A DNA stretch of 64,000 bases, taken from NCBI RefSeq assembly GCF_004114695.1, contig NZ_CP035310.1:62001-126000 (forward strand), given 5' to 3'. Position 1 is the first letter of the stretch. Every line of letters starts with the position of its first letter. This document shows positions 1 to 64,000 of this stretch, in pieces. Under the pieces are notes generated by a model. It saw only the letters and a list, made by a program, of their open reading frames with translations, was not told where the DNA came from and searched no databases. Position numbers and translations under genes: made by a program. The DNA is from Erythrobacter sp. HKB08 (lineage in GTDB: Bacteria; Pseudomonadota; Alphaproteobacteria; Sphingomonadales; Sphingomonadaceae).

Positions 1-1045
1 GCGCCATGCCCGGGTGGTTCGCCCCGTCATAGGTCGAATTGATGCCGAGTTCGCGCTTGAGGCGGCGATGCGCCTCGGGCAGCGAGTGGTAGGGCATCGA
101 TGGCATCAGGTGGTGCAGCGCATGGTAGCGCAGTCCGACCGGCGCCCAGATTTCCGCAGCGATACCCGGCGGCGGGACGTTGACGGAATCGAGGAACTGC
201 GCGGTGACAGTCATTGGCTCGCCTTCGTTCTCCCACAGGTGGGCGACAAGCGTGCGAAGCTGGTTGAGCACCGCGGTCAGCGAGACGATCGACAGCGCGA
301 TCAGCAGCGGGCGCCAGCCGAAGGCGAAGACACTCCCGATCAGCAACCACGACCAGACGAAGCCGCCGACTTCCTGCCAGAACACGCGGCGCTTCATTTC
401 GCCTTCCGGCGCGCGGCGGCGGAATTCCGGATTGATCGAGAGGGCAGACGCACGCTCCCACACCAGCTTGCGAATGGGCGGGAATACCGCGCCAAGCGGA
501 AGCAGGATCGCGCAGCGCACGATGAATGCGACCGGCGCGAGCAGCGCGACCAGCACGAAGAGCGGCAGGCTCCACGGCTTCATCAGGGCGAGCGGGAGAT
601 ACTCCGGATCCTCGACCGTGCCGTATTGCGTGCGCTTGTGGTGGATCGTGTGCACGCCTTCATACATGTAGCTCGGCACCAGCATCGGGATGCCGACGAG
701 GATGTTCCACCACAGGCGGAAACCGGGCAGCGCGTTGCGGTGGATGTGCGTCAGCTCGTGAATGAACATCAGCGCGCGGTAGAGCGCGAGCGCCGACACG
801 ATGCCGAGTGCAATGGCGAGCGGGACGCTGTCGACCAGGATCGCGCCTGCCATGGCGGCATAGCCGACGCCTGCCGACAGGAGCATGTCCGGCCAGTAGA
901 TACGACCCTTGGCCGTCGCGATGTCCTTCGTCAGGTCGCGCGCGGCGCGCAGCATCGCCTTGTCGTCAGTCGCCAGGAACTGCGCGCGGGTCGCCCGCGG
1001 CGCGTTCTCGCGCGATGAGGTGGCAGGTTCGATGGTCTGTTCCAT
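1..1045 (-). CDS. fatty acid desaturase, 3' end cut by window edge
   Basis: The reverse-strand frame is open from an ATG at 1045 to the window edge (348 codons, no stop), so the C-terminus is missing. It reads as a membrane fatty acid desaturase that introduces double bonds into acyl chains using a di-iron centre. The three histidine boxes are visible: HELTH at residues 96-100, HTIHH at 132-136 and HALHH at 308-312. Hydrophobic membrane stretches lie around residues 55-95 and in the middle of the protein. It is divergent from the GNAT-like gene, with 148 bp between the two starts. The substrate cannot be told from sequence; lipid acyl chains are the default for the family. The long opposite-strand frame over this region is a shadow. 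Confidence 0.9.
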   Translation of the reverse strand, partial: MEQTIEPATSSRENAPRATRAQFLATDDKAMLRAARDLTKDIATAKGRIYWPDMLLSAGVGYAAMAGAILVDSVPLAIALGIVSALALYRALMFIHELTHIHRNALPGFRLWWNILVGIPMLVPSYMYEGVHTIHHKRTQYGTVEDPEYLPLALMKPWSLPLFVLVALLAPVAFIVRCAILLPLGAVFPPIRKLVWERASALSINPEFRRRAPEGEMKRRVFWQEVGGFVWSWLLIGSVFAFGWRPLLIALSIVSLTAVLNQLRTLVAHLWENEGEPMTVTAQFLDSVNVPPPGIAAEIWAPVGLRYHALHHLMPSMPYHSLPEAHRRLKRELGINSTYDGANHPGMA

Positions 1046-1092
1046 GGCTCCAGGTCCGGTTTTCGGGGGCGCTTTACCGCAAAACGGGCAGT

Positions 1093-1110
1093 CAGGACAA
1101 ATCAGTCCTG
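1093..1110. promoter_or_regulatory. inverted repeat between divergent desaturase and GNAT genes
   Basis: CAGGAC and GTCCTG are separated by 6 nt in the short intergenic region between two divergent genes. The position suits an operator for one or both. I know no regulator with this half-site, so the role is inferred from position only. Confidence 0.3.
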
Positions 1111-1193
1111 TTGGCAAGAGTAATCGAGTGGCTTGCTTGACACGGGCGGATAATCACACAGAGGTCGAACCTTTGCTGAACAGGATATCCCGC

Positions 1194-2351
1194 GTGAACG
1201 GCGACCAGATAGTGATTACCCCCGTAAGCGACAAGAAGGGGCGCGCCGCCTTCGTCGATCTCGGAAGGCAATTCGCCGCGCAAACGCCGCATAGCGTGCC
1301 GCAGATCCGCAGCGAAATGCTCGAGCTGATCGATCCGGCCAAGAACCCGTTCTTCGGGCATGCGAGGGTCCAGCTGTTCATGGCCCATCGCGGCGGCAAG
1401 CCGGTCGGGCGCATTTCGGCCCATATCGACGAACTCGCGCTCGAACTGCCGCGCGAGCAGGGCATGGGCCCGGGCACCGGCATGTTCGGCTATTTCGACG
1501 CGGAAGACGAAGCGGTGGGCGCCGCGCTGCTCGCGAAGGCCGAGGGCTGGCTGCGCGAACAGGGCATGACCCGCGTTCTCGGGCCCATTTCGCTTTCGAT
1601 CTGGGAGGAGCCGGGCCTGCTGGTGCGCGGGCATGACCATTCGCCGATGATCATGATGGGGCACCATCCGGCGAGCTACCAGGCCTGGATCGAGGGACAG
1701 GGCTATTCGCTTGCCAAGACGCTGATGACCTACGACCTCGATGTCAGCCACGATTTTCCCAAGCTGATCCAGCGCATCGTTTCGTCGGGCGAGCGCAACG
1801 AGCGGATCAGCATTCGACCGGTCGACCTCAAGCGCTGGGACGAGGAGGTGCAGACCGTGCTGCACATCCTCAACGATGCGTGGTCGAACAACTGGGGCTT
1901 CGTGCCCTTCACCGAGGCGGAAATCGCCTACGCCGGCAAGAAGCTGAAGCCGATCATCAAGCCGCAGATCAACCGCATTGCCGAACTCGACGGCAAGCCC
2001 GTCGCCTTCATGCTGACCTTCCCGGACGTGAACGACGTGCTCAAGCGGATCGACGGCAAGCTCTTCCCCTTCGGCTGGTTCCACCTGCTGCGCTGGCTGC
2101 GCAAGCCGACCAGGGCGGGGATGCGCGTGCCTTTGATGGGCGTCCTCAAGGAACTGCACAATTCGCGCCTCGCCAGCCAGCTCGCTTTCATGATGATCAG
2201 CGACATCCGCAACCATGCCGCGCGCGAATATGGCAGCGAGCGGGCGGAGATCGGCTGGATCCTCGACGACAACCAGGGAATGATGGCAATCGCCGACGCG
2301 ATCGAGAGCAAGGTCAATCGCGAATACGCGATCTACGAAAAAGCGCTCTGA
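1194..2351 (+). CDS. GNAT-superfamily-like acyltransferase (YghO-like), 385 aa
   Basis: This is a soluble protein of about 385 residues resembling large bacterial proteins annotated as N-acetyltransferases (YghO-like). A GNAT-like segment is suggested by the central and C-terminal parts, where a basic pocket-like stretch precedes an E-I-G-W-I-L-D-D-N segment. I chose the GTG at 1194 because the upstream part of the open frame does not look like protein and the following residues (MNGDQIVITPV) give a normal first strand; a TTG at 1173 is an alternative. The family is common in sphingolipid-making alphaproteobacteria, and a role as bacterial ceramide synthase (amide-linking an acyl chain) is a possibility, but I recall that link only by family resemblance. 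The desaturase next door fits lipid chemistry. Confidence 0.6.
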   Translation: MNGDQIVITPVSDKKGRAAFVDLGRQFAAQTPHSVPQIRSEMLELIDPAKNPFFGHARVQLFMAHRGGKPVGRISAHIDELALELPREQGMGPGTGMFGYFDAEDEAVGAALLAKAEGWLREQGMTRVLGPISLSIWEEPGLLVRGHDHSPMIMMGHHPASYQAWIEGQGYSLAKTLMTYDLDVSHDFPKLIQRIVSSGERNERISIRPVDLKRWDEEVQTVLHILNDAWSNNWGFVPFTEAEIAYAGKKLKPIIKPQINRIAELDGKPVAFMLTFPDVNDVLKRIDGKLFPFGWFHLLRWLRKPTRAGMRVPLMGVLKELHNSRLASQLAFMMISDIRNHAAREYGSERAEIGWILDDNQGMMAIADAIESKVNREYAIYEKAL

Positions 2352-2366
2352 TCCCTCGCTGGCGAG

Positions 2367-2391
2367 GAACGCACTCGGCCAACCCGCGTTG
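2367..2391 (+). promoter_or_regulatory. EcfG-type (general stress) promoter upstream of response regulator
   Basis: GGAAC at 2367-2371, a 16-nt spacer, then CGTT at 2388-2391. This matches the alphaproteobacterial EcfG promoter pattern GGAAC-N16/17-CGTT exactly. It lies 53 nt before the start of the single-domain response regulator, which places that gene in the general stress regulon. Confidence 0.7.
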
Positions 2392-2444
2392 CTAGGCAAC
2401 CACGCCCGTATTCGACGGGCTTCACTCGGGATCCTGGTCCACAC

Positions 2445-2846
2445 ATGCCTCGCAACCGCAAAATCGGTTCGGTCCTTATCGTCGAAGACGACACCGTTCT
2501 CGCGCTCGATGCGCAGGACGCGCTGACCGGCGCGGGCGCGAAGCAGGTCGATATCGTCACCACGACCGAGGATGCGCTGGTCCACCTGCGTTCGGCCAAG
2601 CCCGATGCGATCTTGCTCGACGTTTACCTCGCCGATCGCGACGATGGCTGGGCGATTGCAGAGCTGGTCCACGAAGTCGGCCCGCGGCCGCCCAAGATCG
2701 TGTTCTCGACTGGCGCCCCGGCAGATATTCCGCCGGAGATCGCCAAGCTCGGCACCCTGCTCGAAAAGCCCTATTCGCACGAGCAGCTGATCAATGCCGT
2801 CTGCGGCAGCGCGCCCAAGGGCCTGCTTGCCTCGCTGAGGCGCTGA
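2445..2846 (+). CDS. single-domain response regulator (SdrG/MrrA-like candidate)
   Basis: A 133-residue protein consisting only of a receiver domain. The acidic pocket is V-E-D-D (residues 13-16), the phosphoacceptor is D59 in L-L-D-V, T89 sits in V-F-S-T-G, and the conserved lysine is K108 in E-K-P-Y. The F-S-T-G motif recalls the F-A-T-G-Y motif of FATGUY single-domain regulators such as SdrG in Sphingomonas and MrrA in Caulobacter, which shuttle phosphoryl groups in the general stress response. An exact EcfG-type promoter upstream and phyR downstream support the same job here. Without an output domain it must act by protein contact or phosphotransfer. Confidence 0.85.
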   Translation: MPRNRKIGSVLIVEDDTVLALDAQDALTGAGAKQVDIVTTTEDALVHLRSAKPDAILLDVYLADRDDGWAIAELVHEVGPRPPKIVFSTGAPADIPPEIAKLGTLLEKPYSHEQLINAVCGSAPKGLLASLRR

Positions 2847-2925
2847 CTTCCAATTCAGCTGATTTGTATAAGGGGGAACGACGCGGTTCAGCGCGGTTTT
2901 TGGCGATTTCCGACCCTAGAAAAAG

Positions 2926-2961
2926 AAGGCCTCCAACCCTCTTGTGGGGGTTGGAGGCCTT
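2926..2961. terminator. strong hairpin terminator, probably bidirectional
   Basis: A perfect 14-bp stem (2926-2939 with 2948-2961) with an 8-nt loop. On the forward strand the tail is only TTTCGG; on the reverse strand it is a better U-tract (TTCTTTTTCT). It terminates the response regulator transcript and may end an unidentified reverse-strand transcript. Confidence 0.8.
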
Positions 2962-3200
2962 TCGGGATCGTATCACCAGCCGCTTGGACGGGAGGGGGGT
3001 CTCGGCGGTGACATGAAAGAAAATGGCCGACCGAACAGTCAGTTCCCACCACCGTGAGAAAATTTTCGCACTACTTCTATATGCTTGAAAAACAGGGATT
3101 CTTTTTTCTTGGCTGGCGGCACTCCCCTCCTACCAGCCGTCCTTGCAAGCGTTTGAAAACGCGAAGGACAATTGCCGCCGACAAAATTGCGCCGTCCCGA

Positions 3201-3225
3201 GGAACTTAACCTGCGCGCAGGCGTT
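3201..3225 (+). promoter_or_regulatory. EcfG-type promoter of phyR
   Basis: GGAAC at 3201-3205, 16-nt spacer, CGTT at 3222-3225, 29 nt before the phyR start. An exact match to the EcfG consensus, implying positive autoregulation of the general stress response. Confidence 0.8.
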
Positions 3226-3254
3226 CGACCTGCGCACCAATTGGAAGGGATTCT

Positions 3255-4046
3255 ATGTCGCTTGGGGAACAAGTCGCGGCAAACCTGCCGTATCTTCGCC
3301 GATATGCCCGCGCCCTCACGGGGTCGCAATCAACCGGAGACGCATTCGTCCGCGCTACGCTCGAAGCGGCGCTCGCTGACGATGAGCTCAAGCAGTCGCT
3401 TTCTGCCGGCCGCGTCCCGCTGTACCGCGCGTTCAACAAGGTCTGGTCTTCGGCCTATCTCGACGTCGAGGCCGAGGAAGCCGGGATGGGACATGAAGTC
3501 GCCGTTCAGGACCGCCTCAAGCGCGTGACGCCGCTCAACCGGCAGGCGCTCCTGCTTACCACGCTCGAAGATTTCTCCGCTGCCGAGGCTGCCGACATCA
3601 TGGAACTGTCCCAGCAGGATGTCGAAGGGATGGTTGCCGAGGCGATCGAGGAGATCGACCGCGAATCCAGCACCAGCGTTCTGATCATCGAGGACGAACC
3701 GCTGATTTCGATGCAGCTCGAAGATCTCGTCAAATCGCTCGGCCACGAAGTGTGCGGCACGGCTGCCACGCGTACGCAGGCGCAGGAAGTCGTTGCGGAC
3801 AAGACGCCGGGCCTCGTGCTCGCCGATATCCAGCTGGCCGACGGTTCCTCGGGCCTCGATGCGGTGGACGACATCCTCGCGATCGACAGTGTGCCGGTGA
3901 TCTTCATTACAGCCTATCCGGAGCGCCTGCTGACCGGCGACCGGCCCGAGCCGACCTACCTCGTCACCAAGCCTTTCCAGGAAGCCACGGTGCGCACCGC
4001 GATCAGCCAGGCACTGTTCTTCGGATCGAGCCGGCCGGTCGGCTGA
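3255..4046 (+). CDS. phyR: PhyR, anti-anti-sigma response regulator of the general stress response
   Basis: A 263-residue protein with the hallmark PhyR architecture. The N-terminal half (about 1-135) is a sigma-like domain with degenerate sigma2 and sigma4 regions. The C-terminal half (about 141-258) is a receiver with acidic residues in I-I-E-D-E, phosphoacceptor D191, T219 and K239. When phosphorylated, PhyR exposes its sigma-like domain and titrates NepR, which frees EcfG. The gene is convergent with the CHASE/HWE kinase, carries its own EcfG promoter and is followed by a hairpin terminator. Length and domain order match the family, so identity is firm. Confidence 0.97.
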   Translation: MSLGEQVAANLPYLRRYARALTGSQSTGDAFVRATLEAALADDELKQSLSAGRVPLYRAFNKVWSSAYLDVEAEEAGMGHEVAVQDRLKRVTPLNRQALLLTTLEDFSAAEAADIMELSQQDVEGMVAEAIEEIDRESSTSVLIIEDEPLISMQLEDLVKSLGHEVCGTAATRTQAQEVVADKTPGLVLADIQLADGSSGLDAVDDILAIDSVPVIFITAYPERLLTGDRPEPTYLVTKPFQEATVRTAISQALFFGSSRPVG

Positions 4047-4080
4047 GCCGCCAAGTTTTCGACAATTCGAGAAACGATCA

Positions 4081-4104
4081 GTCCGGCCTAGTTGCCGGAC
4101 TTTT
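4081..4104 (+). terminator. intrinsic terminator of phyR overlapping the kinase 3' end
   Basis: A 7-bp stem GTCCGGC/GCCGGAC (4081-4087 with 4094-4100), a 6-nt loop and a TTTT tail. The loop and right arm lie inside the last codons of the convergent kinase gene. Confidence 0.65.
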
Positions 4105-5764
4105 CGTGTTTGCGGGCGCGCAATGCGAATTCGCTCGGGCGCCTGATCGGGACCAGCAGGCGGCAACGCACACCGTCTTCGTTGAAGTCGAGCTGGACCG
4201 GGTGACGCAATTCATGGGCGACGATCTTCTCGATGAGATCGGTGCCGAAGCCCCTCGAGCGCTCTGCTTCCGGCGGCACCGGCGGGCCGCCCGCCTCCTG
4301 CCAGTCGACACGCGCGGTATCGGTATCGACGAGGCTCCATTTGACCGACACCGTGCCGCCCGGCTTGCTGAGCGAGCCGTATTTGGCGGCATTGGTTGCC
4401 AGCTCGTGCAGGGCGAGACCGAAGGACAGCGCATCGTTGGGCGCCAGTTCGACTTCCGGACCTTCGAGCTGCAGCACATTCTCGCCGTCCTGCGCATAGG
4501 GAGCGAGTTCGGCGGTAATCACCTGCCTGATCGGCGTCGTGCCCCATTCGGATTGGGTCAGCAGGTCGTGGGTCGCCGAAAGCGCCCTGATGCGCCCGTC
4601 GAGGCTGTCGGCAAATTCATCGAGCGAGTTCGCCCGTCGGCGGGTCAGGGCGACGATCGACAAGACATTCGCCAGCGTATTCTTGACGCGGTGATTGAGC
4701 TCGCGCGTGAGCGAATTGCGGATCGAGTTCTGCTCGGCCAGCCAGTCGAGCGATGCGCGGTCCTCGCGGGCCTGATGGGTCAGCAGCCGTGCAACGACCA
4801 TCAGCAGCGTCGCGACGAGCAGGCCGAACAGCAGGGTCAGCATCGACAATGTCGAAAGCGATCCGCCGCGCGTGCTCTCCACTTCTAGGATCATGTTACG
4901 CTGCGCGATACGGACAGGCTCGGTCAGCGTATTGCCGGTCTCCTGCGAGGGTGCGACTTCGGCGAGCAACCGGTCGGGCGCGATCATGCTGTCGTAAAGG
5001 CGCAGCCCCATGTCCCCGCGCCCTTCGAGCTCGAGCGCGGAAAAGAGGAATTCCTGCGCATTGAACGGGCTGTAGATGAACCCTTTCAGGCGTCGCGGCG
5101 TTCGCCCTTCCTGGAAGACCGGCATGTAGATCAGGAATCCCGGATCCGATCCGACGCCCTCCTGCACCAGCACGATCTTGCCGGAAGCCGTCGGGCGCGC
5201 GCTGCGCTCCGCATCGTCCATTGCCTCGCGCCGGGTCGGTTCGGAATACATGTCGAAGCCGCCCGCGCGCCGGTTCCGTTCGGTATCGGGTTGCAGGAAG
5301 GTGACCGGCACGAGCTGGTCCCTGCCTTCCTCGGCCGTCGGATAGACATTGTAGTCGCCGGGTGTGATCGCCGAGAGACGCGCTTCGAATTCGGGCACCT
5401 CGGAAGGGCGCAGGCGGCGCGCCCAGCCGATCCCTTCCGCGCCGCGAAAATCGCTGTCGAGCTGGAGCTGGGTCACGAAGCTCTGGAATACCAGCGGATC
5501 GACATCTTCGCCCGCGCTGAGCAAGGCGGAGCCCGCGCGCAGGTAGGCCGACGCGCTGTTACCGCGACGCTCGATGGCAGAGGCGATGGCCTGCGCCCGT
5601 TCGCGCATCTGCGCTTCTTCGCGCTCGTGCTCGCCCGTTTCGATCGCGAAAACGCTGAGCGCGGTAATCGCAGATACCAAAAGGAACAGCGCAATCGGCA
5701 CTGCCCGCGGATATTCAATCAGCAGTCGCCGCGAACGGCGCTCAGGATAAGCTTCGGTTTCCAA
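4088..5764 (-). CDS. CHASE-domain HWE/HisKA_2 sensor histidine kinase (PhyR kinase candidate)
   Basis: A 558-residue inner-membrane kinase. Two membrane helices (about 22-40 and 303-325) flank a periplasmic CHASE-type sensor domain (about 45-295). The cytoplasmic part has the H-box E-L-N-H-R-V-K-N with phosphorylated H358, an N-box H-E-L-A-T-N-A-A-K-Y-G (about 453-463) and a G-box R-G-F-G-T-D. This is the HisKA_2/HWE class that typically phosphorylates PhyR. Its position convergent to phyR and divergent from nepR-ecfG supports it as the input kinase of this general stress system. The ligand is unknown; CHASE domains bind small extracytoplasmic molecules. Confidence 0.92.
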   Translation of the reverse strand: METEAYPERRSRRLLIEYPRAVPIALFLLVSAITALSVFAIETGEHEREEAQMRERAQAIASAIERRGNSASAYLRAGSALLSAGEDVDPLVFQSFVTQLQLDSDFRGAEGIGWARRLRPSEVPEFEARLSAITPGDYNVYPTAEEGRDQLVPVTFLQPDTERNRRAGGFDMYSEPTRREAMDDAERSARPTASGKIVLVQEGVGSDPGFLIYMPVFQEGRTPRRLKGFIYSPFNAQEFLFSALELEGRGDMGLRLYDSMIAPDRLLAEVAPSQETGNTLTEPVRIAQRNMILEVESTRGGSLSTLSMLTLLFGLLVATLLMVVARLLTHQAREDRASLDWLAEQNSIRNSLTRELNHRVKNTLANVLSIVALTRRRANSLDEFADSLDGRIRALSATHDLLTQSEWGTTPIRQVITAELAPYAQDGENVLQLEGPEVELAPNDALSFGLALHELATNAAKYGSLSKPGGTVSVKWSLVDTDTARVDWQEAGGPPVPPEAERSRGFGTDLIEKIVAHELRHPVQLDFNEDGVRCRLLVPIRRPSEFALRARKHEKSGN

Positions 5765-5826
5765 TCGCTTGGCCTATCAGTTCCCCAGACCCACTCTTCA
5801 CCAAGGGCACGAACATCGTAAAGCAG

Positions 5827-5851
5827 GGAACCATATAATAGCGGCATCGTT
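5827..5851 (+). promoter_or_regulatory. EcfG-type promoter of nepR-ecfG, nearly palindromic
   Basis: GGAAC at 5827-5831, 16-nt spacer, CGTT at 5848-5851, about 70 nt upstream of nepR. On the reverse strand the same segment reads GGAAC (5849-5853), 16 nt, GGTT (5829-5832), one base off the consensus, so it could also fire weakly toward the kinase. Confidence 0.75.
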
Positions 5852-5921
5852 CCACAATTCGGCACACGCGTCGGATATGAAGGAACCGATGCAGGGGTAA
5901 ACTGGAAGGATCGTACTGGGC

Positions 5922-6101
5922 ATGGAGCCTGAAAAAGCATCTGGCGGGACCGGCAAGAAGCAGGTCGAAGAGGGAATGAAGGAAGGCGCGGCCAAGCCCG
6001 AATGGGCCAACGGGCTGCGCAAATTCTACGATTCCGTCGTCGACGAGCCTCTGCCCGACAGCTTCAAGGATCTCCTGTCGAAGCTGGACGACGACAAGTA
6101 A
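5922..6101 (+). CDS. nepR: NepR anti-sigma factor
   Basis: A 59-residue protein. The conserved NepR core is present at about residues 28-57: a W-A-N-G-L-R-K-F-Y-D-S helix, then D-E-P-L-P-D-S-F and L-L-S-K-L. NepR binds and holds EcfG inactive until phosphorylated PhyR displaces it. The stop overlaps the ecfG start by one base (TAATG), so the two are translationally coupled. The EcfG promoter upstream makes the anti-sigma factor part of its own regulon. No separate competing frame is plausible. Confidence 0.95.
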   Translation: MEPEKASGGTGKKQVEEGMKEGAAKPEWANGLRKFYDSVVDEPLPDSFKDLLSKLDDDK

Positions 6102-6709
6102 TGGCTGCCCAGCAACGGACGGCCTCCGAAAAGGCCGATTTCAAGAGAGAGCTGACCGAGGTCGTGCCGCATCTGCGTGCATTTGCGCGCGGCCTGTGCG
6201 GTCGCCCCGACATGGCAGACGACCTCGTGCAGGAAACCATGCTCAAGGCATGGGCCGCGCAGGACCGGTTCGAACCGGGCACCAGCATGCGCGCCTGGAC
6301 CTTCGTGATCCTGCGCAATGCCTACCTTACCGACATGCGGCGCAACCGTTTTCGCGGCGAGTATGACGAGACGGTTGCCGAGCGCATCCTGACCGCTCCT
6401 GCCGACCAGGAAGAGCCGCTGCACCTCTCCGACCTGCACCGCGCGCTGCTCACCCTGCCGCCCGAACGCCGCGAGGCGCTGCTGCTCGTCGGTGCGGGTG
6501 GCTTCTCCTACGAGGAGGCGGCGGAAATCTGCGGCTGTGCGATCGGCACCATCAAGAGCCGCGTGGGCCGCGCTCGCGCCGCGCTCAACACGATGCTGTC
6601 CGAAGGCGATATCCCGCAACGCTCGCTCGAAGACGAGAGCGCGCATCGCGCAATCCTCGAAGAGCTGGACGAAGTCGCTGCCGGCAATGGCGAAGCGGCA
6701 AGAAGCTGA
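6101..6709 (+). CDS. ecfG: EcfG-family ECF sigma factor (general stress)
   Basis: A 202-residue ECF sigma factor. The sigma2 region covers about residues 22-86 (including D-D-L-V-Q-E-T-M-L-K-A-W) and sigma4 about 112-163 (L-P-P-E-R-R-E-A-L-L-L-V, then a helix-turn-helix ending G-T-I-K-S-R-V-G-R-A-R). The ATG at 6101 overlaps the nepR stop; the upstream open part is nepR read in another frame. It directs RNA polymerase to GGAAC-N16-CGTT promoters, three of which lie in this island. The D-D-L-V-Q-E-T signature and partnership with NepR define the EcfG (ECF15) group. Confidence 0.96.
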   Translation: MAAQQRTASEKADFKRELTEVVPHLRAFARGLCGRPDMADDLVQETMLKAWAAQDRFEPGTSMRAWTFVILRNAYLTDMRRNRFRGEYDETVAERILTAPADQEEPLHLSDLHRALLTLPPERREALLLVGAGGFSYEEAAEICGCAIGTIKSRVGRARAALNTMLSEGDIPQRSLEDESAHRAILEELDEVAAGNGEAARS

Positions 6710-6729
6710 AAAGCTGTCCAATCCGTGGT

Positions 6730-6755
6730 GGGCCGCTTGCCGTAAGGCACGGCCC
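6730..6755 (+). terminator. hairpin after ecfG
   Basis: GGGCCG (6730-6735) pairs with CGGCCC (6750-6755), and inner TGCC/GGCA pairs add to the stem. No clear U-tract follows, so it may be a weak or factor-assisted terminator. Confidence 0.35.
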
Positions 6756-6773
6756 GCTGCACAGTAGGCTGCG

Positions 6774-7964
6774 ATGACACCGAGCCAGGACAATCCCAGC
6801 CAGCAAAGCGGGAGCGCGCAGCCGCCGCGCACCGGCAGCCGCCGCATGGCCTTCGCCGAGCAGGAGCTGCGCCTCATCTCGGCGCTGGTGGTGCTGATCG
6901 GTATCGGGCTGTTCCTTGCCCTGCCCTTCGTCCTGTCGATCGGCTCGGTGGTTTTCCTGCCGCTGACGACGGCCATCGTCCTGACGATCCTGCTTTCGCC
7001 CCTGGCCGACAAGCTGAGCGAATGGGGCCTGCCCAATGTCCTCGCCTCGCTGCTCGCCCTGTTGACCTTCCTCATCATCCTGCTTTTCGCCTTCGCGGTC
7101 ATCCTGCAGCCTGCGGGCACGCTGCTCGACGAGTTGCCGCAAATGGTCGACCGGGTCGGCCAGCGCTTTGCCGAATTGCAGCAGGAGTTCGCCTGGCTTG
7201 CGCGGATGAACGAGCGGATGATGGACGTCATGGGCAATCCCGGCGCGAACGAAGTCGTCCTTGCCGGCCCGTCCTTTTTCCAGCGCGTGGCAGTCGCCAC
7301 TCCGACCGTACTGCTCGAAGTGCTGCTGACCTTCCTCATGGCCTTCTTCATGATCGAGGCCCGCGTGCGCCTGCGCCGTCACCTGCTGTTCGACCGGGCT
7401 TCATTCGGCTCGAGCATCAAGGCCGCGCGCGTCATGCGCGAGGTGCAGGACCGGGTCGCGGCCTATATCCTGACCGTTGCGTGGATCAACGCAGGCGTCG
7501 GCGTGGTCGTCGCAATCGGCGCATGGCTGCTCGGCGTCGATGCACCGATCATGTGGGGCGGGCTTGCCGCGCTGCTCAACTTCATCCCCTACATCGGGCC
7601 GCTGGCGATGACCGCCCTGCTGACTTTGTTCGGCATCGGCACTGCCGACACCGTTGTGCTGGGCCTGATCCCGGCAGCGGCCTACCTCGGCCTGCATACG
7701 GTCGAGGCGAATGTGGTGACGCCGTCCATCCTCGGTGCGCGCTTTACGATGAACCCGGTGATGATCCTCATCGCCTTCAGCTATTTCTCGTGGGTCTGGG
7801 GCGTATTCGGCGCGCTGCTTTCAGTGCCGATCCTGCTCATGCTGACAGCCTTCTTCGACCATGTCGGAAGACCCAATCTCGTCGGGTTTATCTTCGGCGA
7901 ACCGCTCTTCGCGACCAATCTCATGGCGCTCGGCGACGGGCGCGAGGGCGAGCAGACCGGGTAA
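6774..7964 (+). CDS. AI-2E family transporter (PerM-like)
   Basis: A 396-residue polytopic membrane protein of the AI-2E exporter/PerM family. Hydrophobic helices appear near residues 35-80, 95-125, 175-200 and in a dense C-terminal group (about 230-380). The family's conserved central motif is seen around N-F-I-P-Y-I-G-P-L and the later S-I-L-G-A-R-F. Members include TqsA-like exporters and Na+/H+ antiporter-like proteins, so the substrate cannot be stated. It starts 64 bp after ecfG behind a possible hairpin and may get read-through from the stress operon. Confidence 0.85.
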   Translation: MTPSQDNPSQQSGSAQPPRTGSRRMAFAEQELRLISALVVLIGIGLFLALPFVLSIGSVVFLPLTTAIVLTILLSPLADKLSEWGLPNVLASLLALLTFLIILLFAFAVILQPAGTLLDELPQMVDRVGQRFAELQQEFAWLARMNERMMDVMGNPGANEVVLAGPSFFQRVAVATPTVLLEVLLTFLMAFFMIEARVRLRRHLLFDRASFGSSIKAARVMREVQDRVAAYILTVAWINAGVGVVVAIGAWLLGVDAPIMWGGLAALLNFIPYIGPLAMTALLTLFGIGTADTVVLGLIPAAAYLGLHTVEANVVTPSILGARFTMNPVMILIAFSYFSWVWGVFGALLSVPILLMLTAFFDHVGRPNLVGFIFGEPLFATNLMALGDGREGEQTG

Positions 7965-7970
7965 GAAAAA

Positions 7971-7998
7971 GCCCGCCGCGCTGCAGGAGCGGGCGGGC
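7971..7998. terminator. bidirectional terminator between AI-2E transporter and sodB
   Basis: GCCCGCC (7971-7977) pairs with GGCGGGC (7992-7998) in the gap between convergent genes. On the reverse strand it is followed by a CTTTTTCTT tract, so it fits best as the sodB terminator. Confidence 0.7.
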
Positions 7999-8021
7999 CG
8001 TTTCGTTCAATGTCGTCCAGC

Positions 8022-8633
8022 TTAGCCGGAGTAGCTCCAGGTCGAGCCGCGCGCGAGGTTCTCCGAAGCGAAGGCCCAGTTGAGCTTCTCTTCGGTCACG
8101 GCCTTGAGATAGGCCGGGCGCTTGTTCTGGTGATCGAGATAGTAGGCGTGTTCCCACAGGTCGATCGTCAGCAGCGGGTTGAAGTCGCTGTCGGCGAGCG
8201 TGTCGCCGTCATGCGTTTCCTCGATCGAGAGCTTGCCGCCCTTTTCCGCGAGCCAGACCCAGCCGCTTGCGAAGTGGCCGGCGCCGCGATCCTGCAGCTG
8301 CGAGATCAGCTCGTCCACCGAGCCGAATGCTTCGTCGATCATCGACTTGAGTTCGTCCGACGGGGCCGTGCTCTCGCCGGCCATCGAGTGCCAGTAGAAG
8401 CCGTGGTTCCAGCTCTGCGCGCTGTTGTTGAACAGGCCCTGGTTCGAGCCGCGCGCAGCCGCAATCACTTCCTCGAGCGACTTGTCGGCATGGTCGGTGC
8501 CTTCGATCGCCGCATTGGTCTTGTCGATATAGGCCTGGTGGTGCTTGCCATGATGAAAGCTCAGCGTCTCGGCCGAAACGGCCGGTTCGAGCGCGGTATC
8601 GTCATAGGGTAGCGGGGTGAGTTCGAAAGCCAT
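8022..8633 (-). CDS. sodB: superoxide dismutase (Fe type)
   Basis: A 203-residue superoxide dismutase converting superoxide to peroxide and oxygen in the cytoplasm. Motifs include L-S-F-H-H-G-K-H-H-Q-A-Y near residue 25 (first metal His), S-W-N-H-G-F-Y-W (second metal His) and the C-terminal D-L-W-E-H-A-Y-Y-L-D (metal Asp and His). The ATG at 8633 is chosen because AGGGAG precedes it at good spacing and it gives the usual M-A-F-E-L-T-P-L-P-Y start; the 15 upstream codons are not coding-like. The G-F-Y-W and family type suggest iron, but metal choice is not certain from sequence. Confidence 0.95.
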   Translation of the reverse strand: MAFELTPLPYDDTALEPAVSAETLSFHHGKHHQAYIDKTNAAIEGTDHADKSLEEVIAAARGSNQGLFNNSAQSWNHGFYWHSMAGESTAPSDELKSMIDEAFGSVDELISQLQDRGAGHFASGWVWLAEKGGKLSIEETHDGDTLADSDFNPLLTIDLWEHAYYLDHQNKRPAYLKAVTEEKLNWAFASENLARGSTWSYSG

Positions 8634-8708
8634 GGTTACTCCCTTTGTGATTCGAGTGGTCTTGTTGGCCCAACGCATAGCGCCTGAAAGGGTTGCAGCA
8701 AGTTCGCT

Positions 8709-9986
8709 CTAGTCGGCGGCCGATCTGTCGACCGTCGATGTGACGGCGACGTTCATGGTGACATTGGCCAATGTCCGCATGATGTCGGGCAGCATTTCGA
8801 CCGCGACCAGCAGGGCGAGCGGCTCGACCGGAACGCCCATCGCGAGCGCGATCGGCCCGATCGAGACGACGAAGCTGATCGAGCCGGGCAGGCTGACCGA
8901 GCCGATGCTGATGATGATTGCGACGCCGATCCCTGCCGCGAGCGCGGTCGGGGTGAGCTCGACCCCTGCGAGATGCGCGACATAGATCGCGACCGCCATG
9001 TTCATAGCCGGGCTGGTCGCGCGGAAAATCGCCACTGCGAGCGGCAGGACGAAATCCGCCGTCGCATCGCGCAGGCCCAAGCGCTTGGCGCTGTCGAGCA
9101 TGGCGGGAAGGCTTGCGAGCGAACTCTGCGTCGAAACCGCGACCGCCTGGGCCGGGATCATCGACTTGGCGAACGACACGGGGTTCTTGCGTCCGCCGAA
9201 TATCGCCAGCAGGTAGGCGCCCACGAGCACCAGCCCGCCCATTGCCGATACGACGAGGATGTAGTGCGCGAGCGTGGTGAAAGCTCCGCCTCCAGCGCGC
9301 GCCGCAACGCCCAGTGCGAGCGCGAAAACACCGACAGGCGCGATCCACAGGACCCAGCCGATTATTGTCAGCATCGCATTGGCGAGCGCATGGAAGAAGC
9401 CTGTCAGCGTGGCGCGCTGGCCTTCCGGCAGGCGCGCGACCGCTACTGCGAACAGCGCGAAGAAGATCGTGAGCGGTAGCATCGCGGTTTCGGTAGCGGC
9501 TGCAACGAGGTTGGGCGCGATGAGCGAAACGACGAAATCGCCGATTTCGGGCACTTGCTGAGCCTCCAGCCCCTCGGCGAGCAGCATTGCAGAGGCAGCT
9601 TCAGGGATCGGCGCGGCCCTCAGCAGCAGGGGCATGAAGATCGCGCTGATAAGGCCGCTCACGACGAGCACGCCGAGGATCAGCGCCAGCATCCGCCTTG
9701 CCACGGCACCGGCACGCGCGGCCTGCGCCATCTGCGATATGCCGAGCACCAACAGCGCGGCGACCAGCGGGATGATCGTCATCTGCAATGCACGCAGCCA
9801 CAGCGTGCCGACCGGTGCCGTGAATGTCAGGATATCGGGCAACAGCGGGCTGTCCGACAGGACCAGCCCCGCCAGAAGCCCTGCGATAAGCGCGCCGAAC
9901 GTCCACCAGACAGGCAGGCGGATGGTCACCAGTTCGACCGGTGCACTGATCGCAGCCGGGCCGTCTTTCGCCCCCTTGTCGGTCAA
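8709..9986 (-). CDS. dicarboxylate/amino acid:cation symporter (SDF family)
   Basis: About 425 residues from a TTG at 9986 that is preceded by a clear GAGGAG ribosome site; an ATG at 10052 in the same frame would add 22 basic residues but lacks such a site and would leave only 32 bp to divergent glmM. The protein has the sodium:dicarboxylate symporter fold: many hydrophobic helices, a serine-rich re-entrant loop (S-T-Q-S-S-L-A-S-L-P near residue 300) and the conserved helix with N-M-A-V-A-I. It would import C4-dicarboxylates or acidic/neutral amino acids with sodium or protons. The exact substrate is not clear. Confidence 0.85.
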   Translation of the reverse strand: MTDKGAKDGPAAISAPVELVTIRLPVWWTFGALIAGLLAGLVLSDSPLLPDILTFTAPVGTLWLRALQMTIIPLVAALLVLGISQMAQAARAGAVARRMLALILGVLVVSGLISAIFMPLLLRAAPIPEAASAMLLAEGLEAQQVPEIGDFVVSLIAPNLVAAATETAMLPLTIFFALFAVAVARLPEGQRATLTGFFHALANAMLTIIGWVLWIAPVGVFALALGVAARAGGGAFTTLAHYILVVSAMGGLVLVGAYLLAIFGGRKNPVSFAKSMIPAQAVAVSTQSSLASLPAMLDSAKRLGLRDATADFVLPLAVAIFRATSPAMNMAVAIYVAHLAGVELTPTALAAGIGVAIIISIGSVSLPGSISFVVSIGPIALAMGVPVEPLALLVAVEMLPDIMRTLANVTMNVAVTSTVDRSAAD

Positions 9987-10084
9987 ATCGCCATGCTCCT
10001 CTTTTCTTTGCCGCCTAATCGCGCCAGAAGCCCGTGGCAAATCATCCGCCATCCGGCGAGACCAAAAGGGACGAGTTTTCTTTC

Positions 10085-11422
10085 ATGACCCGCAAGTTTT
10101 TCGGCACCGACGGCATTCGCGGCGAGACCAACAGGGGCGCCATGACCGCGGCCATGGCCATGCGCGTCGCGCAGGCTGCCGGCACCCACTTCCAGCGCGG
10201 CGACCATCGCCACCGCGTCGTGATCGGCAAGGATACGCGCCTTTCCGGCTACATGATGGAGAGCGCGCTGGTCGCCGGCTTCACCAGCGTCGGCGTCGAC
10301 GTGGTCATGACCGGCCCGCTGCCGACACCCGCCATCGCCATGCTGACCCGCGAGATGCGCGCCGACCTCGGCGTGATGATCTCGGCGAGCCACAATCCCT
10401 ACAAGGACAACGGCATCAAGCTGTTCGGCCCGGACGGCTTCAAGCTGTCGGACGAGGCGGAACTGGCGATCGAGGCCCTGATCGAGCAGGAGCCGACGCT
10501 CGTCCCCTATCACGAGATCGGCCGAGCCCGCCGGATCGAGGATGCGCGAGGGCGCTACATCCACGCCGTGAAGCAGTCGGTCAGCGACCAGACGCGGTTC
10601 GACGGGCTCAAGGTCGTGGTCGATTGCGCCAACGGCGCGGCATACCAGGTCGCCCCCAGCGCAATCTGGGAACTGGGCGCGGAAGTCATCACCCTCGGCG
10701 TCTCGCCCGATGGCACGAACATCAACGACAAGGTCGGCTCGACCGCGCTCGACGCGGTCAAGGCCAAGGTGATCGAGGAGGGCGCCGACATCGGCATCGC
10801 GCTCGACGGCGATGCGGACCGGCTGATCGTCATCGACGAGAAGGGCCAGACGGTCGATGGCGACCAGATCATGGGCCTTATCGCCACCCGCATGGCGGAA
10901 AAGGGCGAACTTTCGGGCGGCGGCCTTGTCGCGACGGTCATGTCCAACCTCGGGCTGGAGCGCTACATGGAAAGCCTCGGCCTGACACTGGAACGGACCA
11001 AGGTCGGCGACCGCTACGTGCTGGAGCGCATGAAAGAAGGCGGTTTCAACGTCGGCGGCGAGCAGTCGGGTCACATGATCCTGCTCGACCACGGCACGAC
11101 CGGCGACGGCACGGTTGCAGCCCTGCGCGTGCTCGCGAGCCTCGTGCGTTCCGGCAAGAAGGCGAGCGAACTGCTGCATGTCTTCGACCCGGTTCCGCAG
11201 CTGCTCAAGAACGTCGAATACGAAGGCAGCTCCCCGCTCGAAGCCGAGAGCGTGAAGAAGGCGATTGCCGATGCCGAAGCCGAACTCGCAGGCACCGGTC
11301 GCCTCGTCATCCGCGCCTCGGGCACCGAGCCGAAGATCCGCGTCATGGCCGAAGGCGACGATGCCGCGCAGGTCGAGCGCGTGGTCGACACGATCTGCGA
11401 CGCTGTAAGGAGCGCCGCCTGA
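10085..11422 (+). CDS. glmM: phosphoglucosamine mutase
   Basis: A 445-residue enzyme interconverting glucosamine-6-phosphate and glucosamine-1-phosphate for peptidoglycan and lipopolysaccharide precursors. The signature [11 protein letters not shown] opens the protein; the phosphoserine loop I-S-A-S-H-N-P carries S102; the Mg loop D-G-D-A-D-R lies near residue 245; G-G-E-Q-S-G-H and the phosphate-binding R-A-S-G-T-E-P follow. The ATG at 10085 gives the family N-terminus. The stop overlaps the next start (TGATG), so glmM, the DUF1272 gene and thiD form one operon. Confidence 0.97.
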
Positions 11423-11646
11423 TGCTCGAAATGCGCCCCGATTGCGAACGCTGCGGCACCGACCTTCCGGCAGAAGCGCCGGGCGCCTTCATCTGCAGCT
11501 TCGAATGCACCTTCTGCGCCGAATGCGCCGAGGATCTCGACGATCGCTGCCCGAATTGCGGCGGCGAGCTGATGGACCGGCCGACGCGCGCGAAAAAGCT
11601 GCACGACAAGTTCCCCCCGTCGAGCGAGCGCAAGTTCAAGGGATGA
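11422..11646 (+). CDS. DUF1272 small zinc-ribbon-like protein
   Basis: A 74-residue cysteine-rich protein. Cysteine pairs C8/C11, C25/C29, C32/C35 and C43/C46 have the spacing of a treble-clef or double zinc ribbon. It matches DUF1272, whose function is unknown. It is translationally coupled to glmM (TGATG) and to thiD (ATGA), so it is made together with cell-wall and thiamine genes, but this does not reveal a role. Confidence 0.85.
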   Translation: MLEMRPDCERCGTDLPAEAPGAFICSFECTFCAECAEDLDDRCPNCGGELMDRPTRAKKLHDKFPPSSERKFKG

Positions 11647-12446
11647 GCGAACGCAAGCCGCCGCGTATCCTCGCCATTGCCGGGTCGGACAGTTCCGGCG
11701 GTGCGGGCATCCAGGCGGACATCAAGACCGTCACCATGCTCGGCGGCTACGCGATGAGCGCCATCACAGCCGTCACCGCGCAGAATACGCTCGGCGTGCA
11801 GGAGGTCGAAGCCCTGCCGGCAAAATTCGTCTGGAAGCAGGTCGCGTCGTGCCTCGACGACATCGGTGCGGACGCGGTGAAGATCGGCATGCTCGGCGGC
11901 GAAGATATCGCGCGCGGCGTGCTCAAAGCGCTGGACGGCTTCGAGGGGCCGGTGGTGTTCGACCCGGTCATGGTGGCAACGAGCGGCTCCGCCCTCGCCG
12001 ACGAGGCGACAATCGCGATTTTCGGCGAGCTCATGGCGCGGGCAACCCTCGTCACTCCGAACCTGCCCGAACTCGAAGCGCTGCTCGCCCGGAGCATTGC
12101 GGACCGCGATGTCCTGTCACAGGCAGCGCACGACCTGTCGGAGAAGTTCGGCACCGCCGTCCTGGCGAAAGGCGGGCACCTGGAGGGCGAGCGCGTGACC
12201 GACATTCTCGTCGATCCTGCCGGGCGCACCGCGAGCTTCGAGGACGCGAAGATCGTATCCGAGCACACCCACGGGACCGGCTGCACCCTTTCGAGCGCCG
12301 TCGCGACCCTGCTCGGGCACGGTCAGTCGATGGAACATGCGGTGCGGCTCGCCCGGCAGTTCGTCCGCCGCGCGATCGAGGCCGCTCCGGGCTTCGGAGG
12401 TGGTCACGGACCGCTGGGTCACCAGTCGGTCCGTTCGCTCGACTAG
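11643..12446 (+). CDS. thiD: hydroxymethylpyrimidine/phosphomethylpyrimidine kinase
   Basis: A 267-residue ribokinase-fold enzyme phosphorylating HMP and HMP-P in thiamine synthesis and salvage. Visible motifs are A-G-S-D-S-S-G-G-A-G-I-Q-A-D at the N-terminus, F-D-P-V-M-V-A-T-S-G in the middle and the anion-hole loop H-T-H-G-T-G-C-T near residue 210. The ATG at 11643 overlaps the preceding stop; the upstream open frame belongs to a shadow of the DUF1272 gene. No TPP riboswitch is seen because the gene is internal to the glmM operon. It ends one base before the convergent LOG gene. Confidence 0.95.
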   Translation: MSERKPPRILAIAGSDSSGGAGIQADIKTVTMLGGYAMSAITAVTAQNTLGVQEVEALPAKFVWKQVASCLDDIGADAVKIGMLGGEDIARGVLKALDGFEGPVVFDPVMVATSGSALADEATIAIFGELMARATLVTPNLPELEALLARSIADRDVLSQAAHDLSEKFGTAVLAKGGHLEGERVTDILVDPAGRTASFEDAKIVSEHTHGTGCTLSSAVATLLGHGQSMEHAVRLARQFVRRAIEAAPGFGGGHGPLGHQSVRSLD

Positions 12447-12447
12447 G

Positions 12448-13326
12448 TCAGCAGGAGAGGTCGTAGAAGTCGGCGATCTCGCACCAGGCTTCCTCGGCGG
12501 TCTCGCACCAGTGGATGAGGTCGAGGTCGCGGCGGCTGATCGTGCCTTCTTCCGCGATCGCTTCGAAATCGACCACGCGGGTCCAGAAGTCCTTGCCGAA
12601 CAGGATGATCGGGATCGGCTTCATCTTGCCGGTCTGGATCAGCGTCAACAGCTCGAAGAACTCGTCGAATGTGCCGAAGCCGCCCGGGAAGACCGCGACC
12701 GCGCGGGCGCGCAGCAGGAAATGCATCTTGCGCAGCGCGAAGTAGTGGAACTGGAACGAGAGGTGCGGCGTCACATAGGAATTGGGCGCCTGCTCATGCG
12801 GCAGCACGATGTTGAGTCCGATCGATTCGACGCCTGCATCGCTTGCGCCGCGGTTGCCCGCTTCCATGATCGAGGGGCCGCCGCCGGTGGTGATGACGAA
12901 CTGGCGCTTGCCATCCTCGATGATCGCCTTCTGGCTGACCATCTTGGCGAGCTTGTACGCCTCGTCGTAATACTTGGCCTTCGCCGCGAGGTTGGCCGCG
13001 ACTTTCTGTTCGTATTCGTCCTTGCCCTCGGCAGCCTTCACCAGCGCCTCGGCCTCTTCGGACGAGGGAATGCGGGCGGAGCCGTACATGACGAGGGTCG
13101 AGCCGACGCCCGCTTCGTCGAGCAGCATTTCCGGCTTGAGCAGTTCGAGCTGGAAGCGCACCGGGCGCAGCTCGTCGCGCAGCATGAAATCGGTGTCGCG
13201 GAAGGCCAGCTTGTATGCCGGGTGCTGTGTCTGCGGCGTTTCTTTCGCGCCGGTGTCGGAAAACTGCGCTTCCTGTTCGGCCCCGTAGAATTTGCGGCCG
13301 GTAAGTTCGTGATCTTTCTTGGTCAT
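12448..13326 (-). CDS. LOG family (TIGR00730-type) Rossmann-fold protein
   Basis: A 292-residue member of the LOG / lysine-decarboxylase-like family. The signature P-G-G-F-G-T-F-D-E is present, with G-G-G-P-S-I-M-E-A-G-N-R-G upstream of it, together forming the nucleotide-binding and catalytic pocket. Many LOG proteins hydrolyse nucleoside monophosphates (cytokinin riboside phosphohydrolase or PpnN-like AMP nucleosidase). The protein is longer than plant-type LOGs, with an N-terminal extension of about 60 residues. The substrate cannot be stated. It ends one base from thiD. Confidence 0.85.
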   Translation of the reverse strand: MTKKDHELTGRKFYGAEQEAQFSDTGAKETPQTQHPAYKLAFRDTDFMLRDELRPVRFQLELLKPEMLLDEAGVGSTLVMYGSARIPSSEEAEALVKAAEGKDEYEQKVAANLAAKAKYYDEAYKLAKMVSQKAIIEDGKRQFVITTGGGPSIMEAGNRGASDAGVESIGLNIVLPHEQAPNSYVTPHLSFQFHYFALRKMHFLLRARAVAVFPGGFGTFDEFFELLTLIQTGKMKPIPIILFGKDFWTRVVDFEAIAEEGTISRRDLDLIHWCETAEEAWCEIADFYDLSC

Positions 13327-13414
13327 ATGCCGCCCCTAGAAGGCAGCGGGCCGGTCGGCAAGCGCGCTTGGTCGCTGGAATTGCCGGGCCGGCCCGTGAA
13401 CCTCTCGCCTGTCG

Positions 13415-13972
13415 TCAGAGCACGAAGGCGAGGAGAACGAAGACCGCGGTGCCGCCAGCGAGCGAGTAGCCGGTCTTCTTGCGATAGCCCGGCGCCATGA
13501 AGCCGACGACGAGCCCGCCGATCACCACCAGCAGCAGGCTGAGTGCGGCAAGGATCTGGTAGATGCGGAAGGTCGCGGGGCCGTGACCCTTGTGCAGCTC
13601 GATCATGCGGTAGACGAAGTTCGGCTGGTTGTAGGTACCGGTCCATGTCCCATCGTCGCCCTGGCTGAAGGACACGTAGTCGCGGGTCGTGGGACGCGTG
13701 GTAATCGATCCGGGCCGCGTGCGCAGCGTTTCGAAATCGATATCGAGCCCGTTGGCCTCGGCGATTGCGCGAATGTCGGCCTCTACCGTCGCAGATTCGG
13801 GATCGAGGACCGTGCCGGCAGGAACGTCGATCGGCGTTTCGACCACTTCGCCCTTCTGGCCGAGCAGGTAGGCGCCGCCAGTCGTCGCCACGAGGATGAA
13901 GAGCGGCGCGAGCAGCCCAGCGAGCCAGAGGTGGCAAAGGACGAGGAAATTGCGGGTCTTGGCTCGGCTCAT
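13415..13972 (-). CDS. PepSY-associated membrane protein, Fur-box preceded
   Basis: A 185-residue protein with an N-terminal membrane helix (about 9-36), a soluble middle and two C-terminal helices (about 138-160 and 168-185). The layout resembles short PepSY-type membrane proteins found with iron-siderophore uptake genes. A good Fur-box-like sequence lies 46 bp upstream (14018-14036), which supports an iron-linked role, perhaps in reduction or handling of ferric siderophores. No TonB receptor is in the window. The overlapping 204-codon frame on the same strand is a shadow. Confidence 0.7.
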   Translation of the reverse strand: MSRAKTRNFLVLCHLWLAGLLAPLFILVATTGGAYLLGQKGEVVETPIDVPAGTVLDPESATVEADIRAIAEANGLDIDFETLRTRPGSITTRPTTRDYVSFSQGDDGTWTGTYNQPNFVYRMIELHKGHGPATFRIYQILAALSLLLVVIGGLVVGFMAPGYRKKTGYSLAGGTAVFVLLAFVL

Positions 13973-14017
13973 GGGTCGGGCGTTCCTTGGGTCTGACGGT
14001 GTGCGGGAGGATTTGAA

Positions 14018-14036
14018 GCTAATGATAATCAGTCGC
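14018..14036 (-). promoter_or_regulatory. Fur box candidate
   Basis: The 19-mer matches the classical Fur box at 15 of 19 positions, including the core TAATGATAATCA. It lies 46 bp before the PepSY-like gene, where it would repress transcription when iron is plentiful. Confidence 0.6.
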
Positions 14037-14125
14037 AGTAAGCGGGCATTAGCCGGTCCTCGCGCGATGTCAAACGCTAAGACGCGATGCTTGTGAGATT
14101 CGGGATTGGAGCGGTGGATGGCCGA

Positions 14126-14464
14126 TCAGGAAAGCCGCGCGAAGTTCGCCACACCGGGCGAACGGGGCCGCTCCTTCGTCGCAGGACCTGCTGCCACTCC
14201 AGCCAATCCACCGACGATTTCGGCAAGCGCCGAAAGGCGTTTCGGATTGAGATTGTAATAAACGAGCTTCGCTTCCTTGCGCGTGTCGACCAGCCCCGCC
14301 TTGCGCAGCACGCCGAGCTGCTGGGATAGCGCAGGCTGGCCGATGCCGGTCGCCTGCTCGATCTCGCCGACATTGCGCTCGCGCCCCTGCAAGGACTGCA
14401 GGATCTGCAGCCGCAGCGGATGGGCGAGCGCCTTGAGCGCGTCAATCTGCTCAGCGTCGGTCAT
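14126..14464 (-). CDS. ArsR-family regulator without cysteine
   Basis: A 112-residue winged-helix repressor. The recognition helix region reads I-G-Q-P-A-L-S-Q-Q-L-G-V-L-R-K-A-G-L-V, followed by the wing T-R-K-E-A-K-L-V-Y-Y-N-L. It is coupled to the upstream peroxiredoxin gene by an ATGA overlap and diverges from the persulfide dioxygenase operon. In such loci the regulator is usually a BigR/SqrR homolog that senses persulfides by two cysteines; this protein has no cysteine at all and only one histidine, so that mechanism cannot operate. The inducer is therefore unknown. Confidence 0.85.
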   Translation of the reverse strand: MTDAEQIDALKALAHPLRLQILQSLQGRERNVGEIEQATGIGQPALSQQLGVLRKAGLVDTRKEAKLVYYNLNPKRLSALAEIVGGLAGVAAGPATKERPRSPGVANFARLS

Positions 14465-15123
14465 CGCCGCTTGCCCTTACCCTTCCCCGTGCCCTCGCGC
14501 AGGAACCAGCCGGTTTCCTCCTTCGCACCGAAGACTTCATCGAGATCATGCGTCGGCGGGCTGAGGAGCGCATCGCCCGAATTCCAGTTCGCCGGAGCAA
14601 GCCCGTCATTCGCATCGACCGCCTGGAGCGCATCGAGCATGCGCAGCATTTCGGGAATCGATCGGCCGACATTGGCCGGATAGCAGGTCATCGCGCGCAC
14701 CACGCCTTCGGGGTCGATGAAGAACGTCGTGCGCACGGTCGCACTGTCATTGTCCTGCGGTGCGACCATGCCGAAGGCGCGGCCGATCACCAGCGTCGGA
14801 TCCTCCACGATGGGGAAGCGGACTTCGACGCCGAACCTGTCGCGGATCATCCGCAGCCAAGCGAAGTGGGAAAACAGGCTGTCGACCGACAGTGCCATGA
14901 GCGCGCAGTCTCGCGCCGCAAAGGCATCGGCCTGTTTCGCCAGCTCCACGAACTCCGTCGTGCATACCGGCGTGAAATCCGCCGGATGCGAAAAGAGCAC
15001 GAGCCAGCGGCCGCGATACTCCGACAGGCGAACATTGCCCACGGTGCTGCGCGCCTCGAAATCGGGCGCATGGTCGCCGATCCGCAGGCCCGAGGCCCTC
15101 TTCGTGTCATGATCCTGGGTCAT
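14461..15123 (-). CDS. 1-Cys (Prx6-type) peroxiredoxin
   Basis: About 220 residues. The peroxidatic motif D-F-T-P-V-C-T-T-E-F contains C54 with T51 and the distant active-site Arg. The length and the C-terminal extension (W-F-L-R-E-G) match the Prx6/AhpC-TSA group with a 1-CysPrx C-terminal domain. It reduces hydroperoxides and may also act on persulfides or polysulfides, which suits its position in a sulfide island. The start is uncertain: ATG at 15123, 15126 or 15138; later ones avoid the operator region. The stop overlaps the ArsR start. Confidence 0.9.
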   Translation of the reverse strand: MTQDHDTKRASGLRIGDHAPDFEARSTVGNVRLSEYRGRWLVLFSHPADFTPVCTTEFVELAKQADAFAARDCALMALSVDSLFSHFAWLRMIRDRFGVEVRFPIVEDPTLVIGRAFGMVAPQDNDSATVRTTFFIDPEGVVRAMTCYPANVGRSIPEMLRMLDALQAVDANDGLAPANWNSGDALLSPPTHDLDEVFGAKEETGWFLREGTGKGKGKRR

Positions 15124-15143
15124 CATCCCGTCCGACATAGCAC

Positions 15144-15182
15144 TTGACACTGCAAAAGCAATACATATACACATTTTATGTA
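15144..15182 (+). promoter_or_regulatory. sigma70-type promoter and overlapping inverted repeat for the sulfide operon
   Basis: TTGACA (15144-15149), 16-nt spacer, TATACA (15166-15171). Overlapping the -10 region is an inverted repeat TACATA (15162-15167), 9 nt, TATGTA (15177-15182). The site sits in the 78-bp gap between the divergent peroxiredoxin-arsR and persulfide dioxygenase operons and is the best candidate operator for the ArsR protein. Confidence 0.55.
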
Positions 15183-15201
15183 ATCGTATTGGAGAAATAT
15201 C

Positions 15202-16134
15202 ATGTCCGAGTCGGATGCACCCCTCCAGGCAGCCACCGAACAGATCCGCCGCGCGCAGGAGACCAAGGCGCTACGCCCCTCGATCGCGGGCTTTTTCGAT
15301 GAAGCCACCTACACCGTCAGCTACGTCGTGCACGATCCTGCGACGTGCGAGGCGGCCATTATCGATTCTGTGCTGGACTACGAAGCGGCTTCCGGCCGCA
15401 CTTCCTATGGTTCGGCCGATCGCATGATCGAATATGTCACTTCTAATAATCTGAAAGTGACTTGGTTGATCGAGACGCATGCTCACGCCGATCATATCTC
15501 CGCTGCGCCTTACCTGCAGGAGAAGCTCGGCGGCAAGCTGGCGATCGGCGCGGAGATCATCCGCGTGCAGGACGTCTTCGGCAAGCTGTTCAACGCCGGC
15601 ACCGATTTCGAGCGCGACGGTTCGCAGTTCGACCACCTGTTCACCGATGGCGAGACCTTCAGCCTCGGCGAGATCGAAGGCATTGCGCTGCACGTGCCCG
15701 GCCACACACCGGCCGATATGGCTTTCATCATCGGCGATGCGGCTTTCGTCGGCGATACCATCTTCATGCCCGATTTCGGGACCGCGCGGGCGGATTTCCC
15801 GGGCGGCGATGCTCGCCAGCTCTTTCATTCGATCCGCCGATTGCTGTCCCTGCCCGAAGAGACGCGCCTCTTCCTGTGCCACGACTACAAGGCGCCGGGC
15901 CGCGACGAATATGCGTGGGAGACCACTGTCGGCCAGCAGCGGCGCGAGAATGTCCACGTGAAGGACGGCGTGAGCGAAGCCGAGTTCGTCGAGATGCGCA
16001 CTGCGCGTGACAAGACGCTCGCCATGCCGAACCTCATCATGCCGTCGGTCCAGGTCAACATCCGCGGCGGCCGACTGCCCGAGCCGGAAGACAACGGCGT
16101 CAGCTACATCAAGATTCCGGTGAACGCGGTATGA
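15202..16134 (+). CDS. persulfide dioxygenase-type metallo-beta-lactamase hydrolase (ETHE1/Blh-like)
   Basis: A 310-residue metallo-beta-lactamase-fold protein. The metal motif H-A-H-A-D-H is at about residues 93-98, with further ligands in V-P-G-H-T-P, G-D-T-I-F-M and L-C-H-D-Y. This is the ETHE1/Blh group: iron-dependent dioxygenases turning glutathione persulfide and oxygen into sulfite and glutathione. It heads an operon with sulfide:quinone oxidoreductase and sulfur transporters, which strongly supports that role. A GGAG-like ribosome site lies just upstream. The stop overlaps the next start. Confidence 0.9.
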
Positions 16135-16580
16135 TGCTCCCCGGCTTTCCCGACGCAGCCCCGCTGGCCGGTCTCGGCGGCGGCATCCTCATCGGCCTTG
16201 CCGCGGCGCTCATGCTGCTCGGCGCAGGCCGCATTGCCGGTGTGTCCGGCATCGCGGCGCGTGCAACCGGCATCAGCGACAGCGGCATGTCCCCGTCAAG
16301 CGCATGGATGTTCCTCCTCGGCCTCCCGCTCGGCGCGCTGGTCGTGGTGCTCGCCACGGGCGGCCTCGAAGCTCGCTTCGCCAGCCCGCTCGTGCTGGTC
16401 GTCGCCGGCTTGCTGGTCGGTATCGGCACGCGCCTCGGCAGCGGGTGCACGAGCGGCCACGGCGTATGCGGCGTCAGCCGTCTCTCGCAGCGATCGATCG
16501 TAGCGACGGTGACCTTCATGCTCGCCGGGATCGCGACCGTCGCGGTCATGAACAAACTCGGACTGGAAGTATTGCAATGA
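16131..16580 (+). CDS. YeeE/YedE-family half transporter (PmpA-like)
   Basis: A 149-residue membrane protein with four to five helices. The conserved cysteine motif [12 protein letters not shown] is at about residues 103-114; in YeeE proteins such cysteines relay thiosulfate or other sulfur species through the membrane. It is the first of two half-length YeeE proteins in the operon, like the PmpA/PmpB pair seen with BigR loci. It overlaps the dioxygenase stop by ATGA. Two adjacent ATGs (16131, 16134) are possible starts. Confidence 0.88.
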
Positions 16581-16780
16581 CGAAGAACATGGGAACGCTC
16601 GACCGGGTCCTGCGCATCGCGGTCGCGATCGTCCTCGCGGTGCTGGCTTGGAACGGCACGCTCGAAGGGCCGCTTGCCATCGGCGCCTGGATCGTCGTCG
16701 CGATTTTTGTCGTCACGAGCCTCGTCGGTTCGTGCCCCGCCTACCGCCTGATCGGAATGAACACATGCAGCAATCGCTGA
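16577..16780 (+). CDS. DUF2892 membrane protein
   Basis: A 67-residue protein with two hydrophobic helices (about 9-25 and 32-50). It has the C-P-A-Y-R-L-I-G end typical of DUF2892, the domain fused to rhodanese in YgaP. Two cysteines (C53 and C64) flank the end of the second helix. It lies between the two YeeE halves, overlapping the first by ATGA and the second by 16 bp, and probably assists sulfur transfer at the membrane. The exact role is unknown. Confidence 0.85.
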
Positions 16781-17196
16781 TCCGCCAGTGGCTCCCGCCG
16801 CTCGTTTCGGGCACGCTGTTCGGTGCCGGTCTTGCCCTTGGCGGCATGACCAACCCGGCCCGCGTGCGCGGTTTCCTCGACATCTTCGGTGACTGGGACC
16901 CGACCCTCGCCTTCGTGATGGGCGGCGCGGTCATCGTCATGGCGATCGCCTGGCAATTCCCCCATCGCATGAAGCACCCGGTCTTCGCGGAGAAGTTCTC
17001 CATCCCGGACCGGACCGACCTGACGCCGAAGCTGATCGGCGGGGCGGCCCTGTTCGGCATCGGCTGGGGCATTGCCGGCCTGTGCCCCGGACCGGGCGTT
17101 GCCGCACTGGTGATCGAGCCGGTTTCGGCAGCGATCTTCATCGTCGCAATGCTCGCCGGCATGCTCATCGTGCGCTTCACAGAGAAGGATGCGTGA
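16765..17196 (+). CDS. YeeE/YedE-family half transporter (PmpB-like)
   Basis: A 143-residue membrane protein with about four helices. It carries [12 protein letters not shown] near residue 30 and the cysteine motif G-L-C-P-G-P-G-V-A at about 104-112, both typical of the second YeeE half (DUF6691-like). With the 16131-16580 protein it would make a complete sulfur-compound transporter. The start overlaps the DUF2892 gene and the stop overlaps the next ATG (TGATG). Confidence 0.88.
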
Positions 17197-17609
17197 TGGA
17201 GATCCGTGACGTCGATAGCGCCTTCGCCGTGGCGCCGCAGCTTGACCCTTCGGACATGGCTACTCTGGCCGAGCGCGGCTTCACCGCGGTCATCTGCAAC
17301 CGTCCCGACGGAGAGGAAGAGGGCCAGCCGACCGTCCAGTCGATGCGCGAGGCCGCACAGGAGGCAGGGCTTGCCTTCCACCACATCCCGGTGAGCGGCG
17401 GTGCCTTCCCGGAAGGCGCCATCGCGGCATTCCGCGCAGTTCGGCGCGGCACCGAGGGCCCGACGCTGGCCTATTGCCGCACCGGAACCCGTTCGATCAC
17501 GCTCGAGACGCTAGCCAATCCGCTCGATCACAGCGCCGACATGCGCCTGCAGCTCGCGAGGGAGGCCGGTTACGACCTGTCGGCCCTCGCGGATCGCATC
17601 GGCGAATAG
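17196..17609 (+). CDS. TIGR01244/DUF442 family sulfur transferase or phosphatase-like protein
   Basis: A 137-residue cytosolic protein of the DUF442 group. The catalytic loop Y-C-R-T-G-T-R-S carries the single nucleophilic cysteine (about residue 94), resembling both protein tyrosine phosphatase and rhodanese loops. In many bacteria this domain is fused to the Blh persulfide dioxygenase; here it is a separate gene in the same operon. It most likely moves sulfane sulfur, for example from persulfide to thiol or sulfite. Phosphatase activity is the alternative. Confidence 0.85.
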   Translation: MEIRDVDSAFAVAPQLDPSDMATLAERGFTAVICNRPDGEEEGQPTVQSMREAAQEAGLAFHHIPVSGGAFPEGAIAAFRAVRRGTEGPTLAYCRTGTRSITLETLANPLDHSADMRLQLAREAGYDLSALADRIGE

Positions 17610-17635
17610 ACAACACCCAGCCAGGAGAGACGCCG

Positions 17636-18865
17636 ATGGCGCACTCGAACAAACATACGGTCGTCATCATCGGCGGCGGCGCTGCGGGCATTGCGACCGC
17701 GGCATCCATGCTCAAGCGCCGGGCCGGTCTCGACATCGCGATCATCGAGCCCTCGGACATCCATGCCTACCAGCCGGGCTGGACGATGGTCGGCGGCGGG
17801 ATTTTCGAACCCGAAGTCACCCGTCGCCCGATGAAGAGCGTGATGCCCAAGGGTGTCACCTGGCTCAAGACGGCGGCGAAGACCTTCCAGCCGGATGACA
17901 ACGAGGTCACGCTCGAAGACGGCACCACGGTCGGCTACGACGTATTGATCGTCGCGCCGGGCATTCGCCTCGCGTGGGAGAAGATCGAGGGACTGGAAGC
18001 GACGCTGGGCAAGAACGGTGTCACCTCCAATTATCGCTACGACCTCGCGCCCTATACATGGCAGCTCGTCCAGGGCCTGAAGCGCGGGCGGGCGATCTTC
18101 ACCCAGCCGCCGATGCCGATCAAATGCGCTGGTGCGCCGCAGAAGGCAATGTACCTGTCGTGCGATCACTGGCTGCGCAGCGGCGTCCTCGGCGATATCG
18201 AGGTCGAGTTCCGCAATGCGGGCGGCGTGCTGTTCGGCGTGCAGGACTACGTTCCGGCGCTGATGGAATATGTCGAGAAATACGACATCGGCCTGAAGCT
18301 CGGCAGCAACCTCGTCGCAGTCGACGGGCCGAACCAGTCGGCCACCTTCCAGACGAAAGACGGCGAAGTCACCCGCGAGTTCGACATGCTCCATGTCGTC
18401 CCCCCGCAGGTCGCGCCGCAATTCCTCGCCGACAGCCCGCTTGCCTCGGAAAGCGGCTTCACCGATGTCGACCAGCACACGCTGCGGCACAATCGCTATC
18501 CCAATGTCTTCGGCCTCGGCGACGGCGGTTCGATGCCCAATGCCAAGACCGCTGCTGCCGCGCGCAAGCAGGCGCCGGTCGTCGCGGTCAACGCGTTGCG
18601 CCAGCTCGACGGCAAGGGACCGACTGCCGGCTACGACGGTTACGGCTCGTGCCCGCTGACGGTCGAGCGCGGCAAGATCGTTCTCGCCGAATTCGGCTAT
18701 GGCGGAAAGCTGATGCCGAGCTTCCCCACATGGCTGATCGACGGCACGAAGCCTGCCCGCCTGTCGTGGATGCTCAAGGCCGACGCCTTGCCTTGGATCT
18801 ACTGGAACGGGATGCTCAAGGGCCGCGAATGGCTTGCCGGACCCGGCAACATGATCGCGCAATAG
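17636..18865 (+). CDS. sqr: sulfide:quinone oxidoreductase
   Basis: A 409-residue FAD protein oxidising sulfide and feeding electrons to quinone at the membrane. The N-terminal dinucleotide fold reads V-V-I-I-G-G-G-A-A-G-I-A-T-A. Cysteines C164 (I-K-C-A-G-A-P-Q-K) and C176 and the later G-Y-G-S-C-P-L-T (near 345) form the redox pair/persulfide site of the type II-like bacterial enzymes. AGGAGAG precedes the ATG at 17636. Electrons can go to the bd oxidase encoded downstream. The product persulfide is the substrate of the dioxygenase encoded first in the operon. Confidence 0.94.
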   Translation: MAHSNKHTVVIIGGGAAGIATAASMLKRRAGLDIAIIEPSDIHAYQPGWTMVGGGIFEPEVTRRPMKSVMPKGVTWLKTAAKTFQPDDNEVTLEDGTTVGYDVLIVAPGIRLAWEKIEGLEATLGKNGVTSNYRYDLAPYTWQLVQGLKRGRAIFTQPPMPIKCAGAPQKAMYLSCDHWLRSGVLGDIEVEFRNAGGVLFGVQDYVPALMEYVEKYDIGLKLGSNLVAVDGPNQSATFQTKDGEVTREFDMLHVVPPQVAPQFLADSPLASESGFTDVDQHTLRHNRYPNVFGLGDGGSMPNAKTAAAARKQAPVVAVNALRQLDGKGPTAGYDGYGSCPLTVERGKIVLAEFGYGGKLMPSFPTWLIDGTKPARLSWMLKADALPWIYWNGMLKGREWLAGPGNMIAQ

Positions 18866-18887
18866 GCCGCGCGGAGGACCGACCGAG

Positions 18888-20642
18888 ATGCTTGCACGCT
18901 TTTTTCCGATCCTGGAGTGGGGGCGGACCTACAACAGCTCGGTCCTGAGCAACGATCTGATGGCGGCGGTGATCGTTACCATCATGCTGATCCCGCAAAG
19001 CCTCGCCTATGCGCTGCTTGCGGGGCTACCGCCGGTCGTCGGCCTCTATGCATCGATCCTGCCGCTGGTCGCCTATGCGATCTTCGGGACGAGCCGCACG
19101 CTGGCCGTCGGCCCGGTCGCGGTCATTTCGCTCATGACGGCATCTGCTGCCGGCGCGGTCGCCGCGCAAGGGACGGCCGAATATCTCGAGGCGGCGATCA
19201 CGCTCGCGGCCTTGTCGGGCATCATGCTCGCCATCCTCGGCTTCCTCAGAGCAGGCTTCCTCGCCAATCTCCTGTCGCACCCGGTCATCAGCGGTTTCAT
19301 CACGGCGAGCGGCATCCTGATCGCGACCAGCCAGGTGAAGCATATCCTCGGCGTGAAGGCGGGCGGCGACAACTGGCCCGAGATGCTCGGGTCGCTGGCA
19401 AGCGCAGTCGGCGACACTAATGCCTGGACGCTCGCCATCGGCATTCCGGCGACGATCTTCCTCTTCTGGGTCCGCAAGGGAGCAAAGCCCGCGCTGCAGG
19501 CGATCGGCCTACCCCCGCGCGCCGCGGAGATGACTGCCAAGGCCGGGCCGGTCGTTGCCGTCGCGCTGACCATACTTGCGGTCATCGCGCTCGACCTCGG
19601 CACCAAGGGCGTCAATCTCGTCGGCGAAGTCCCGCAGGGCCTGCCGCCCTTCGCCTTCCCGTCGACCGACCTGACGCTGATCGAGAAGCTGTGGGTCCCT
19701 GCCCTCCTCATCTCGATCATCGGCTTCGTTGAAAGCGTTTCGGTCGCACAGACCCTTGCGGCCAAGCGCCGCCAGCGGATCGCGCCCGACCAGGAGCTGA
19801 TCGGCCTTGGCGCGTCCAACATCGCGAGCGCCTTTTCGGGCGGCTACCCGGTCACCGGCGGCTTCGCCCGATCGGTCGTCAATTTCGATGCCGGCGCGGA
19901 AACGCCTGCCGCCGGAGCCTACACCGCGGTCGGCATCGCGCTCGCCTCGCTGTTTCTCACCCCGCTGCTGTTCAACCTGCCGATCGCGACCCTCGCCGCG
20001 ACCATCATCGTCGCCGTGCTGAGCCTCGTCGACCTCAAGACGCCCGGGCAACTGTGGCGTTATTCCAAGGCCGACTTCGCCGCGCATATGGCGACCATCG
20101 GTATTACCCTGCTGGCGGGTGTCGAGCTGGGCGTTATCGCCGGTGTCGGGGTCGGCCTGCTGCTCTACCTGTGGCGAGCCAGCCGCCCGCACGCCGCGAT
20201 CGTCGGCCGCGTTCCGGAGACCGAGCACTTCCGCAATGTCGAGCGGCACCAGGTCTTCACCGTCCCGCACGTCCTCTCGATCCGCATCGACGAGAGCCTG
20301 ACTTACCTCAACGCCCGCTGGCTCGAGGAATATGTGCTCGAGGAAGTCGCCGACCGGCCCGAAGTGCGCCACGTCATCCTGATGTGCAGCGCGGTGAACG
20401 AAATCGACGCCTCCGGGCTCGAAAGCCTCGAGGCGATCAACCACCGCCTGATCGACGGCAATATCGGCCTGCACCTGTCGGAAGTGAAAGGCCCGGTGAT
20501 GGACCGCCTGCAGCGCACGCAATTCGTCGAGGAGCTGAACGGCAAGGTCTTCCTCAGTCAGGCACGCGCCTTTGCAGAACTGATGCGCGACGACGGCAAG
20601 AACGAGCCGTGGCCCGACGACATGGCGCGCGGCATGATCTGA
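18888..20642 (+). CDS. SulP family inorganic anion transporter
   Basis: A 584-residue SLC26/SulP protein. Ten or more hydrophobic helices fill residues 20-425; the signature near the N-terminus is I-P-Q-S-L-A-Y-A. A C-terminal STAS domain occupies about 455-570. SulP proteins carry sulfate, bicarbonate or similar anions. At the end of the sulfide operon it may export sulfite or sulfate made by persulfide oxidation, or import sulfate; direction is not deducible. It follows the sqr gene by 22 bp with a GGAGG ribosome site. Confidence 0.9.
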   Translation: MLARFFPILEWGRTYNSSVLSNDLMAAVIVTIMLIPQSLAYALLAGLPPVVGLYASILPLVAYAIFGTSRTLAVGPVAVISLMTASAAGAVAAQGTAEYLEAAITLAALSGIMLAILGFLRAGFLANLLSHPVISGFITASGILIATSQVKHILGVKAGGDNWPEMLGSLASAVGDTNAWTLAIGIPATIFLFWVRKGAKPALQAIGLPPRAAEMTAKAGPVVAVALTILAVIALDLGTKGVNLVGEVPQGLPPFAFPSTDLTLIEKLWVPALLISIIGFVESVSVAQTLAAKRRQRIAPDQELIGLGASNIASAFSGGYPVTGGFARSVVNFDAGAETPAAGAYTAVGIALASLFLTPLLFNLPIATLAATIIVAVLSLVDLKTPGQLWRYSKADFAAHMATIGITLLAGVELGVIAGVGVGLLLYLWRASRPHAAIVGRVPETEHFRNVERHQVFTVPHVLSIRIDESLTYLNARWLEEYVLEEVADRPEVRHVILMCSAVNEIDASGLESLEAINHRLIDGNIGLHLSEVKGPVMDRLQRTQFVEELNGKVFLSQARAFAELMRDDGKNEPWPDDMARGMI

Positions 20643-20737
20643 CACCTACCGCGCGCACTCCCGAACGTGCGCTCGGGCGAACAACCATCGCGTTCTTTGC
20701 GTTATTCCAAGCAAGCAGAGGCACTTAGAAACCAGCC

Positions 20738-22180
20738 ATGTTCGAACAGTTCGATGCACTGTTGCTTGCTCGCATACAGTTCGCCTTCACGGTGAGCTTC
20801 CACTTCTTCTTCCCGGCCTTTTCGATCGGGCTCGCGAGCTACCTGATGGTGCTCGAAGGGCTGTGGCTGAAGACCGGCAGGCAGCTCTATCTCGACCTGT
20901 TCAAATACTGGGTGAAGATCTTCGCCATCGCTTTTGCCATGGGCGTCGTCTCCGGCATCGTGATGAGCTACCAGTTCGGCACCAACTGGTCGGTTTTCTC
21001 GGATGTCGCCGGACCGGTCATCGGGCCGCTGATGGCCTATGAGGTACTGACCGCCTTCTTCCTCGAAGCCGGCTTCCTCGGCGTCATGCTGTTCGGCATG
21101 AACAAGGTCGGCAAGAAGCTGCATTTCGCGGCGACCTGCATGGTCGCATTGGGCACTTTCATCTCCGCTTTCTGGATCCTCTCGGTCAACAGCTGGATGC
21201 AGACGCCGACCGGCTACGAGCTGGCAGCGAACGGCCAGTACCTGCCGGGAGAAAGCTGGCTCGAGATCATCTTCAACCCCAGCTTCCCCTACCGGCTCGT
21301 GCACACCGTCATGGCCGCCTATCTCACCACCGCCTTCGTCGTCGGCGGGGTCGGCGCATGGCACCTCTTGAAGGACCGGACCAACCAGCGCGCACGCAAG
21401 ATGTTCTCGATGGCGATGTGGATGGCCGCGATCGTCACGCCCGCGCAGATTTTCGCAGGCGACATGCACGGGCTCAATACGCTCGAGCACCAGCCGCAGA
21501 AAGTCATGGCGATGGAGGGGCATTACGACAGCCACCCCAATGGCGCGCCGCTGATCCTGTTCGGCATTCCCGACAGCGAGGAGAAGCGCGTCAAATACGC
21601 CATCGAGATACCCAAGGTATCCTCGCTCATCCTCAAGCACGATCCCGACGCGCCGCTTGCCGGGCTCGACACCATACCCGACGACGAGGAACCGCCGGTG
21701 GGCATGGTCTTCTGGTCGTTCCGCATCATGGTCGGGATCGGGTTTGCCATGCTCGGCATCGGGCTGTGGAGCCTGTGGGCGCGTTTCCGCAAACGCCTCT
21801 ACGACACGACGTGGCTGCACCGCGCCGCGGTCCTGATGGCACCATCTGGCTTCGTCGCCGTCCTTGCCGGATGGATTACCACCGAGGTCGGCCGCCAGCC
21901 CTATGTGATTTACGGCCTGCTGCGCACGTCGGAGGCCGCAAGCCCGCTCGATGCGCCGGCTGTAGGAGCCTCGCTGCTCGCTTTCATCCTCGTCTATTTC
22001 GCGGTCTTCGGCGTCGGCGTCTGGTACATCCTGCGCCTGATGAGCCACGCCCCGCATGTCGGCGAAACCGGTGCCAAGCGCGGCGATACGGGTCCGATCA
22101 GGACCGCCGGCGTCACGCCCGGGCCGACGCAGAACCCCGGCCATGACGAACCGCTTCCGACGCAAGAGGAGGACGTGTGA
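20738..22180 (+). CDS. cioA: cytochrome bd-type quinol oxidase subunit I (cyanide-insensitive type)
   Basis: A 480-residue membrane subunit. The heme b595 histidine H22 is in F-T-V-S-F-H-F-F-F; the acidic pair of the proton route is in A-Y-E-V-L-T-A-F-F-L-E-A-G; another histidine is in R-L-V-H-T-V-M. It is shorter than E. coli CydA (about 522), as expected for the short Q-loop cyanide-insensitive class. It oxidises quinol and reduces oxygen to water without pumping. It starts 95 bp after the SulP gene, so it may share the sulfide operon's transcript. bd oxidases resist sulfide, which fits. Confidence 0.94.
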   Translation: MFEQFDALLLARIQFAFTVSFHFFFPAFSIGLASYLMVLEGLWLKTGRQLYLDLFKYWVKIFAIAFAMGVVSGIVMSYQFGTNWSVFSDVAGPVIGPLMAYEVLTAFFLEAGFLGVMLFGMNKVGKKLHFAATCMVALGTFISAFWILSVNSWMQTPTGYELAANGQYLPGESWLEIIFNPSFPYRLVHTVMAAYLTTAFVVGGVGAWHLLKDRTNQRARKMFSMAMWMAAIVTPAQIFAGDMHGLNTLEHQPQKVMAMEGHYDSHPNGAPLILFGIPDSEEKRVKYAIEIPKVSSLILKHDPDAPLAGLDTIPDDEEPPVGMVFWSFRIMVGIGFAMLGIGLWSLWARFRKRLYDTTWLHRAAVLMAPSGFVAVLAGWITTEVGRQPYVIYGLLRTSEAASPLDAPAVGASLLAFILVYFAVFGVGVWYILRLMSHAPHVGETGAKRGDTGPIRTAGVTPGPTQNPGHDEPLPTQEEDV

Positions 22181-23175
22181 TGGACCTCACAACCATCTGG
22201 GCCTTCATCATCGCCTTCGCGGTTTTCGCCTATGTCGTGATGGACGGCTTCGATCTGGGCATCGGCGTCCTGTTCCCGACCTTCGATGTCGGGCCGGAGC
22301 GCGACAAGGCGATGAACTCCATCGCGCCGGTATGGGACGGGAACGAGACCTGGTTGGTGCTCGGCGGCGGCGGTTTGTTCGCCGCTTTTCCGCTCGCCTA
22401 TGCGGTCATCCTGCCGGCGACCTACCCGCTCATCATCGCGATGCTGCTCGGCCTCGTCTTCCGCGGAGTGGCCTTTGAATATCGCTGGCGCGATCCGGCA
22501 CACAGGCGCTTCTGGGACGCGGCATTCACCGGCGGCTCGCTGGTTGCCGCCATGGCGCAGGGCATGACGCTCGGCGCGCTGTTGCAGGGTATCGAAGTGG
22601 TCGACCGCGCCTACGCCGGCAGCTGGTTCGACTGGCTCACGCCCTACACCCTGCTGACCGGTGTCGGCGTGGTTGCGGGATACGCTCTGCTCGGAAGCAC
22701 CTGGCTGATCTGGAAGCTGGAAGGCGAGGCACAGGCGCATGCACGCAAGCTCGCCTTCCGCGCGTCGATCGCGACCATCGTGCTGATGGGAGCGGTGAGC
22801 CTCTACAACGTGGCTCTCAACGCCGAATATGCCGCGCGCTGGCTGACCGCGCCGGAGATCTATTTCGCCGCCCCGGTCCCGATCGTCACCGCGATCATCG
22901 CCGTCTCGCTCGTCCGGTCGATCAGGCGGGAACGCAACAGCAAGCCTTTCTGGCTGTCCATCGCGCTGTTCTTCTTCGGGATGGCCGGGCTCGGCGTGAC
23001 CATGTGGCCCTACGTCGTACCGCCGGGGCTGACCATCTGGGACGCCGCCGCGCCCGAACGCAGCCAGATATTCATGCTGGTGGGCGTTGCACTCACCATG
23101 CCGCTCATCATCGCCTACACCGCCTGGGCGTACTGGATCTTCCGCGGCAAGGTGACCGACGAAGGCTATCACTGA
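22180..23175 (+). CDS. cioB: cytochrome bd-type quinol oxidase subunit II
   Basis: A 331-residue subunit with about eight to nine helices. The typical N-terminus (L-T-T-I-W-A-F-I-I-A-F, then M-D-G-F-D-L-G-I-G) and P-V-W-D-G-N-E-T-W-L-V identify CydB/CioB. It pairs with subunit I to form the oxidase core. The ATG at 22180 overlaps the subunit I stop (TGATG); an in-frame GTG one codon earlier is less likely. The stop overlaps the next small gene. Confidence 0.95.
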   Translation: MDLTTIWAFIIAFAVFAYVVMDGFDLGIGVLFPTFDVGPERDKAMNSIAPVWDGNETWLVLGGGGLFAAFPLAYAVILPATYPLIIAMLLGLVFRGVAFEYRWRDPAHRRFWDAAFTGGSLVAAMAQGMTLGALLQGIEVVDRAYAGSWFDWLTPYTLLTGVGVVAGYALLGSTWLIWKLEGEAQAHARKLAFRASIATIVLMGAVSLYNVALNAEYAARWLTAPEIYFAAPVPIVTAIIAVSLVRSIRRERNSKPFWLSIALFFFGMAGLGVTMWPYVVPPGLTIWDAAAPERSQIFMLVGVALTMPLIIAYTAWAYWIFRGKVTDEGYH

Positions 23176-23300
23176 TGCCCGGGGACGCGCCCGAAGCGCC
23201 GCTATGGAAGCGGCTCGCCTGGATGGCGGCGATCTGGCTGGCGAGCGTCGCGCTGCTGGGCGCGATAGCCTGGCTAATCCGCCTGTGGCTCGCACCGTGA
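23175..23300 (+). CDS. DUF2474 small membrane subunit of the bd oxidase
   Basis: A 41-residue protein with one membrane helix (about 14-38, W-K-R-L-A-W-M-A-A-I-W). It starts within the stop of cioB (TGATG). DUF2474 proteins lie at the end of cyanide-insensitive oxidase operons and correspond to the CydX-type accessory subunit that stabilises the complex. The match rests on size, position and the tryptophan-rich helix. Confidence 0.85.
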   Translation: MPGDAPEAPLWKRLAWMAAIWLASVALLGAIAWLIRLWLAP

Positions 23301-23320
23301 CCTGTCGATTTGAGGAAGAG

Positions 23321-23394
23321 TGGATGCCCCGTGAGGATTCGAACCTCAATTGACGGAGTCAGAGTCCGTAGTCTTACCATTAGACGACGGGGCA
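23321..23394 (-). tRNA. tRNA-Gln (anticodon CTG)
   Basis: On the reverse strand a full cloverleaf is read from 23394: 7-bp acceptor stem TGCCCCG/CGGGGCA, D-arm with GTCT/AGAC, anticodon stem ACGGA/TCCGT with loop CTCTGAC (anticodon CTG, codon CAG), T-arm GAGG-TTCGAAT-CCTC. CCA is encoded. The discriminator base is T, unlike the G of E. coli tRNA-Gln. The anticodon settles the amino acid assignment. Confidence 0.95.
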
Positions 23395-23550
23395 TCATGT
23401 GCCGGATCGCTACGGCGATCGACGGCAGGGGCGCGCAAATAGGTCGCTTGGGCAGCTAGGTCAAGGGCCGAGAGCCGACTGCGCTTGCCGTTCCGCTTTC
23501 ATCGCTGTAGCATCATTGCCAAGTCCCCGCGAATGGCTCGCGGGAGGATA

Positions 23551-24762
23551 ATGAAAGCTTTGAATATGGCGGATATTTCTCCGCCGGACGGCAACAGGAG
23601 GGCTGGCAAGAGAGGGGCTGAAAAGTCCGGCAAGGTAGCCGATTTCCGCTACCGCTCCCCCTCGCAGCCCGATGGAAAGAAGCGCGGCAGGCGGTCCCGC
23701 AATCGCGGTGATTCTCGTCGCAAGGCGCCTCCCCCTTCCCAATTCCCGACGAACCAGCGCCAGGCGTACGCCGCGCTCGACCTCGGCACGAACAATTGCC
23801 GCCTGCTGATCGCCCGGCCTTCGGGCGAGAATTTCACCGTGATCGATGCCTTCAGCCGCGTCGTCCGGCTTGGCGAAGGCCTCGCGAAATCGGGTCGGCT
23901 GAGCGACGATGCGATGGAGCGCACGCTCGGCGCACTGCAGGTGTGTGCGGAGAAGTTGAAGCGCCGCAACGTCCACCTCGCGCGCTCGGTCGCGACCGAG
24001 GCCTGCCGCCGTGCTGCCAATGGCGAGGCGTTCATCGAGCGTGTCCGGCGCGAAACCGGCATCGCGCTCGACATTATTTCGGCCGAAGAGGAAGCGCGCC
24101 TTGCGGTCCTCGGCTGCCACATCCTGCTCGAGGGCGGTGACGGCCCGGCGGTCATCTTCGATATCGGCGGCGGCTCGACCGAACTGGTACTGATCGAACC
24201 GGGCGAACGGGTGCCGCGCATCCTCGACTGGCAGAGCGTGCCATGGGGCGTGGTGTCGCTGACCGACACGGTCGGCCGCTGCGAAGGCACCGAGGACGAA
24301 CGCGCCGCGCGCTATGCCGAAATGCGCCGGGTCGTGCGCGACAGCTTCGCGCCCTTCGCCGAACGTATTGCTGAGCGGGCCAAGACTTCGCGCGACATCC
24401 GCCTGCTCGGCACCAGCGGCACGGTGACGACGCTCGCCAGCCTCCATCTCGAACTGCCGCATTACGACCGGCGGGCAGTCGACGGGCTGATCGTCCCGTC
24501 GAGCTCGATGCGCGACATCAGCACCCGACTGTCCGGCATGAGCTTCCAGGAACGCGGCGAGCTGCCCTGCATCGGGCAGGACCGTGCCGACCTGGTCGTC
24601 GCGGGCTGTGCGATTCTCGAATCGATCCTCGACATCTGGCCGGCCGACCGGCTGGGCGTGGCCGATCGCGGTATTCGCGAAGGCATTCTGCGCAGCCTGA
24701 TGGCGGCAGAGGCCGATGCCGAACGCAGTCTCAAGGCACTCAAGAGGTTACGCAATGAGTAG
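23551..24762 (+). CDS. Ppx/GppA family exopolyphosphatase/guanosine pentaphosphate phosphatase
   Basis: A 403-residue protein with a basic, low-complexity N-terminus (about 1-68, rich in Arg/Lys/Pro) and then an actin-fold ASKHA phosphatase: L-D-L-G-T-N-N-C-R-L-L at about 72-82, S-A-E-E-E-A-R-L-A-V, and the phosphate loop F-D-I-G-G-G-S-T-E-L-V. It hydrolyses polyphosphate or pppGpp and so links to stringent signalling. GGGAGG precedes the ATG at 23551. The end overlaps rlmE by 8 bp. The cationic tail is longer than usual and may bind nucleic acid or polyphosphate. Confidence 0.9.
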   Translation: MKALNMADISPPDGNRRAGKRGAEKSGKVADFRYRSPSQPDGKKRGRRSRNRGDSRRKAPPPSQFPTNQRQAYAALDLGTNNCRLLIARPSGENFTVIDAFSRVVRLGEGLAKSGRLSDDAMERTLGALQVCAEKLKRRNVHLARSVATEACRRAANGEAFIERVRRETGIALDIISAEEEARLAVLGCHILLEGGDGPAVIFDIGGGSTELVLIEPGERVPRILDWQSVPWGVVSLTDTVGRCEGTEDERAARYAEMRRVVRDSFAPFAERIAERAKTSRDIRLLGTSGTVTTLASLHLELPHYDRRAVDGLIVPSSSMRDISTRLSGMSFQERGELPCIGQDRADLVVAGCAILESILDIWPADRLGVADRGIREGILRSLMAAEADAERSLKALKRLRNE

Positions 24763-25426
24763 GTCGGGCAAGGATCGCGACACGCGCGTGCGCACGGCGC
24801 GCAAACGCACGGCTTCCTCGACACGCTGGCTCGAGCGGCAGCTGAACGATCCCTACGTCAAGCAGGCGAAGGCCGACGGCTATCGCAGCCGGGCGGCCTA
24901 CAAGCTCATCGAGCTCGACGAGAAATTCGGCCTGCTGCAGGGCGTTCGCCGCGTCGTCGACCTCGGCATTGCACCGGGCGGCTGGGCGCAGGTGGTTCGC
25001 AAGAAAGTGCCCAAGGCAGCCATCGTCGGGATCGACCTGCTGGAAACCGAGCCGCTGGAAGGCGTGACGATCCTCCAGATGGATTTCATGGACGATGCCG
25101 CCCCGGCAAAGCTCGAGGCTGCGCTCGACGGGCCGCCCGATCTCGTCATGTCGGACATGGCGGCGAACACCGTGGGCCACAAGCAGACCGACCACCTGCG
25201 CACCATGGCGCTGGTCGAAGCTGCTGCCTGGTTCGCGGTAGAGACGCTGGAAAAGGGCGGCACCTTTGTCGCCAAGGTGCTGGCAGGCGGGACCGACCGC
25301 GAATTGCTCGACCTGCTCAAGAAGCACTTCAAGACGGTCAAGCACGCCAAGCCGCCGGCCAGCCGCAAGGGTTCGTCCGAATGGTACGTCGTCGCCCAGG
25401 GCTTCAAGGGCCGCAAGGACGACTGA
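24755..25426 (+). CDS. rlmE: 23S rRNA 2'-O-methyltransferase RlmE (FtsJ/RrmJ)
   Basis: A 223-residue SAM-dependent methyltransferase modifying U2552 of 23S rRNA. The SAM motif V-D-L-G-I-A-P-G-G-W-A-Q-V is at about residues 69-81; the K-D-K-E tetrad is represented by K50 (A-A-Y-K-L), D133 (M-S-D-M-A), K173 (A-K-V) and E207 (S-S-E-W-Y). It overlaps the end of the ppx/gppA gene. A hairpin terminator follows 15 bp after the stop. Confidence 0.95.
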   Translation: MSRSGKDRDTRVRTARKRTASSTRWLERQLNDPYVKQAKADGYRSRAAYKLIELDEKFGLLQGVRRVVDLGIAPGGWAQVVRKKVPKAAIVGIDLLETEPLEGVTILQMDFMDDAAPAKLEAALDGPPDLVMSDMAANTVGHKQTDHLRTMALVEAAAWFAVETLEKGGTFVAKVLAGGTDRELLDLLKKHFKTVKHAKPPASRKGSSEWYVVAQGFKGRKDD

Positions 25427-25441
25427 GCGGCACAAACAAAA

Positions 25442-25466
25442 ACGCCGCCCCGGAACGGAGCGGCGT
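25442..25466. terminator. bidirectional terminator between rlmE and cytochrome c gene
   Basis: ACGCCGC (25442-25448) pairs with GCGGCGT (25460-25466), with CCGG/CGG inner pairing. The reverse-strand side runs into GTTTTTGTTT, so it terminates the cytochrome c gene well and rlmE more weakly. Confidence 0.7.
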
Positions 25467-25489
25467 CATTGCGACGAAATCGTCGTGAA

Positions 25490-26158
25490 TTATTCGCTGG
25501 GAACCGGCTGGTCCGCGCCCATCGCACCGGCTGCTTCGACCGGATCGACGTCGGCACCCTCGACCGGGCCCGGGCCTTCGCCCGCACCGTCGACTTCACC
25601 CTCGGCCGCTTCTGCTGCTGCAGCTTCCGGATCGTAAGCCGGCTTGCTCGGCGCGCCGCCGAAGGTTTCGAGATAGAGCATCAGGTTCGCGCGATCTTCC
25701 GGCTTGGAAAGGCCGGCAAAGCTCATCTTGGTGCCGTTGGCGAAACCACGCGGCGACTTGAGCCACGCATCCATGTTTTCCCACGTCCAGGTACCGCCAT
25801 TGCTCGAAAGCGCTTCGCTGTAGGCGAAACCGGCAACGTGCTTGCCGATCGACTGGCCCATCACACCGTAGAGATTCGGACCGATGCCGTTGGCGCCGCC
25901 CTGCTCGATCGTGTGGCAAGCGGTGCACTTCGCGAAGACGGCTTCGCCCGATGCGGCGCTGCCGGTGGCGAGGAGTTCTGCCAGCGAGGGGCCGGATTCG
26001 CCGCCCTCGTCCTCGGCCACTTCGACCGCGTAACCCGGGTTTTCCGGCACTTCGGGGTCACCGGCGTGGAAATACATGCCGCTGACGATGGAAAGGCCGA
26101 GAGCCATGATCCCGGAGAACAGGACCCAGCCGGCAATGGTGTTGGTACGATCTTGCAT
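25490..26158 (-). CDS. membrane-anchored class I cytochrome c (CycM-like)
   Basis: A 222-residue protein. An uncleaved N-terminal anchor helix (about 8-30) is followed by an acidic linker, one heme c site C78-T-A-C81-H82, and an axial methionine candidate in T-K-M-S-F-A-G. The C-terminal 45 residues are acidic and Pro/Ala/Glu-rich. Such anchored cytochromes carry electrons between the bc1 complex and terminal oxidases in alphaproteobacteria. It diverges from pheA, with 151 bp between. Confidence 0.92.
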   Translation of the reverse strand: MQDRTNTIAGWVLFSGIMALGLSIVSGMYFHAGDPEVPENPGYAVEVAEDEGGESGPSLAELLATGSAASGEAVFAKCTACHTIEQGGANGIGPNLYGVMGQSIGKHVAGFAYSEALSSNGGTWTWENMDAWLKSPRGFANGTKMSFAGLSKPEDRANLMLYLETFGGAPSKPAYDPEAAAAEAAEGEVDGAGEGPGPVEGADVDPVEAAGAMGADQPVPSE

Positions 26159-26309
26159 GCGTCGTTTGTCCGCAGAATATTCCGTTTGGTGCGTTCGCGC
26201 GCCGCTTTAGGGACAGCTTCGGGATACTGCAATAGTGTGTCTCGCACTCGGTCTTGAGCGAATTGCACCATTGCCCGCGCGCAGCACCCCCGTTAGGCGC
26301 GAGATTGTC

Positions 26310-27218
26310 ATGCACAGCTTTCCCGAACCCGCCCGCGAAATGGTCGACACGATGCGCGATGCCGCATCGCGCAATCCCGAGCGCGCAGTCGCCTTCCAGG
26401 GCTCGCCCGGATCCAATTCGCACCGCGCTGCCGGGGAAGCGACGCCGGACTACCTGCCGCTGCCCTGCTTCAGCTTCGAGGATGCGCTCGACGCGGTGAA
26501 GCATGGCCGCGCCGGCTGCGCGATCATCCCGATCGAGAACAGCCAGCACGGACGAGTCGCCGATATCCACTTCCTGCTTCCCGAAAGCGGGCTGTCGATC
26601 GTCGGCGAACATTTCATGCCGATTACCCATGCGCTGATGGCGGTCCCGCACGAGGACGGCTCGCTCGGCCCGTTCGAGGCGGCCTACAGCCATCCGCAGG
26701 CGCTCGGCCAATCACGCCTCTACCTGCGCGAGAAAGGCATCGTCCCGCTGAGCCATGCCGACACGGCAGGAGCTGCAGCCTATGTCGCGGAGAAGGGCGA
26801 TCCGAACGTTGCCGCGATCGCGCCCGAACTCGCGGCCGAACTCTACGGCCTCACCATCGTCGAGCGCGAGGTCGAGGATGCGCATGACAACATGACGCGC
26901 TTCGTGATCCTCGCGAAGGAACCGCTCGATCCGGCAAGCCTCGAAGGCGGCCCGCAGATGACGACCTTCATCTTCGAGGTGAAGAACATCCCGGCAGCGC
27001 TCTACAAGGCGATGGGCGGCTTCGCGACCAACGGGGTCAACATGACCAAGCTGGAAAGCTACCAGCAGGGCGCGAGCTTCTCTGCGACCATGTTCTATGC
27101 CGATATCATCGGTGCCCCCGGCGACCCGGCGGTCGACCGCGCGCTGGAGGAACTGGCGTTCCACAGCAAGGAGCTTCGCGTGCTCGGAAGCTACAGGCAG
27201 GCGCGGAAACGGGGGTAG
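26310..27218 (+). CDS. pheA: prephenate dehydratase
   Basis: A 302-residue enzyme making phenylpyruvate from prephenate. The PDT domain (about 25-205) contains A-F-Q-G-S-P-G-S-N-S-H, C-A-I-I-P-I-E-N-S-Q-H-G-R-V and the catalytic-type D-N-M-T-R-F. The ACT domain (about 220-297) holds the phenylalanine effector motif L-E-S-Y-Q and mediates feedback inhibition. No chorismate mutase domain is present. ATG at 26310 gives a 27-residue lead; ATG at 26340 would also fit. Confidence 0.94.
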   Translation: MHSFPEPAREMVDTMRDAASRNPERAVAFQGSPGSNSHRAAGEATPDYLPLPCFSFEDALDAVKHGRAGCAIIPIENSQHGRVADIHFLLPESGLSIVGEHFMPITHALMAVPHEDGSLGPFEAAYSHPQALGQSRLYLREKGIVPLSHADTAGAAAYVAEKGDPNVAAIAPELAAELYGLTIVEREVEDAHDNMTRFVILAKEPLDPASLEGGPQMTTFIFEVKNIPAALYKAMGGFATNGVNMTKLESYQQGASFSATMFYADIIGAPGDPAVDRALEELAFHSKELRVLGSYRQARKRG

Positions 27219-27268
27219 CCCGTTCATGGCGCTTGCGCGCCAGCAGCGCCTCTGTCACGTAGCCAGTC

Positions 27269-27934
27269 GTGACTACGGGACCGGGTCAGGGCGCAATCGG
27301 GGCTAGCGGGACAGGCGAAGACGGCTGGGATGCCGTGCGCGCCGACGATTCGATACAATTCGAACCGATCGAACGGGTCGAGGTCGAGCCCGAAGCGCCC
27401 GGTTTTATCGGCCAATTCTTCGAGTGGCTCGGCGAACTACTTGCCCCCATCGGACAAATGTTCGGCGCTGCCTGGCCCATCGTTTACTGGCTACTCATAA
27501 TCATTGCAGTCGGCATGCTGCTTTTCCTGCTGTACCGCCTGCTCGAACCGGTTCTCGAATTTCGCATCCGTGACGACAAGCCGGAAGTCAGCGAATGGGT
27601 GCCCGAACGCGAAGAGGCGCTGGCCCTGCTGAGCGATGCCGACCGCCTCGCGGCGGAGGGACGCTTCGACGAGGCTACGCACCTGCTGCTCAAACGCAGC
27701 GTCGGCCAGATTTCCGCCGCGCGGCCCGATTGGGTCGAACCGTCGAGCACCGCGCGCGAACTCGCTTCGCTGACCGCATTGCCCGAACCGGCGCGCGTCG
27801 CCTTCGGGATTATTGCCGAACGGGTCGAGCGCAGCCTGTTCGCCCTGCGCTCGCTCGGCCAGGATGACTGGCAGGCAGCGCGCGCGGCCTATGCCGACTT
27901 CGCCCTCCAGAAACTGACCGGAGGCTCGGCATGA
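27269..27934 (+). CDS. DUF4129 domain membrane protein
   Basis: A 221-residue protein, GTG start. It has one membrane helix (about 69-92) and a C-terminal cytoplasmic helical domain (about 110-215) of the DUF4129 type, with W-V-P-E-R-E-E-A-L-A-L-L. It heads the MoxR/DUF58 operon and overlaps the next gene by ATGA. DUF4129 proteins recur in MoxR operons, but their function is unknown. Confidence 0.8.
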   Translation: MTTGPGQGAIGASGTGEDGWDAVRADDSIQFEPIERVEVEPEAPGFIGQFFEWLGELLAPIGQMFGAAWPIVYWLLIIIAVGMLLFLLYRLLEPVLEFRIRDDKPEVSEWVPEREEALALLSDADRLAAEGRFDEATHLLLKRSVGQISAARPDWVEPSSTARELASLTALPEPARVAFGIIAERVERSLFALRSLGQDDWQAARAAYADFALQKLTGGSA

Positions 27935-29253
27935 GCGAGCGCAGCCAGGGCGCATTCAATCCGAAGATCGTCTTCGCGCTGCTGCTGTTCGGCGCGCTCG
28001 CATTCTTCGCGACGCTCTATTTCATCGGTAGCGGCCAGACCGGCGGGTCCGACAACGACGGGCAGTCGCATGCCGCGAGCCGCGGGCTGACCGGCTATGC
28101 CGCGCTCGCCGAGATCCTCGAAAAGGACGGCCATGAAGTCTCTATCTCGCGCAACCAGGGGACGCTGACCGACTATAACCTGCTGGTGCTCACCCCCACC
28201 ATGTATGCCGACCCGGCAGAAGTCGCGAAGACCATCGCCGACCGTCGCTACGAAGGGCCGACGATCCTCATACTTCCGAAATGGAACGTGATGTCGGCCC
28301 GCTTCGCAACCGACGCGGACGTCGATGAAGGCTGGGTCGCGCTGAACGGTGCATCGGAGCCTCGCTGGGCCGAAGTGCTGCACGAACAGGATGTGGAGGA
28401 CTTCACCTATTACGGCGGCGGCCCGCCGGAATTCGACCTCGACATCTCCGAAAGCAGCGGAGACTGGTCCGGCCTCGGGCGCACCGGCAAGCTGCCGCGC
28501 CCCGATGTAACGCAGGCTATCACCAATGGCGATGTGAGCGCGCTGGTCAGCGGGCTGGGCGGTAATATCCTCGTCGGATTCGCCGATGACGGCGGCATCT
28601 ACCCCACGCTCGACGAGGCTGCCGGTATCCCGGCCAGGTCCTACAATGACGACGATTACGCCTCGAGCAAATACGCCCTGGTGATCGTCGCCGAACCGGA
28701 CCTGTTCAACAACTACGGCATGGCCGACGAAGGCCGCGCCGACCTTGCCCATGCGGTGTTCGATGCTGCGATGGATGGTGAGAATCTCGACATCGTGTTC
28801 GACGTGACCCTCAACGGTCTCGGGCGCTCGGAAAACCTCCTGACACTCGCCTTCACGCCGCCCTTCCTCGCCGCGACGCTTTGCCTGATCATCGCGATGA
28901 TCGTGGTGGCATGGCGCGCGTTCCGACGCTTCGGACCACCGGTCGCGGAAGGCCGCGCGATTGCCTTCGGCAAGACGCGGCTCGTGCAGAACAGCGCGGG
29001 CTTCATCCAGCGCACCCGCCGCCTGCACCTGCTTTCGCTGCCCTATGCCGAGATGATGCGCGCACGCATCGGCAAGGCGCTGGGTCTCAAAAACCATGAC
29101 GACGAGGCGATCGAGGCCGCCCTCGCCCGACGCCTTCCCGACGAACCGCCCTTCGGCCAGCGCATGGCCGCGCTGCGCAATGCCCAATCGCGCGCCGACG
29201 TCATCCGTGCCGCCGACGCGCTGAAATCAATCGAAAGGAAACTAGCCCGATGA
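27931..29253 (+). CDS. DUF4350 domain protein
   Basis: A 440-residue protein with an N-terminal membrane helix (about 10-32), a large presumably extracytoplasmic Rossmann-like domain (about 50-290), a second helix (about 309-330) and a basic cytoplasmic tail. The first 70 residues of the soluble part ([19 protein letters not shown]) match DUF4350. It is coupled to genes on both sides by overlapping start/stop codons. Its role in MoxR systems is unknown. Confidence 0.8.
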
Positions 29254-30212
29254 GCATGACTCTCGAGGATGTGAGAACCCTTGCCGGATCGATCCGCAAC
29301 GAGGTCGCCAAGGCCATCGTCGGGCAGGACGAGATGGTCGAACACCTGCTGGTCGCAATGGTCAGCCAGGGGCATGTGCTGCTCGAAGGCCCTCCGGGGA
29401 CGGCGAAGACCTTCCTCGCGCAGTGTTTCTCGACCGCTCTCGGCCTTGATTTCGGGCGCATCCAGTTCACGCCCGACCTGCTGCCGGGCGACATCATCGG
29501 CTCCAACCTGTTCAACTTCCAGACGAGCCAGTTCACGCTGACGCGCGGGCCGATCTTCTGCGAAATGCTGCTCGCCGACGAGATCAACCGCACGCCTCCC
29601 AAGACGCAGGCCGCCCTGCTCGAAGCGATGCAGGAACGCCGCGTCACGCTCGATGGCGAGACCCACCAGCTGCCCGACCGCTTCATGGTCGTTGCAACGC
29701 AGAACCCGATCGAGAACCAGGGCGTCTATCCGCTGCCCGAAGCGCAGCTCGACCGCTTCCTGTTCAAGCTGCTGGTTCCCTACCCGAGCGAGGAAGAGGA
29801 AGCGCGGATCGTAACTCGCTACGGCCAGCGCCAGGGCCCGCAGCGTCCGGCCGACTTCGGCATCACGGCAGTCACTTCGGCAGAGCAGCTTGCCGCCGCC
29901 AGCAAGGCGATCGACAGTGTGACCGTTGCCGACGAGATCACGCAATATGTCGTGCGCCTCGTGCGGGCGACCCGCGAGAATGCCGAGATTTCGAGCGGCG
30001 CGAGCCCGCGCGCGGCTGTCCTGCTGGCTAATGCTGCGCGCGCCCGTGCCGCGCTGCAGGGCCGCGACTACGTGATTCCGGACGATGTGAAAGCGCTGTC
30101 GACCGCCGTGCTCCGTCACCGACTGGTGCTGAGCCCTGCTGCCGAGATCGAGGGCCGCGAAATCGAAGCGCTGGTCAGCGAACTCGTCGAATCGACCGAG
30201 GCGCCGCGCTGA
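29250..30212 (+). CDS. MoxR family AAA+ ATPase
   Basis: A 320-residue AAA+ chaperone-like ATPase. Walker A reads G-P-P-G-T-A-K-T (about 46-53), Walker [10 protein letters not shown] (about 107-115), sensor 1 V-A-T-Q-N-P-I-E, and an arginine finger region follows. MoxR proteins help mature enzyme complexes or metal centres and act with the DUF58/VWA proteins encoded beside them. It overlaps the DUF4350 stop. No VWA-only gene is present in this operon. Confidence 0.95.
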
Positions 30213-30216
30213 GGCG

Positions 30217-31551
30217 ATGCGCCTGCGCTTCCCCATATTGCCCACGGCCCGCGCGGCCTGGCTCGCCGCGATCGCAGCGCCGATCGCGGTGGTGATCGGG
30301 GCCGCCGCGCCCGGATCGTGGGTGCTTGCGCCCGCCGCCGGGGCGGCGTTGCTGGTCGTCGTCCTGCTCGACGGCCTGCTTGCCGGAAGGCTTGCCGACT
30401 GGCGCTTCCACGTGCCGGCCGACACCGAAGTCGGCGAACCGATGGACGTGACCGTCATTGCCGAATTCGCCGGCCGCGCCGGTTGGACCCGGCCCGAAGT
30501 CGCGCTCGAAGTCGATCCGCGCCTGTCGGAAGATGGCCGGGTCGAGCTCAAGCTCTCGCACGATAGCGGCACGGCGAGCTGGCAGGGCACCAGGCAAGTC
30601 GTGCCGAACCGCCGGGGGCCTGCCACCCTGTCGCGGCTGTGGATGCGCTGGGACGGGCCGCTCGGCCTAGGGGCGAGACAGGTCGAGCACGACCTCGATG
30701 CGACGGTTCGCGTCTGGCCCGACCTTTCGCCGGTCCGTTCGCCCGAATTGCAGAATTACCTGCGCGATTCGCAGTTCGGCCTGATTGCGCGGCGTATCCG
30801 CGGCGAAGGCACGCAGTTCGAAGCGCTGTCGGAATACGAGCCGGGCATGGACCGCCGCCGGATCGACTGGAAGGCAAGCGCGCGCCACACCAAGCTCTAC
30901 GCCCGCGAAAACGAGAGCGAGCGCAACAACCAAATCGTCTTTGCCTTCGATTGCGGGCAGGCGATGTGCGAGCCGGTCGAGGGCCTGCCGCGTATCGACC
31001 GCGCGGTCAGCGCAGCGCTCACCGCCTCCTATGTCGCGCTCAAGGGCGGCGACCGCGTGGCGCTGTTCGGTTTCGCGCAGCGCCCCGAAATGATGACGCC
31101 CTTCGTCGGGGATGCGCGCCTGTTCCACCGCCTGCAATCGGCAGCGGCAGAACTCGATTACCATGCGGAGGAGCCGAACTTCACGCTCGGCCTCGCGACG
31201 CTAACCGGGCGGCTCCAGCGCCGCTCGCTCATCGTGCTGTTCACCGATTTCACCGATCCGACAGGCGCGGAAATCATGATCGAAAGCGTCGGGCGACTGG
31301 TCGAGAAACATGTCGTGCTGTTCGTCACGATGGAGGATGCTGAACTCGCGAGCCTCGCCGACAGCAATCCGCACGATCTCGAAAGCCTCGCGGTGGCGGT
31401 GACGGCCGATACGCTCGCCCGCCAGCGCGCGCTGGTGCTCGAGCGGCTGCGCCAGATGGGCGTGGACATCATCGAGGCGCCGTGGGACCAGATCGGCTAT
31501 CGCCTGATCGATGCCTATCTCGACATCAAGCGATCGGGAGCGATCGGATGA
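30217..31551 (+). CDS. DUF58 domain protein, MoxR partner
   Basis: A 444-residue protein with two N-terminal membrane helices (about 10-50) and a C-terminal VWA-like DUF58 region. The DUF58 signature Y-E-P-G-M-D-R-R-R-I-D-W-K-A-S-A-R is at about 206-222. A metal-ion-dependent adhesion-like D-C-G-Q-A motif and F-T-D-F-T-D follow. It is thought to be the membrane-side substrate or adaptor of MoxR. It starts 4 bp after the moxR stop. Confidence 0.92.
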   Translation: MRLRFPILPTARAAWLAAIAAPIAVVIGAAAPGSWVLAPAAGAALLVVVLLDGLLAGRLADWRFHVPADTEVGEPMDVTVIAEFAGRAGWTRPEVALEVDPRLSEDGRVELKLSHDSGTASWQGTRQVVPNRRGPATLSRLWMRWDGPLGLGARQVEHDLDATVRVWPDLSPVRSPELQNYLRDSQFGLIARRIRGEGTQFEALSEYEPGMDRRRIDWKASARHTKLYARENESERNNQIVFAFDCGQAMCEPVEGLPRIDRAVSAALTASYVALKGGDRVALFGFAQRPEMMTPFVGDARLFHRLQSAAAELDYHAEEPNFTLGLATLTGRLQRRSLIVLFTDFTDPTGAEIMIESVGRLVEKHVVLFVTMEDAELASLADSNPHDLESLAVAVTADTLARQRALVLERLRQMGVDIIEAPWDQIGYRLIDAYLDIKRSGAIG

Positions 31552-31564
31552 GGGAGGAAACGCG

Positions 31565-32641
31565 ATGAGCGCCGCGACTGCCAGCGCCATTCCCGCCCAG
31601 AAGGGCCCCGCGAGCATCGAGCTCGAAACCCCATCGGCGATCGAGGCTGCCGCGCTGCGCTCGGACCGTTTCCGGCTCGAGCGCGAAGACGAGTGGCGGC
31701 GGCTGGAGGATATTCTCACCCGCATCGAGAAGGGGCGCGTGCGCTCGGTCTCCGACGAGGATGTTCTCGCCCTGCCCGCGCTGTACCGCATGGCCGCCTC
31801 GAGCCTTGCGGTGGCGCGCGAAACTTCGCTCGATGCGGCGACGATCGGCTATCTCGAATCGCTGGTCCAGCGCGCATGGTTCCAGGTCTACGGCCCGCGC
31901 GAAGGGTTCTTCCGCTGGTTCCGCAATTTCCTCGGCGGCAATCTCAGCAAGTCGGTGCGCGAGATCTGGCTCGACATCTGCATCGCCGCTGCGGTCATGG
32001 TCGCCGGCACGATCGTCGGCTGGCTGCTCGTCGCGCGCGACCGCGAGTGGTTCTACACGCTTGTTCCCGCACAATTCACCGACCAGCGCCAGCCGGGCGC
32101 GAGCCGCGAGGTCTTGCTGGATTCGCTGAAGGTGGAGGAAAGCGCGGCAGGCATGTCGGCCTTTGCCGCGCAGCTGTTCACCAACAACACCGGCGTGTGC
32201 ATCCTGGCCTTCGCGCTGGGCTTCGCCTTCGGTGTGCCCTCGCTCATGCTGCTGGTCCACAACATGGCTGTGCTCGGCGCCATGCTGTGGCTCTACAATT
32301 CGCAAGGCCTGACCGGTGAATTCTCCGCCTGGCTTGCAGTGCATGGAACGACCGAATTCTTCGCCATCCTGCTGTCGAGCGCGGCGGGCCTGCACATCGG
32401 CCGCAAGATGGCATTCCCGGGGCGGCGCAGCATCATGGCGGCGGTTGCCGAGAGCGGTCAGCGCGGCGCGCAGGTCATGGTCGGCGTGACCATCATGCTG
32501 GTCTTCGCAGCCCTGCTCGAAGCCTTCCCGCGCCAGCTCGCGACCTCCGAAACGCGCGCCCTGCTCGGCGGCTTCATGCTGATTTTCTGGCTGACCTATT
32601 TCTTCGCCTTCGGGCGCGGGAAGGAGGTCAAGGCAGCATGA
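31565..32641 (+). CDS. SpoIIM-family (stage II sporulation protein M-like) membrane protein
   Basis: A 358-residue protein with a cytoplasmic N-terminal third and about five membrane helices (150-175, 220-250, 260-290, 300-330, 335-352). The family motif is seen in N-N-T-G-V-C-I-L-A-F-A-L-G-F-A-F-G-V-P. The organism need not sporulate: SpoIIM-like proteins are routine members of MoxR/DUF58/RDD operons and may be transporters. GGAGG precedes the ATG at 31565. It overlaps the RDD gene by ATGA. Confidence 0.88.
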   Translation: MSAATASAIPAQKGPASIELETPSAIEAAALRSDRFRLEREDEWRRLEDILTRIEKGRVRSVSDEDVLALPALYRMAASSLAVARETSLDAATIGYLESLVQRAWFQVYGPREGFFRWFRNFLGGNLSKSVREIWLDICIAAAVMVAGTIVGWLLVARDREWFYTLVPAQFTDQRQPGASREVLLDSLKVEESAAGMSAFAAQLFTNNTGVCILAFALGFAFGVPSLMLLVHNMAVLGAMLWLYNSQGLTGEFSAWLAVHGTTEFFAILLSSAAGLHIGRKMAFPGRRSIMAAVAESGQRGAQVMVGVTIMLVFAALLEAFPRQLATSETRALLGGFMLIFWLTYFFAFGRGKEVKAA

Positions 32642-33552
32642 CCAGCGCAGTCGCCCCGCACCTCGCCTACAAGGTCAAGCGCCAACGCCGCATCGTGACG
32701 CCCGAAGGCATCGCGCTGCCGATCACCGTCGGCGCGCGCGGCGCGCGGGCGGGCGCGCTAATCATCGACTACATCATCCTGCTGGTGACCACGGTAGCCG
32801 TCACGCTCGGCCTGATCTTCATCGCCAACGGGCTCGGCCTCGACGGCACGATGCGCGACATGAACGGTGCCGAGGAGTTCATGATCATCGTAATCTCGGT
32901 CTTCTGGTTCCTCGCCTGGAACGGCTACTTCATGGCATTCGAGCTGGGACCGCGCGGCGCAACGCCGGGCAAGCGCGCAGTCGGCCTGCGCGTCGCCAGC
33001 CGCGACGGCGGGCGGCTCACGCCCGAAGCGGTCATCGCGCGCAACCTTTTGCGCGATATCGAGCTGTTTCTGCCGCTGTTCCTGATCTTCCTGGCACCGA
33101 CAGGCGAAGGCGGAGCGGCAGGCTGGGGCGCGCTCCTGTGGTTCCTCGTCTTCATGCTCTTCCCCTTCTTCAACCGCGACGCGATGCGCGCGGGCGACCT
33201 GATCGCAGGCACCTGGGTCGTCGAAGCGCCCAAGGCGAAGCTCGCCGAGGCGCTGTCGACGTCGGGCGCGGCAGCGCAGGGCACCAGCCGCATTACCGGC
33301 GCCGAATACAAGTTCGGCGAGGAAGAGCTGTCGGTCTACGGCGAATACGAGCTCCAGACGCTCGAACGCGTGCTGCGCGACGACCGTCAGGAATCGATCG
33401 AGGCGGTGGCCGAGACTATCTGCCGCAAGATCGGCTGGAACCCTGGCTCTGGCGACGAGCGCGCTTTCCTCGAAGCTTTCTACTCGCAGCTTCGCGCGCG
33501 GCTCGAAGGCGACATGCGCTTCGGCAAGCGCAAGGCGGACAAATACTCGTGA
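32638..33552 (+). CDS. RDD family membrane protein
   Basis: A 304-residue protein. The RDD domain (about 20-185) has its R-x-x-A-x-x-I-D start in A-R-G-A-R-A-G-A-L-I-I-D-Y, three to four helices and the T-P-G-K-R-A-V-G-L-R loop; a second D is in R-D-A-M-R-A-G-D-L-I-A-G. A soluble C-terminal tail of about 110 residues follows. RDD proteins are suspected transporters, some Na+/H+ antiporters. The stop overlaps the next gene's GTG. Confidence 0.88.
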   Translation: MTSAVAPHLAYKVKRQRRIVTPEGIALPITVGARGARAGALIIDYIILLVTTVAVTLGLIFIANGLGLDGTMRDMNGAEEFMIIVISVFWFLAWNGYFMAFELGPRGATPGKRAVGLRVASRDGGRLTPEAVIARNLLRDIELFLPLFLIFLAPTGEGGAAGWGALLWFLVFMLFPFFNRDAMRAGDLIAGTWVVEAPKAKLAEALSTSGAAAQGTSRITGAEYKFGEEELSVYGEYELQTLERVLRDDRQESIEAVAETICRKIGWNPGSGDERAFLEAFYSQLRARLEGDMRFGKRKADKYS

Positions 33553-34016
33553 GCAGGCACTACGCCATCCGGCAGGACGATCTGACCGGAGAGGACGTCG
33601 TCGCGCTGCTCGCCATGCACCTTGAAGAAATGCATCGCTGGTCGCCCGCCTGCAAGGTCCACGCAATGCCGGTCGAGCGGCTGCGCGAACCGGACGTGAC
33701 ATTCTTCTCGGCGTGGGATGGAGCAACGCTTGCCGCAGTCGGCGCCCTGAAGGAACTCGGCAACAGACGCGGCGAACTCAAGTCGATGCGCGCCGCGCCT
33801 GAATATCGCGGCAAGGGCGCGGGAAAGGCGATCCTCTTGGCGCTGCTCGATGAGGCACGGCGCAGGGAATACGACTGGATCGGTCTCGAAACGGGCCGTC
33901 CCGAACCCTTCCGCCCGGCTCACGAGCTGTATCGCAAGCACGGGTTTGCCGAATGCGAGCCGTTCGGCGATTATGTCTCCGACGAATTCAGCCTGTGCAT
34001 GGAGAGGGGGCTATGA
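33549..34016 (+). CDS. GNAT family N-acetyltransferase
   Basis: A 155-residue single-domain GNAT protein. The acetyl-CoA loop R-G-K-G-A-G-K-A is at about 84-91, preceded by strand 4 (S-M-R-A-A-P-E-Y), and the C-terminal Y-R-K-H-G-F is typical. GTG start 33549 overlaps the RDD stop (GTGA) and its own stop overlaps the beta-lactamase start (ATGA), so it is embedded in the MoxR operon. Substrate unknown; amine or aminoglycoside targets cannot be distinguished. Confidence 0.88.
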   Translation: MSRHYAIRQDDLTGEDVVALLAMHLEEMHRWSPACKVHAMPVERLREPDVTFFSAWDGATLAAVGALKELGNRRGELKSMRAAPEYRGKGAGKAILLALLDEARRREYDWIGLETGRPEPFRPAHELYRKHGFAECEPFGDYVSDEFSLCMERGL

Positions 34017-34912
34017 AGATCGATCGCCGGGCCTTGCTGGCCGGAGGATTGGCTGCCGGCGTCGGTGCCTGCGTGCCGGTGCGCAGCGACGTGCCGGGGC
34101 GCTTCGCCTCGCGCCTGCGGATCGTCGAGGCGACAGCCAACGGCACGCTGGGGGTCGCGATCTACGACACCGGTTCGGGCGCGCTGACCTCATACAATGG
34201 CTTCGCCCGCTTCCCGCATTGCTCTTCGTTCAAGCTGTCGCTTGCCGCCTTCGTCCTGAAGCTCGGAACCGACGGCGGCATGGACTTGAGCGAGAAGGTG
34301 GATTGGGACGCGGCGGCCTTGCTTGGCCATTCGCCCTTCACCCGCGAGCGACTGGCAACGGGCGCGACCATCCGCGAACTGGCCGAGGCAGCGCAGAAGC
34401 AGAGCGACAACACCGCGACCAATATCCTGCTCGAGCGGATCGGCGGCCCGCAGGGAATGACCGCCTTCTGGCGCGCGATCGGCGATCCGACCAGCCGCCT
34501 CGACCGCTACGAGCTCGAACTCAACAACGTCCCCGCCGGCGAGATCATGGACACCACCAGCGCCGATGCGATGGCGCTGACGGTCGGCCGGCTCACGCAT
34601 GGCGACGTCCTTGCCGAGGACGATGCCGCCACTCTGCGCCAGTGGATGGTCGACACCGCTACCGGGCTAGACCGCGTCCGGGCCGGCCTGCCGCCGGAAT
34701 GGCGCGCGGGCGACAAGACAGGCACGTCGCTGTGGCCGGGAATGCGCAGCGTCTATGTCGACATCGGCTTCGTCGAGCCGCCGGACCGCGCGCCGCTGAC
34801 TTTCGCGGCCTACTACCGCGCCAATCGCCAGCACCTGAAGGCCGACCCGGCTTCCCTCGCGGTTCTCGCCGACGTCGGGCGCGTCATCACGCAGTTCGCG
34901 CGCACTGCCTGA
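34013..34912 (+). CDS. class A beta-lactamase, Tat-type lipoprotein
   Basis: A 299-residue serine beta-lactamase with every class A motif: S71-x-x-K74 (C-S-S-F-K), S-D-N at 131-133, E167-x-x-x-N171 in R-Y-E-L-E-L-N-N, and K235-T-G237. G-D-P-T-S-R-L-D-R and M-D-T-T also match. The N-terminus D-R-R-A-L-L-A-G-G ... G-V-G-A-C20 looks like a twin-arginine signal with a lipobox, so the enzyme is probably a membrane-tethered periplasmic protein. C70 sits where Ambler C69 is, but its disulfide partner C238 is a serine. It is the last gene of the MoxR operon, coupled by ATGA. It may hydrolyse penicillins or act on peptidoglycan-like substrates. Confidence 0.9.
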   Translation: MKIDRRALLAGGLAAGVGACVPVRSDVPGRFASRLRIVEATANGTLGVAIYDTGSGALTSYNGFARFPHCSSFKLSLAAFVLKLGTDGGMDLSEKVDWDAAALLGHSPFTRERLATGATIRELAEAAQKQSDNTATNILLERIGGPQGMTAFWRAIGDPTSRLDRYELELNNVPAGEIMDTTSADAMALTVGRLTHGDVLAEDDAATLRQWMVDTATGLDRVRAGLPPEWRAGDKTGTSLWPGMRSVYVDIGFVEPPDRAPLTFAAYYRANRQHLKADPASLAVLADVGRVITQFARTA

Positions 34913-36037
34913 TTACGGGATACTGAGCGGCGGGACGACGACGCTGCGTTCCGGCTTCTCCGGAAGCTCCGCTTCGGTCTGCTCGAAAATGCCGATTTCG
35001 TTCGTGCCGTCGCTCGATGCGCGGCCGCGGTACATGCCCGGCGTGTTGAAGCTGTAGATCGCATCGCCCCAGGGGGTGACGAAGATGACCCCGCCATCGC
35101 CGCCAAGGTCCTTGACCTCGGCCATGACGCGGTCCGCGACAAGCTGCGCCTGGTAGGCGTGGAGCTTGCGTTCTTCGGCCACGCCGCCTGCCATCCAGGC
35201 ACTCGCATTCGCCATCATGCGCGCCTGCGTGCAGATTTCCTGCGCGACGCCGACGCGGATGAAATACTCGCCCGCACCGGTCGCCGAGACCGCACATGAG
35301 CGGTTGTCTGCATAGGTCCCCGCGCCGATCACCGGAGCATCGCCGATGCGGCCCCAGCGCTTGCCCGTCAGCCCCCCGGTCGAGGTGCCTGCGGCGACAT
35401 TTCCATGCGTATCGAGAGCGACCGCGCCGACCGTGCCGAACTTGTAGTCGACATCGAGCGAGGAAAGCTGCTCAGCCTTCAACCGCTCGAGCGCTTCCTT
35501 GCGCCGCTCGGTCCCGAACCAGCTCGGGTCGGTAATCTCGATACCCTTGCCTGCCGCGAACTCTTCCGCGCCCGGTCCGCTGAGGAAGACGTGGCGACCA
35601 TCTTCCATGACCGCTTCCGCAAGCAGGATCGGGTTCTTGACCGTGCGCACGCCGGTCACTGCACCGGCTTCGCGCGTCCTGCCGTCCATGATCGCGGCGT
35701 CGAGTTCGTTCTCGCCGTCCCAGGTGTAGACCGCGCCGCGACCGGCGTTGAAATTGGGATCGTCCTCCATCGGAATGATCGCCGCCTTCACCGCATCCAT
35801 CGCCGTCCCGCCATTGCGCAGCACTTCGGCCCCGGCATCGAGCGCGGCTTGCAGGGCAGCCTCGTATTCCGCCTGTTTCTCCGCCGTCATGTTTTCGCGC
35901 AGGATGATCCCCGCGCCGCCGTGGATCGCGATTGTCCACTTCGCGTCCGTCTCGGGTTTATCGCTCGAATGGTGATCGGCCAGAGCGGGGCTCGCACAGG
36001 CGAGCGAGGCGGCAAACAGGGTCAGTGCAAGGCGCAA
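34913..36037 (-). CDS. isoaspartyl peptidase/L-asparaginase (Ntn-hydrolase), secreted
   Basis: About 374 residues from a TTG at 36037, which follows a strong GAGGAG site at 9-nt spacing and opens directly on a signal peptide (L-R-L-A-L-T-L-F-A-A ... A-L-A). An ATG at 36070 in frame is the alternative. The autocleavage site G-T-V-G-A-V-A-L-D supplies the N-terminal nucleophile Thr, and H-G-G-A-G, G-R-G-A-V-Y and N-T-P-G-M-Y-R-G match the family. It is exported, then splits into two chains, and cleaves isoaspartyl dipeptides or asparagine. It ends with zero bases between its stop and the beta-lactamase stop. Confidence 0.9.
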   Translation of the reverse strand: MRLALTLFAASLACASPALADHHSSDKPETDAKWTIAIHGGAGIILRENMTAEKQAEYEAALQAALDAGAEVLRNGGTAMDAVKAAIIPMEDDPNFNAGRGAVYTWDGENELDAAIMDGRTREAGAVTGVRTVKNPILLAEAVMEDGRHVFLSGPGAEEFAAGKGIEITDPSWFGTERRKEALERLKAEQLSSLDVDYKFGTVGAVALDTHGNVAAGTSTGGLTGKRWGRIGDAPVIGAGTYADNRSCAVSATGAGEYFIRVGVAQEICTQARMMANASAWMAGGVAEERKLHAYQAQLVADRVMAEVKDLGGDGGVIFVTPWGDAIYSFNTPGMYRGRASSDGTNEIGIFEQTEAELPEKPERSVVVPPLSIP

Positions 36038-36180
36038 GGGTTGGTTCTCCTCTCTTGTCGGCAAGCTCATCGCCCGCCCGGCACGCAAATGCAATCGCAG
36101 CGCTTTACGTAGGCGTCATTTGGGGCCGCGCCGGGTGTGTGGTAATCCTCTCTCCAATAACAACAAATGGGGGAGTGGAC

Positions 36181-37386
36181 ATGAGACTTGGTAATTACCG
36201 GTTCGATCCGGAACTGGCGATGGAACTGGCGGAAAAAGCATTCTTCGTCGTCGCTATTCTCGTCATCACCTGGGCACTTGCGAAGGCTGCGAAGTGGGCC
36301 TTCGCCAAGCTCGTCGACAACATCTCGTTCCTGCAGCGCGATACCAGCGGCGGCGACACCGTGGGTGAATCGCTCGGCAAGATCGTCTCGATGCTGATCT
36401 GGCTGTTCGGCCTCCTTGCAGTGCTGACCGTCCTCGGCCTCGGCGGAGTGATGGAGCCGATCGAGGTGCTGCTCAACAACATCATGGGCTTCATCCCGAA
36501 CCTGATCGGAGCGGGGCTGATCTTCTTCATCGGCCTGATGGTGGCGCGGATCGTGCGCGACCTCGTCATCACCGCGCTCAAGACGGTCGACTTCGACAAA
36601 TGGGCCAATCGCGGCGGGGTCGACAATGTCACCGGCAACACCACGATCAGCTCGACCATCGGGACGATCGTCTATGTGCTGATCATCATCCCGGTGGCCA
36701 TCGCGGCGCTCGAACAGCTCAATATCGAGAGCATTTCGGGCCCGGCGAGCGGCATGCTGTCGATGATCTTCGCAGCCATCCCGAACATCATCGCAGCCGC
36801 GATCCTGCTCGGCATCGGCTACCTGATCAGCCGTTTCGTGGTCGATATCCTCAAGGAACTGCTGACCGGCCTCGGCGTCGACCGCTCGCTTTCGGCGACC
36901 GGCCTGCTACCTGACGGAACGGCGGCATCGACCATCATCGCGCGCATCGTGCAGGTGGCGATCATCCTGTTCTTCGCCATCGCCGCGACCCGCATCCTCG
37001 GTTTCCCGGAACTGACGAACATCCTCAACGAGGTGCTCGAACTGGGTGGTCGCGTGGTCTTCGGTGCCGTGGTGATCGGGGTCGGCTTCCTGATCGCGAA
37101 CCTGCTCGCAAGGCTGGTCAGCGGCGCGGACGAAGGATCGATGGCAGGCACGATCATCCGCTGGGTGACCATCGTCCTCTTCGTCTTCATGGGCCTCAAC
37201 TACACCGGCGTCGCCGAGATCATCACCGAGACCGCGTTCAGCGCGATCGTGATCGGCATCGCGGTGGCAGGTGCGCTCGCCTTCGGCCTCGGCGGCCGGG
37301 ACTGGGCGGCTCGCCAGCTCGACAAGATGGAGAGCAAGGCCGACGCGGCTCCGAAAGACAACGACCCGCTACCGCCGGGCGCGTAA
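36181..37386 (+). CDS. MscS-like mechanosensitive channel with repeated TM helices
   Basis: A 401-residue membrane protein with about ten helices arranged as repeated blocks of a conserved pattern (I-P-N-L-I-G-A, I-P-N-I-I-A-A and related). This matches the small-conductance 'conserved TM helix' family annotated as mechanosensitive channel proteins. A soluble beta-domain typical of classic MscS is absent. It would vent solutes on osmotic down-shock or have another transport role. ATG at 36181 has GGGGGAG upstream. Confidence 0.8.
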   Translation: MRLGNYRFDPELAMELAEKAFFVVAILVITWALAKAAKWAFAKLVDNISFLQRDTSGGDTVGESLGKIVSMLIWLFGLLAVLTVLGLGGVMEPIEVLLNNIMGFIPNLIGAGLIFFIGLMVARIVRDLVITALKTVDFDKWANRGGVDNVTGNTTISSTIGTIVYVLIIIPVAIAALEQLNIESISGPASGMLSMIFAAIPNIIAAAILLGIGYLISRFVVDILKELLTGLGVDRSLSATGLLPDGTAASTIIARIVQVAIILFFAIAATRILGFPELTNILNEVLELGGRVVFGAVVIGVGFLIANLLARLVSGADEGSMAGTIIRWVTIVLFVFMGLNYTGVAEIITETAFSAIVIGIAVAGALAFGLGGRDWAARQLDKMESKADAAPKDNDPLPPGA

Positions 37387-37414
37387 GTCTTTCGCAAATG
37401 CCTGAATGAAAGTA

Positions 37415-37442
37415 GGGGCGCAGGGTCATGATCCTGCGCCCC
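37415..37442. promoter_or_regulatory. 28-nt palindrome spanning a start codon; possible terminator
   Basis: GGGGCGCAGG (37415-37424) and CCTGCGCCCC (37433-37442) are perfect complements; the 8-nt middle GTCATGAT contains the ATG of the next GNAT gene and can itself pair further. It lies 28 nt after the MscS-like stop and is followed by GCTTCTTT. It can act as terminator of the channel gene or hide the GNAT start. Confidence 0.6.
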
Positions 37443-37943
37443 GCTTCTTTGGACGACGTCCCCGAACTCACCAGGCTTGGCCGCGAGAGCTTCTGCGCGG
37501 CCTTCGGGCACCTCTACAAACCGGAAGACCTCGACGCCTTCCTGGGGCAGGTCTTCACCAAGGAAGTCGTTGCACGCGAGGTCGCGGACGACACATATAT
37601 CCACCAGCTCGCCTGCGATGCCGACGCGCTGATCGGTTATTGCAAGCTCATCGCCAAGAGCGACTATGCGAGCCATTCGGATGCAAAGAACCCGATGATG
37701 CTCGCCCAGCTCTATACCGACCCAGACCGCACCGGAGGCGGCATCGGGGCAGCGCTGATGGACTGGGCCATGGCGGAATCGCGCGCTCGCGGATGCGATG
37801 CTATCCAGCTTACCGTGTGGAGCGAGAATTTCGGCGCACAGCGCTTCTACGAGCGCTACGGTTTCGCCAAGATCGCGGATGTCGACTTCTACGTCGGCAC
37901 TCATCGCGACGATGAATTCCTGTTCGAACTGCGACTGGATTGA
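37428..37943 (+). CDS. GNAT family N-acetyltransferase
   Basis: A 171-residue GNAT protein. It opens with the first strand M-I-L-R-P-A-S-L-D-D-V-P-E-L; the acetyl-CoA loop R-T-G-G-G-I-G-A-A-L is at about 102-111; A-Q-R-F-Y-E-R-Y-G-F closes the core. The start codon is in the middle of a 28-nt palindrome, so translation may be limited by RNA structure. It is followed 12 bp later by the SDR gene. Substrate unknown. Confidence 0.88.
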   Translation: MILRPASLDDVPELTRLGRESFCAAFGHLYKPEDLDAFLGQVFTKEVVAREVADDTYIHQLACDADALIGYCKLIAKSDYASHSDAKNPMMLAQLYTDPDRTGGGIGAALMDWAMAESRARGCDAIQLTVWSENFGAQRFYERYGFAKIADVDFYVGTHRDDEFLFELRLD

Positions 37944-37955
37944 GGGAGAGAAGGC

Positions 37956-38918
37956 ATGAGCGATTTCGGTTTCGAAAGCACGGCGGACGAGGTTCTCGAA
38001 GGCAAGGACCTGTCGGGCCGCACCGCCTTCATCACCGGCGGCTATTCCGGTCTCGGCAAGGAAACGGCGCGCGCGATGGCGGCGAAGGGCGCGCATGTGA
38101 TCCTGTCCGGACGCGACCAGTCGAAGCTCGACGAAGCGGCGAAGGAAATCGCCGATGAAACCGGCGCCAAGGTCGATACGCTCGCAGCCGACCTCGCCTC
38201 GCTCGACAGCGTACGCAAGGCGGGCGCCGAGGCGCGCGACCGCTTCGAGAAGATCGACCTGCTGATCAACAACGCGGGCGTCATGGCCTGCCCCTATTCC
38301 GAGACGGCGGACGGCTTCGAAATGCAGTTCGGCACCAACCACCTCGGCCATTTCCAGCTCACCAAGGAGCTGATGCCGCTGGTCGAAAAGGGCGAGCGCC
38401 AACGCATCGTCAACTTGTCTAGCCGCGGGCACCATATCGACCGCGTCCACCTCGACGATCCGAATTTCGACAACCGCGATTACGACAAGTGGCAGAGCTA
38501 CGGGCAGTCGAAGACCGCCAACATCCTCTTCACGGTCGGGCTGGAAGAGCGCTTCGGCGACAAGGGCATCCACTCCTACGCGCTGCATCCGGGCGGCATC
38601 ATGACCAACCTCGGCCGCCACATGACCGAAGAAGACATGGCCTGGATGCGCAAGCGGATGGAGGAAAACGCGAAGGAAAGCGGCCAGTCGCCGCAGGGCT
38701 TCAAGACCATTCCGCAAGGCGCTGCGACGACCTGCTGGGCGGCGACCGCCGACGAGCTGGAAGGCAAGGGCGGCGTCTATTGCGAGGATTGCCACGTCGC
38801 ACCGCAGGACGACACTGATCCGACCGGCGGCGTGCGCTCCTACGCGCTCGACAAGGACAATGCGAACCGGCTCTGGACGCTGTCCGAACAGCTCGTGGGC
38901 GACAGCTTCACCGCCTGA
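37956..38918 (+). CDS. short-chain dehydrogenase/reductase
   Basis: A 320-residue classical-to-extended SDR. NAD(P) motif T-G-G-Y-S-G-L-G (about 28-35), R-D near residue 51 suggesting NADP, N-N-A-G-V at about 107-111, catalytic S-S-R-G ... Y-G-Q-S-K (Y about 183, K about 187). The sequence resembles retinol dehydrogenase/WW-domain-oxidoreductase-like SDRs. It is probably co-transcribed with the preceding GNAT gene. A GGGAGAG ribosome site precedes it. Substrate is not deducible. Confidence 0.88.
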   Translation: MSDFGFESTADEVLEGKDLSGRTAFITGGYSGLGKETARAMAAKGAHVILSGRDQSKLDEAAKEIADETGAKVDTLAADLASLDSVRKAGAEARDRFEKIDLLINNAGVMACPYSETADGFEMQFGTNHLGHFQLTKELMPLVEKGERQRIVNLSSRGHHIDRVHLDDPNFDNRDYDKWQSYGQSKTANILFTVGLEERFGDKGIHSYALHPGGIMTNLGRHMTEEDMAWMRKRMEENAKESGQSPQGFKTIPQGAATTCWAATADELEGKGGVYCEDCHVAPQDDTDPTGGVRSYALDKDNANRLWTLSEQLVGDSFTA

Positions 38919-39026
38919 TTTCCCGGCTGTCGTTGGTCCGCGCCGCTTGGCCGCTTGTCGGAAGCGGACTTGCCGCGCGCGGGCGCTTGATGCACTCCCC
39001 CGCCATCTGTTTCGGGAGAGGACACC

Positions 39027-40805
39027 ATGAAGACTTTTGCCGCCGCCATCGCGCTAGCCGTAGCGCCCGTCGCGCTCGCAGCGCCCGCCTATGCGCAGGA
39101 CAATGCCGAAGAGGCCGCATCGCAGGACTGGGTCGCGACCAGCAACGCCTACACCCAGAAGGCGATCATGATGCAGGCATCGTTCTTTCCGACCGGTGCG
39201 TCCTCGGCCGGCTACGAACAGTATGACGGGCTGGTCAACGACATGTCGCTCGACCGCGACGAGCGCTATGTCGCCGCTTCCAGGGCGCTGATCGGCGAAT
39301 TCGAGGCCGCGCTCGCGACCGAGACCAATCCCTACGTCAAACAGGACCTCCAGATCCTGATCGATTCCCTCAAGATGGACATCGAGGGGATCGAACTCGG
39401 CAACAAGTACATGCTCGAATACAGCGAAGTGCCGCAAAGCATGTTCGGCAGTGTCGGCCAGCTGCTATCCGACCAGACCGCCGAAAGCCGCCGCGGCAAG
39501 GCGCTCGAACTGCTGCAACGCTTCACCGGCACCTGGCCCGATACCGAGCCGATGACCGAGCTTGCCAAGCGCCGCTTCGAAGCGAGCAGGGGTGAAGGCA
39601 AGATGGGCCCGTACCGGGTCGAGGTCGAGGAATCGATCGAGAAGATCCCGACCTTCGTCGCCGGCATCCGCGAACTCTTCGGCAAGTACGAGATCGAAGG
39701 CGCCGACGAAGCGCTCGGCGCTATGGAAGCGCAGCTGACCGAATATGCAGAGTGGACCCGCGAGACGGTGCTGCCGACCACACGCGACAACCCGCGCCTC
39801 CCGCCGGAACTCTATGCGCTCAGCCTGCGGCAGGTCGGTATCGACATGGACCCGTATGAATCGATGGCGCAGGCCCGCCGCGGTTTCTACGAAATCCGCG
39901 CCCAGATGGAGGCGCTCGCTCCGCAGATCGCAGCGAAGAACGGATGGGAAGAAACCGACTACCCCTCCGTCATGCGCCGCCTCAAGCAGCAGACCATTTC
40001 GAACGACGAGATCGAGGAATTCTACCGCGGCGTGAACCGCGAGCTGGAAGGCAAGATCCGCGAGAACGACATCGTCAGCCTGCCCGATTACGAGCTCTCC
40101 ATGCGCGTCGCCTCGGCCGCCGAGAGCGCCGCCCAGCCCGCGCCGCACATGCGCCCGCCGCGCCTCATCGGCAATACCGGCGAGCAGGGCACTTTCGTCC
40201 TCACCGTCGCCAATCCGACTGCCGGCGAAGGCGATGCATACGACGACTTCAACCACCCGGCGGCAAGCTGGACGCTGAGCGCGCACGAAGCGCGTCCGGG
40301 ACATGAAATGCAGTTCGCCGCGCTAGTCGAACAGGGCGTGAGCCTTGCCCGCCTGCTCTATGCATTCAACAGCGTTAACGTCGAAGGCTGGGCGCTCTAT
40401 GCCGAAGCCGAGATGCTGCCGCACGAACCGATCGAGGGCCAGTTCATCGCCCAGCAGTTCCGCCTTCTGCGCGCGGCACGCGCCTTCCTCGACCCGATGC
40501 TGAACCTCGGCCTGATCGAGCGCGAGGAAGCGGGGCGCATCCTGACCGAGGAAGCGCTGTTCTCGCCGGGCATGGTGAAGCAGGAGCTCGACCGCTACCA
40601 GTTCCGCATGCCGGGCCAGGCGGGCAGCTACTATTACGGCTACCGCAAGCTGATCGACCTGCGCGTCGAAGCGGAGATCGCGCTGGGCAACCGGTTCGAG
40701 GAAAAGGCGTTCAACGACTTCCTGCTGAGCCAGGGCATCATTCCGCTCGAACTGATGGCCAAGGCCGTGCGCGAGGAATTCATCCCCTCGCAGATGGCAG
40801 ACTGA
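39027..40805 (+). CDS. DUF885 family secreted metallopeptidase-like protein
   Basis: A 592-residue protein with a cleavable signal peptide (M-K-T-F-A-A-A-I-A-L ... A-Y-A). The metallopeptidase-like motif A-H-E-A-R-P-G-H-E-M-Q (about 413-423) is the DUF885 signature, a variant of H-E-x-x-H. The family includes secreted dipeptidase- or carboxypeptidase-like enzymes. A G-G-G-A-G-A-G-G ribosome site lies upstream. Its 3' end overlaps the convergent bufC gene by 26 bp. Confidence 0.85.
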   Translation: MKTFAAAIALAVAPVALAAPAYAQDNAEEAASQDWVATSNAYTQKAIMMQASFFPTGASSAGYEQYDGLVNDMSLDRDERYVAASRALIGEFEAALATETNPYVKQDLQILIDSLKMDIEGIELGNKYMLEYSEVPQSMFGSVGQLLSDQTAESRRGKALELLQRFTGTWPDTEPMTELAKRRFEASRGEGKMGPYRVEVEESIEKIPTFVAGIRELFGKYEIEGADEALGAMEAQLTEYAEWTRETVLPTTRDNPRLPPELYALSLRQVGIDMDPYESMAQARRGFYEIRAQMEALAPQIAAKNGWEETDYPSVMRRLKQQTISNDEIEEFYRGVNRELEGKIRENDIVSLPDYELSMRVASAAESAAQPAPHMRPPRLIGNTGEQGTFVLTVANPTAGEGDAYDDFNHPAASWTLSAHEARPGHEMQFAALVEQGVSLARLLYAFNSVNVEGWALYAEAEMLPHEPIEGQFIAQQFRLLRAARAFLDPMLNLGLIEREEAGRILTEEALFSPGMVKQELDRYQFRMPGQAGSYYYGYRKLIDLRVEAEIALGNRFEEKAFNDFLLSQGIIPLELMAKAVREEFIPSQMAD

Positions 40806-41562
40806 CCGACGCAACCAGGCCGTCGTGCAGCCAGCGCCCGAACATGGCGCCGGCCTGCGCGGCGGCGTCATCGCCCGCATCCTCGAACAGCACACCGCAG
40901 GCCTCGCTGTAGGTCTCGCCGGAGAGGATTGCGCCGAGCAATTCGCCTTCCGCCGCATCGACAAGTCGGAAAACCGGCTCGTAACCCTCTCGCCACACCA
41001 GCAGGCAGGCAGGACCGGCGAGCCTCGCAGCATCGCCAGGGTGTTCGCCGCCAGACAGGCCGCGCCATAGCGTTGCAACGTCGAAGGCGACCGGTCGAAT
41101 GGCGGTCCCGGGAAGCAGTTCGAGCTTCATTGCCGCCCAGTCCCCCTCGCCGAATTCCGCCGTCGCTGCGGCAAACCCGGCAGCGCCAAGCGGTTCGGCA
41201 TCGGCGGCGACGAATGCGTCGGTCATGGCCGCTTCGAGCCACGCGAGTTCGGCGACGTCCGGGTCGTCGGCAAAAAGATCGGCCAGCGTTTCGGCAAAGC
41301 CCTCGCCCGCCGCATCGAGCGTCCAGCTATTCGGTGGGCGCGAGATGACGTGGTGGGCGGCTGCCTGCGAAAAAGCGTCCTCCCCGACATAGCGCTCGGT
41401 CCTCTCGTAGGATGACTTCAGCGCCTCCATCAGCGAGGAGCGGTAGTTGTTGCGATAGATATCGAGCCCGGCTGCGTGGCGCGGGGTCCAGCCCGAAGGC
41501 AGCGCGCGGTCCTCGTCGAGGACATGCACCAGGAACTCCTTCTGGACGGCAGCAAGGCTCAT
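40780..41562 (-). CDS. bufC: BufC/HvfC-type maturation partner (DUF2063)
   Basis: A 260-residue protein. The N-terminal DUF2063 domain (about 1-95) has Q-K-E-F-L-V-H-V-L and I-Y-R-N-N-Y-R-S-S-L; a less conserved C-terminal half follows. BufC/HvfC proteins bind the precursor peptide and deliver it to the MNIO enzyme. It is coupled to bufB by an ATGA overlap and is the last gene of the leftward bufferin operon. Its stop end overlaps the convergent DUF885 gene. Only one BufC is present although two precursors are encoded. Confidence 0.92.
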   Translation of the reverse strand: MSLAAVQKEFLVHVLDEDRALPSGWTPRHAAGLDIYRNNYRSSLMEALKSSYERTERYVGEDAFSQAAAHHVISRPPNSWTLDAAGEGFAETLADLFADDPDVAELAWLEAAMTDAFVAADAEPLGAAGFAAATAEFGEGDWAAMKLELLPGTAIRPVAFDVATLWRGLSGGEHPGDAARLAGPACLLVWREGYEPVFRLVDAAEGELLGAILSGETYSEACGVLFEDAGDDAAAQAGAMFGRWLHDGLVASVSLPSARG

Positions 41563-42395
41563 GCTGCCAGCTCCGTGCGCGCCTCGCTCGCGATGTCGCG
41601 GGCAATCGCCAGCTCGTCAAGCAGTTCGCCGAGCGGCGGGATGCCGTCGTCGCGCTCGATCATCGTCGCGACCGGACCGACTAGTTCGATCGCTTCGCGG
41701 TAAAGCTCCCACACGCCCTCGCAGACCGGCTGGTCGTGCGTGTCGATCTTGATCGCGCCATCGGTATGCCCGGCAAGGTGGATCTGGCGCACGCGGTCAT
41801 GCGGAAGGCCGCGAAGATAGGCACGCGCATCGAAGCCGTGGTTGTGCGCGCTGACATGGATGTTGTTGACGTCGAGCAGCAGGTAGCACCCGGTACGCCG
41901 CGCCATTTCGGCGATGAATTCCCGCTCGCTCATCTCGTCCTCGGGAAAGGCGAGATAGCTCGACGGGTTCTCGAACAACATCGCGCGGCCCAGCGTTTCC
42001 TGCGCAAGATCGATATTGTCGCACACCACCTGAAGCGCCTCGCGCGTATAGGGCATCGGCAGGAGGTCGTGGCTGTTGTGCGCGCTGGTGCGGGTCCAGC
42101 ACAGATGGTCCGAGACCCAGAGCGGCTCGATCCGGAAGGCCAGCGCCTTCAGCTTTGCGAGATATTCGCGGTCGAGGCCGTGGGCCGACCCGATCGACAT
42201 GGACACGCCGTGCAGGATGACCGGCAGCTTTTCGCGCACCTGCGTCAGTACGCGCAGCGGATTGCCGCCATCGACCATGAAATTCTCCGAGATGACCTCG
42301 ACGAAATCGACCGGGACATCGCCTTTGAGAAAATCGGCGTAGTGCGTGCGGCGCAGGCCGAGGCCGAAGCCGTCGAACGGGGCGATTGCAGTCAT
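41559..42395 (-). CDS. bufB: BufB, MNIO (DUF692) bufferin maturase
   Basis: A 278-residue multinuclear non-heme iron oxidative enzyme. Candidate metal ligands typical of the TIM-barrel family are H62, D96/H97, E142/N143, D175, H206, H210 and D221. G-F-G-L-G-L-R and F-V-E-V-I-S-E-N-F open the fold. In bufferins the enzyme converts cysteine residues of the precursor to thiooxazole-type groups that bind copper. The ATG at 42395 is chosen over the longer open frame because the upstream part is a shadow of bufA2 and the hairpin. It lies 92 bp after bufA2 across a strong stem-loop. Confidence 0.94.
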   Translation of the reverse strand: MTAIAPFDGFGLGLRRTHYADFLKGDVPVDFVEVISENFMVDGGNPLRVLTQVREKLPVILHGVSMSIGSAHGLDREYLAKLKALAFRIEPLWVSDHLCWTRTSAHNSHDLLPMPYTREALQVVCDNIDLAQETLGRAMLFENPSSYLAFPEDEMSEREFIAEMARRTGCYLLLDVNNIHVSAHNHGFDARAYLRGLPHDRVRQIHLAGHTDGAIKIDTHDQPVCEGVWELYREAIELVGPVATMIERDDGIPPLGELLDELAIARDIASEARTELAA

Positions 42396-42426
42396 GGGAA
42401 CATCCGGATTGGCGGGAAAGGGGAGA

Positions 42427-42474
42427 TGCGGCCCGGCAGTGACGGGGGAGGGGTGTTGGGACGACCGGGCCGCA
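42427..42474 (-). promoter_or_regulatory. intercistronic stem-loop between bufA2 and bufB
   Basis: TGCGGCCCGG (42427-42436) and CCGGGCCGCA (42465-42474) form a perfect 10-bp GC stem with a 28-nt loop in the bufA2-bufB gap. On the transcript it is followed by a pyrimidine-rich run. It can attenuate read-through or stabilise the bufA2 message so that precursor exceeds maturase. Confidence 0.65.
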
Positions 42475-42487
42475 CCGGTTGGTCCGA

Positions 42488-42766
42488 TCAGCCCAGGTCG
42501 CCGATCGTACCGCCCTTGGTCAGGCACTCGCCCGCCTTCATCGCCTTGAAGCCGTGACCCTTGCAGGCGTTCTGGCCCTTGCAGGCATTTTCGGTGGTCT
42601 TGCAGTCTGCGTTGCCGGCGCAGTCGTGCACGCCGTAGCAATGCACCGTATCGTTCGCGCCGATCGCGCGGCCAGTGCTTCCCGCCGGCGGCTCGGCGGC
42701 GAATGCGGCGGCAGAGGTGAGGGCGAAAGCTGCTGCGGCAGCGGCGAAAGCGGTATTTCTGGTCAT
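42488..42766 (-). CDS. bufA2: BufA2-type bufferin precursor (periplasmic copper-binding RiPP)
   Basis: A 92-residue precursor. A signal peptide (about 1-24) is followed by a short mature region with six cysteines at 43, 49, 55, 62, 68 and 81 in [22 protein letters not shown] and G-E-C-L. The ATG at 42766 gives a clean signal peptide; the longer frame upstream runs through the promoter. Modified cysteines would chelate copper in the periplasm. It is the first gene of the leftward operon and has an exact sigma-F-like promoter. Confidence 0.9.
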
Positions 42767-42827
42767 TGCAAGCACTCCACAAGACTTGTGAGAACGAGAG
42801 GGATGTCCGCGAAGGGACATGGGACCA

Positions 42828-42853
42828 TTCGTCCGCGCAGTGCGGCTGGTTAC
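42828..42853 (-). promoter_or_regulatory. sigma-F-type promoter of bufA2-bufB-bufC
   Basis: On the reverse strand GTAACC (42848-42853) and CGAA (42828-42831) are separated by exactly 16 nt, 62 bp before the bufA2 ATG. This equals the motif I recall for Caulobacter sigma-F (heavy-metal ECF). It mirrors the promoter at 42879. Confidence 0.8.
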
Positions 42854-42878
42854 AGTGCCGGATTTTTTCGCAGGCCGC

Positions 42879-42904
42879 GTAACCGATCGCGGGCCTGCCC
42901 CGAA
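42879..42904 (+). promoter_or_regulatory. sigma-F-type promoter of bufA1-doxX-sigF-nrsF
   Basis: GTAACC (42879-42884), 16 nt, CGAA (42901-42904), 66 bp before the bufA1 ATG. Identical motif and spacing to the divergent promoter; the two -35 elements are 25 bp apart. It drives the operon that encodes the sigma factor itself. Confidence 0.8.
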
Positions 42905-42970
42905 CTCCCCGACAGCTTCACCGCCTGGGTGCAGCCCCCTTCAATGGTCCCGTCCACGGAGTTTGGAAGA

Positions 42971-43255
42971 ATGAACACGACCAATATCGCCCGCATCGCC
43001 GGCCTCGCCCTTGCGGCAGGCATCACTGCCGGCCTCACCGTGACCCCGGCTGCTGCCCAGAGCGGCGGCAAGGAGAAGTGCTACGGCGTCGCCAAGGCAG
43101 GCAAGAACGACTGCGCGGCAGGTCCGGGCACGAGCTGCGCCGGCACTTCCACTCGCGACTACCAGGGCAATGCCTGGAAGCTGGTCGACAAGGGCACTTG
43201 CGTGAAGATCAAGACGCCCAAGGGCAACGGCTCGCTGACGCCGATCAAGCGCTGA
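42971..43255 (+). CDS. bufA1: BufA1-type bufferin precursor (DUF2282)
   Basis: A 94-residue precursor with a signal peptide (about 1-29, A-A-A-Q cleavage region) and a mature part with four cysteines at 37, 48, 56 and 77. [23 protein letters not shown] and K-G-T-C are the DUF2282/bufferin-1 signature. The central two cysteines are the known sites of MNIO modification in related bufferins. The mature peptide would buffer copper in the periplasm. No dedicated bufB/bufC lies beside it, so it must use the divergently encoded pair. Confidence 0.93.
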
Positions 43256-43280
43256 CACGAGGCCGAACCGGAGAGCAGCC

Positions 43281-43730
43281 ATGCAGCGCGCCATATCCCT
43301 CTACGACCGGACGACCCGTTTCCTGTCCGGCTCCCTGATCGAGAGCGGCGCGCTGCTACTCACCCGCCTTTCGCTGGCCGGCGTCTTCTGGCGCTCGGGC
43401 CGGACCAAGGTGGTCGAAGGCAGCTGGCTGCAGATCGAGGAGACGCAGTACTATTTGTTCGAGGAATTCGGCCTGCCCGTTTCTCCGCAAATCATGGTCC
43501 CGATGGCGACCTATGCGGAATTTTTCCTGCCGGTCCTCGTCGCCTTGGGCCTCGCGACGCGTCTGTCCGCCCTCGCCCTTCTTGGCATGACGATGGTCAT
43601 CCAGTTCCTGGTCTTTCCGGAAGCCTGGTGGGCGACCCACAGCCTGTGGGCGGCGATGGCGCTGGTCCTCGTCAGCCGCGGCGCAGGCCTTTTTTCGCTC
43701 GACGCGCTCATTGCCAGGGTGCGAGGGTGA
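43281..43730 (+). CDS. DoxX family membrane protein of the bufferin operon
   Basis: A 149-residue membrane protein with about four helices (20-40, 72-95, 98-115, 118-138). L-L-L-T-R-L-S-L-A-G-V-F-W-R-S-G-R-T-K and E-F-F-L-P-V-L-V-A-L-G match DoxX proteins that recur in bufferin and related HvfX clusters (BufD-like). A link to electron supply for the modifying enzyme or to membrane copper handling is suspected, not proven. GGAGAG precedes the start 25 bp after bufA1. Confidence 0.88.
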   Translation: MQRAISLYDRTTRFLSGSLIESGALLLTRLSLAGVFWRSGRTKVVEGSWLQIEETQYYLFEEFGLPVSPQIMVPMATYAEFFLPVLVALGLATRLSALALLGMTMVIQFLVFPEAWWATHSLWAAMALVLVSRGAGLFSLDALIARVRG

Positions 43731-43754
43731 TCCCGCTCTCGGGGGAGAGAAACG

Positions 43755-44285
43755 ATGATTGCAGACGAGCCGACCCTCGCCAGTTTGATGGCCCGCTCGC
43801 AAAAGGGCGACCAGCAGGCCTATGCCGTGCTGCTTACCGAAGTGCAGCTGTGGCTGGAACGCTATTTCCGCCGCCGCTGCGCCCCGGCCCAGCTCGACGA
43901 CCTGGTGCAGGAAGTGATGATGGCGGTGCATAACAAGCGCGCCACCTGGGACCCGACCCGCGCATTCCTGCCGTGGCTGGCGGCGATCGCGCGCTATCGC
44001 TGGGTCGATCACCTGCGCAAGGTCTATCGCAACGAGGAAGACGCGCTGGAAGATTTCGACGCGCCGGAAGACAGCGAGGAAGAAGCCGTCCTTGCCCGGC
44101 TTAGCCTCGAGCGCATGTTCGTCCACATTCCCGAAAAACAGTCCGAAGCGATCGAGCTGGTGAAGATCGAAGGCCTGTCGATCAGGGAAGCCGCCGAGCG
44201 GAGCGGGCAAAGCGAATCCGCCGTCAAAGTGAATATCCATCGCGGGCTGAAGAAGCTATCCGCGCTCGTAGAGAAGGCAGAATGA
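43755..44285 (+). CDS. sigF: ECF sigma factor, sigma-F type (metal stress)
   Basis: A 176-residue ECF sigma factor. Sigma2 (about 22-88) includes Q-L-D-D-L-V-Q-E-V-M-M-A-V-H and W-L-A-A-I-A-R-Y-R-W-V-D; sigma4 (about 113-170) has I-P-E-K-Q-S-E-A-I-E-L-V and E-S-A-V-K-V-N-I-H-R-G-L-K-K-L. This group partners with NrsF, encoded next and overlapping by ATGA, and in Caulobacter answers chromate, cadmium and copper stress. Identical GTAACC-N16-CGAA promoters precede both bufferin operons, including its own. Confidence 0.92.
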   Translation: MIADEPTLASLMARSQKGDQQAYAVLLTEVQLWLERYFRRRCAPAQLDDLVQEVMMAVHNKRATWDPTRAFLPWLAAIARYRWVDHLRKVYRNEEDALEDFDAPEDSEEEAVLARLSLERMFVHIPEKQSEAIELVKIEGLSIREAAERSGQSESAVKVNIHRGLKKLSALVEKAE

Positions 44286-44941
44286 CCATGAACCCCGAAC
44301 GCGGCAGGGTACCCAATCCCCTGATCGACCAGCTCACGCAGGAGCTCGAACCGGTCCGTGCAATCCGCCTGCGCGACGGGCTGGCGCTCGTCGCTCTCGC
44401 GATGGTCGGCACGGTCCTCGCCGTCGAGTTCATCGACGGGCTGTGGCGCGGCGCCTTTGCCGGAGAAGCCTCCGCCTTCTTCGTCATCGGTAACGGGTTG
44501 CTGCTCGTCCTCGGGCTTGCAGCTGCGACAAGCGCCGTCGGCATGGCCAGCCCGCGCGTCGGCAATCGCCACGAAGGACCCAAATGGGCGATGGCGATGG
44601 CCGCCGTCCTCCCCGCAGGCGCGCTCCTCTCGCTGCTGGGCCACGACCATCCCGCGAGCGGTTTCGACGATCCCTATGGCCTCGAATGCATGACCAAGGG
44701 GTTGATCGCGTCGCTGCTGGTCACAGGGTCGCTGGTGGTCTGGCTGCGCCGGGGTGCACCGGTTTCGGCCAGTGCCGCTGGCCTGCTGGTAGGCACAGCA
44801 GCCGCATCGCTGGGGAGCGTCGCATACGGCCTCGCCTGTCCGATCGACACGGTTGCGCACATCGGCATCTGGCACTTCGCGCCGGTCCCGATCGGTGCGC
44901 TTATCGGACGCCTCGCCCTGCCCCCGCTACTTCGCTGGTAG
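44282..44941 (+). CDS. nrsF: NrsF (DUF1109) anti-sigma factor
   Basis: A 219-residue membrane protein with about six helices and a short cytoplasmic N-terminus (about 1-30) that would hold the sigma factor. Two cysteines, C136 (L-E-C-M-T-K-G) and C186 (L-A-C-P-I-D-T-V-A-H), match the pair known to be needed for metal sensing in Caulobacter NrsF, together with nearby histidines. Metal binding would release sigma-F. It overlaps sigF and ends 3 bp from the convergent ZntB gene. Confidence 0.93.
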   Translation: MTMNPERGRVPNPLIDQLTQELEPVRAIRLRDGLALVALAMVGTVLAVEFIDGLWRGAFAGEASAFFVIGNGLLLVLGLAAATSAVGMASPRVGNRHEGPKWAMAMAAVLPAGALLSLLGHDHPASGFDDPYGLECMTKGLIASLLVTGSLVVWLRRGAPVSASAAGLLVGTAAASLGSVAYGLACPIDTVAHIGIWHFAPVPIGALIGRLALPPLLRW

Positions 44942-44944
44942 CAG

Positions 44945-45955
44945 CTAGAGCCACTTCCATTTCCAGAAGAACACCAGCTGCGCGACCAGGATCGCGAGGC
45001 ACAGCGCAACGACGATCCAGAACGCGTCCCCATCGTTCACCCCCGGTATCCCGCCCACGTTGATGCCGAGCAGGCCGGTGAGGAAGCCGAGCGGCAGGAA
45101 GATCGCGGCGACGATGGTCAGGATGTAGTTCGTCCGGTCGGAGCTTGCGACCGCGCGGGCGCGCAGCTCGTCCATCAGCACAACCGCGCTTTCCTTGCTG
45201 ATGTCGATATCGTCGAGATACCGGCGCAGCCGATCGATGGTCTCGGCCATTTCGCGCCGGTCGTGATCCTCGAACCAGCCGGGAGCATCGCGGCTGATCA
45301 TCTCGAAGGCGGCGTGCTGCGGACCCATGTGGCGCTTGAGCGCGAGGCAGTTGCGCCGGATCGTGGTGATCTTGTCGAGAGTTTCATCCGCTTCCTCGTC
45401 GAGATCGGCCGCCTCGCATTCGTCGATATGCGCGTTCATGTCGACGATCGACTGGTTCATCCGCGCGATCATGTGCTCGGTCAGCGAGGTGATGAGCGCG
45501 CCGGCATCGCCCGGGCCGCGCCCCCGGTCGATTTCCGCCAGCGTGTCGCGCGGGGTCTGGAGCGGCTGGCGGCGCAGGGTAATCAGGCGCTTGCCGTCCG
45601 ACCACAGCTGCATCGAGACCATGTCTTCGGGCTCTGCGCCCGGATTGAAGTTGATCCCCCTCAGCGTTGCGACCAGCGTGTTGCCTTCGCGAAAGGCTCG
45701 CGGGCGGGTCTCGTTGCTGGTCAAGAGCTCGGCGGTCGGCTCCGGGATAGCCATCACCTCCTGCAGCCAGTCGTAGACACCCTCCCGGTCGCGGCACAGG
45801 TGGAGCCACAGTACCTCGTCGGTATTGGCCGGCTGCCAGTCCTGCACACCTGCCCAGTCGATCGGCCTTCCCCCGCCGGCCCCGTCCAGCACGCGGGCGA
45901 AGAGGAGCGGCGTGCCGGCTTCGGTATCGTGTCTTTCCATTCGCTCCTCATGCAC
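44945..45955 (-). CDS. zntB: ZntB-type CorA family metal transporter
   Basis: A 336-residue CorA-fold protein. A large N-terminal cytoplasmic domain with long helices (about 150-260) ends in two membrane helices (about 275-295 and 309-330). The G-x-N filter motif is G-I-N-V-G-G-I-P-G, as in ZntB proteins rather than the G-M-N of CorA. It would transport zinc or another divalent cation, import being the current view. The N-terminal ATG at 45955 is taken; 45940 is possible. Nearness to the metal-stress sigma operon is suggestive only. Confidence 0.9.
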
Positions 45956-46010
45956 GATGGGGTGCGCCCTGTCATTGCCCCTTCACATGCACGCGCGTAT
46001 AGGCAGCCCC

Positions 46011-47138
46011 ATGTCCGAGATCCGTCCCTGGCGCACCATCGAGCGCCGCAAGAGCCGCCAGATCATGGTCGGCGATACCCCCGTCGGCGGCGATGCCCCC
46101 ATCACCGTCCAGACGATGACCAATACGCCGACCGAAGATGCGGTTGCGACGATCGACCAGATTCGTCGCTGCGAGGAAGCGGGCGCGGATATCATTCGCG
46201 TATCCTGCCCGACCGAAGAATCGACCGCGGCCTTCGCCAAGATCGCGAAGGCGGCCCGCGTGCCGCTCGTGGCCGACATCCACTTCCACTACAAGCGCGC
46301 GCTCGAGGCCGCCGATGCCGGGGCAGCCTGCCTGCGGATCAACCCGGGCAACATCGGCTCATCCGAACGCGTTGCCGAAGTCGTTCGTGCCGCAAAGGCG
46401 AACGGCTGCGCGATCCGCATCGGCGTGAATGCCGGCAGCCTGGAAAAGGACCTGCTCGAGAAATACGGCGAGCCCTGCCCCGAAGCGCTGGTTGAAAGCG
46501 CGCTCGACCATATCAAGCTGCTGCAGGACCACGACTTCCACGAATACAAGGTCGCGGTGAAGGCGTCGGACGTCTTCCTCGCGGTCAGCGCCTACATGGG
46601 CCTCGCCGAAGCGGTCGATTGCCCGCTGCATCTCGGCATTACCGAGGCGGGCGGCCTGATCGGCGGCACGGTCAAGAGCTCGATCGGTATCGGCAACTTG
46701 CTGTGGGCGGGCATCGGCGATACGATCCGCGTCAGCCTCTCTGCCGAGCCGGAAGACGAGGTGCGCGTCGGCTTCGAAATCCTCAAGGCGCTCGGCTTGC
46801 GCACGCGCGGAGTGCGCGTCGTGTCCTGCCCGTCGTGTGCGCGGCAGGGCTTCGACGTGATCCGCACCGTGCAGGCACTCGAAGAACGCCTCCAGCACAT
46901 CAAGACGCCGCTCTCGCTCTCGGTTCTCGGCTGCGTCGTGAACGGTCCGGGCGAAGCGCGCGAGACCGACATCGGAATTACCGGCGGCGGCAAGGGCAAG
47001 CATATGGTATATCTGTCCGGCGTGACTGATCACCATGTCGAGGACGGCGACATGCTCGACCACATCGTCGAGCTGGTCGAGAAAAAGGCCGCCGAAATCG
47101 AAGCCGAGGCGGAAGCCAAGGCGATAGCAGCGGAGTAG
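46011..47138 (+). CDS. ispG: 4-hydroxy-3-methylbut-2-en-1-yl diphosphate synthase (flavodoxin)
   Basis: A 375-residue [4Fe-4S] enzyme of the MEP isoprenoid pathway. The TIM-barrel start reads [16 protein letters not shown] and R-I-N-P-G-N-I-G are typical. Cluster cysteines lie in [10 protein letters not shown] and [11 protein letters not shown]. The ATG at 46011 is chosen as the conserved [10 protein letters not shown] start; ATG 45987 is in frame but adds a poor extension. It diverges from zntB with 55 bp between. Confidence 0.96.
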
Positions 47139-47141
47139 GCC

Positions 47142-47372
47142 ATGACGAGCGAGACGACGACCGAGAACGTGGAGATCCTTCCCCCGGTCGAAACGTCTCG
47201 CAAGCTCGGTGCCGCAGCGGTGGGCGCTACCGCTCTCGGTGCGCTTGCCTTGGGAGCGGTCGCGCTCGGCGCTTTCGCGGTCGGGCGACTGGTGGTTGGC
47301 CGGATGACCATGGGCGATGCGCACATCAGGCGCCTGCGGATCGACCGGCTCGAGATCGGCGAAATCGACTGA
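47142..47372 (+). CDS. small Ala/Gly-rich protein, function unknown
   Basis: A 76-residue protein beginning 3 bp after ispG. The first 18 residues are polar; residues 20-55 are a six-residue-periodic Gly-Ala-Leu pattern (G-A-L-A-L-G-A-V-A-L-G-A), then I-R-R-L-R-I-D-R-L-E-I. The periodicity could be a membrane hairpin or a short beta-helix-like stack as in bactofilins. I do not recognise the family. It is probably co-transcribed with ispG. Confidence 0.65.
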   Translation: MTSETTTENVEILPPVETSRKLGAAAVGATALGALALGAVALGAFAVGRLVVGRMTMGDAHIRRLRIDRLEIGEID

Positions 47373-47410
47373 TACTGCCGGCAGCGGCGGAAAATTGCGG
47401 GAGGGGTTAA

Positions 47411-48841
47411 GTGGCCGAACTCGAAACGGATTATCTCGTCATCGGCGCGGGCGCGGTCGGCCTCGCTTTCGTCGACACGCTGCTCGAGGAAGACCCGGAC
47501 GCGACCTTCCTGTTCGTCGATCGCCACGCCAAGCCGGGCGGCCACTGGAACGACGCCTATTCCTTCGTGACGCTGCACCAGCCCTCCGCGATCTACGGAC
47601 TTGAATCGACCCCGCTCGGCCAGGACCGGATCGACACCGCCGGGCCGAACAAGGGCTTCTACGAGCTGGCTAGCGGCGCGGAAGTGCTCGCCTATTTCGA
47701 CAATGCGATGCGCGACCGGCTGCTCCCGAGTGGACGGGTGCAATATTTCCCGAATTGCAATTACCTCGGCAATCACAGCTTCGAGAACCTGTTTTCCGGC
47801 GAGCGGCAGACGGTGAAGGTGCGGCGCAAGGTCGTCGATTCCACCTATTTCGAAACCTCGGTCCCCGCGACGCACAAGCGCCAGTTCGATGTTGCCGAGG
47901 GCGTGCGCATCGCCATCCCGGGCGACCTGCAGGACCTCTGGAAACAGCCGGAGGAGATTCCCGAAAACTACGTCATCCTCGGCGGCGGCAAGACTGCGAT
48001 GGATACCGGCGTGTGGCTGCTGCAGGCAGGCGTCCCGGCCGATCGCATCACCTGGGTTCGCCCGCGCGAGAGCTGGTTCCTCAACCGCGCCTTCATCCAG
48101 CCGGGCGAGCAGTTCTTCGAGAAGGTAATCGAAGGCCAGACCGCGATCTTCGAAGAGGCCGCCAAGGCGGACAACGTCGACGAGCTGTTCCTCGCGCTGG
48201 AAGAGCGCGGCTTCATGCTGCGGCTCGACAAGGACGCGCTGCCGCGCATGTTCCATTATCCGGTCATCTCCACCGGCGAGATCGAGCTGCTGCGCCAGAT
48301 CGAGAATGTCGTGCGCATGGGCCGCGTGACCTCCATCGAGGCGGATCGCATGGTGCTGAAGGAGGGCGAGGTTCCGGTCGCACCGGACACCATGTTCATC
48401 GACTGCACCGCCTCTGCCGTGCGCCCCAAGCCGACCCGCCCGCAGTTCGAGCCGGGGCTCATCACCCTGCAACTCCTTCATGTGCCGCTGGTCACGCTGA
48501 ACGCAGCAGTCACCGCAGTGATCGAGGCGAATTTCGACACCGACGAGGAGAAGAACGCGCTCGGCATGCCGGTGTCCTTCATCGACACGATCGGCGGCTA
48601 TGCGATGACGCTGCTCGGCACGGGCATGAACCGCATGGCCTGGGCGAACAATCCGGTCCTCAGCAAGTGGCTCGCCCAATCGCGGCTCGATCCCTCGGCG
48701 AGAACCGTTGCGTGGCTGCAGGCCAATGCGCCCGAGAGGCTCGCGGTCGTCGGCAAGATGATGCAGGCCAGCATGGCTGCCGGGCCGAACCTGCAACGCC
48801 TCGCGATGCAGGCGCAGCAACAGGACAACGCCGCCGCATGA
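47411..48841 (+). CDS. FAD/NAD(P)-binding oxidoreductase, flavin monooxygenase-like
   Basis: A 476-residue protein with GTG start. The FAD fold L-V-I-G-A-G-A-V-G-L-A-F is at about 9-20 and P-G-G-H-W-N-D near residue 42 matches Baeyer-Villiger/FMO-type enzymes; a second dinucleotide site I-L-G-G-G-K-T-A-M-D is at about 188-197. It would use NADPH and oxygen or act as an oxidoreductase; the substrate is unknown. The stop overlaps the thioredoxin-like gene (ATGA). Confidence 0.82.
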   Translation: MAELETDYLVIGAGAVGLAFVDTLLEEDPDATFLFVDRHAKPGGHWNDAYSFVTLHQPSAIYGLESTPLGQDRIDTAGPNKGFYELASGAEVLAYFDNAMRDRLLPSGRVQYFPNCNYLGNHSFENLFSGERQTVKVRRKVVDSTYFETSVPATHKRQFDVAEGVRIAIPGDLQDLWKQPEEIPENYVILGGGKTAMDTGVWLLQAGVPADRITWVRPRESWFLNRAFIQPGEQFFEKVIEGQTAIFEEAAKADNVDELFLALEERGFMLRLDKDALPRMFHYPVISTGEIELLRQIENVVRMGRVTSIEADRMVLKEGEVPVAPDTMFIDCTASAVRPKPTRPQFEPGLITLQLLHVPLVTLNAAVTAVIEANFDTDEEKNALGMPVSFIDTIGGYAMTLLGTGMNRMAWANNPVLSKWLAQSRLDPSARTVAWLQANAPERLAVVGKMMQASMAAGPNLQRLAMQAQQQDNAAA

Positions 48842-49350
48842 CATCGCCATTCAGGTCGGCCTTCGCGCCGCTTTCCGCGCTTCTATTGCTCTCCGCCTGC
48901 GCCGCGACCGGCGGCGGTGCAGCCTATCATCCCGAAGCGACGCCCTATGTCGATGTTGAAGATGCTGCCGCCGATCTTGCGGCGGCAGAGGCGGGAGCAG
49001 CGATCGAGGGCAAGCTGCTGCTCGCCGTGTTCGGGGCCAACTGGTGTCACGACAGCCGCGCGCTTGCCGGCTGGCTTGAAAGCGAGCGCTTTCGCCCGTT
49101 GGTCGAAGCGCACTTCACCGTGGTCTATATCGATGTCGGCACCCCGCAGAACGGCGAGGGACGCAATCTCGAACTCGCCGCCATGCGCGGGGTCGAGGAT
49201 ATCGAGGGAACGCCCAACCTGCTCGTCATCCGCCCGGGGCAAATGCGCGCACTCAACGCGGATAGCGCGAAGACCTGGCGCAATGCCGCCAGCCGCAGTG
49301 CCGAAGAGATTTACGCCGAGCTAGAAAGCTATGTGAGCGCGCAGGAGTAG
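48838..49350 (+). CDS. thioredoxin-fold lipoprotein
   Basis: A 170-residue protein with a lipoprotein signal (L-L-L-L-S-A-C21). The thioredoxin-like fold is indicated by L-L-A-V-F-G-A-N-W-C-H-D-S-R-A-L and the cis-Pro motif E-G-T-P-N-L-L. The active site has only one cysteine (W-C-H-D-S), so it is not a classical disulfide exchanger. It overlaps the monooxygenase-like gene, so both may act on one pathway. Exported and membrane-anchored by inference from the lipobox. Confidence 0.8.
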   Translation: MTSPFRSAFAPLSALLLLSACAATGGGAAYHPEATPYVDVEDAAADLAAAEAGAAIEGKLLLAVFGANWCHDSRALAGWLESERFRPLVEAHFTVVYIDVGTPQNGEGRNLELAAMRGVEDIEGTPNLLVIRPGQMRALNADSAKTWRNAASRSAEEIYAELESYVSAQE

Positions 49351-49384
49351 GCCGGTTCTCCACGTCGTCCACCATGCCGACTAC

Positions 49385-50260
49385 ATGGCTCCGCGCCCCG
49401 AGCGCGGGACGTTCAAGTTCGACAAGTATTTCCTCGTCATGGAGGAACTGCGCGCCAGCGGCGAAGCGCTGACCGAGCACGCACCCGACCCCTGCCCGCG
49501 CGAATGGCTCGAGGCAGTGCATTGCCCCGAATATGTCGAGCAGGTCTTCACCGCCTCGGTCCCGCGCGAGAAGGAACGGCGGATCGGCTTCCCCGTCACG
49601 CAGCACATCGCCAGCCGCGTGCGTCACACCAATGGCGGAACGTGGCTCGCCGCACAGCTCGCGATGGAGCACGGCTATGCCGCCAACAGCGCGGCCGGGA
49701 GCCACCATGCGCTGCACGATACCGGCGCGGGTTACTGCGTGTTCAACGACCTTGCCGTGTGCGCCAACCGGCTGCTGGCCGAAGGCGATGCGAAGCGCGT
49801 GCTGATCGTCGATTGCGACGTGCACCAGGGCGATGGAACCGCAAGCCTCATGGCGGGCCGCGAGGATGTCTTCACCCTCTCGCTCCATGCCGAGAAGAAT
49901 TTCCCTGTCCGCAAGGCGCGGTCCAGCCGCGATATCGCGCTGCCCGACGGAATTGGCGATGACGATTACCTCGCAGCGCTCGAAGAGGCGTTGCCCGCTA
50001 TCGTCGAGCAGTTCGCACCCGATATCGTGCTCTATCAGGCGGGGGTCGATCCGCATGAGCAGGACAAGCTCGGCCGGCTTGCCTTGAGCGACGAGGGGCT
50101 GGCGCGGCGCGATCGTTTCGTGGTTGCGCAGGCGCGCTCGCGCGGCCTCCCCATCGCGAGCGCGCTTGGCGGAGGATACGGCGAGGACCAGCGCGCGGTA
50201 GCGGCGCGCCATGCCCGCTCGATGCTCGAAATGGCGGCCGAAAACCGCCTCTGGGGCTGA
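49385..50260 (+). CDS. histone deacetylase family protein (acetoin utilisation/class IV-type)
   Basis: A 291-residue zinc amidohydrolase from ATG 49385. Catalytic motifs: S-H-H-A-L-H-D-T-G (about 100-108), F-N-D-L-A-V, and metal-binding I-V-D-C-D-V-H-Q-G-D-G (about 141-151). The ATG cuts into the conserved first strand: codons immediately upstream (from about 49355) read V-L-H-V-V-H-H-A-D-Y in frame, preceded at 7 nt by AGGAG, but the first of them is GTT, not a start codon. It deacetylates small amides or polyamines; protein targets are uncertain. Confidence 0.85.
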   Translation: MAPRPERGTFKFDKYFLVMEELRASGEALTEHAPDPCPREWLEAVHCPEYVEQVFTASVPREKERRIGFPVTQHIASRVRHTNGGTWLAAQLAMEHGYAANSAAGSHHALHDTGAGYCVFNDLAVCANRLLAEGDAKRVLIVDCDVHQGDGTASLMAGREDVFTLSLHAEKNFPVRKARSSRDIALPDGIGDDDYLAALEEALPAIVEQFAPDIVLYQAGVDPHEQDKLGRLALSDEGLARRDRFVVAQARSRGLPIASALGGGYGEDQRAVAARHARSMLEMAAENRLWG

Positions 50261-50401
50261 ATTTCCGGCCTTCGGACTGCATTCGGTCCCACACGGAGCA
50301 CGGCGAGGCTCGCAAAAGCTAACATTCGTTTGGAGGAGCGCGCTCGAGCGATTATCTTTCCGTTCACACTTCGCGGTCGAAAATATGCTATGGTACGAGC
50401 C

Positions 50402-51118
50402 ATGAACCGGAGAGAACTCCTCACCACTTCCCTAGCGGCAGGCGTTGCCGCCACGCTGCCCGTGCGGCTGGCCGCCCAGGTGCGCACCGGCACGGCGCGC
50501 GATGCGATCCTCGCCGACATCGCCAAGCGCGAGCAGCAGCGCGCGGGCGACCTGCTGTGGCGCCGGGATGTCGTGGGTATTGCCGATTTCGGCCTGCGCA
50601 GCAGCGAGCCGCGCTTCCACTTCGTCGATCTGGAGCGGGGCGTGGTCGATTCCTACCTCGTGAGCCACGGCGACGGTTCCGATCCGGAACATGACGGCTG
50701 GCTCAACTGGTATTCGAACGAGCACAATTCGCACTGCACCAGCAAGGGTCTCTACATGACCTACGGCTGGTACACCGGGCGCTACGGCACCTCGATCAGG
50801 CTCGAAGGGCTCGACCCGACCAATTCCAATGCGCTCGACCGCGCGATCGTCATGCACCGTGCGCAATATGCCGAGCCCGAGCATGTCGAGAAATGGGGCC
50901 GCCTCGGCCGCTCGAACGGCTGCTTCGCGATGGGCGATGCGGATTTCAAGCTGGCGCTACTGAAGCTTGGCGGTGGCCGCGTGCTGTTCGCCGACTCGCT
51001 TGGCCTCGCTGCCGATGGCACCCGCGTCGAGCGCCCGTCGCAGGAAGCCGGCGAAATCCGCCTCGTGCGCAATGAACCGCCGCGGGGCGAGGAAATCCTC
51101 ACCCCCGGCGTTTACTGA
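50402..51118 (+). CDS. murein L,D-transpeptidase catalytic-domain protein (YkuD_2)
   Basis: A 238-residue exported protein. The N-terminus M-N-R-R-E-L-L-T-T-S with a hydrophobic stretch and A-A-Q looks like a Tat signal. The catalytic end is seen in V-M-H-R-A-Q-Y and G-R-S-N-G-C-F-A-M, where the cysteine (about 180) is the nucleophile. It would crosslink or trim peptidoglycan stems. It is tail-to-tail with a second L,D-transpeptidase gene, 13 bp apart. The longer in-frame extension upstream was rejected because it lacks a signal at its start. Confidence 0.85.
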   Translation: MNRRELLTTSLAAGVAATLPVRLAAQVRTGTARDAILADIAKREQQRAGDLLWRRDVVGIADFGLRSSEPRFHFVDLERGVVDSYLVSHGDGSDPEHDGWLNWYSNEHNSHCTSKGLYMTYGWYTGRYGTSIRLEGLDPTNSNALDRAIVMHRAQYAEPEHVEKWGRLGRSNGCFAMGDADFKLALLKLGGGRVLFADSLGLAADGTRVERPSQEAGEIRLVRNEPPRGEEILTPGVY

Positions 51119-51131
51119 CACTCAAGCAAAA

Positions 51132-52517
51132 TCAGCTGTCGCGCAGGTCGTCCTCTAGCGGAATGATCTGCTCGCCCGTCACGCGCGCACGGTTAGCCAC
51201 GCGCGGCTTGTCGAGCGATTCCAGCACCGGTGCATCGCGGCCATAGATGTCGGGGAAGGTGCGAAGCTCGCCCTCGATGTCCTGCCCCATGGTGAAATAG
51301 GTGATGTAGACCGGCATGGTCTTCTCGAAGCCGACGCGGGTGTACTTGCCCGAGGTCAGCGTCGATTTCGCCTCGTCCGCCGATAGCCCGCCGCGCAGGA
51401 TGGCGAGCGTTATCGCCAGTTCGGTCGCGCGTTCGGTGCGGATGCAGCCATGGCTCAGCGCGCGCCGTTCGGTGCCGAACAGGTGGCGCGAGGGCGTGTC
51501 GTGCAGGAAGATCGCGTGCTTGTTGGGCATGTCGAGCTTCATCAGGCCGAGCGAATTGCCCGGACCCGGCTGCTGCACGACGCTGACCCAGCCATTCGCG
51601 CCCTTGGTCGCGGTATAGCCGTTGCGCTTGGCCCATGCCGGATTGCCGAGCACGCGGGCACCGAGCCCTTCGCCCTTCACGATCGACTGCGGCACGGTCC
51701 AGGTCGGATTGAAGATCACGCCCTCGACGCTTTCGGCAAGCTGCGGGGTCGCGGTGCGGCCCGGCTTGCCGACGACGGTGCGATAGGTGCGCACGATCTT
51801 GTCCTTGACCGTCAGGCGAAGCTGGTACTCCGGCACATTGGTCATCAGGTACTGGCTGCCGAGATCGCGGGCGAGCCAGCGCCAGCGGTCCATGTTGGCG
51901 CGGATCAGCTTGCGCTTCTCGGTGTTGCTGGCCGGCGTTTTCGCCAGCTCGTCGCGCAGGCGGTAATAATCCGGGTGTTCCGGCATGATCGTCTTGAGCG
52001 TACCGGCAAGGTCGCCGCTCTCGAGCGCTTGCGCCATCAGCTTGCCGGTCGGGTAGCGATCCTGGTCGGGATCGAGCACGAACCACTGCTTGCGCGAATC
52101 CATCGGCGTGCGGCCGTCGCGCAGGTCTTCGACGACCCATGCGAACATCTGGCTCGCCAGCGCATCGAGTTCCTCGCCCTCGCCTGCTGCGATCGCGGCC
52201 TTGAGATCCTGCGGACGGTATTCGGTCGGGTTCAGCCCCTCTTCGCCGAGGCCTTCGATGATGCTGACGAGGAAGCGTGCATTGTCGAGCGACCACGGCT
52301 GGACGACGGGAAATTCCGGCTGCGCCATTTCGTCGATCGCCTGGACGACCTCTTCCGACACCATGACGGTTTCGTCCGCTTCGACCGGTTCGCTTTCGAT
52401 TTCGGCCGGTTGCGGGAGGAGGTTTTCCGGCTGCGAACTCTGCGCAGCAATGGCCGCAGGGGCCAGCGCGCACACGGCGGCAGTCAAGGAAAGGCGAAGA
52501 AATGCTGGTTTATTCAC
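51132..52517 (-). CDS. L,D-transpeptidase (YcbB/LdtD-like)
   Basis: A 461-residue exported enzyme with a signal peptide (L-T-A-A-V-C-A-L-A-P ... A-I-A-A). An N-terminal scaffold region (about 60-200) precedes a YkuD catalytic domain with H-D-T-P-S-R-H-L-F and A-L-S-H-G-C-I-R-T-E (Cys nucleophile near 375). It makes 3-3 crosslinks in peptidoglycan. It has a strong palindrome 25 bp upstream of its start. Divergent from the EamA transporter. Confidence 0.9.
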   Translation of the reverse strand: MNKPAFLRLSLTAAVCALAPAAIAAQSSQPENLLPQPAEIESEPVEADETVMVSEEVVQAIDEMAQPEFPVVQPWSLDNARFLVSIIEGLGEEGLNPTEYRPQDLKAAIAAGEGEELDALASQMFAWVVEDLRDGRTPMDSRKQWFVLDPDQDRYPTGKLMAQALESGDLAGTLKTIMPEHPDYYRLRDELAKTPASNTEKRKLIRANMDRWRWLARDLGSQYLMTNVPEYQLRLTVKDKIVRTYRTVVGKPGRTATPQLAESVEGVIFNPTWTVPQSIVKGEGLGARVLGNPAWAKRNGYTATKGANGWVSVVQQPGPGNSLGLMKLDMPNKHAIFLHDTPSRHLFGTERRALSHGCIRTERATELAITLAILRGGLSADEAKSTLTSGKYTRVGFEKTMPVYITYFTMGQDIEGELRTFPDIYGRDAPVLESLDKPRVANRARVTGEQIIPLEDDLRDS

Positions 52518-52541
52518 GTCAGTCCCACCCGAGGATTTGTG

Positions 52542-52559
52542 CCGGGTTACCTAACCCGG
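52542..52559. promoter_or_regulatory. 18-bp palindrome upstream of L,D-transpeptidase gene
   Basis: CCGGGTTA-CC-TAACCCGG: eight perfect pairs around two central bases, 25 bp before the reverse-strand start codon and 113 bp before the divergent EamA gene. It may be an operator or a leader hairpin. I know no regulator with this site. Confidence 0.4.
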
Positions 52560-52671
52560 AGATACGGATTTTGCCGCATCTGCGAATTGCTATCAACCAT
52601 ATTGGCTTTCTCGGCGCTGAATTCACGACGAGTGGTGACGGCGGGACACAGCGGGCCTATTCCCTCCCGCG

Positions 52672-53562
52672 ATGAACCGGAATCCGCACCTTCTCCCGCT
52701 GCTGGCGGCATTGCTCGGGGTCGGGTTCCTTTCCCTCATGGATGCCTTCATGAAAGCAGCGGCGCTCGCTGCGGGAGCCTACAGCGCCTCGGTCATGCGC
52801 TCGGCTTTCGGGACGGCGATGATCGCCCCGGTCTGGCTGCTGCGCGGCGGACGGTGGCCGAAGATGCCGGTCCTGCGCATCCACCTGCTGCGCGGCACCG
52901 TCTCCGCTTTCATGGCGCTCAGCTTCTTCTACGCGCTGACCAAGCTGCCGATTGCCGAGGCGATCGCCATATCCTTCGTCGCGCCGCTCATCGCGCTCTA
53001 TCTCGCCTTCGTGCTGCTGGGCGAGCAGATCAAGCGCAAGGCGGTAATCGCTTCGCTGCTCGGTTTCGCCGGCACGCTGGTGATCATCGGCGGACGCCTC
53101 GGCCGGGTGGAAAGCGATATCGAGACGCTGAAAGGTCTTGCCGCGATCCTTTTCTCCGCCACGCTCTATGCATGGAACTTCATCATCATCCGCCAGCAGG
53201 CCCAAGTCTCCAGCCCGGAGGAGGCGACCACCTTCCATAGCGGCGTCGCGCTGATCGTGCTGGGCCTCTTCGCACCTTGGTTCTTCGCCATGCCCTCGCC
53301 CGGCGCGCTGTTCGATATCGCCATGGGTGCAGCGCTGACCGTGTGCGGGGCAATGGCGATCACCTGGGCCTATGCCCGCGCGGAGGCGCAGGTGCTGGTC
53401 CCGATCGAATATTCCGGTTTCCTCTGGGCGAGCCTGTTCGGCTGGCTGTTTTTCTCCGAGATGGTCACCCCCACGACCCTGCTCGGCACCGTCCTCATCG
53501 TCGGCGGTTGCTGGATCGCGACCCGCTCCGATCCCGTCCCGCCCATGACACAGCCGGAATAA
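52672..53562 (+). CDS. DMT superfamily (EamA) transporter
   Basis: A 296-residue membrane protein with ten helices forming two EamA repeats (about 8-135 and 150-285). F-M-A-L-S-F-F-Y-A-L-T-K-L-P-I-A-E-A at about 80-97 is typical of the first repeat, and the second repeats the pattern with A-L-T-V-C-G-A. It exports or imports small metabolites, often amino acids or their derivatives. Substrate unknown. No ribosome-site oddity is seen. Confidence 0.88.
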   Translation: MNRNPHLLPLLAALLGVGFLSLMDAFMKAAALAAGAYSASVMRSAFGTAMIAPVWLLRGGRWPKMPVLRIHLLRGTVSAFMALSFFYALTKLPIAEAIAISFVAPLIALYLAFVLLGEQIKRKAVIASLLGFAGTLVIIGGRLGRVESDIETLKGLAAILFSATLYAWNFIIIRQQAQVSSPEEATTFHSGVALIVLGLFAPWFFAMPSPGALFDIAMGAALTVCGAMAITWAYARAEAQVLVPIEYSGFLWASLFGWLFFSEMVTPTTLLGTVLIVGGCWIATRSDPVPPMTQPE

Positions 53563-53695
53563 GGCCGATTCAGGGCCCGAATCGGCCCGACTCCCCTTGA
53601 CGCAAAGGCCTTTAGCGCGCAGTTGCCGCGGCAGATTTCGGCGCCGGCGAAACCGCCGTCAGCGCCCGCCACTTTAGCAAAGGAAGCCATCGCGC

Positions 53696-56370
<2,675 letters not shown>

Positions 56371-56371
<1 letters not shown>

Positions 56372-56820
56372 TGCGGCTTCGGCCCGCCCTCCTCGCGATC
56401 CTCGCCCCGCTGGCGCTTGCCGGCTGCACGGGGAGCGGGGCGGGCGTGCCGACGGATAGCGGCGCAGTTGCGAGCGCACGCGTCGCCACGCTCGATGCAA
56501 ACCAGCTCGCGACCCTTCTGGCGGCGGGCGAGGTCGTATTGATCGACGTTCGCACGCCCTACGAGTTTGCCGACAGCCGAATCCCGGGCGCGCTCAATGC
56601 GCCGCTCACCCATTTCGATCCGGCGGCAATCCCCGTCGATACGGCGCGCGAGGTAATCCTCTACTGCGGTTCCTCGCGCCGTTCGGCCATCGCGGCAGAG
56701 CAGCTTGCCGACCATCGCGGCGTGGTCGTGCGCCATCTCGCCGGCGGTATCCGCGCCTGGACCGATGCCGGTTACGAGACGGTCGCAAACGATCCTTCGG
56801 ACGATCCGCGCTCGCGCTGA
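56371..56820 (+). CDS. rhodanese-domain lipoprotein
   Basis: A 149-residue protein with a lipoprotein signal (L-A-L-A-G-C19) and one rhodanese domain (about 38-135). The active loop Y-C-G-S-S-R-R-S has the C-x-x-x-x-R form expected for sulfur transfer or similar chemistry. The start ATG overlaps the acnA stop. Probably anchored on the periplasmic side. The link to aconitase could be iron-sulfur upkeep, but that is only position. Confidence 0.85.
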
Positions 56821-56923
56821 CGTAACGTCCCGCTCCATGCCACAGGCATGGCAGGCAGCGCCCGGTTCATCGCATCGCAAGCATTGCAGGCCCAGCCTCG
56901 CGTGACATCACGGGAGGAAAGAC

Positions 56924-57439
56924 ATGCACCGCGCCTTATTTGCCAGGACTCTTGTCATAGCGCCGATCGCGCTCGTCGCTGCTGCCACCATGGCGCAGGA
57001 CGCGCCGCCCAATCCGCAGATCGACTACGACGGCTTTGCCCAGCTGACGAACTCGCTCGGCGAAGTGCGCCAAACGCGCCTGCTCGATCGAGAAACCTTC
57101 CTCGCCCGCGCAGCCGCCGAGGGCGCATTGCTGCTAGACACGCGCTCCGCAGCGGCCTTCGAGGCGGGGCACATCGAAGGTGCGGTAAACCTGCCATTCT
57201 CGGACTTCACTTCCACGTCCCTGCGCGAAGTGATCGGGGAGAACCCGGATCGGCCTATCTACATCTATTGCAACAACAATTTCAGCGACAACGCGCCGCC
57301 GGTGCTGGCGAAGAAGGCCCCGCTCGCGCTCAATATTCCGACCTTCATCAACCTGCACGGTTATGGCTACACCAATGTCTGGGAGCTGGGCGGCGTGATG
57401 GAGACGAGCGAAGTGCCGTGGGTCGCTTCGGGCGGCTGA
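56924..57439 (+). CDS. rhodanese-like exported protein with altered active loop
   Basis: A 171-residue protein with a signal peptide (A-L-V-A-A-A-T-M-A-Q) and a rhodanese fold (D-T-R-S-A-A-A-F-E-A-G-H-I-E-G-A-V-N-L-P). The active loop reads Y-C-N-N-N-F-S: the cysteine is kept but the usual arginine of C-x-x-x-x-R is missing. It may bind rather than transfer sulfur. GGGAGG precedes the ATG. It is the second rhodanese-type gene in a row. Confidence 0.82.
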   Translation: MHRALFARTLVIAPIALVAAATMAQDAPPNPQIDYDGFAQLTNSLGEVRQTRLLDRETFLARAAAEGALLLDTRSAAAFEAGHIEGAVNLPFSDFTSTSLREVIGENPDRPIYIYCNNNFSDNAPPVLAKKAPLALNIPTFINLHGYGYTNVWELGGVMETSEVPWVASGG

Positions 57440-57490
57440 CCGAACCCGCGTTGGCGGATTGTTCAGTTTTTCGCGCTATCGCTCGCCAGC

Positions 57491-58192
57491 ATGGGAGCCG
57501 AGGCGCAATCCTTTGAAATCCCCGCGAGCCCGGGGTGCGATCCAGCAAAGCTGGCCGCTTTCGGCCAGGCCGTGCGGACGCGCCTGCAGGCGAATCCGGC
57601 CGTAGAGCAGGTCGTCGAAGGCGATGCCGAGGTGTTCCTCGTCGAGAACTTCCTGACCCGCCGCGACTGCAAGGACATCATGCGTTTCATCAACCAGCGC
57701 GCGGAGCCTTCGACCCTTTACCGCGGGACCGAGCGCGAAGGGTTCCGGACGAGCTTCACCCACCATTTCGCGATCGACGATCCGCTGACCCGCAGCATCG
57801 AGATGTACATCTCCGACCTGCTCGGCATCGACGATTTGCATTCCGAACCGATGCAGGGCCAGCGCTACCAGGTCGGGCAGGAATTCAAGCACCACCACGA
57901 CTTCTTCCATGTCGGCGAAGGATACTGGCAGGACGAGGCGCATCGCGGCGGCCAGCGCACGTGGACGGCAATGCTCTGCCTGCACGAGGCGAAGGAAGGC
58001 GGCGAGACCGATTTTCCTCTGCTCGACCAGCGCTTCAAGCCGCCGACCGGCACCATGCTGGTGTGGAACAACATGCGCCCCGATGGCACGGCCAACATGA
58101 AGACGCTGCACGCCGGGATGCCCGTCACCAAGGGGATCAAGCACGTGATCACCAAGTGGTATCGGCAGGACCCCTGGCGGCTGCTCAACTGA
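57491..58192 (+). CDS. 2OG-Fe(II) oxygenase (prolyl hydroxylase-like)
   Basis: A 233-residue double-stranded beta-helix oxygenase. The iron ligands are seen as H-H-H-D in F-K-H-H-H-D-F-F-H (about 136-144, HxD pair) and a distal His in T-L-H-A-G-M-P-V (about 205), with R/K for 2-oxoglutarate in K-H-V-I-T-K-W-Y-R. It resembles bacterial prolyl-4-hydroxylases. Target unknown; a proline-rich partner is not obvious, though the adjacent surface protein contains a Pro-rich tract. Confidence 0.9.
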   Translation: MGAEAQSFEIPASPGCDPAKLAAFGQAVRTRLQANPAVEQVVEGDAEVFLVENFLTRRDCKDIMRFINQRAEPSTLYRGTEREGFRTSFTHHFAIDDPLTRSIEMYISDLLGIDDLHSEPMQGQRYQVGQEFKHHHDFFHVGEGYWQDEAHRGGQRTWTAMLCLHEAKEGGETDFPLLDQRFKPPTGTMLVWNNMRPDGTANMKTLHAGMPVTKGIKHVITKWYRQDPWRLLN

Positions 58193-58201
58193 CAAAGAAA
58201 A

Positions 58202-58223
58202 AGGGCGACCCGAGGGCCGCCCT
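58202..58223. terminator. bidirectional hairpin between 2OG oxygenase and repeat protein genes
   Basis: AGGGCG-A-CCC pairs with GGG-C-CGCCCT, a 9-bp stem with one A/C mismatch. The gap between convergent genes and a reverse-strand CTTTTTCTTT tract support termination of the repeat-protein transcript. Confidence 0.6.
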
Positions 58224-58250
58224 AGTCTGAAGTTCCGTCGAAGGGCCTCG

Positions 58251-59582
58251 TCAGGCGCCCTTCTTCGGCTTGAGCTTGCGCCGTCCGAGGATGGCCGCAG
58301 ATGCCAGCCCGAACAGGATCATCATCGGCGGTGCCGGGACCTGCGTTCCGCTCGTCGTGCCGCCCGAACTCGAAGTCGACGTGCTGCTCGAGGTCGAACT
58401 CGACGTGGAACTCGAGGTCGACGAGGACGTCGAGCTCGAAGTCGAACTGCTGGTCGAAGACGACGTGCTCGACGAGGTCGAGGAGCTGGTCGAGCTGGTG
58501 ATGTTGCCCGAGCTGCTGGTGCTGGTCGACACGTTGCCGGACGAACTCGTGCTGGTCGAGACATTGCCCGAAGTGGACGAACTCGCATTGTTGCCCGAGC
58601 TGCTCGAGACATTGCCCGAACTGCTGGAAACATTGCCCGAACTGCTCGACACATTGCCCGACGAACTGCTCACATTGCCGGACGTCGTCGAGGTCGAAAT
58701 GCTGCCGGTGGAGGTGCTCACGCCGCCCGTGGAGGTCGACACACCGCCGGTCGAGGTCGAGCTCGAAGTGGAGGTCGATACGCCGCCGGTCGAAGTGGAC
58801 ACACCGCCGGTGCTCGTCGTGCTGCCACCGGTCGAGGTCGAAGTCGAGCTGCCGCCGGTCGACGTCGAGGTGGAGGAGCCACCGCTCGAATTGTCGATGT
58901 TGATGTTGATGTTGATGCCGCCCGAGCTTTCACCGCCGGTCGACGTGGTCGAAGTCGGCGGGCCGGGAGGCGGGCCCGGAGGAGGTCCGGGAGGGGGCGG
59001 CGGAGACGGCGGGGGCGAAGGATCGCCCGAGGTGCCGCCGGAACTGCCGCTGGTGCTGCCACTGGTGCTGGTGGTCGAGCTCACGACGACATTGCCGCCG
59101 CTCGAGCCGCCGCCACCGAAGAAGCCGCCGAAAAAGCCGCCGCCGAAACCGCCACCGAAGCCGCCGCTGCCGCCGATCACGGTCACGCCGCCACCGCCGC
59201 CGCCCTGGATCGGGGGCATCGGTGCGAGCGGGGCCGGGATGGCAGCCATTGCCATGCGATATGCCGGGGCGCAGCGCGGATCGCCTTCACCTGCAGCCAT
59301 CGGATAGGGCATCGGGCCTTCGATCATGCCGGGGCCGAGCGGTTCGCATTCGATCGTGCGCTTCACGATACGGCGCTTGCGCTGCACGGTCTTGGGGACC
59401 TTGCGCGTCGCGGTGCGGCGTTCCTTGATGTACTTGACCGGCTGGGCCTTGACCGACTTGCTCGACTTGTACTGCGGCGTGTCCGTCACCTGCTTTTCGG
59501 CGACATGGACTGCGCCGCCAGCGAGCAGGGCGGTACCTGCTGCGGTCGCGGACAGTTTCGCCAGGGCCAGTTTTACCGACAT
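58251..59582 (-). CDS. Ser/Thr-repeat surface protein with PEP-CTERM-like sorting tail
   Basis: A 443-residue protein of extreme composition. A signal-like N-terminus (M-S-V-K-L-A-L-A-K-L ... L-L-A-G-G-A) is followed by a Lys/Arg-rich stretch (about 40-80), a glycine-rich segment, a proline-rich segment (P-P-P-P-P-G-P-P-P), and about 175 residues of Ser/Thr/Gly/Asn repeats. The end V-P-A-P-P-M-M-I-L-F-G-L-A-S-A-A-I-L-G-R-R-K-L resembles PEP-CTERM/VPAP sorting signals processed by exosortase. Such proteins are usually glycosylated biofilm components. The ATG at 59582 is the first with a signal peptide. Confidence 0.75.
   Translation of the reverse strand: MSVKLALAKLSATAAGTALLAGGAVHVAEKQVTDTPQYKSSKSVKAQPVKYIKERRTATRKVPKTVQRKRRIVKRTIECEPLGPGMIEGPMPYPMAAGEGDPRCAPAYRMAMAAIPAPLAPMPPIQGGGGGGVTVIGGSGGFGGGFGGGFFGGFFGGGGSSGGNVVVSSTTSTSGSTSGSSGGTSGDPSPPPSPPPPPGPPPGPPPGPPTSTTSTGGESSGGINININIDNSSGGSSTSTSTGGSSTSTSTGGSTTSTGGVSTSTGGVSTSTSSSTSTGGVSTSTGGVSTSTGSISTSTTSGNVSSSSGNVSSSSGNVSSSSGNVSSSSGNNASSSTSGNVSTSTSSSGNVSTSTSSSGNITSSTSSSTSSSTSSSTSSSTSSSTSSSTSSSTSSSTSSSTSTSSSGGTTSGTQVPAPPMMILFGLASAAILGRRKLKPKKGA
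58368..58890 (-). repeat. tandem Ser/Thr-rich coding repeats
   Basis: Within the surface protein: about nine S-T-S-S units (near 58368-58490), then S-T-S-T-S-S-S-G-N-V units, four to five 21-bp units encoding S-S-S-S-G-N-V, and S-T-S-T-G-G-V units up to the N-I-N-I-N-I stretch. Such DNA is prone to slippage and copy-number change. Confidence 0.85.
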
Positions 59583-59672
59583 GGGCACAATCTCTCGTTC
59601 TCTGCGGGAAGCGAAGACATGGCGGCTCCATGTCCTGCCACTCCCCTGTGCATGCAGAAAACGCCCCACTCC

Positions 59673-59693
59673 TTAACGCGGCAATCACGTTAA
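59673..59693. promoter_or_regulatory. inverted repeat upstream of the surface protein gene
   Basis: TTAACG (59673-59678) and CGTTAA (59688-59693) with a 9-nt spacer, 91 bp upstream of the surface-protein start in the 215-bp gap to ruvB. Role unknown. Confidence 0.35.
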
Positions 59694-59797
59694 CCACGAT
59701 TCAGGGGCTCGAACGGCAAAAACTTCGCGAGCGATCGGCGCGATTGCGCGACTTGTCCCACTATGGAACCGAAAGCCGCCAAATCCTTGCGCGTAAA

Positions 59798-60841
59798 TTA
59801 ACTTTTTCCGTCAAACAGCCCGGTTTGCCGGCCTTGCCCGTTTTGCTCCGGCGGGGTCATTTCGAGGTGATTCCATCCCGCATCGTTGAGCTGCCGCCCA
59901 CGCGCTGTGCGCGCGACGAGGCCGAGCTGGATTAGGTAGGGTTCGATAACTTCCTCGACCGTATCGCGCGGTTCGGCGAGACCTGCGGCGAGCGTTTCGA
60001 CGCCCACCGGGCCGCCCTTGTAGGTGGTCGCGATCATGGTGAGGTAGCGCCGGTCCATCGCATCGAGGCCGAGGCGGTCGATCTCCAGCCGGGTGAGCGC
60101 CTGGTCGGCCAGTTCGCGCGAAACCGTGCCCTCGCCCGCGACATGGGCGAAGTCGCGCACGCGGCGCAGCAGCCGGCCCGCGACGCGCGGCGTGCCGCGG
60201 CTGCGGCGGGCGATCTCGCGTGCGCCCGCGGGATCGATATCCATGCCGAGCAGCTTCGCCCCGCGCGTCACCACGAGGTCGAGTTCCTCATGCGTATAGA
60301 AATTGAGGCGCACCGGGATGCCGAAGCGGTCGCGCAGCGGCGTCGTCAGCAGGCCCTGCCTTGTCGTCGCGCCGACCAGCGTGAAGGGCGGCAGGTCGAT
60401 CCGCACGCTGCGCGCAGCCGGCCCTTCGCCGATGATGATGTCGAGCGCGCGGTCCTCCATCGCAGGATAGAGCACTTCCTCGACCACCGGATTGAGCCGG
60501 TGGATCTCGTCGATGAAGAGCACGTCGTGCGGTTCGAGATTGGTCAGCAGCGCGGCAAGGTCGCCGGCCTTGGCGATGACCGGACCGCTGGTGGCGCGGA
60601 AGCCCACGCCCAGTTCCCTGGCGACGATCTGCGCGAGCGTCGTCTTGCCGAGACCGGGAGGGCCGAAGAACAGCACATGGTCCATCGCCTCCTCGCGCGA
60701 CTTCGCGCTTTCGATGAACACGCGAAGGTTATCGCGCGCTGCCTCCTGCCCGATGAACTCGCCGAGCGACTTCGGCCGCAGCGCCGCATCGGGATCGTCC
60801 GGCTGCCGATCGGGAGTATGGAGGGGGACGGGTTCGGTCAA
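59798..60841 (-). CDS. ruvB: Holliday junction branch migration helicase RuvB
   Basis: A 347-residue AAA+ motor protein. Walker [10 protein letters not shown] (about 59-67), Walker [10 protein letters not shown], sensor 1 G-A-T-T-R-Q-G-L and a C-terminal winged-helix domain are present. No ATG fits: the frame begins at a TTG (60841) that overlaps the stop of the DsrE gene (TTTGA), giving [10 protein letters not shown]. Translation is therefore probably coupled to the DsrE gene. It drives branch migration with RuvA. Confidence 0.96.
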
Positions 60842-61377
60842 AACGGGTTCACCGTGTAGCCGCGCTGTTGCAGCAGGGCGTGGGCGGTCATTGCGCTGAG
60901 CGCGGTTTCGACGCCGGGGATGAGGTCTTCCTGGCTGATACCGTAAGCCGCGCCGCTCTGGCCGCACAGGATGAAGCGCACGCCTTCGTCGAGCATCGCG
61001 CGGACCATTGCGCCGGAGGGATTTTCGCCTTCCTTGCCCTTCGCGGCCCATGCCTCGTCGGTCAGCAGGTCCATCGATGCCTTGCCGTGCACGACGACCG
61101 CGATGCGGATGTTGTCGGGATCCACGCCGGCCGCGGCATGCATGTTGATGAAGCGTGCCGCACTTTCGAAGCCGCGGTTGCGCTTGCCGTCTTCGGCCGG
61201 GGTAGCGACGTCGAATGCATGGGCGAATTCGGTATCGGCAGGTACTTCGCCGATACCCTCGACCGGGGCGTGCGGGCCGAAATCCTCGAACACAGGTCCG
61301 GTGCGGAAAGCCGACATGTCCTGCGCGGAAGCGGGAACGGCCAGTGCCAGCGCGCCGAGTGCCAATAGGTATCGCAT
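60838..61377 (-). CDS. DsrE-family exported protein within ruvAB
   Basis: A 179-residue protein with a signal peptide ([16 protein letters not shown]) and a DsrE/F-like domain (about 60-175). A single cysteine is in [11 protein letters not shown], where DsrE-type sulfur carriers or their copies have theirs. The ATG at 61377 is preferred because GGAGAG precedes it and it begins the signal. It lies between ruvA and ruvB, which is not an obvious functional partner. Likely a periplasmic sulfur-related or unknown-function protein. Confidence 0.82.
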
Positions 61378-61388
61378 GGGTCTCTCCA

Positions 61389-61994
61389 TCATCCTGCCGC
61401 CCGTTTGAGCGCGACGCGGATCAGTTCGCTTTCGCTCGCGCCTTCGCCGAGCTCTCCCTGAGCGGCGGCGACGGCGCGCGCGGCGATTGCGGGCTTGAAA
61501 CCGAGGTTTTCGAGCGCACTCACCGCATCGGCGCTCGCGCTGCCGGCGGGCGTGATATTCGCCGCCGCGACGCCGCCCGGCGCGGTCGGCAGTGCGCCTG
61601 CCTTGTCCTTCAGCTCGTTGACGATCCGCCCGGCGAGCTTCGGACCGACGCCCTGTGCGCGGGCAACCATGGCGGCATCGCCATTGGCACAGGCGCTTTG
61701 CACTTCCCCGGTCGACAGCGCGGAGAGGATCGCCAGCGCGACCTTGCTGCCCACGCCCTGCACCTGGTTCAGCAGGCGGAACCAGTCGCGCTCCGCCGCC
61801 TCGGCGAAACCGAGCAGGCGCATATCGTTCTCGCTCACCTGCATGTCGGTGTAGACGGTACACGCCTCGCCCACTTCGCCCAGCGCAGCGACCGTCTTGG
61901 TCGAGCAATGGACGAGATAGCCAACGCCGGACACGTCGATCACCGCCCAGTCGGTGCCGGTTTCGTCGAGCAGGCCTTTCAGCTTCGCGATCAT
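61389..61994 (-). CDS. ruvA: Holliday junction DNA-binding protein RuvA
   Basis: A 201-residue protein. The N-terminal OB fold starts [11 protein letters not shown] and includes [12 protein letters not shown]; the HhH motifs are in [12 protein letters not shown] and [10 protein letters not shown]; domain III (about 150-198) binds RuvB. The ATG at 61994 gives the family start; the 15 upstream codons are not used. It diverges from aroC by 98 bp. Confidence 0.96.
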
Positions 61995-62092
61995 GTGGCG
62001 CGCCTTGCAATCATGGTTTGTTCTTGGGGCACAAGACAAGATTGGTCCAGTCGCAATGGACTTGCGCCCACAATTGTTGGCATGAGGGTTTC

Positions 62093-63163
62093 ATGAGCTG
62101 GAACACATTCGGGCGGGTCTTCCGCTTCACCACCTGGGGGGAAAGCCACGGGCCGGCGATCGGCGCGGTGGTCGACGGGTGCCCGCCGGGCATCGAACTG
62201 TCGGAAGAGGACATCCAGCCCTTCCTCGACGCACGCCGTCCGGGGCAGAGCAAATATACCACCCAGCGGCAGGAGCCCGACCAGGTCCGTATCCTGTCGG
62301 GCGTGTTCGAGGGCAAGACCACCGGCACGCCGATCAGCCTGCTGATCGAGAACGTCGACCAGCGCAGCAAGGATTATTCGGAAGTCGCCAAGGCCTATCG
62401 CCCGGGCCATGCCGACTACGCCTATGACGCAAAATACGGATTCCGCGACTACCGCGGCGGCGGCCGTTCGAGCGCGCGTGAAACCGCGATGCGCGTTGCG
62501 GCAGGGGCCATCGCGCGCAAGGTGTTGGAGGGCGTGCAGATTTCCGCATGGGTCGAGCAGATCGGCGACAGCGCAATCGATTACGAGCGCTTCGATGCGC
62601 ACGAAATCGGTAACAACCCCTTCTTCTGTCCCGACCCGCAAGCCGCCGAAGCCTGGGCGAAGCTGGTCGATGAAACGCGCAAGGCCGGCTCCTCCATCGG
62701 GGCGAGTGTCGCCTGCAGCGCTCAAGGCGTTCCCGCCGGATGGGGCGCTCCGATCTACGCCAAGCTCGATGCCGACCTTGCCGGTGCGATGATGGGTATC
62801 AACGCGGTCAAGGGCGTGGAGATCGGCGACGGTTTCGCAGCAGCCTCCGCAACGGGCGAGGCGAATGCCGATACCATGCGGCCGGGCGAGGACGGCGGGA
62901 TCGAATTTGGCGCGAACCACGCAGGCGGTATCGCGGGCGGAATCTCGACCGGCCAGCCGGTCACCTGCCGCGTCGCCTTCAAGCCGACCAGTTCGATCCT
63001 CACCCCGGTCGAAACCATCACGCGCGACGGCGAGGCGACCGAAATCCGCACGAAGGGCCGCCACGACCCTTGCGTCGGCATTCGCGGCGTCCCGGTCGTC
63101 GAAGCGATGATGGCGCTGGTGCTCGCCGACCACATGCTGCTGCAACGCGCCCAGTGCGGTTAG
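62093..63163 (+). CDS. aroC: chorismate synthase
   Basis: A 356-residue FMN-dependent enzyme making chorismate from 5-enolpyruvylshikimate-3-phosphate. Signatures are G-E-S-H-G at residues 17-21, D-A-R-R-P-G-Q, the [11 protein letters not shown] block and R-H-D-P-C-V near the end. ATG at 62093 is consistent with the conserved M-S-W-N-T-F-G start. The stop overlaps the next GTG (TAGTG). Confidence 0.97.
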
Positions 63164-64000
63164 TGAACCGCCAGCGGGCCGGGCCGTGGGACCGGCGCAA
63201 GCAATCCCGTCGGCGGGGCGAATGGTGGTACCGGCTGATATCCGGCTGGCTTCTCGCTGCGTTGATCCTGATCGCCCCCGGTTTGTCGGCCTCGACCGAC
63301 AGCGCCCGAGTAGACAGCTTTATCGAGGCCGAGCTTCCGGCGAGCGCTGCGCCGGGATTGGCCTATGCGCGAGTTCGGGGAAGCGAGGTGATTGCTCGTG
63401 GTTTTGGCGAGCGGCTGGAAGCGAGCGGCGACCCCGTCACCGCCGACACGCTTTTCCCGATCGGGTCGGTGACCAAGAGCTTTACCGCGCTCGCCATCAT
63501 GCAATTGGTCGAAGCGGACCAAATCGGTCTCGACGACCCGGTATCGAAATATTTGCCCGCTTTCGACAGCGGTGCAGGCAGCAAGGTGACCCTGCGCCAG
63601 CTGCTCAATCATACCAGCGGGTATTCCACCGTTCAGGGCAATAGCCTGCACGGCAACGCAGAGGTCTCGCAGCTCGGCCTGGCCGACTATGCCGAACAGC
63701 TCGCTCTCGCAGGGCCGGCGGGCGCTCCGGGTGCGCATTGGGAATATTCCAACGCGAATTACCAGATTCTCGGCGCGGTGATCGAGCGTGCCAGCGGACA
63801 GGAATATGCCGACTACATCGATGCGCATATCTTCACGCCGCTTGGCATGACCGACAGCACGGTGGCGCTCGGGGCGTCACCTGCCAGAGCCGCCACAGGC
63901 CATCGCCCATGGTTCGGTGGCGTACGGCCCTTCGATGGAGGTGAAAACTATCGCATCCATGCGCCAGCAGGGGGAATTGTCTCGAGCGCCCGTGACATGG
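63163..64000 (+). CDS. serine hydrolase of the class C beta-lactamase/DD-peptidase fold, cut by window edge
   Basis: An open frame from a GTG at 63163, which overlaps the aroC stop, to the window edge (279 codons, no stop). A hydrophobic signal/anchor (about 25-43) follows a basic start. The S-x-x-K motif is in I-G-S-V-T-K-S-F (about 104-109) and the Y-x-N motif in W-E-Y-S-N-A-N-Y (about 192). The C-terminal third is missing. It may be an esterase, DD-peptidase or beta-lactamase. The frame has no standard stop before the window end, so the 3' half cannot be judged. Confidence 0.85.
   Translation, partial: MNRQRAGPWDRRKQSRRRGEWWYRLISGWLLAALILIAPGLSASTDSARVDSFIEAELPASAAPGLAYARVRGSEVIARGFGERLEASGDPVTADTLFPIGSVTKSFTALAIMQLVEADQIGLDDPVSKYLPAFDSGAGSKVTLRQLLNHTSGYSTVQGNSLHGNAEVSQLGLADYAEQLALAGPAGAPGAHWEYSNANYQILGAVIERASGQEYADYIDAHIFTPLGMTDSTVALGASPARAATGHRPWFGGVRPFDGGENYRIHAPAGGIVSSARDM

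Follow-up and report, generated by a model that had tools for sequence, protein, structure and literature searches.

The closest described systems are the bufferin genes of Caulobacter and the Buf1 and Buf2 clusters surveyed by Antoine et al. 2025 (PMC12452194). In the available portions of two Caulobacter reports (PMC3511200, PMC8224329), sigF-nrsF (CC3253-3252) and a bufferin operon (CC3254-3257) are numbered consecutively and described as one cluster; copper induces sigF and nrsF together with the bufferin genes, and induction of the sigma-F regulon by copper, chromate and cadmium was measured. Given this adjacency and co-induction, a compact, self-activating unit is already on record, and the initial annotation of the present DNA was wrong to hold that the Caulobacter genes are not compact. 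The survey noted stand-alone and tandem precursors and about 16% of Buf2 precursors predicted to be lipoproteins. It left open both the substrate range of MNIOs and the modification of precursors without a neighbouring MNIO gene. In a study of captophorin MNIO specificity, the Lys of the Cys-Lys motif was modelled as a contact of the Buf2-type enzyme (PMC13097082, available portion). Here, we describe a locus in which a single MNIO accompanies two precursor families of probable copper-binding peptides; the one enzyme for two families is the more interesting point and one that the initial annotation had missed. The locus lies in the window, the whole 64,000-nucleotide stretch analysed.

Organization of the locus and its promoters

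Profile searches against Pfam and NCBIfam revealed seven intact genes at 40780-44941, all matching their families (Table 1). The order is bufC-bufB-bufA2 on the minus strand and bufA1-doxX-sigF-nrsF on the plus strand; these matches bear out the proposed complete bufferin locus of two divergent operons. The proposal that the sigma and anti-sigma genes lie downstream of a precursor in one operon likewise held, behind a sigma-F-type promoter. The bufC/bufB and sigF/nrsF pairs each overlap by 4 bases, while bufA1-doxX and doxX-sigF are separated by 25 and 24 bases, respectively. BufA2 and BufA1 each carry a Sec-type signal, as judged by eye. The best NCBIfam match of sigF, PRK12539, scored 157.5 bits, under its cut-off of 171. 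NrsF met the Pfam family and scored 20.1 bits against the NCBIfam equivalog NF042994, whose cut-off is 300. It contains two conserved cysteines (LECM, LACP), which were present in 59 and 58 of the 60 NrsF rows in the alignment. Matches to the HvfX and HvfC families (NF050144, NF050145) did not reach their cut-offs (49.6 versus 80 and 20.3 versus 142 bits). BufB was aligned to 3bww, 8hci and 7fc0; the assignment of its iron-binding residues is one that we presume.

Table 1. Genes and predicted promoters of the bufferin locus (positions in the window).
Feature	Coordinates	Strand	Description
bufC	40780..41562	-	DUF2063 partner, 260 aa; PF09836, 64.4 bits (cut-off 27.2)
bufB	41559..42395	-	MNIO maturase; NCBIfam BufB equivalog NF050167, 373.6 bits (cut-off 310)
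bufA2	42488..42766	-	six-Cys precursor, 92 aa; NF050166, 98.4 bits (cut-off 60)
sigma-F-type promoter	42828..42853	-	GTAACC-N16-CGAA; faces bufA2-bufB-bufC, 61 bases before bufA2 ATG (42766)
sigma-F-type promoter	42879..42904	+	GTAACC-N16-CGAA; faces bufA1-doxX-sigF-nrsF, 66 bases before bufA1 ATG (42971)
bufA1	42971..43255	+	four-Cys DUF2282 precursor, 94 aa; PF10048, 88.8 bits (cut-off 22.4)
doxX	43281..43730	+	DoxX-family membrane protein, 149 aa; PF07681, 62.1 bits (cut-off 23.6)
sigF	43755..44285	+	ECF sigma factor, 176 aa; Sigma70_r2 and r4_2 matches
nrsF	44282..44941	+	membrane anti-sigma factor, 219 aa; PF06532, 118.3 bits (cut-off 26.8)

The start codons of bufA2 and bufA1 are 204 bases apart, and this gap holds two copies of the sigma-F promoter motif, back to back, one per operon. 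Allowing spacers of 14-18, the motif published for sigma-F (PMC3511200, available portion) occurs only these two times in the 64 kb, in both cases outward-facing with a spacer of 16. Two copies were found in none of 100 shuffles of the window, and the pair is thus beyond chance. Both matches lie in the divergent gap. In the window, sigF lacks a separate exact motif, and its transcription would continue from bufA1.

The arrangement is conserved among relatives. Both motifs were kept in 43 of 44 divergent loci when the sixth base was left free, the remaining locus having one further base changed. The motif facing bufA1 was present in all 44. That facing bufA2 or bufB was found in 39 by automatic count and in four more by inspection (L040, L056, L066 and L084, in which the right-hand promoter is present and the chosen start codon had clipped the counted region); the last has CGTA for CGAA. 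In shuffles, the GTAACN-N16-CGAA box never occurred in more than one locus. A wider sigma-F regulon in the genome itself was not supported by a search confined to the GTAACC-N15-17-CGAA form: there were 11 matches versus 12 in the reversed control. The nine that lie elsewhere than at the locus all overlap open frames of >150 codons, which says little in such GC-rich DNA.

One MNIO and two precursor families

Searches of the complete genome found one MNIO (bufB), one BufA2 and one DUF2282 protein. HMMs for bufA1 and bufA2 were built on the mature parts, the first versions having run together (138 matches each). For the comparison with other loci, we took the best 80 of 571 relatives of the window BufB, so frequencies among these loci are no census. 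Including the window, the gene order occurred in 25 of the 81 loci; the search of relatives that the initial annotation had suggested thus showed the order not to be unique. When the family was sampled more evenly, an MNIO was present in 39 of 119 genomes. The 29 loci fetched from this sample besides the window copy, counted from the listing, included 11 of the divergent bufA1/bufA2 form and one without bufA2; three of these 29 have an enzyme identical to one among the 80.

A single MNIO was detected in 53 of 79 other genomes searched (28 of 29 in one set and 25 of 50 in another), a count that excludes the L016 genome, whose locus is on a 4-kb contig, and includes several MAGs or drafts, in which a second MNIO could be missed. 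bufA1 and bufA2 share one locus in 34 of these 53. In the second set, the other 25 of the 50 gave at least two MNIO matches, and one enzyme for two families is therefore not the rule everywhere. In the MNIO tree, nine enzymes of bufA1-bufB operons form a separate group (SH-aLRT 100), and the window bufB is of the BufA2-operon (Buf2) type. The bufA2-operon group contains the window enzyme and 17 enzymes from loci without bufA2.

One could see here an ordinary bufferin locus in rearranged order, its single MNIO a simple economy that adds little to tandem-precursor clusters. This is compatible with a shared maturase. Every part belongs to a described family, many of the relatives have mixed loci, and the survey noted both tandem precursors and MNIOs that may act on several substrates (PMC12452194). 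However, the survey places sigma/NrsF genes in Buf1 rather than Buf2 clusters, whereas bufA2 shares its locus with sigF-nrsF in the window and all three occur together in 43 of the 81 fetched loci. In the window, bufA2 follows the strict bufABC order of the survey, but bufA1, being divergent from bufB, does not. Moreover, the word lipoprotein appears once in the survey's main text, of Buf2, whereas relatives of the window have lipoprotein-like Buf1 precursors. On balance, we consider this account less likely than not.

Relatives lacking bufA2

The 17 enzymes from bufA2-less loci form one nested group in the tree (support 91), which fits a single loss; bufA2 was apparently lost once, in an Erythrobacter group. 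Each of the 16 such genomes searched retained one MNIO and one NrsF. None of the 16 yielded a BufA2 above cut-off or an EGKCG-repeat precursor, the latter sought as a DNA pattern with one mismatch allowed and without a positive control. The median dN/dS of bufB was 0.131 in these genomes versus 0.180 in bufA2-bearing relatives; the gene is under purifying selection in the group.

The known precursors in the bufA2-less genomes are of the BufA1 type only, with one at the locus. An unlinked, lipoprotein-like BufA1 also occurs in 15 of the 16; the exact sigma-F motif lies upstream of 10 of these 15 genes and is absent upstream of the other five. As a strict replacement for BufA2, this protein is a weakened candidate because bufA2-bearing G148 (L141) also has one, with the exact motif. 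A second bufA2-bearing genome, G154, carries two additional DUF2282 genes, both of which lack a lipobox-like Cys and the motif.

The residue following the catalytic Asp was compared in 85 rows, two of them unreadable. Of the 83 bufA2-operon enzymes that could be read, the window's included, 79 have Asp. The bufA2-less enzymes have 10 D, 6 E and 1 A. Parsimony assigned three changes per 4.65 branch units to the bufA2-less enzymes, three per 23.0 to the bufA2-operon enzymes and four per 10.6 to the bufA1-operon enzymes. A relaxation of enzyme specificity after BufA2 loss is only suggested by these sequences. A third kind of MNIO substrate, as yet undescribed, might also be encoded in the bufA2-less genomes.

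These data bear on whether only BufA2 is modified, BufA1 being an unmodified Cys-rich periplasmic copper binder that is merely co-regulated. Consistent with this, bufB shares its operon with bufA2 alone, the enzyme has the Buf2-type Asp, and the window BufA1 lacks the Cys-Lys motif. However, bufB and bufC remain intact and under purifying selection in the bufA2-less group, whose known precursors are all of the BufA1 type, and thiooxazoles were reported on Caulobacter bufferin 1 (PMC13097082, available portion). We consider modification of BufA2 alone unlikely.

Genomic setting, proposed working and comparison with described systems

The initial annotation called the locus a portable module, and some portability is seen in other genomes: all seven genes, together with the two promoter motifs, lie between unrelated genes on Sphingobium plasmid pBSY17_1 (the one examined of 349 plasmid records with a BufB relative), and Luteimonas has a rearranged copy. 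The term is too strong for the window's own lineage, in which the locus is mostly beside ispG/SDR. The four window neighbours with a Pfam match are SDR, DUF885, CorA and GcpE/IspG. Both ispG and SDR were within the fetched stretch in 21 of the 80 relative loci, as in the window, and one of them was in five more; judged by title or tree position, all 21 belong to Erythrobacteraceae or lie close to them. Thus, the locus has a fixed place near ispG in most Erythrobacteraceae seen. The ispG/SDR flanks were not found within the fetched stretch of the Novosphingobium, Sphingobium, Sphingosinicella, Croceicoccus (L055) and E. colymbi (L023) loci. A recently acquired mobile metal-resistance island is very improbable in this genome because the flanks are conserved, even though the plasmid copy, the long-branched Luteimonas kalidii enzyme falling among sphingomonad ones and the E. 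colymbi enzyme, which groups with Sphingobium and Sphingomonas rows, point to movement elsewhere.

We therefore infer a cross-family maturase from the single MNIO for two families and the enzyme's retention after the loss of bufA2: one Buf2-type pair, the MNIO BufB and the DUF2063 protein BufC, probably serves both BufA2 and BufA1 under one sigma-F/NrsF switch. The proposal builds on the observed gene content, single MNIO, conserved paired motifs, enzyme ancestry and enzyme survival without bufA2; from these we infer modification across families, induction, sensing and function. A metal, copper by analogy, would act on NrsF in the membrane through its two cysteines, releasing sigma-F, and both back-to-back promoters would fire. 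One transcript would yield BufA2 together with its maturase pair; the second would yield BufA1, DoxX and more sigma-F and NrsF, a positive loop that carries its own brake. The pair BufB-BufC would oxidize cysteines of both precursors to thiooxazoles, each with a mass shift of about -4 Da, and Sec would export the modified precursors, which would bind periplasmic metal. BufA1 could instead be left unmodified. Whether the pair acts as shared maturase for the whole sigma-F regulon, comprising BufA2, soluble BufA1 and the unlinked, membrane-anchored lipoprotein BufA1 of some relatives, we judge to be evenly balanced.

If a shared maturase operates, bufferin maturases would be bound neither to a single precursor family nor to the operon that encodes them, and precursors could be swapped (BufA2 lost, lipid-anchored BufA1 kept) while the enzyme and switch stay. 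Genomes that combine a single MNIO with two precursor families, and the group that lost one family, are clean natural cases for the questions left open by the field survey (PMC12452194). Sigma-F control of Buf2 operons and of unlinked, probably lipid-anchored bufferins is indicated, widening the copper-defence map of sphingomonads and their kin.

In the available portions of the Caulobacter reports, CC3254-3257 and CC2907-2905 match the window in sigma/anti-sigma pair, promoter motif, MNIO, DUF2063, DoxX and DUF2282 precursor, and sigF-nrsF again adjoins a bufferin operon. However, Caulobacter has two MNIO-DUF2063 pairs, one per precursor, whereas the window has one, and the Caulobacter sigF has its own promoter, whereas that of the window lies behind bufA1. 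Caulobacter sp. S45 (L088) resembles the window in its divergent bufA1 and bufA2 operons, sigma-F motifs and nearby sigF-nrsF, but there bufA1 comes with a separate MNIO and DUF2063 protein, whereas the window has the bufA2-side pair only. In the available portion of PMC13097082, Asp follows the catalytic Asp in the Cys-Lys (BufB2) class, as in the window enzyme, and one enzyme acting on two precursor families from one locus is not among the tests. The Chryseobacterium-type lipidated RiPP (PMC12636315, available portion) is a precedent for an MNIO product passing through the lipoprotein pathway, albeit with another MNIO class and chemistry and with no mention of DUF2282 or sigma-F in that portion. 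The Buf1 and Buf2 clusters of Antoine et al. 2025 share the window's families and core genes. The component families are known already; in addition, the relatives that retained the enzyme after losing one peptide suggest that this enzyme serves both peptide families.

Gene order and genomic setting

The host genome is a single 2.75-Mb contig with a completeness score of 100%. The two divergent bufferin operons described in the initial annotation were borne out, as all seven genes are intact and arranged in two divergent runs. NCBIfam cut-offs were passed by bufB (MNIO maturase) and bufA2 (six-Cys precursor), which are assigned at that level. The equivalog cut-offs for NrsF, HvfX, HvfC and PRK12539 were missed, but the broader Pfam families were matched; the other genes are assigned at Pfam level.

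Features of the window and of related loci
Feature	Location	Strand or direction	Remark
bufA2, bufB, bufC	within 40780-44941	minus	
bufA1, doxX, sigF, nrsF	within 40780-44941	plus	
Sigma-F motif facing bufA2	42828-42853	minus	exact GTAACC-N16-CGAA
Sigma-F motif facing bufA1	42879-42904	plus	exact GTAACC-N16-CGAA
Sigma-F motifs at doxX-sigF junction	L014:4524-4549, L015:4605-4630, L016:1038-1063	directed at sigF	
Rearranged divergent locus	L059:4035-8320		Luteimonas kalidii
Seven-gene unit on plasmid pBSY17_1	L143:3480-7607		Sphingobium sp. RAC03
Lipobox-like unlinked DUF2282 precursors	L122-L124, L126-L137, L141		Erythrobacter-group genomes

Gene order was surveyed in 81 loci, namely the window and the best 80 of 571 MNIO relatives. 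A divergent bufA1/bufA2 form occurred in 28, and 25 of these, counting the window, had the window's order including doxX, sigF and nrsF; the order is thus not peculiar to one assembly. Two of the other three (L023, L036) were without sigF-nrsF in the stretch fetched and one (L059) was rearranged. In this last locus, doxX is followed directly by nrsF, a sigF-like frame lies past bufC, and the enzyme falls among sphingomonad MNIOs on a long branch. The remaining loci comprised the divergent form minus bufA2 (16/81), a Sphingomonas form with doxX-bufA1 divergent from sigF-nrsF-bufA2-bufB-bufC (11/81), two-MNIO loci (5/81) and other arrangements (9/81). They also included codirectional bufA1 and bufA2 without sigF (12/81; Luteibacter, Dyella, Cupriavidus, Pseudomonas, Burkholderia and others), in Gammaproteobacteria and Betaproteobacteria (L045, L046, L048, L050, L052, L054, L057, L060, L062, L063, L070, L072).

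Together, bufA2, sigF and nrsF were present in 43/81 loci, whereas the relevant passages of Antoine et al. 2025 (PMC12452194) place sigma/NrsF genes in Buf1 clusters (BufA1 precursors) and not in Buf2 clusters (BufA2 precursors). In searches for mixed or sigma-linked cases, judged by titles and abstract openings of open-licence papers, none was evidently on the window's arrangement. The window's locus is neighboured by genes for an SDR, a DUF885 protein, CorA and GcpE/IspG. IspG and SDR were both in the fetched stretch at 21/80 loci and one of the two at 5 more; title or tree position puts every one of these within or close to Erythrobacteraceae. An intact copy of the whole unit, with both sigma-F motifs, is carried by the 893-kb plasmid pBSY17_1, where its flanking genes are unrelated.

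One MNIO and two precursor families

The window's genome encodes a single MNIO and a single precursor of each family, BufA2 and DUF2282 (BufA1). Among 79 other genomes, a single MNIO was found in 28/29 of one set and 25/50 of another, the remaining 26 having at least two matches; 34 single-MNIO genomes carry both precursor genes, bufA1 and bufA2, in a single locus. A tree of 115 MNIO sequences (112 different) was built by a quick method without bootstrap and has several long branches. In it, the nine enzymes of bufA1-bufB operons formed a separate group (SH-aLRT 100) and the window's enzyme grouped with those of bufA2 operons. Its catalytic Asp is followed by Asp, described as the Buf2-type residue in the part of PMC13097082 consulted. 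Two MNIOs from the sampled family (L104, L117) sat apart on a long branch, and no precursor gene for a bufferin was found within 1.5 kb of them.

Maturation of both precursors by this one enzyme is the most likely reading for the window. The main rival, that BufA1 is left unmodified, appears unlikely. The six BufA1 proteins of the five two-MNIO loci share 50-82% identity with the window's BufA1 in their cores, so there is no obvious remaking of the precursor where its own enzyme is missing. In the sections seen of PMC12452194, the occurrence of tandem precursors prompts the suggestion of multi-substrate MNIOs, and the question of trans-modification is not settled.

Erythrobacter-group loci without bufA2 also bear on shared maturation. 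Their 17 MNIOs formed one group (support 91) nested among the enzymes of bufA2 operons, as a single loss of bufA2 would produce. Each of 16 searched genomes has one MNIO, one NrsF and BufA1 at the locus. None had a BufA2 above cut-off; two weak matches were by place the locus BufA1 (G023) and a third DUF2282 gene (G028). No EGKCG-repeat precursor was found in the 16 by a pattern search run without positive control. Median dN/dS of bufB was 0.131 in this group (46 usable pairs) and 0.180 in bufA2-bearing relatives (49 pairs), by Nei-Gojobori on non-independent pairs with dS of 0.05-1.5. Such upkeep would not be expected for a useless enzyme.

Sigma-F promoter motifs and unlinked precursors

The Caulobacter sigma-F promoter is given as GTAACC-N16-CGAA in the portion consulted of Kohler et al. 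2012 (PMC3511200). Exact matches occur twice in the 64-kb window, 25 bases apart; the pair appeared in 0/100 shuffles of the window. In 44 divergent loci including the window (28 with bufA2, 16 without), GTAACN-N16-CGAA faced bufA1 in 44/44 and bufA2 or bufB in 39/44 by automatic count. Four more were visible on inspection; the one remaining locus, L042, reads CGTA in the box. In 100 shuffles of each set, the motif appeared in at most one locus on either side.

The window has no exact motif of sigF's own, and sigF starts 24 bases after doxX; its transcription is therefore expected from the bufA1 promoter. This would create a positive loop, with the NrsF brake made alongside. NrsF has both cysteines important in Caulobacter, which are kept in 59 and 58 of 60 aligned rows. 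In L014-L016, a motif spans the doxX-sigF junction; unlike in the window, sigF of the Pontixanthobacter group may be under its own sigma-F promoter.

One DUF2282 gene was found in the window's genome and in each of 13 bufA2-bearing genomes, and two or three in 15/16 bufA2-less genomes, the exception being a 2.2-Mb MAG (G029). A seventeenth bufA2-less genome (G070) has two. In 15/15 genomes, one extra protein has a lipobox-like Cys at the signal end and, ahead of the bufferin core, a linker rich in Ala and Glu; for the Cys, a PROSITE-like pattern matched 14/14, a narrower one 11, and L123 was assigned by eye. The exact sigma-F motif lies upstream in 10/15 and is absent in L126, L127, L128, L129 and L134. 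Judged by sequence, these proteins are probably membrane-anchored bufferins of the same sigma-F regulon. In the three neighbourhoods examined (L124, L127, L130), the gene adjoins folD and an amino acid kinase gene, argB by our reading; both families were confirmed in L124. One genome (G148; L141) encodes BufA1, BufA2 and a lipoprotein-like BufA1 with the exact motif, so the latter is not limited to bufA2-less genomes. The extra DUF2282 genes L125, L138, L139 and L140, the last two from bufA2-bearing G154, had neither lipobox-like Cys nor exact motif, and the search found no adjoining MNIO gene.

Comparison with the Caulobacter regulon

The initial annotation was wrong in holding that sigF-nrsF and the bufferin genes are not compact in Caulobacter. 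In the pages consulted of PMC3511200, sigF-nrsF is CC3253-3252, numbered continuously with CC3254-3257 (DUF2282, MNIO, DUF2063, DoxX). As excerpted, a copper study (PMC8224329) terms the genes a cluster and reports sigF, nrsF and both bufferin operons induced together and a copper-sensitive sigF mutant. There, copper raised sigF by 4.44 and 4.70 log2 in M2G medium and by 2.78 and 2.17 log2 in PYE; sigF autoregulation is described as weak under chromium and cadmium in part of Kohler et al. (PMC3511200). A compact unit is thus already known. Compared with the Caulobacter regulon, to which it is related, the window is streamlined: it lacks an enzyme pair on the bufA1 side, and only the pair on the bufA2 side remains, with both precursors.
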